Shown in pieces: positions 1-6,181 of a DNA stretch of 6,181 nucleotides; the stretch's first letter is position 1; each line of letters begins with the position of its first letter. The notes under the pieces are model-generated. The model saw nothing but the letters and a program-made list of their open reading frames with translations. It searched no databases and had not been told where the DNA came from. A program made the position numbers and the translations under genes. Origin of the DNA: Ramlibacter sp. (lineage in GTDB: Bacteria > Pseudomonadota > Gammaproteobacteria > Burkholderiales > Burkholderiaceae_C); the NCBI GenBank assembly GCA_021156245.1, contig JAJNBO010000175.1, positions 1 to 6,181 of the forward strand, in the 5' to 3' direction.

Positions 1-11
1 CCCCGCGCCCG

Positions 12-45
12 CCCTCACCCCTGCCCTCTCCCGGAGGGAGAGGGG
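12..45. repeat. GC-rich palindromic intergenic repeat
   Basis: A C-rich lead-in (12-21) is followed by a perfect 9-bp inverted repeat, CCCTCTCCC at 24-32 and GGGAGAGGG at 36-44, with a 3-base GGA loop. Elements of this form are common as dispersed intergenic repeats in high-GC Proteobacteria, from general knowledge; only one copy is visible here, so dispersal is not shown. There is no T-run after the stem, so a classical intrinsic terminator is not supported. The right arm is purine-rich and includes GGAGG at 33-37, which could double as a Shine-Dalgarno sequence for the gene that follows. Confidence 0.65.
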
Positions 46-52
46 ACAAGTC

Positions 53-124
53 CGGCGCGCGCTCGCAGGAGCCGCGCTGGTCCTCGCATTCAACGCGCCC
101 GCGGCCACTCTGACACTCGGCGTC
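53..124 (+). other. In-frame signal-peptide coding segment upstream of the first ATG of the binding protein
   Basis: Read in the frame of the ATG at 125, this stretch encodes RRALAGAALVLAFNAPAA followed by TLTLGV. That is an Arg-rich n-region, a hydrophobic core and a small-residue cleavage site, as expected for a Sec signal peptide. The binding protein needs one because this class acts in the periplasm, and the TLTLGVMQRADDERL stretch looks like the usual start of the mature domain. No ATG, GTG or TTG occurs in frame between the left edge and 125. The codon just before the arginines (50-52) is GTC, one base from GTG. The frame stays open through the repeat to the window edge, so the true start is either further left, non-standard, or altered by a base error. 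Confidence 0.75.
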
Positions 125-1219
125 ATGCAACGCGCCGACGACGAGCGGCTCGCACCGCAGCGCGTCGCTCTTGCGTACCCAGGTCAGCCTGGTGGGCCGG
201 CCACCGAAGCCGTCGAAATGGCCGTCAAGGAAAGCCAGTTCGAGCTCGATGCCGCCAAGCTGCGCGTTGTCATTGACGTGCGCGCCGCGCACAATGCAGA
301 CGAGGCCAAGACGATGCTTCAGCAGCTCGCGAAGGCGGGCGCCGCAGGCATCGTGCTCGACCTCCCGGCGACGTGGATCGCCGCCGCTGCGCCGTCCGTC
401 ACCGTGCCGCTGCTCAATGCCGGCGAGACCGCCGAGACCTTGCGCCAGCAGGGCTGCAGGCCGCATCTGTTCCACACGCTGCCGGGCGAGCGCATGGGTG
501 CCGACGCGCTCGCGCAGGCCCTGCTGGCACGCCGCTGGACGCGCGTGCTGCTGTTGCACGGCGGCAGCGCCGGCGACGCAGCGCGGCTCGAGCAGGTGCA
601 GGCCGCCCTGAAGCGCTACCGCCTGACGCCGGTGGCGGTGAAGGCCTTCAAGCTCTCGGCCGACCCGCGCGAACGCGATCTCGCCAACCCGCTGCTCCTC
701 ACCGGCACAGCCGCGCGCGGCGAGTACGACGCCGTGTGGGTCGTCGACGGCGACGGTGAGTTCGCGCGCACGCTCCCCTACCGCATCGCGCTGCCGCGGC
801 CGGTCGTGGGCGACGCGGGCCTGTCGGCGCAGGCCTGGGCGCCGCGCTTCGACCGCTACGGCGCTCCGCAGCTGGAGCGCCGCTTTGCGCGTGCCGCCCA
901 CCGGCCGATGACCGGCTTCGATTGGGCCGCCTATATCGCGGCCAAGGCGCTGTTGCAAGCGGCGCTGGAACAAGCCGCCGCGCCGAACGCTGCCCAGGTG
1001 TTGAAGGCATTGAGCCGCCCCGACTTCACGCTCGACGGCTTCAAGGGCGTGCGCCTGGGCTTTCGCGCATGGGACCGGCAACTGCGCCAGCCGCTGCTGC
1101 TCACCGATGGTGTTGCAGTAGTCGGCAGCGCGCCGGTCGATGGCGTGATGCACCCGAAGAACGTGCTCGATACGCTGGGCAGCGACGCGGCCGAGTCCGC
1201 CTGCAAGGCGGGTTTGTGA
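125..1219 (+). CDS. PQQ-dependent alcohol dehydrogenase-associated ABC transporter substrate-binding protein (5' end uncertain)
   Basis: Periplasmic ligand-binding protein of the type I fold related to the branched-chain amino-acid receptors. It resembles the family (TIGR03863) whose genes accompany PQQ-dependent oxidation of alcohols such as 2-phenylethanol. The ligand is unknown. Recognisable family stretches, numbered from the ATG at 125, are HLFHTLPGERM (114-124), a DLANPLLLTG block, RPMTGFDWAAY, DFTLDGFKGV (300-309) with RAWDRQLRQPLLL just after, and the C-terminal HPKNVLDTLG (343-352). The listed start is only the first ATG; translation in the same frame upstream gives a convincing signal peptide, so the real protein is about 24 or more residues longer. 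The stop overlaps the permease start by one base (TGATG), which suggests translational coupling. The ABC ATPase is not between them. The family call is confident; the start is not. Confidence 0.88.
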   Translation: MQRADDERLAPQRVALAYPGQPGGPATEAVEMAVKESQFELDAAKLRVVIDVRAAHNADEAKTMLQQLAKAGAAGIVLDLPATWIAAAAPSVTVPLLNAGETAETLRQQGCRPHLFHTLPGERMGADALAQALLARRWTRVLLLHGGSAGDAARLEQVQAALKRYRLTPVAVKAFKLSADPRERDLANPLLLTGTAARGEYDAVWVVDGDGEFARTLPYRIALPRPVVGDAGLSAQAWAPRFDRYGAPQLERRFARAAHRPMTGFDWAAYIAAKALLQAALEQAAAPNAAQVLKALSRPDFTLDGFKGVRLGFRAWDRQLRQPLLLTDGVAVVGSAPVDGVMHPKNVLDTLGSDAAESACKAGL

Positions 1220-2055
1220 TGCAGCGCGCACGCAACCACATCACTGCGCACGCGCTGCAAGCCTTGCGTGCCATCGTGCTGCGTGAGCTCGTCAAGTTCG
1301 GCCAGCAAAAGGGGCGGCTCATCTCGGCGCTGGTACGCCCGGTGCTGTGGCTCGCGGTGTTCGCAGCGGGCTTTCGCAACGTGTTCGGCGTCGCCATCGT
1401 CGATCCCTACGACACCTATATCCCCTACGACGTGTACATCGCGCCCGGGCTCATCGGCATGGTGCTGCTGTTCAACGGCATGCAGTCGTCGCTGGCCATG
1501 GTCTACGACCGCGAGATGGGGCTCATGCGGCTGCTGCTCACGGCGCCCCTGCCGCGCTGGTGGCTGTTGCTCGCCAAGCTGCTCGCCACCGCGCTTCTGA
1601 GCGTGGTGCAGGTGCTGGCTTTCGTGGTAGTGGCCGCGCTGCTCGGCACAACGTTGCCGATGGAGCCGCGTTCGCTGCTGCACGCCCTTGCGGCCACGCT
1701 GGCCGCGGCCTTGATGCTCGCGTCGCTGGGGTTGCTGCTGTCGGTGTATGTGCGGCAGCTGGAGAACTTCGCCGGCACGATGAACTTCGTCATCTTCCCC
1801 ATGTACTTCCTCTCCACGGCGCTGTATCCGCTGTGGAAACTGGAAGAGTCTGGCGCAACCTGGGTGTGGCGCGCCGCGCAGTTCAACCCGTTCACGCACG
1901 CCGTCGAATGGATTCGCTTCGCGCTCTACGGCAAGGACCCGGGCATGGCGCCGCTGGTCGTGCTGGGCACGTTGACCGTGTGCTTCACGCTCGCCTGCTG
2001 GGGCTACGACCCGCAGCGCGGCTTCGGCAGCCTGACGCAAAGGGGGACGGCATGA
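1219..2055 (+). CDS. ABC-2 type permease of the PQQ/alcohol-associated transporter, PedC family
   Basis: Inner-membrane permease of 278 residues, the membrane partner expected for the preceding binding protein. The ABC-2 family signature is clear in YDREMGLMRLLLTAPLPRWW (96-115), the cytoplasmic loop region that follows the second membrane span. About six hydrophobic segments can be read, near 36-52, 74-96, 115-141, 157-178, 190-206 and 250-267. The PedC family (TIGR03861) is known from the 2-phenylethanol degradation locus of Pseudomonas putida U; what it transports is not established. Pairing an ABC-2 permease, usually an exporter fold, with a periplasmic binding protein is a peculiarity of this family. 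The ATG at 1219 overlaps the upstream stop by one base and has a weak AAGGCGG ribosome site at 1205-1211. The 3' end overlaps the next gene by four bases (ATGA). The much longer open frame upstream of 1219 is a shadow of the binding-protein gene. Confidence 0.88.
   Translation: MQRARNHITAHALQALRAIVLRELVKFGQQKGRLISALVRPVLWLAVFAAGFRNVFGVAIVDPYDTYIPYDVYIAPGLIGMVLLFNGMQSSLAMVYDREMGLMRLLLTAPLPRWWLLLAKLLATALLSVVQVLAFVVVAALLGTTLPMEPRSLLHALAATLAAALMLASLGLLLSVYVRQLENFAGTMNFVIFPMYFLSTALYPLWKLEESGATWVWRAAQFNPFTHAVEWIRFALYGKDPGMAPLVVLGTLTVCFTLACWGYDPQRGFGSLTQRGTA
2039..2047 (+). promoter_or_regulatory. Ribosome binding site of the Bug-family receptor gene
   Basis: The purine run AAAGGGGGA ends four bases before the ATG at 2052. 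It lies inside the last codons of the permease gene. It supports the short frame starting at 2052 rather than any of the upstream in-frame starts, which would run through the permease. Confidence 0.6.
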
Positions 2056-3038
2056 CAACGCGTCGCAGCGCACTGCTCGTCATGGCGGCAACAGCGGCCG
2101 CGACGGCCGCACCCTGGGTACGTGCCCAGCCCGGCAGCGATGCTCCGTTTCCGCAGCGCCCCATCTCGCTGTGGGTGCCGTGGCCGGCCGGCGGTGGCAC
2201 CGACCTCACGCTGCGCCTGCTGGCCGATCTGGCCGGCCGGCAACTGGGCCAGCGGGTCGTGATCGAAAACCGCGGCGGCGCCGGCGGAACGCTGGCGATG
2301 CCGGTGCTGCAACAAGCACCTCCCGATGGCTACACGTTGGCGCAAATGCCGCAGCCGGTTTTTCGCGCGCCGCACACTCAGAGGGTCGGCTGGGACCCGA
2401 TCCGTGACACCACACCGATCCTGCAGATCAGCGGCGTCACCTTCGGCGTCCTCGTGCCCGTCGCGAGTCCCTTGCGCAGTCTCGACGATTTGCTGGCCTA
2501 CGCCCATGCCCACCCCGGCGAGTTGAGCATCGCGACCAACGGCATCGGCACCACGCCGCACTTGGTGCTGGAAGAACTGTTCACGCGGCGCGGCCTGACC
2601 TACATCCACGTTCCCTACAAGGGCACCGCAGAACAGATGGTGGCGGTTGCCTCGGGACAGGTGATGGCGGGCGTGAATTCAAACGGCTTCGCGCCGTATG
2701 TCGACACGGGGCGGCTGCGCCTGCTGGCGACATTCGGTGCGGCGCGCACACGGCGTTGGCCCAACGTGCCGACACTGAGCGAGCTGGGGCACGGCATCGT
2801 CGCCATGTCACCCTACGGCCTGGCCGGGCCGCGAGGCATGCCCGCCGGCGTGGTGCGCACGCTGCACGACGCTTTCAAGACGGCGCTGTTCGATCCGGCG
2901 CACATCGCCGAACTGGCCAGGTTCGACCAGGAGATCGCTTATCTGGACAGCGCGGACTACGGGCGGAGCATGCGAGAAGCCTATGCCGCGGAGCGGCGCG
3001 CGGTGGAGCGGCTGGGGCTCGCGGTCGCTCCAGGGTGA
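2052..3038 (+). CDS. Bug/TctC-family tripartite tricarboxylate transporter solute receptor
   Basis: Periplasmic solute receptor of 328 residues, the normal length for the Bug (Bordetella uptake gene)/TctC family. Such receptors bind small carboxylates or related compounds and normally feed a TctA/TctB membrane pair. The N-terminus MTTRRSALLVMAATAA has a twin arginine at residues 4-5, a hydrophobic core and a likely cleavage after VRA (residue 25), so export is by Sec or possibly Tat. Family marks are FPQRPISLWVPWPAGGGTD (33-51), where the PAGGG loop contributes to ligand binding, then the VIENRGGAGG stretch, PPDGYTL, and VPYKGTAEQM. No TctA or TctB gene is present, which is common for this family in Burkholderiales. 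The ligand cannot be predicted. The gene overlaps the permease upstream and the NosR-like gene downstream by four bases each, an unusual position for an orphan receptor that argues for co-expression with them. Confidence 0.92.
   Translation: MTTRRSALLVMAATAAATAAPWVRAQPGSDAPFPQRPISLWVPWPAGGGTDLTLRLLADLAGRQLGQRVVIENRGGAGGTLAMPVLQQAPPDGYTLAQMPQPVFRAPHTQRVGWDPIRDTTPILQISGVTFGVLVPVASPLRSLDDLLAYAHAHPGELSIATNGIGTTPHLVLEELFTRRGLTYIHVPYKGTAEQMVAVASGQVMAGVNSNGFAPYVDTGRLRLLATFGAARTRRWPNVPTLSELGHGIVAMSPYGLAGPRGMPAGVVRTLHDAFKTALFDPAHIAELARFDQEIAYLDSADYGRSMREAYAAERRAVERLGLAVAPG
3034..3038 (+). promoter_or_regulatory. Possible ribosome site bearing on the NosR-like start
   Basis: GGTGA here matches the 3' part of a Shine-Dalgarno sequence and stands five bases before the second in-frame GTG at 3044. 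The first GTG, at 3035, lacks a clear purine tract but forms a four-base GTGA overlap with the receptor stop, as do its operon neighbours. Either start keeps the signal peptide intact. Confidence 0.35.
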
Positions 3039-5176
3039 CGCGCGTGAATCCCGGCCGGCCTCAGCGTGTATGCCGGGCACTGGCAGTGCTTGTCGCATTC
3101 GCGCTCTGCCTCGCGAGCGCCGCGCGGGCCGGCGTGATGACCAAAGCCATGATGGAAGAGCGCTTTCCTTCGCCGCTGATCGTCGGCGAGAGGGATTCGC
3201 AGTTGCCGGTGTGGCCGATCTTCAAACAGGATGCCACCACGACGCGGCTGGCCGGCTACGTCTTCGAGTCGATCGACCTTGCGCCCATCCCCGGTTTCTC
3301 GGGCACTCCGCCGAACCTGCTGGTCGCGCTCGATGCCAAGGGCGTGTTCCTCGATGTGCGCGTGCTGTCGCAGCACGAGCCGGTCTTCCTGGACGGGCTG
3401 GGCGAGACGCCGTTGTTGCGCTTCGTCGAGCAGTACAAGGACTTGTCGTTGCAGCAGAACATCAAGATCGGCGCTGCCGGCCAGCGTGGCGGCGAGCACG
3501 GCAGGGCCAACGCCTATATCGACGGTGTGTCGAAGGCGACCGCGTCGGTGCGCATCATCAACCAGACCCTGTTGTCGGCGGCGTTGCGTGTTGCCCGCGC
3601 GAAGCTGGGCTTCGCTGCCGGCCGCGACCCCGACCGGATTGCACGCGTGCGCCGCGACACCTACGCGACCATGGACTGGGAGGCGCTGCTGCGAGCCGGA
3701 CTCGTGCAGCGAGTGCGAATCACGCGCGGCGTCGTGGAGCAGGCATTCGCCGGGACCGGCATGGCCGCAAGCGAGGGCGCATCGGACGACACCGTCGCGC
3801 AGCTGTACGTCGGCTGGCTGAACGCGCCCGTCGTTGGGCGTAACCTGCTCGGCGAAACGGGCTGGCAGCACCTGCTCGGGAGCATCGCCGATGGCGACCA
3901 CGCGTTCCTGGTGATCGGCACCGGCAGCTACAGCTTCGTCGGCGACGAGTTCGTGCGCGGCGCGGTGCCCGAACGCATCGCGCTGCGGCAGGGCGAGCTG
4001 CCGATCGAGCTGCGCGATCTCGACTTCGACGACGCGCTGAAACTGCCGGAGGCACTGCGGCATGCCGACGCGAAGGTGTTCCGCGTGATCGGCCCGGCCG
4101 GGCTCGATCCGGCCCAGCCGCTGGCCTTCGCGCTGCGCGTCACGCGCGGCAGGGGCACTCTCTATCCCGAGCGCGTGAGCCGCGACTTCCCGGTTCGTTA
4201 CGAGCTGCCGGCAAGCCAGCTGCAGTTGCCGGACAGCGACAGCAAGTCGTGGCACGGTATCTGGCGCTCGCGCGCGTGGGAGTTGGGCGTGATGGGAGCG
4301 GCGCTCGCACTGCTGGCGCTCGTGCTCGCGCAGCCTTCGTGGCTCGTGGCCGATGAGAAGCGGCTGGCGCGATTCCGCACGGGTTACCTGCTGTTCACGC
4401 TGGTGTTCATCGGCTGGTTCGCGCAAGGGCAGTTGTCGATCGTCAACATCACGGCGGTGCTGCAGGCGCTGCTCGCGGGTCGCGATCTCGGCTTCCTGCT
4501 CTACGACCCGATCAGCCTTTCGCTGTGGGCCTTCGTCGCGGTGACGCTGGTGCTGTGGGGCCGCGGCACCTTCTGCGGCTGGCTATGCCCGTTCGGCGCG
4601 CTACAGGAGCTGGTGGGCCAGCTGGCGCAAGTCCTGGGTGTGCGGCGCCGGCGGCTGCACCGCGATGTCGATGCCAGGCTAAAGGCCGTCAAGTACCTGC
4701 TGCTCGCGGGCATTCTGGGCGTTGCGACCGTCTCGGCACGTTGGACGGACCGCGTCGTGGAGATCGAGCCTTTCAAGACGGCGATCACGCTCAACTTCAT
4801 GCGCTCGTGGCCGTATGTGCTGTGGGCGGCCGGCCTGGTCCTGGCGGGCGCCTTCGTCTATAAGGGGTTCTGCCGTTACCTGTGTCCGCTTGGCGCCGGC
4901 CTTGCACTACTAGGCCGCGTGCGCGTGCTGCGCTGGATACCGCGGCGCAGCGAATGCGGCACGCCATGCCAGACCTGCCGCCACCGCTGCGACTACCAGG
5001 CGATCCGGCCGGGCGGTGCCATCGTGTACGCAGAATGTTTCCAGTGCATGGAATGCGTCGCAATCCACGAAAGTGAGGAGCGTTGCTCGCCCCTGATCGC
5101 GAAACGGCGCGAACGCGTGTTCGTCTTGCGGCCCGAGCCCGCCCGCGCGGGCGACGCGAGAGGACGCACCCCATGA
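3035..5176 (+). CDS. NosR/NirI-like membrane protein: periplasmic FMN-binding domain plus membrane iron-sulfur electron-transfer domain
   Basis: A 713-residue protein with the full NosR architecture and about its usual length. Residues 12-32 form a signal peptide ending ARA. A periplasmic FMN_bind-type domain (about 72-190) begins LAGYVFESIDLAPIPGFSG and holds the presumed flavin-attachment motif DGVSKAT (163-169), with Thr169 the likely FMN acceptor. In characterised NosR the acceptor is also a Thr, and the motif usually has Gly where this protein has Lys167. After a soluble region come about five or six membrane spans (near 417-437, 450-472, 493-510, 551-570, 592-610). Two CX3CP motifs follow the spans, CGWLCP (514-519) and CRYLCP (613-618). 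The C-terminal cytoplasmic end has cysteines at 641, 645, 648, 652 and 668, 671, 674, 684, suited to two [4Fe-4S] clusters. NosR proteins pass electrons between the quinone pool and periplasmic nitrous-oxide reductase. No nos reductase genes are seen here, so the partner may differ. The start is GTG 3035 or 3044. The gene overlaps the flavin-transferase gene by four bases. Confidence 0.9.
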   Translation: MTRVNPGRPQRVCRALAVLVAFALCLASAARAGVMTKAMMEERFPSPLIVGERDSQLPVWPIFKQDATTTRLAGYVFESIDLAPIPGFSGTPPNLLVALDAKGVFLDVRVLSQHEPVFLDGLGETPLLRFVEQYKDLSLQQNIKIGAAGQRGGEHGRANAYIDGVSKATASVRIINQTLLSAALRVARAKLGFAAGRDPDRIARVRRDTYATMDWEALLRAGLVQRVRITRGVVEQAFAGTGMAASEGASDDTVAQLYVGWLNAPVVGRNLLGETGWQHLLGSIADGDHAFLVIGTGSYSFVGDEFVRGAVPERIALRQGELPIELRDLDFDDALKLPEALRHADAKVFRVIGPAGLDPAQPLAFALRVTRGRGTLYPERVSRDFPVRYELPASQLQLPDSDSKSWHGIWRSRAWELGVMGAALALLALVLAQPSWLVADEKRLARFRTGYLLFTLVFIGWFAQGQLSIVNITAVLQALLAGRDLGFLLYDPISLSLWAFVAVTLVLWGRGTFCGWLCPFGALQELVGQLAQVLGVRRRRLHRDVDARLKAVKYLLLAGILGVATVSARWTDRVVEIEPFKTAITLNFMRSWPYVLWAAGLVLAGAFVYKGFCRYLCPLGAGLALLGRVRVLRWIPRRSECGTPCQTCRHRCDYQAIRPGGAIVYAECFQCMECVAIHESEERCSPLIAKRRERVFVLRPEPARAGDARGRTP
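5158..5164 (+). promoter_or_regulatory. Ribosome binding site of the ApbE-like gene
   Basis: GAGAGGA stands eight bases before the ATG at 5173. It selects this start over the in-frame ATG at 5083, which would put 30 unconserved residues before the signal segment and lies deep in the NosR-like gene. Confidence 0.7.
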
Positions 5177-6162
5177 AGCGGCAACGCTTCCTGCGCGCCA
5201 CGCTGGGCCTCGGTGCGCTGGCGATGCTTGGCGGCGTTGCCGCAGCCGGCCGCGGATTGCTATGGCGGCGCCGGACGCTGGTGGGCTTTGGCACCACGCT
5301 ATCGCTGCAGGCCGCGCACACGAACGAACAGACGCTGGATCGCGCGCTCGATGCGGCAGTGGCTGCATTGCGGCGCATCGATGCGCAGATGAGCCTGTTC
5401 AACGCGGCAAGCGCGCTTTCGCGCTTCAACCGCGATGGCGCTTTGCCAGCGCCGCCCGCGGAATTGCTCGAGGTGCTGGAGATTGCGCAAGCTGTTTCGC
5501 GCGGCAGCGACGGCGCGTTCGACGTCACGGTACAGCCGCTGTGGCAGGTATTCGAGGCGGCCAAGCGCGCCGGCCGCCTGCCCGACGCCCGCGAAGTGGA
5601 CGCCGCACGCGAGCGAGTCGGCTGGCGCGGCCTTGAACTGTCCGGCGAAGCGCTGCGCTTGCGCCGGCCCGGCATGGCTGTCACGCTCAACGGCATCGCC
5701 CAGGGTTATGCCGCCGACCGGGTGCGCCGGGTGCTGGTGATGCACGGTATCCGCCACGCGCTCGTGGACACTGGGGAATTCGCGATGCTCGGCCACAACG
5801 CCAATGCGCGGCCCTGGGCGCTCGGGATCGCCGACCCTCGCGACGAGACTGCTCTGGTGGCACGCCTGATGAGCGACGGCCGATGCATCGCCACGTCCGC
5901 CGACAACGAGGCGAGCTTCAGCGCCGACCACCGGCACCACCACATTTTCGATCCTCGCACCGGCTACTCGCCGCCTGCGTTGGCGGGAGTGACGGTGGCG
6001 GCCGACAGCGGCGCGATTGCCGACGCCTTGACCAAGGTGATGCTCGTCGCTGGCCCGCAGCGCGCGGTCAGTTTGGCGCGGCAGTGGAACGTCGACGTGT
6101 TGTGGGTCGACAAGGCCGGCGGATGGCGCGCCACGCCCGGCCTGCGGCTGGCCGGTTCTTGA
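5173..6162 (+). CDS. FAD:protein FMN transferase, ApbE/NosX-like
   Basis: ApbE-family enzymes use FAD to attach FMN through a phosphoester bond to a Ser or Thr of exported flavoproteins. The natural substrate here is the NosR-like protein encoded immediately upstream, with a four-base ATGA overlap. The 329-residue product is of normal family length. Residues 1-26 have basic residues and a hydrophobic core, giving an export signal or membrane anchor; the RQRFLR stretch resembles a Tat motif but lacks the twin arginine. Conserved ApbE stretches are SALSRFNRDG (80-89), GAFDVTVQPL (114-123), LNGIAQGYAADRV (172-184), HHHIFDPRTGY (255-265) and ADALTKVML (283-291). Two places differ from the classical enzyme: DTGEF (199-203) stands where DLGGN is common, and the Asp284 motif reads DALTK rather than DALST, putting Lys at the usual metal-ligand Thr position. 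From memory, NosX-type members share such changes, so they need not mean inactivity. Confidence 0.9.
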   Translation: MKRQRFLRATLGLGALAMLGGVAAAGRGLLWRRRTLVGFGTTLSLQAAHTNEQTLDRALDAAVAALRRIDAQMSLFNAASALSRFNRDGALPAPPAELLEVLEIAQAVSRGSDGAFDVTVQPLWQVFEAAKRAGRLPDAREVDAARERVGWRGLELSGEALRLRRPGMAVTLNGIAQGYAADRVRRVLVMHGIRHALVDTGEFAMLGHNANARPWALGIADPRDETALVARLMSDGRCIATSADNEASFSADHRHHHIFDPRTGYSPPALAGVTVAADSGAIADALTKVMLVAGPQRAVSLARQWNVDVLWVDKAGGWRATPGLRLAGS

Positions 6163-6181
6163 GCGAAAAGCGAGATATCGG

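Follow-up and report, generated by a model that had tools for sequence, protein, structure and literature searches.

A PQQ-Linked Branch of NosR-Like Proteins with an Altered Predicted Flavin Site and Its Pairing with ExaA-Type Alcohol Dehydrogenases

Introduction

Cytochrome c550 is described as the electron acceptor of ExaA/PedE-type periplasmic PQQ alcohol dehydrogenases. In Meheust et al. (2021, eLife, PMC8238504), flavinylated NapH-like clusters with an ethanol oxidase are reported in 172 genomes, and electron transfer from the alcohol oxidase to the respiratory chain, replacing cytochrome c, is proposed. The relay idea discussed below is not new, its function having been predicted in print there in 2021. 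PMC11334425, PMC11102522 and PMC12423496 were also consulted. A literature search, which mostly did not include subscription papers, returned no experimental work on a pair of NosR-like protein and PQQ dehydrogenase.

The window analyzed here, which is an entire 6.2-kb contig (6,181 nt), encodes a NosR-like protein followed by an ApbE flavin transferase. The pair has the same architecture and the same partner enzyme as the NapH-like/ExaA system of PMC8238504. In that study, exaA was inferred to have become associated several times independently, with cytochrome c being replaced, whereas here all sampled K-type members fall to the same side of a single branch, with one nirS-linked R-type protein standing apart, the cytochrome PedF is kept, and the flavin site is changed. 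The Meheust set was built from clusters linked to ApbE and contains NapH-like proteins beyond the reach of the present search, in which every query was seeded by the window protein and the sampling covered its relatives, not more distant NapH-like proteins with ExaA; the two sets of results are not in direct conflict.

With NosR, the window protein has in common a signal segment, an FMN domain of the RnfG/NqrC type, five hydrophobic segments toward the C terminus, a pair of CX3CP motifs and two clusters of cysteines. It differs from NosR in its identity of 31–41% to the full-length nos-linked matches of the genus and class-wide searches, in the site D-G-V-S-K-A-T in place of D-x-x-[S/T]-G-A-T, in branch-marking residues and in its PQQ-gene neighbors. 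NirI-type proteins beside nirS resemble it in the C-terminal half and the cysteine motifs, but they are mostly shorter (501–591 aa in 16 of 19 frames), carry G at the site in 18 of 19 cases and adjoin nirS. RnfG and NqrC share the fold of the covalent-FMN domain; they are subunits of ion-pumping complexes and are without the NapH-like half.

Results and Discussion

Gene Order and Domain Assignment in the Window

The window begins with a gene for a PedB-like substrate-binding protein of a PQQ-associated ABC transporter (2..1219, + strand), whose 5' end lies beyond the contig and whose score with TIGR03863 is 342.7 bits, under the cut-off of 413.6; the binding protein at the related locus L122 is likewise under the cut-off with 349.6, and the gene occupies the same place in L122 and in L085, a Variovorax boronicumulans plasmid. 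It is followed by the ABC-2 permease PedC (1219..2055, +), which exceeds the TIGR03861 cut-off of 241.35 with 355.5 bits. The upstream neighbors had been taken in a preliminary description, made from the letters of the window, for transporter genes of the kind found with PQQ-dependent alcohol oxidation, and this identification is borne out by the permease, with the incomplete binding protein remaining under its cut-off. A gene for a TctC/Bug-type periplasmic binding protein (2052..3038, +; PF03401, 239.9 bits) is inserted between the permease and NosR-like genes, and the same slot is occupied in L122 and L085; no TctA or TctB gene accompanies it within the 6.2-kb window.

The NosR-like membrane iron-sulfur protein with its predicted FMN domain, a member of the PQQ-linked branch, is encoded at 3035..5176 (+). 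Its first CX3CP motif is CGWLCP (residues 514–519, 4574..4591, +) and its second is CRYLCP (residues 613–618, 4871..4888, +). The first C-terminal cysteine cluster consists of C641/C645/C648/C652 (4955..4990, +), and the second of C668/C671/C674/C684 (5036..5086, +). ApbE, an FAD:protein FMN transferase, follows at 5173..6162 (+); it scores 226 bits with PF02424 (cut-off 25.6) and stays below the narrower ApbE model NF007774 (111.5 vs. 498). The contig ends 19 bases past apbE, and the flanks are beyond the assembly, which is a metagenome-assembled genome (MAG) of 69% completeness. At the 5' edge, a palindrome, CCCTCTCCCGGAGGGAGAGGG, lies at 24–44 within the open frame; it is of a type found at four sites of this genome and may account for the contig end there.

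In the fold comparison, residues 1–195 are RnfG/NqrC-like. The Pfam FMN_bind model gave no match to the window protein, Foldseek alone gave nothing at 0.001, and the sequence search of solved structures gave no match at 0.1; no solved NosR structure was among the fold-comparison matches, an absence that does not speak against the existence of one. The architecture of the NosR superfamily, namely an FMN domain, two CX3CP motifs and two cysteine clusters, is present in the window protein, while its score with the NosR model NF046105, 594.5 bits, is below the cut-off of 1000. The FMN half is predicted to be periplasmic and the iron-sulfur half cytoplasmic. What had first been noticed, a NosR-like protein with an FMN domain, CX3CP motifs and two C-terminal cysteine clusters, followed by ApbE, is confirmed.

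Branch members are named "transcriptional regulator of nitric oxide reductase" or "nitrous oxide reductase regulator" in the source records, which is misleading. Together with the name of NF046105, these names would suggest a protein that senses redox state or regulates the PQQ regulon, in line with the database name "transcriptional regulator NosR". This is improbable, given that no DNA-binding domain was found among the Pfam or NCBIfam matches and that the twelve motif and cluster cysteines are invariant in a 52-row alignment.

Gene Neighborhood in Related Loci

The flanks missing from the window were considered in the nearest relative whose neighborhood was examined (20 kb), locus L122 of the same genus, where the NosR-like copy is 87% identical. 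The order there is pqqB, C, D, E, an ABC ATPase, a beta-propeller protein, the binding protein, the permease, TctC, the NosR-like gene and ApbE; past ApbE, a HiPIP gene (PF01355) and a PQQ alcohol dehydrogenase gene (TIGR03075) lie on the other strand. The combination of NapH-like protein, ApbE and ExaA in one cluster, as in the Meheust system, is therefore found in L122, and the dehydrogenase side of the window lies outside the assembly. The plasmid L085 has the order of L122 with the addition of a TonB receptor, PedF and an aldehyde dehydrogenase.

By the marker panel, which consists mainly of PQQ, nos and nirS genes, no nos genes were found in the 20 kb around the L122 copy, and the next 20 kb contain a nosF-like ABC ATPase alone, a weak match (86 bits, 32%). 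A nosZ-nosDFY cluster directly beside the pair would have refuted the preliminary description; in the 87% copy, the pair is instead set between the pqqBCDE-ABC genes and the PQQ alcohol dehydrogenase, and no such cluster was found. In the survey of 47 other genomes of the genus, a family match was obtained in seven, namely the 87% copy and six genomes with seven full-length copies; these seven are 35–38% identical to the window protein and each has nosZ beside it. At one same-genus locus, L125, pqqB and pqqC (17160–18831) lie about 4.5 kb beyond nosZ, and the NosR there has the ordinary G site.

A PQQ context was defined as at least one PQQ marker gene in the locus. Among the best 80 of 577 confirmed loci, 56 have such a context (at least two marker kinds in 48, one marker only in 8), 24 have neither PQQ nor nos markers, and none has nos genes. 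These loci (L003–L082) were selected by similarity to the window, and the class-wide draw described below is alone free of such bias. From 222 plasmid records, 14 loci with flanks were chosen by hand. L089, a bare nosR stretch without neighbors, and the fragments L225 and L214 were left out before counting. L035 and L164 are one genome stretch with an identical protein, and they count as two in the locus tallies and as one in each of two dehydrogenase tests.

Position in the Family Tree

A FastTree phylogeny of 169 proteins was computed after the flavin-site columns had been removed, with the fragments L225 and L214 left out. In this tree, the 90 members with K, M or R at the flavin site and 8 relatives form a group of 98 with a support of 90, and no nos- or nir-linked member lies inside. 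In an IQ-TREE run with a mixture model on 76 hand-picked rows (quick search, no bootstrap, unrooted), one branch splits 42 members from 34 nos/nir proteins with an SH-aLRT of 100. Both trees place the window protein outside the nos-linked clade, on the PQQ-linked side and away from every sampled nos- or nirS-linked member, as the preliminary description would have it. The PQQ-linked NosR branch is real and widespread.

The branch and the site residue do not coincide at every locus: L054, from a Neptuniibacter bin, lies inside the branch with the site D-G-L-T-G-A-T, and the nirS-linked L094 lies outside it with R at the site. A sub-branch of L064, L068, L069, L074, L075, L078 and L080 carries the site H/Q/F-G-V-x-x-G-T. 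None of these loci has PQQ neighbors; a dehydrogenase of >60% identity is present in 2 of the 7 genomes and absent above that line in 5. Their records are named as Burkholderiales or its families, and some have ApbE adjoining.

Flavin-Attachment Site and ApbE

The consensus of ApbE targets, according to PMC12052999, is D-x-x-[S/T]-G-A-[S/T]. The window protein departs from it with DGVSKAT: the predicted attachment site is D163-G-V-S-K-A-T169 (3521..3541, +), where Lys167 takes the usual Gly position and Thr169 is the predicted FMN carrier, on which the flavin would be placed by the neighboring ApbE. This departure follows the genomic context. All 68 loci with a PQQ context, the window included, have a residue other than Gly (K 58, M 7, R 3). 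Of the 48 nos-context loci, 47 aligned at the site, with G in 46 and S in 1, and one has a gap there. G is found in 18 of the 19 nirS-context loci, with R in the other, and also in the single locus where nos and pqq genes occur together. Among 35 marker-less loci, the residues are K 21, M 1, G 6, A 4, T 1 and H 1, with one gap.

Nineteen positions are specific to the branch, of which 13 fall within residues 60–184 (including F88, F118, residue L122, G123, G164, K167 and S171); Q464 and Y665 are likewise branch markers. The twelve motif and cluster cysteines are more than 95% conserved in the PQQ-linked and nos-linked groups alike. Because the branch-specific positions are concentrated in this region while the twelve cysteines are conserved, the pattern is read as an altered flavin pocket atop an apparently unchanged electron path. 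The positive charge at the site would be expected to raise the flavin potential. Flavinylation at a lysine site is putative, and a G-to-A change at the site of another flavoprotein already lowered it to about 50% (PMC12052999), which speaks against it.

A co-oriented ApbE gene follows immediately in 39 of the 90 branch loci, compared to 0 of 47 nos-linked loci, and no ApbE was found within the sequence stretch examined in 37 of the 90. The partner ApbEs show no clear compensating residue and do not form one clean clade. The literature found on NosR with PQQ or quinoproteins, largely papers open without subscription, makes no mention of the changed site. The site marker, together with the coexistence with PedF, is what the present analysis adds. 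A lysine site would widen the target rule of ApbE, and motif searches that demand glycine would miss the branch; the site residue would also be a simple marker separating the branch from true NosR, which the source names confuse.

These data also bear on whether the protein is an ordinary NosR for nitrous-oxide reduction that was displaced from its nos cluster. The same cysteine set and domain order and the match to NF046105 are what such a protein would show. However, its score is 594.5 bits against 1000, its position is off the nos-linked side of the tree, its flavin site is non-canonical, and nos genes occur in 0 of the best 80 of 577 loci. An ordinary NosR is hardly conceivable here and was rejected on score, tree, site and neighbors.

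Pairing with the ExaA-Type Dehydrogenase

The class-wide draw comprised 369 genomes, and 55 of them, the window's own included, gave a family match at 1e-50. By context, the 64 places in this draw are nos-linked in 35 cases, nirS-linked in 17, PQQ-linked in 2 and without such markers in 10. An ExaA-type dehydrogenase of at least 60% identity is present in all 7 genomes of the draw with a K/M/R-type protein (one match partial), in 0 of the 47 other family-match genomes (44 G-type, 1 S, 2 with the site not covered) and in 6 of the 314 genomes without a family match. Fisher's test of K-type against all others in the draw gives p ~1e-11, a statistic that ignores relatedness, and the 60% line was set after the list had been seen; at a looser limit of 1e-100, a dehydrogenase match of 40–47% identity appears in 3 of the 47 other genomes as well.

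The pairing is genome-wide; PQQ genes are within reach of just 2 of the 7 K-type loci of the draw. It recurs in the 24 marker-less loci among the best 80 of 577, of which 16 have a K/M-type site; the dehydrogenase is encoded elsewhere in all 16 genomes (at least 62% identity, one match partial, one genome also in the class-wide draw). The K-type protein is optional to the dehydrogenase, since it is absent from 6 of the 13 genomes of the draw that have the enzyme. In the window's own MAG (69% complete), no dehydrogenase and no PedF match was obtained, and the sole pqqE match, 28% identical at 2e-5, was not counted. The nosZ search of the MAG with nos_propeller (PF18764) gave no match, and it gave none in any control genome either.

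Cytochrome PedF and the Path of Electrons

PedF is present in 86 of the 88 loci or genomes examined. It lies within 42 of the 90 branch loci; for the other 48, a match at 4.1e-39 or better was found in 44 of the 46 genomes searched, which leave aside L164 (the same genome as L035) and the plasmid L086. Both misses are metagenome bins, namely that of the window itself and that of L013. PedF is also present in all 6 genomes of the class-wide draw that have the dehydrogenase without the K-type protein, so the flavin protein is optional and added on top of PedF. Meheust et al. (2021) proposed that the dehydrogenase passes its electrons to the flavin protein in place of cytochrome c550, for which the cluster data and the Figure 5A legend of PMC8238504 speak. 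For the present branch this is very improbable, because PedF is found in 42 of the 90 loci and in 44 of the 46 remaining genomes. Strict replacement of cytochrome c550 as a rule was rejected, as PedF is kept.

With PedF retained in nearly all cases, the relay would add a second electron exit to the cytochrome route instead of taking its place. Electrons from the periplasmic PQQ dehydrogenase would be taken onto the predicted covalent flavin of the NosR-family protein and would pass through the predicted iron-sulfur clusters to the quinone pool, that is, in the direction of alcohol, PQQ, FMN, Fe-S and quinone. We infer the direction, the flavinylation and the partner, and the chances that the NosR-like protein and ApbE serve alcohol-dehydrogenase electrons in this way appear to be about even. 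The preliminary description had the pair moving electrons between the quinone pool and a periplasmic quinoprotein or cytochrome instead of NosZ; the PQQ context and the tree favor this, and the electron transfer is still a proposal. Transfer from PQQ to flavin is possibly uphill in terms of redox potentials, which counts against the inward relay, as do the branch loci without an ApbE, the partner ApbEs with no clear compensating change, the small share of K-type loci of the draw with PQQ genes nearby and the dehydrogenase genomes that do without the protein. That the NosR branch was rebuilt for alcohol oxidation, with a lysine site whose positive charge tunes the flavin to accept electrons from PQQ, a dedicated ApbE and an energy-saving quinone exit beside cytochrome c550, is a tentative and on balance doubtful extension. 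If the inward relay is true, a widespread flavin/iron-sulfur route to quinone would alter the energy yield on alcohols, and growth without a cytochrome c oxidase would become possible.

Electrons may also flow outward, where quinol or cytoplasmic electrons would reduce a periplasmic need of the quinoprotein, such as its disulfide ring, the bound PQQ or a maturation partner. NosR is regarded as an electron donor to the periplasmic enzyme, and N2O reduction drops strongly when its flavin domain is lost (PMC12052999); for transfer to cytochrome c550, the adjacent cysteines close to PQQ are important (PMC12997753). PedF, nearly always present, already accepts the alcohol electrons, which leaves a reducing role open. 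However, PedF is also found in the 6 of 6 dehydrogenase genomes without the protein, which means that the system can be encoded without it, and no other periplasmic acceptor is common to the loci in a panel of mainly PQQ, nos and nirS genes. Outward flow is thus considered unlikely.

Besides PedF and the inward relay, a HiPIP gene was observed beside the PQQ dehydrogenase in L122 (11468–11773, −; PF01355) and L085 (20946–21287, −). A literature search combining HiPIP, quinoprotein and alcohol dehydrogenase, with subscription papers mostly outside its reach, returned nothing. The gene occurs in just 4 of the 90 branch loci, and its product could be another electron carrier.
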